A stretch of DNA of 7,255 bases from Clostridia bacterium (GTDB lineage: Bacteria; Bacillota_A; Clostridia; Christensenellales; Aristaeellaceae), in contig JAGBBE010000203.1 in the NCBI GenBank assembly GCA_017938645.1, positions 1 to 7,255 of the forward strand, given 5' to 3'. Both the position numbers and the translations under genes were made by a program. Positions 1 to 7,255 of this stretch are shown here, piece by piece. Under the pieces are notes generated by a model. It worked only from the letters and a program-made list of their open reading frames with translations, did not search any database and was not told where the DNA came from. The stretch's first letter is position 1; every line of letters begins with the position of its first letter.

Positions 1-3000
1 AAAGTGTACCTGAATTTCTCGCCTGTAGGCATACGGCGTTTTCAGCACCTCATACATGAAGTCCTGAATATACTTTTTATCCACCCAAGTTGCGCCCAGT
101 CGTACCTCTATTTCGGAGGCGTCAAGGTCTTGGGGCTGGGCTGCTTCCAGTGCCCGGACATTGGGAAGAAAACGTTCGTCCTGTTCAGCAATTAAACGGG
201 CTGTGCGCAGTTTCTGGCGCACATTACCGGACAGGTATTCATCTGCTGTCATGTACCGGAGAGGCCTTTCTTCCCTACCGGTTTCCGGCAGAGGAAAGAT
301 CACGCCGGTCAGTTCTTCCGCTATTTCATTCTCGGACTTTCCTGTAAGCTGAGCCATAAACGGCAGATCGACGCCAGCCTTCTCACCAATGGACACCGCC
401 AGCGCTTCCGCAGCCGTATCGACATGTGTGATGCTGCGCTGCTGCTTGATCGTGCGTTTGGTGAACATATCCGCTTTGCGCTTGAGCTGCTGCTGATCGT
501 CCAGCACCTCCAGAGAACACAGGAGGTAATAGGAACTATCATCACTGAAGGCCAGCGCGTTGCCGCGGCTGTTGATCAGTCCGTATTTTGCTGTGAATGC
601 GTCATACTGCTCGTTGAGCTGCTTTTGCAGTTCATAAATGGTCCCATCCTCGGCTTCATCAAGCTGTGCGTCAATCAGCGCATGCACACAGTCGCGCAAG
701 GCAACCAGTCCTTTGACACGTTCCTGCGCCGTCTGGTTAAGCGATGGTCTGACCATAATGGAGTTTTCACGGTAGTACACCTGACCGTCCACCACGGTAT
801 AGGAGTAGTTTTTCACGTTCGGATCGGCAGGAAGCGTATCGTTGATCTTCTCACCCTCTCCCAGCTCCGGCAAGGCCGCAGGCACGTATTCTCCGTGGAT
901 GTGCTGTACGGCGTCGCGGAGCTGTTCTGCAAGAGGAACGCCTTCGCGCGGGATCACAGTGAAGTCCTGCCGCCCATACTGTGTGCTTTCAGAACTTTCT
1001 TCGCCCAGCACCATTTCAGGATGGTCGATGAAATACTGGTTGATTGCAAAGCCGTCTTTGTTCTCGCCAAGGTGCACCCAATCCGGTTCTGTTACCAACG
1101 GCGATTCGCGCTTCTGCAGAAAGATGATATCCGATACCACATCTGTTCCGGCGTTAGCCCGGAAAGCGTTATTGGGCAGACGGATGGCTCCCAGCAGATC
1201 AACGCGTTCAGCAAGATATTTGCGTACTTCCGGCGACTGCTGATCCAGCGTGTAGCGCGAGGTCACAAAAGCGACCACGCCGCCCGGACGAACCTGATCC
1301 AGAGCCTTCGCAAAAAAGTAATTATGAATGGAAAAACCGAGCTTGTTATAAGCCCGGTCATTTACCTGATACTGTCCAAAGGGTACGTTGCCTATAGCGA
1401 GGTCGTAGAAGTCACGTCTGTCCGTGGTTTCAAAGCCAGCCACAGTGATGTTGGCTTTGGGATAAAGCTGCTGCGCAATGCGGCCGGTGAGGCTGTCCAG
1501 CTCCACACCGTACAGGCGGCTGTCCTGCATGGATTCCGGAAGCATGCCGAAGAAATTGCCAATGCCCATTGACGGTTCCAGAATGTTGCCAGAAGTGAAA
1601 CCCATCTGTTCCACAGCGTCATAGATGGCACGGATCACCGTTGGGCTGGTGTAGTGTGCATTGAGAACGCTGCCCATAGCAGAGGCGTACTCTTCCTCGG
1701 TCAGCAGGCTTTTCAGCTCAGTGTATTCGTTCGCCCACGCCGCATTGTGCTCGTCAAAGGCTTCAGGTATACCACCCCAGCCGACGTAACGAGAGAGGAT
1801 TTCCTGTTCTTCAGGCGTTGCGTTTCGGCCTTCCGCTTCAATTTGTTTGAGGGTATAGATGGCCGCAGCATTGTACTCGTACTTGGTCTTTTTGCCGCCT
1901 GCGCCCAGATTATCGTCTGTGATACGGAAGTTCTGCGGCTCGGGGACAGGTTCTGTCTGCTCCTGAACGGTTTCATTGACGTGTATTGCCTGAACAACAA
2001 CATCAAACGGCAAACCACTTTGCTCCGCAGGATAAACAGCCTCTGTTTCATAGCTGAAGCGGGAAGGAGTATCATCCGTATTGTTTGGCGGCAGCAGCGC
2101 CTGATTCCGTTGATCCAAAGCCAGCAGATGTGCAAAAGTACCCTTGCGTTCTGAGCGGAAGAGTGGGTATGGCAATGTCTTGTCAAACAGCTGCACATAC
2201 TTTTCGCTGATCTCCGTGATATCAAACGGTCTGCCGTCCAGATAGACGGTATCTCCTACGCGATATGCGGGGTCAGCTTTGGCTTCTACCATTTTAGGTT
2301 GTTCAATCGCCGCCAGCTGTGCCTGCGCTTTCTCGTCAGGATAATCGCCATAGGAACGTAGATACACCATGTTCTGCTGATCATACACAGCAGCGCCGTC
2401 ATACTGAAAACCATCTGCCTCCATCGTGCCATTCACATAGCCCTGTGCGGCCTGCTCCGCTTCCTCCAGCGTCTGATAATCAAGCTTTGCATCGAATCCG
2501 TTTTCAAAGTGATGGTATACCATTACCAGATACGGAGGAGCCATCTGTGCAGCATACTGGTCAATCGCTTCTTCCGTCAGCCATTCGGGCTTTTGCGGAA
2601 GCGACTGATACAGTTCCCTCATTTTGGCGATCTGTTCATAAACATTGCCTGCCCACAGATGCTTTTCGCTGCGCCCACCAGCACCAAGAAAATAGTCGCA
2701 GTCGGAACGCAGACGGCTTAGCAATCTATAGTCCTCTGTGCGATCACTCTGCGTTTCCAACGCTTCCTCTGCATGATCCTGCAATGGTTCATCCGCCATA
2801 CGCTGGACTTTCTGCTTTTCTTCCAGCGCTGCTTTTTCTTCCACAGTCAGGTAGCGATCCTGCCGAATCAGCTCCATGATGCGTTTGGCAACATTCGGCC
2901 AGCCAAGCTGAAGTGTTTCGCATTTGTCTTTTTTTAGCCGAATACCCTTGCCGTCATGCCACTCGTCACTATGCCACTCGCCAGAAACAGCCGGGGAATG

Positions 3001-5040
3001 GCCGCCGATCCCATACCCATCCTTCAGGAAAGAGATTTTCTCCTGCGGCGTATGCGGCTCCAGAAAGAATTGCTGTGTTTTTTCTTTCCAGCCACCGTAT
3101 TGATTGCCTCTGACAAGAACCTCGTTGATCTCATCTTCAGTGATGAAGCGGTTCAGCTCTGTAACTTCCTCCAGAGAAGAAACGTAATCCCTGCGTTGGG
3201 TGAACATTTCTTCTAACCGTTCTCCGGCTTCGTACAGTCGGTGATAACGGAAACGCATCAGGCTATGGTTGTCCTGATATGCAGCCAGGAAAGCCTTGTA
3301 TTCGTCTGCAATGATCTGCAGCATATCCGGCTTGGCAAGCGCTTCTGCAATATGAATCGTGCAGTCGGGATAGACGTCTCGATTCAGCTCCGTCAGAGTG
3401 GTCATGTACCCCTCATTACGTGCCTGCTCACTCAAATCACGCACGATATAGGAAAGCGTTTCAGCCAGCTGGTATCGCTCTCTACCAGGAGCCGAGGCAA
3501 TTTCAAGTGATGTCGCAAACTGCCCCGCATCCAGCAGTTCGCCTATACGTTTGGCTGCATCCTCCCAGGAGATCACCTGGGCAGTGCGTACATACCGTGC
3601 CGATGTACCGCGGGCAATGCGAATACCTTCTTCCGCATACCACACGCTGATCGGCCCCTGTGCGGTGTCAAAGCCGTTTCCACCATGGTAGGTAGTACGC
3701 AAGATAGCACTTATGTTTTCGATGGATTTACCCTTGCTGTACTCGGTCACAAGGAACTTCCGATGTTCAGCGGCATTGCTTCCCAGACGCAGAATCTGAT
3801 CCACCGTATCCTGCGGAATAGAAAAGGCGAAGGGCGCGAATAATGCGCTCTCCGCCTGCTGGATGGTTTGAATTTGTTCTGCCTCCGATGGAAAGGAGAC
3901 GTCGAGAAAGCTCAGCTGTAAACCAGCTCCATGAGGATCACTTCCTCGGCCTGTGCCTTCAGGGCGTTCATCTGCTGCGTCCACTGCATCGGATCGCTGG
4001 CTTTCAGTTCCTCCGTCACGCCCTGTGCTGCCGCCATCTCCTGCATCATCTGATTCAGCCGTTGGTTCGCCGTCTCGCTGATCTCCCTGAGATGGCTGTC
4101 CAGCGTCCCGTTCAGCAGCATCGTGTTCCACAGCACCGGCTTGTGCTCCTTCAGGAAGGCTTTGCGCATCCTGCCGTACTTGTTCATCGGCGTTGCGTTC
4201 TGCTGGGGCAGGATCAGGTTGGGCAGAAGATAATCCCCGTTCATGGTGTAAGTCAGTTCGCTCATCGTTCTGGCTCCTTTCTGCGTTTCTCTCGCGTTCA
4301 TACTTTCGGATGGTCGTTTCGATTTCACGAAGCACCGACTCGCTGATCAGGCTGACTGCCGTACCCAGGGCTGCGACAGCATCCGGCGTGTTGAAATCGA
4401 AGACGGTTGTAAAATCGAATTTCTCATATCCTTCCCCGGGTGTCATTCCGCAGCGGGTCAGAAGAAGATAGGACGTGCTGACCACCGCTGCCTGCTGGAA
4501 GAAGTAACTGAGATCATCTTCATTATATCCAGCAAGCGCCGAGCCCTCAATGATGTCGAGCACTTCGCTCTTATGAGCAAACCAGTAATCATCCACCAGA
4601 ATGGAAGCTGTTTCTTCAAGGAATGCGCGAAAGTTCACAGCATCTCCCATGTCAAAACGTTCTTTGATAGCTTCTGTAACCGCATGTTCGTGTTCCTCAT
4701 GAAGCTGCCACAAAAACGGCTGACGGGAGTTTCGCCCTGTGCCTGTATCAGAAAGATCAAAGACATAGTGAAGCTTAACATTATCACCGCTGGAATCAAT
4801 GAGCGCAATGCCCTTGGAACCCCTGCGCACATAACGATGCATGGTGTTGTTCCATACATTGTAGGAGGCACATGCCACCGCATCCGGGCGCTGGGCATGA
4901 ATCAGAAGCTGGTCGGGATACGAATACTTGTACAGCCGCGCAGCCGTTTGAAGAAAAGACGTCCAGCTTTCATAGCTGGACGTAAGCTTCTGTGCGGTAT
5001 TCTGCGCAAGCTGCACATATGTTTGCAGTTTATCCGCCAT
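1..5040 (-). CDS. Giant polyvalent N6-adenine DNA methylase (helicase part probably beyond the left edge), 3' end missing
   Basis: The frame is open for all 1680 codons from ATG 5040 to the left edge; I checked every codon and found no stop. Residues ~1-235 are a conserved N-terminal region (LYKYSYPDQLLIHAQRPDA, then VRRGSKGIALID) faintly like ArdC-type DNA-binding domains. Residues ~240-380 are a hydrophilic, Gly/Asp/Arg/Gln-rich linker that overlaps tnpV in another frame. Residues ~406-507 and ~632-732 are two related modules. Residues ~773-833 resemble LPD11 (RLRSDCDYFLGAGG, KHLWAGN). Residues ~926-973 are a small beta-rich unit (YRVGDTVYLD). Residues ~1038-1312 are an N6-adenine methylase domain with SAM motif I EPSMGIGNF (1155-1163) and catalytic motif IV NVPF (1218-1221, in place of N/DPPY/F). 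Residues 1313-1680 lead toward an SNF2-type helicase that homologues carry next; it is not in the window. The family is found in clostridial conjugative elements and is thought to methylate or protect transferred DNA. Activity here is untested. Confidence 0.9.
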   Translation of the reverse strand, partial: MADKLQTYVQLAQNTAQKLTSSYESWTSFLQTAARLYKYSYPDQLLIHAQRPDAVACASYNVWNNTMHRYVRRGSKGIALIDSSGDNVKLHYVFDLSDTGTGRNSRQPFLWQLHEEHEHAVTEAIKERFDMGDAVNFRAFLEETASILVDDYWFAHKSEVLDIIEGSALAGYNEDDLSYFFQQAAVVSTSYLLLTRCGMTPGEGYEKFDFTTVFDFNTPDAVAALGTAVSLISESVLREIETTIRKYERERNAERSQNDERTDLHHERGLSSAQPDPAPAERNADEQVRQDAQSLPEGAQAGAVEHDAAERDAGQPSQGDQRDGEPTAESDDAGDGGSTGRDGGTESQRSDAVDAADERPEGTGRGSDPHGAGLQLSFLDVSFPSEAEQIQTIQQAESALFAPFAFSIPQDTVDQILRLGSNAAEHRKFLVTEYSKGKSIENISAILRTTYHGGNGFDTAQGPISVWYAEEGIRIARGTSARYVRTAQVISWEDAAKRIGELLDAGQFATSLEIASAPGRERYQLAETLSYIVRDLSEQARNEGYMTTLTELNRDVYPDCTIHIAEALAKPDMLQIIADEYKAFLAAYQDNHSLMRFRYHRLYEAGERLEEMFTQRRDYVSSLEEVTELNRFITEDEINEVLVRGNQYGGWKEKTQQFFLEPHTPQEKISFLKDGYGIGGHSPAVSGEWHSDEWHDGKGIRLKKDKCETLQLGWPNVAKRIMELIRQDRYLTVEEKAALEEKQKVQRMADEPLQDHAEEALETQSDRTEDYRLLSRLRSDCDYFLGAGGRSEKHLWAGNVYEQIAKMRELYQSLPQKPEWLTEEAIDQYAAQMAPPYLVMVYHHFENGFDAKLDYQTLEEAEQAAQGYVNGTMEADGFQYDGAAVYDQQNMVYLRSYGDYPDEKAQAQLAAIEQPKMVEAKADPAYRVGDTVYLDGRPFDITEISEKYVQLFDKTLPYPLFRSERKGTFAHLLALDQRNQALLPPNNTDDTPSRFSYETEAVYPAEQSGLPFDVVVQAIHVNETVQEQTEPVPEPQNFRITDDNLGAGGKKTKYEYNAAAIYTLKQIEAEGRNATPEEQEILSRYVGWGGIPEAFDEHNAAWANEYTELKSLLTEEEYASAMGSVLNAHYTSPTVIRAIYDAVEQMGFTSGNILEPSMGIGNFFGMLPESMQDSRLYGVELDSLTGRIAQQLYPKANITVAGFETTDRRDFYDLAIGNVPFGQYQVNDRAYNKLGFSIHNYFFAKALDQVRPGGVVAFVTSRYTLDQQSPEVRKYLAERVDLLGAIRLPNNAFRANAGTDVVSDIIFLQKRESPLVTEPDWVHLGENKDGFAINQYFIDHPEMVLGEESSESTQYGRQDFTVIPREGVPLAEQLRDAVQHIHGEYVPAALPELGEGEKINDTLPADPNVKNYSYTVVDGQVYYRENSIMVRPSLNQTAQERVKGLVALRDCVHALIDAQLDEAEDGTIYELQKQLNEQYDAFTAKYGLINSRGNALAFSDDSSYYLLCSLEVLDDQQQLKRKADMFTKRTIKQQRSITHVDTAAEALAVSIGEKAGVDLPFMAQLTGKSENEIAEELTGVIFPLPETGREERPLRYMTADEYLSGNVRQKLRTARLIAEQDERFLPNVRALEAAQPQDLDASEIEVRLGATWVDKKYIQDFMYEVLKTPYAYRREIQVHF
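2845..3147 (-). repeat. Second copy of the duplicated ~100-residue module in the giant protein
   Basis: Residues ~632-732. It shows the same order of elements as the first copy: ITEDEINEVLVRGN, KISFLKDGYGIGGH, GKGIRL, then LGWPNVAKRIMELIRQDRYL. Spacing of the GN, GG, GI and W...KRI..L landmarks matches the first copy within a few residues. This copy also contains a small internal EWHSD/EWHDG doubling. Confidence 0.5.
3517..3825 (-). repeat. First copy of a duplicated ~100-residue module in the giant protein
   Basis: Residues ~406-507. The pattern is shared with the second copy: an initial Ile/Val-rich helix ending in a GSN motif, a helix, an ISAIL...YHGGNGF segment, a GIRI strand, then ISWEDAAKRIGELLDAGQF. 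It is divergent protein-level duplication, not a DNA repeat. Function unknown; it may be a nucleic-acid or protein contact module. Confidence 0.5.
3912..4265 (-). CDS. tnpV: TnpV-like transposon protein, nested out of frame inside the giant methylase gene
   Basis: 117 residues from ATG 4265 (MSELTYTMNGDYLLPNLILP) to TGA. It matches the TnpV family as I know it in length and motifs: YTxxGDYLLPNL, KYGRMRKAFLKEHKPVLW, LNGTL, a helical middle, MQWTQQMNALKAQAEE and an ILMELVYS end. TnpV proteins are small proteins of unknown mechanism in Tn1549-type and related elements. AAAGGAG lies 8 nt upstream of the ATG, a good ribosome binding site, which favours 4265 over the longer in-frame extension to 4328. 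The whole gene lies within the methylase reading frame but in a different phase on the same strand. The overlapping methylase residues (~259-377) are low-complexity linker, whereas this frame encodes a compact helical protein, so selection here probably acts mainly on tnpV. Expression would come from the same long transcript. Alternative: the frame is maintained but not translated. Confidence 0.75.
   Translation of the reverse strand: MSELTYTMNGDYLLPNLILPQQNATPMNKYGRMRKAFLKEHKPVLWNTMLLNGTLDSHLREISETANQRLNQMMQEMAAAQGVTEELKASDPMQWTQQMNALKAQAEEVILMELVYS
4274..4280 (-). promoter_or_regulatory. Internal ribosome binding site of tnpV
   Basis: AAAGGAG (4280-4274) followed by an 8-nt spacer and ATG 4265. 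It lies inside the methylase frame at codons for Ala-Glu-Arg-Ser, so it is an internal initiation site supporting real translation of the nested gene. Confidence 0.7.
4951..4983 (-). terminator. Terminator-like hairpin inside the start of the giant methylase gene
   Basis: On the minus strand ACGTCCAGCT and AGCTGGACGT form a perfect 10-bp stem around the 5-nt loop ATGAA, followed by CTTTTCTT. It begins about 57 nt after the methylase start codon and covers codons ~20-28. The form is that of an intrinsic terminator or attenuator, although the T-run is interrupted by C. It could reduce transcription of the giant gene or simply reflect codon choice; function is untested. Confidence 0.5.
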
Positions 5041-5269
5041 ATTCATCCTCCTCATTAAAACAGAAGTCAGCATTGCGCATCAGGGCGTCATATTCTTCGT
5101 CCGTTATCCTGCTCAGTTTGGATAGCACGGAATCTGAAAGAGTTTTCAGTTCCTGTTCTTCTTCAGTTAGCTGAGATGCCATTTCGTTGATTGTAGCAAT
5201 TAGGCCTGTAAGAGTCCCTGTGTCATAGATACAAATGAGGTTGAGTTCTCGGATGGTGAAGTGGAGCAT
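5030..5269 (-). CDS. Transposon-transfer assisting protein (TTRAP-like), small
   Basis: 79 residues from ATG 5269 (MLHFTIRELNLICIYDTG) to TAA. The N-terminal pattern xFTxxExNLxCIYxTG-x-TGLI, a middle acidic helix (LTEEEQELKTLSDSVLSKL) and a short ITDEEYDAL segment match my memory of the TTRAP family (PF14203), a small protein encoded beside the large methylase/helicase in Tn1549-like conjugative elements. Its biochemical role is unknown; the family name implies help in element transfer. The protein is acidic, without signal peptide, membrane segment or catalytic motif, and ends EEDEYGG. The stop overlaps the start of the giant methylase gene by 11 bp, and that gene's GGAGG lies inside this coding region, so the two are co-translated. 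Its own promoter is not apparent. Confidence 0.8.
   Translation of the reverse strand: MLHFTIRELNLICIYDTGTLTGLIATINEMASQLTEEEQELKTLSDSVLSKLSRITDEEYDALMRNADFCFNEEDEYGG
5047..5053 (-). promoter_or_regulatory. Ribosome binding site of the giant methylase gene, inside the upstream gene
   Basis: GAGGAGG (5053-5047) lies within the last codons of the TTRAP-like gene, 6 nt before ATG 5040. The strong site and the 11-bp gene overlap support 5040 as the true start and indicate translational coupling. Confidence 0.85.
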
Positions 5270-5275
5270 AAAAAA

Positions 5276-5280
5276 CCTCC
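5276..5280 (-). promoter_or_regulatory. Ribosome binding site GGAGG of the TTRAP-like gene
   Basis: GGAGG (5280-5276) is followed by six T and then ATG at 5269. This ideal spacing decides against the in-frame TTG at 5284, which lies upstream of the site. Confidence 0.85.
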
Positions 5281-5301
5281 GCAAAAATCAAAAGTGAAAA
5301 G

Positions 5302-5331
5302 AAAAACCGGCACGACCATTCATGCCGGCTT
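5302..5331 (-). terminator. Intrinsic terminator after the nucleotidyltransferase gene
   Basis: On the minus strand AAGCCGGCA pairs with TGCCGGTTT across a 10-nt loop (TGAATGGTCG). This is a nine-pair stem with one G-T wobble and a CCGGCA/TGCCGG core, followed by TTTTTCTTTTC. It starts about 24 bp after the stop codon and closes the HTH-nucleotidyltransferase transcript. No promoter is seen between it and the next gene, so some read-through may be needed. Confidence 0.82.
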
Positions 5332-5354
5332 CCGCCTCAAAAGTCTGAGAGGAA

Positions 5355-6074
5355 CTATTTCTGCTGTTCCTTTTTCTTCTTTGCCTGAGCGACAATCGCC
5401 GCCAAGTTATCTTCTTTCAGGACTTTGGGATACTTCTGTTCAAAATCGACCAGCAAGTCTTTGGTTTCCATTTCTGCCTCGCGATATTTCTGATACAGTT
5501 CACCTGCATTGGGATGATCCACAGCATCTTTCACCATCGTCCAAATTTCCTCTGAAACCTGTTCAGCAGAACCGTATAATTCTACCACAGCTCGCTGAAT
5601 CTTCTCAAAGGTCATGGGATTCTCAAGACGCTGATGCTCCGCAAGGATGCCAACGATATCGGAAAGATCGTTTTTGTAAGGCCTTGCAGACACAAGTTTC
5701 ATGGCGATCAGATACTCAGCCTTTACTGTGCGAACCTCAAGAATCCGGCCAAACTCCTTGTAGTGCACAGAATACTGACGAATCTTCGGTGTATAAGATT
5801 TTGTTTTGACAAAATCCTCGTTGAGCCATCCATTGGGCAGACCGTATTCATCCCCAACATGGTTAATGGCATCCTTCATGGCCGATGATGCATCGATCAG
5901 CGCATCCATATCGTAGGTGGATTCTCTAAATCCATAATTGGCAAGAATGGCCGCTCCGCCGATCAGAATGATCTCCGCAGGCATTCCTTTCCCGCCGAGC
6001 TTTTTATACTCTCTGGCCAGCGCTTTCAGATAAGTGTCCAGATTTTCCTGCGTAAAAAGTGCTTTAGACGACAT
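5355..6074 (-). CDS. DUF6036/AbiEii-like nucleotidyltransferase, probable toxin or defence effector
   Basis: 239 residues from ATG 6074, which overlaps the end of the HTH gene. A recognisable nucleotidyltransferase core is present: IGGAAIL (Gly39-Gly40), then STYDMDALID with the metal-binding pair Asp55 and Asp57, and a later block AEYLIAMKLVSARPYKNDLSDI (Lys126, Arg131, Lys134, Asp136, Asp139) typical of AbiEii/MenT/DUF6036-type enzymes. Such proteins transfer a nucleotide from NTP to an acceptor; in the MenT toxins the acceptor is the tRNA 3' end. The substrate here is not shown. The C-terminal ~90 residues are helical and the tail is Lys/Gln-rich (AKKKKEQQK), possibly for nucleic-acid contact. 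The ribosome binding site is weak (about GCGAG), so translation probably depends on coupling to the regulator gene, which would keep output below that of the regulator. An intrinsic terminator follows. All core residues are present, so the enzyme is probably active. It is cytoplasmic, with no signal peptide. Confidence 0.85.
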   Translation of the reverse strand: MSSKALFTQENLDTYLKALAREYKKLGGKGMPAEIILIGGAAILANYGFRESTYDMDALIDASSAMKDAINHVGDEYGLPNGWLNEDFVKTKSYTPKIRQYSVHYKEFGRILEVRTVKAEYLIAMKLVSARPYKNDLSDIVGILAEHQRLENPMTFEKIQRAVVELYGSAEQVSEEIWTMVKDAVDHPNAGELYQKYREAEMETKDLLVDFEQKYPKVLKEDNLAAIVAQAKKKKEQQK

Positions 6075-6645
6075 TTCTGATCTCGCTTTCTATGATATTA
6101 AATCTTAAAAATTCAGGTATGGCAGCCTGATAGCTGCGCTCAGCGTGCGTCGTTGTGTTTGATACAGCATCCGCCATCAATACGCTCAAAGGGTAAAGCG
6201 GCTTTGCCAATCGCTTGTTTCGCAGATCATTGTATTCACTGCACAGGGGCAGATCATTTTCGCGGCTGAGATAGTCCACCATCGCCAGCAGATACAGACA
6301 CTCTGCCATCCACTTCTTTTGATAGTATTGTCGGATCGTATCACTTTCCAGAACGTCAATGATGAAATCAATATCGCCCATTTCTTTCACACGATGGCAT
6401 ACATTGCTTTTGAACACATCAAAACTGCTGCGGGGTTCTTCAACCGCCTCCATTCGGTCACGGATCAAATCTTCTATAGAAACATGCAGCACTCTGGCAA
6501 TTTTGTAAAGCGTTTCGGCAGAGCATTTCTCAATTTGTGCTTTGCCGCTGCAAATATCACTGATCGTAGCATGCGGAAGGCCGCTTTCTTTGGCAAGCCG
6601 GTACTTCGTCATGTTCTGCTGGTTCAGCATCGTGTTGATGGTCAT
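6064..6645 (-). CDS. XRE-family helix-turn-helix regulator, probable antitoxin/autorepressor
   Basis: 193 residues from ATG 6645 to TAA. Residues ~12-61 form a classic XRE/HTH_3 fold: KYRLAKESG is helix 2, PHATISDICSGK holds the recognition helix, and LYKIARVLHVSIEDLI closes the domain. Residues ~70-193 form a separate helical domain (SNVCHRVKEMGD, YLLAMVDYLSREN, YNDLRNKRL) of a type I recall in other clostridial HTH proteins paired with nucleotidyltransferases, though I cannot name it. The stop overlaps the start of the nucleotidyltransferase gene by 11 bp (ATGTCGTCTAA), so the two are translationally coupled, with the regulator made first. That order is usual for toxin-antitoxin pairs. It probably binds its own promoter spacer. 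Role as DNA-binding protein: confident. Role as antitoxin: inferred from context and from the AbiEi/AbiEii analogy; it has the XRE fold rather than the AbiEi winged helix. Confidence 0.87.
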   Translation of the reverse strand: MTINTMLNQQNMTKYRLAKESGLPHATISDICSGKAQIEKCSAETLYKIARVLHVSIEDLIRDRMEAVEEPRSSFDVFKSNVCHRVKEMGDIDFIIDVLESDTIRQYYQKKWMAECLYLLAMVDYLSRENDLPLCSEYNDLRNKRLAKPLYPLSVLMADAVSNTTTHAERSYQAAIPEFLRFNIIESEIRNVV

Positions 6646-6651
6646 AAGCAT

Positions 6652-6658
6652 CCCTCCC
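6652..6658 (-). promoter_or_regulatory. Ribosome binding site GGGAGGG deciding the HTH gene start
   Basis: GGGAGGG (6658-6652) precedes two in-frame ATG codons. The first, at 6651, directly abuts it with no spacing. The second, at 6645, leaves 7 nt after GGGAGG, the normal spacing, so 6645 is chosen. A possible TTG start at 6693 is part of the -35 box and cannot be on the transcript from this promoter. Confidence 0.8.
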
Positions 6659-6664
6659 GTAAAT

Positions 6665-6693
6665 ATTATATCGGTTGACCGAAATGCTGTCAA
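6665..6693 (-). promoter_or_regulatory. Consensus sigma-70/SigA promoter of the HTH-nucleotidyltransferase cassette
   Basis: Reading the minus strand, a perfect -35 box TTGACA lies at 6693-6688 and a perfect -10 box TATAAT at 6670-6665, separated by exactly 17 bp. Transcription should begin near 6658, only about 13 nt before the start codon, so the Shine-Dalgarno sequence sits almost at the 5' end of the mRNA. A promoter this close to consensus should be strong unless repressed. That fits control by the HTH protein it drives. Confidence 0.88.
6671..6682. promoter_or_regulatory. Candidate operator: inverted repeat in the -35/-10 spacer
   Basis: TCGGT-TG-ACCGA (plus strand, 6671-6682) is a perfect 5-bp inverted repeat with a 2-nt centre. 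It abuts the -10 box and lies wholly in the promoter spacer. A second overlapping inverted repeat, TTGAC-N9-GTCAA (6675-6693), includes the -35 box. A dimer of the XRE-type protein encoded directly downstream bound at either site would block RNA polymerase. The sequence shows the symmetry; the autorepression is inferred from how regulators of this class usually behave. Confidence 0.6.
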
Positions 6694-6741
6694 TCAGTAG
6701 AATGCACGAATCAGCAATTCTTATTCACGGCGAATACGTTC

Positions 6742-7254
6742 TTATCGCTCCATTTCGACTTTTTTCGCTTTTCCTTGAAGCCTCTGCTCATGCTGCTTCT
6801 TATGCCAATATGCTTCCAGCCCATCTCTGGCCCACTTGGGAAGCTGTTCTTCTTTCAGCGTTCCCATCACTTCATACCGTTCAAAGCGGCTTTTCTCACC
6901 AGAGAACAAGTCCACACAGAAACAGGTGTTACCACGGCTTTTGGGGCTTGCGCCGAAACCACCTGTACAGAGTTTGAGTTGATAATTAGCTTTCTGATAT
7001 TCTCTGCGCAGCTTATCCGGCTTGATGACGATCACTTTGTTGTGCAGATCATCGTCACCGGTAATGGGTGTGCAATCCTTAATGGTCAGCGGAGAAACAT
7101 CCTGACCTTCCAATCGAAGATCATTGAACATTTCGCGCGTTTTTGCTGCCTGCTCTGCGACTCGTTCTCCGAATAGCTGGATGATCTCCGCATAATCATC
7201 GCTGCCCATGACCTCATCATAGACGGCATAGATCAATGCAGGGCGACAGTAGGC
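6742..7254 (-). CDS. C-terminal part of an unrecognised mobile-element backbone protein
   Basis: The frame is open to the right edge and ends at TAA (6744-6742). It gives 170 residues, starting AYCRPALIYAVYDEV. A TTG codon occurs at 7236 but has no ribosome binding site and the frame continues upstream of it, so this is the 3' part of a longer gene. I do not recognise the family with certainty. The first ~45 residues contain EIIQLFGERVAEQAAKTREM, which loosely recalls DUF3849-type proteins of clostridial conjugative elements (weak). The middle carries a Gly-rich block, CTGGFGASPKSRGNTCFC, followed by GEKSRFERYEVMG. Similar GGFG-x2-P-x2-RG...GE...R patterns occur, as I recall, in hypothetical proteins of such elements. 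The tail is highly charged (Lys/Arg/Glu/Gln) and probably exposed. No signal peptide or membrane segment is visible. No terminator follows, so transcripts may run into the next gene. Confidence 0.75.
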   Translation of the reverse strand, partial: AYCRPALIYAVYDEVMGSDDYAEIIQLFGERVAEQAAKTREMFNDLRLEGQDVSPLTIKDCTPITGDDDLHNKVIVIKPDKLRREYQKANYQLKLCTGGFGASPKSRGNTCFCVDLFSGEKSRFERYEVMGTLKEEQLPKWARDGLEAYWHKKQHEQRLQGKAKKVEMER

Positions 7255-7255
7255 G

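Follow-up and report, generated by a model that had tools for sequence, protein, structure and literature searches.

A single stretch of DNA in a Clostridia bacterium very probably codes, on the same strand, for two proteins: the flexible spacer of a giant methylase/helicase and, in another reading frame, the small protein TnpV. The window, by which we mean the whole stretch analysed (7,255 nt), carries a tnpV gene of 117 codons that starts with ATG and ends with the stop TGA (3912..4265, minus strand), lies wholly inside the giant gene on the same strand and is in phase +1 relative to it, a phase that is conserved among homologues. Its product matches the Pfam family TnpV (PF14198) at positions 1-111 of 111 (E 3.1e-41; 140.3 bits, cut-off 27), and because the match is full length the nested frame is not a chance open reading frame. 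A Shine-Dalgarno motif, AAAGGAG (4274..4280, minus strand), is found 8 nt before the ATG (4265-4263). This full-length match and this motif bear out the original prediction, which was made from the letters of the window and placed a full-length, out-of-frame TnpV gene with its own ribosome binding site inside the methylase; the extent it gave for the overlap, residues ~259-377 of the giant, agrees with a count from the ATG at 5040.

The host gene (1..5040, minus strand; 3′ end beyond the window) is identified as a polyvalent methylase/helicase gene by its LPD11 domain and its nearest relatives. Its reading frame is free of stops from 5073 to the window edge on the minus strand, leaving at least 1680 codons open, and the ATG at 5040 is the probable start. 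The great length of the protein combined with an LPD11 domain (2542..2739, minus strand; Pfam PF18824, E 8.2e-30, ORF residues 779-844) places it among the polyvalent proteins. A match to N6_Mtase scored 19.2 bits, under the Pfam cut-off of 20.4. In the database, its two nearest relatives are 2,422 and 2,635 residues long, each with a precomputed SNF2 domain; the SNF2 part is known from these relatives, as the window's own helicase part falls outside the window. Alignments define a conserved N-terminal domain (4282..5031, minus strand), which we used as bait for homologues. The ArdC-N header domain gave no Pfam match in the window's giant at E 0.001; judging by its pattern, the N-terminus may be ArdC-like.

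Because the bait was the N-terminal part of the giant and not TnpV, the search of 84,980 species genomes did not presuppose nesting. The best 80 of 585 confirmed stretches, together with eight loci from viral contigs, made up a set of 88. TnpV lies directly behind the N-terminal domain in 86 of them and is in phase 1 in all 86, and the giant frame has no stop from the end of the N-terminal domain to the end of TnpV in any of these loci, a count that imposed no open-frame requirement (in L089 the contig ends within TnpV). The N-terminal domain of L063 is interrupted by a stop. With the window and two further loci from plasmids, which were found by TnpV similarity, the count becomes 89 of 91, and a larger later pool, with partly overlapping loci, holds 138 nested copies (111 distinct), every one in phase 1. 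We looked for homologues in which the linker is kept but the nested frame is lost, and there were none among the 88 loci: 86 have both frames, and in the other two (L085 and L090) the giant is cut short before or at the place of tnpV.

Scans with the N-terminal alignment gave a similar picture. Matches came from 19 of 199 genomes in one phylum; TnpV was present in phase 1 at all 16 places above 100 bits (30 bits for its weakest match), while below 100 bits L197 had such a TnpV (33 bits), L198 had none, and none was found in the shorter proteins fetched. The scan of one class yielded matches in 23 of 296 genomes, and those of two further phyla in 17 of 198 and 2 of 198, where giants occurred only in the centre genomes (a Collinsella isolate and a Paludibacteraceae MAG) and the other matches were short proteins. 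From the class and these two phyla came 15 giants with a phase-1 TnpV match, four of them weak (17-24 bits), one giant without TnpV (L225) and one that read N. TnpV is absent from three giant-like proteins with weak N-terminal matches (L198, L211 and L225).

Nested copies are also found on named plasmids. We examined nine plasmid records, from 40 listed among 2,029 that match the giant's protein somewhere, and eight of the nine have a phase-1 TnpV-like ORF: those of Cohnella (131 bits), two of Enterococcus faecalis (66.9 and 55.5 bits), Listeria monocytogenes (30.7 bits), Anaerococcus prevotii (30.0 bits), Aerococcus (L212; 29.6 bits, with a giant ORF that stops after 436 codons), Ruminococcus albus (27.5 bits) and Streptococcus agalactiae (L210; 15.8 bits). 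None was found in the ninth, from Lactococcus garvieae. Some matches of divergent copies are weak (15.8-33 bits), and their force lies in position and phase. In these eight plasmids, five other divergent loci and a Virgibacillus plasmid, there are 11-24 stops in the third frame and none in the giant frame; in ten out of ten pairs of divergent copies, moreover, identity is higher for TnpV than for the giant frame. Judged by these comparisons, the copies on the Listeria, Enterococcus, Streptococcus, Anaerococcus and Ruminococcus plasmids are divergent cases of nesting. Sequence comparison thus confirms that the nesting is real and more general than the window alone could show. The 86 anchored loci, along with the divergent copies across Bacillota, uphold the earlier view of the arrangement as ancient and general, and since the homologues carry both frames open, its reading as dual-coding DNA with a linker role stands as well.

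The two frames differ in how they change. Among 81 unique nested genes, the tnpV and giant frames have no stops and the third frame has 1095; the two zeros hold partly by definition, for which the anchored set of 86 loci makes up. Every one of 44 unique standalone tnpV genes contains at least one giant-frame stop (mean 4.8), and random synonymous recoding of tnpV creates a mean of 3.5, leaving 2% of genes stop-free. A T before an AA, AG or GA codon makes a giant-frame stop. Such a T occurs in 0 of 3462 cases in nested genes, compared with 808 of 7648 in harmless contexts, a zero that follows from the definition of nested, and in 210 of 1424 cases in standalone genes, compared with 819 of 3503 in harmless contexts. 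For 617 pairs that differ in 25-30% of their DNA, the tnpV frame has an amino-acid identity of.688, the giant frame of.470 and the third frame of.468, so the linker sequence appears to have no conservation of its own. Aligning homologues and counting changes by codon position, as had been proposed as a check, gave a pattern that fits protein-level selection on the tnpV frame: over 568 pairs, changes at giant codon positions 1, 2 and 3 are.396,.270 and.206 in the overlap, with the peak at position 1, versus.307,.243 and.551 in the flank, with the peak at position 3. In the same pairs, fourfold third bases are identical in 91.6% of cases in the overlap versus 43.7% in the flank, and amino-acid identity within the overlap is.652 for TnpV versus.453 for the giant frame. 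TnpV looks to evolve as a protein, and the giant frame looks to be selected only for openness. Both frames of this overlapping pair are thus open and under selection, the giant frame apparently for nothing but the absence of stops.

Structure prediction suggests two different products. AlphaFold models TnpV as a beta hairpin with five helices (mean pLDDT 91.5), for which no significant match to a solved structure was found. For the giant segment encoded by window positions 3523-4506, in which the overlap comprises codons 80-197, pLDDT is below 50 at residues 81-204, which suggests that the linker on the tnpV DNA (3914..4264, minus strand) is disordered, low pLDDT being no proof of disorder. 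When tnpV was recoded synonymously with stops avoided, the hydropathy of the resulting linker was -1.30, versus -1.29 for the real one, and its make-up was similar. The hydrophilic make-up of the linker is the outcome of TnpV codons read in the giant phase. The giant frame here seems to need nothing except openness, and because the linker consists of TnpV codons in the other phase and seems to need only to stay open, a gene can be tolerated at that spot. On one point the earlier prediction, which pointed to similar linker residues in relatives, needs correcting: these residues show no amino-acid conservation over and above that imposed by TnpV, the giant frame faring like the third.

How would tnpV be read? 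AAAGGA is present upstream in 92 of 97 unique nested genes, in 81 of these 9 nt before the start codon, and the giant codon over it is AGG in 90 of the 92, versus 8.8% AGG among 11,545 other arginine codons of the giants. No Shine-Dalgarno motif was found before the nested start of one E. faecalis copy (L213), and the Listeria copy (L209) has only a weak one. Upstream of the nested start, the tnpV frame meets its closest stop at a median distance of 126 nt over 60 distinct sites and at 84 nt in the window. Given the conserved motif and the close stops, internal initiation explains all sites most simply. We infer from the comparative evidence that both frames are translated: ribosomes starting at the giant's ATG would stay in frame 0 and produce a flexible spacer that links the N-terminal to the next domain, for which length and flexibility may be all that is required, and other ribosomes would initiate internally, at the Shine-Dalgarno motif and the ATG near 4265, and make a small folded TnpV, whose output would be coupled to the mRNA of the giant.

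Other readings of the overlap fare worse. The fixed +1 phase would also suit a programmed frameshift by which translation from the giant's N-terminus reaches TnpV and yields a fusion of the N-terminal domain with it, and in 40 of the 60 distinct sites, including the window, no upstream stop in the tnpV frame lies within 57 nt. However, in the other 20 sites such a stop begins no more than 57 nt from the expected start, which leaves little room for a fusion, and in five of them the distance is at most 30 nt; the Shine-Dalgarno motif and ATG are conserved, and free TnpV genes have their own starts, so that we consider a frameshift improbable. It is more improbable still that tnpV is a silent passenger, a copy that landed in the giant and is still readable but unexpressed. 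The present evidence consists of sequence comparison, which leaves some room for that reading; yet it is contradicted by the pattern of selection, namely protein conservation of the tnpV frame across very divergent giants, and conservation of the Shine-Dalgarno motif and co-divergence with the host also speak against it. We give just as little credence to the idea that the linker is the conserved product and the likeness to TnpV its by-product. Protein listings do show a seemingly conserved linker, but the frame identities given above, with the giant frame no better than the third, and the recoding, which reproduces its hydropathy, contradict this idea, and standalone TnpV genes lack the linker frame altogether. 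Internal initiation of a gene under selection within the giant accords best with these observations.

As for the history of the nesting, distances between TnpV copies correlate with those between the N-termini of their hosts (r 0.884 in 66 loci; the best of 2000 permutations reached 0.285), a comparison showing that nesting follows the descent of the host gene. Among 90 matches in 10 genomes, 70 loci were fetched, which hold distinct full-length copies of both kinds, 26 nested and 39 free; these 10 genomes and some plasmids make up the standalone sample. Two TnpV trees, one of 64 nested and 44 standalone rows and one of 61 and 31, each need six label changes, of which at least four and five, respectively, are forced, and the standalone clades fall among nested ones; the trees rest on about 115 columns and are rooted at the midpoint only. 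That the gene was released repeatedly is far more probable than that it was captured again and again at one site and in the same phase. Provided that the root falls among the nested copies, the trees fit one origin in giants, after which tnpV was set free several times (at least four). In a tree of the N-terminal domain (87 rows), the TnpV-bearing giants need three label changes, one of them forced; TnpV is missing from 17 rows, of which 15 are shorter proteins that form a clade, and the other two are the truncated L085 and L225, the latter on a long branch. In L225, about 40 residues join the two neighbouring domains, which may be either the state before insertion or the result of loss.

It would be tempting to go further and propose that TnpV was not captured at all but was born in place by overprinting an existing linker, all free TnpV genes being escapees. 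We consider this possible, though less likely than not. The several standalone clades among nested ones, under midpoint roots, speak for it, as do the most divergent copies found (L001, L196, L197 and L206-L210), which are all nested, and the absence of a significant solved-structure match. Against it, an absent match is no demonstration of a new fold, the giant frame is constrained solely for openness, which better suits a frame in which TnpV came first, and the short linker of L225 resembles what preceded an insertion, although it might be a loss. In the same tentative spirit, we speculate that the TnpV family may have been born in, or may mainly have lived in, the methylase linker since the ancestor of the Bacillota copies or before, with free TnpV genes representing at least four escapes. 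Since the other frame of TnpV is automatically hydrophilic, the host would get a flexible linker at the cost of avoiding stops.

The window's gene shares a full-length family match with TnpV of the Tn4451 type (PF14198). Free copies sit in mobile elements, some of them behind large serine recombinases; the window's gene, in contrast, lies wholly in another gene in a different frame. Next to the free tnpV genes of 44 loci, a large serine recombinase family with DUF4368 was seen in 13 of the 61 upstream-neighbour proteins scanned (79 listed). For the downstream neighbours (62 scanned, 80 listed), 25 families were shown, and this one was not among them. According to one paper, TnpV of Tn4451 has been postulated to act in excision, from its likeness to lambda Xis (PMC3158075). 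Our fold comparison, having returned no match, neither supports nor excludes an Xis-like TnpV, and our leading guess, based on that one published postulate, is that TnpV plays an accessory part when the element is excised or transferred.

Annotation tends to show just one of the two genes. The 22 TnpV proteins closest to the window's (at least 81% identity), among the matches listed (120 of 678), are all on contigs of at most 2,590 bases, probably because gene callers pass over tnpV unless the giant is cut short. On the Virgibacillus plasmid, an SNF2-related protein is listed and tnpV is not; the reverse holds for the plasmids of Monoglobus and Cohnella, for which tnpV is given but the giant is missing, in a gene table known to be incomplete. 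The giant shares its multidomain size, LPD11 and residence in mobile elements with the polyvalent proteins of phages and conjugative elements (Iyer et al. 2017, PMC5512222), but the accessible main text of that study describes no nested gene and contains the word 'overlapping' 0 times. Likewise, the main texts, as accessible, of two studies of ICESa2603-family elements (PMC12942858, PMC9815147) describe snf2 as a single gene and a hotspot for integration and use 'overlap' 0 times. The plasmid record of S. agalactiae strain R31-snf2-MTast1 includes a member of this giant family in which a TnpV-like ORF is nested (L210, see above); going by the names, that giant would be the snf2 of those studies. 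The E. coli overlapping genes pop, laoB, ano and asa also place two proteins on one DNA stretch, but in the accessible portions of their descriptions each is antisense to its partner, whereas tnpV is on the same strand, belongs to a recognised family and is conserved across Bacillota. A gene wholly within its partner's alternative frame is also found in the synthetic entanglement of relE inside ilvA, which, according to the available text (PMC10359631), was engineered, unlike the natural pair of tnpV and the giant. A full-text literature search, whose coverage leaves out most subscription journals, found no published report of tnpV nested in the giant. To our knowledge, fully nested same-strand gene pairs with deep conservation have rarely been shown in bacteria.

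A recognised family is thus nested in one phase across the giants of Bacillota, some of them on named plasmids from Bacilli, Clostridia and Tissierellia, and the pair can be used as a natural test case for two proteins evolving in one DNA stretch. Our results also suggest that a core gene of conjugative elements, of the snf2 type, conceals another conserved gene, missed by annotation, so that mutations of and insertions into snf2 may have struck two genes together.

Beyond the tnpV linker, the stretch of the giant methylase/helicase gene that overlies the nested TnpV gene, the sequence varies among giants (loci L134, L147, L086 and L163), as if the linker joined exchangeable modules. In L085 (858-1635), another homologous locus, the giant ORF stops short close to the expected tnpV start, and the DNA beyond the point where it breaks off looks unrelated. 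Many loci also carry, upstream of the giant, a separate ORF of 552-1136 aa (for example, L066 2648-5702) that has ~60 residues in common with the giant's N-terminal domain and shows no nested TnpV. When TnpV was compared by fold, it weakly matched Q8W6J4_2, a 1093-residue viral entry in BFVD (E 0.61, prob 0.97), with an rmsd of 3.0 across 88 columns.

Upstream of the giant in the window lies a TTRAP gene (5030-5284, minus strand; PF14203 match). Its end shares 11 nt with the giant gene, whose start is probably ATG 5040, and this overlap suggests that the two genes are translationally coupled. ORF reading and profile matches place a DUF6036 nucleotidyltransferase gene and an overlapping upstream HTH gene at 5355-6693 on the same strand, and we take this pair to resemble those of the abortive-infection or toxin-antitoxin type. 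Another minus-strand ORF, of at least 164 codons, was read at 6742-7254, and its product had no Pfam or NCBIfam match in profile searches at E 0.001.

One study of Streptococcus suis reports a tnpV gene in elements that have the ICE snf2 gene as their insertion site (PMC9815147). Giants of the snf2 type, such as that of an S. agalactiae plasmid (L210, probably snf2 to judge by the names, with a TnpV-like nested ORF), hold a nested tnpV of their own. Together, the two observations raise the possibility of a route by which tnpV could be released as a free gene.
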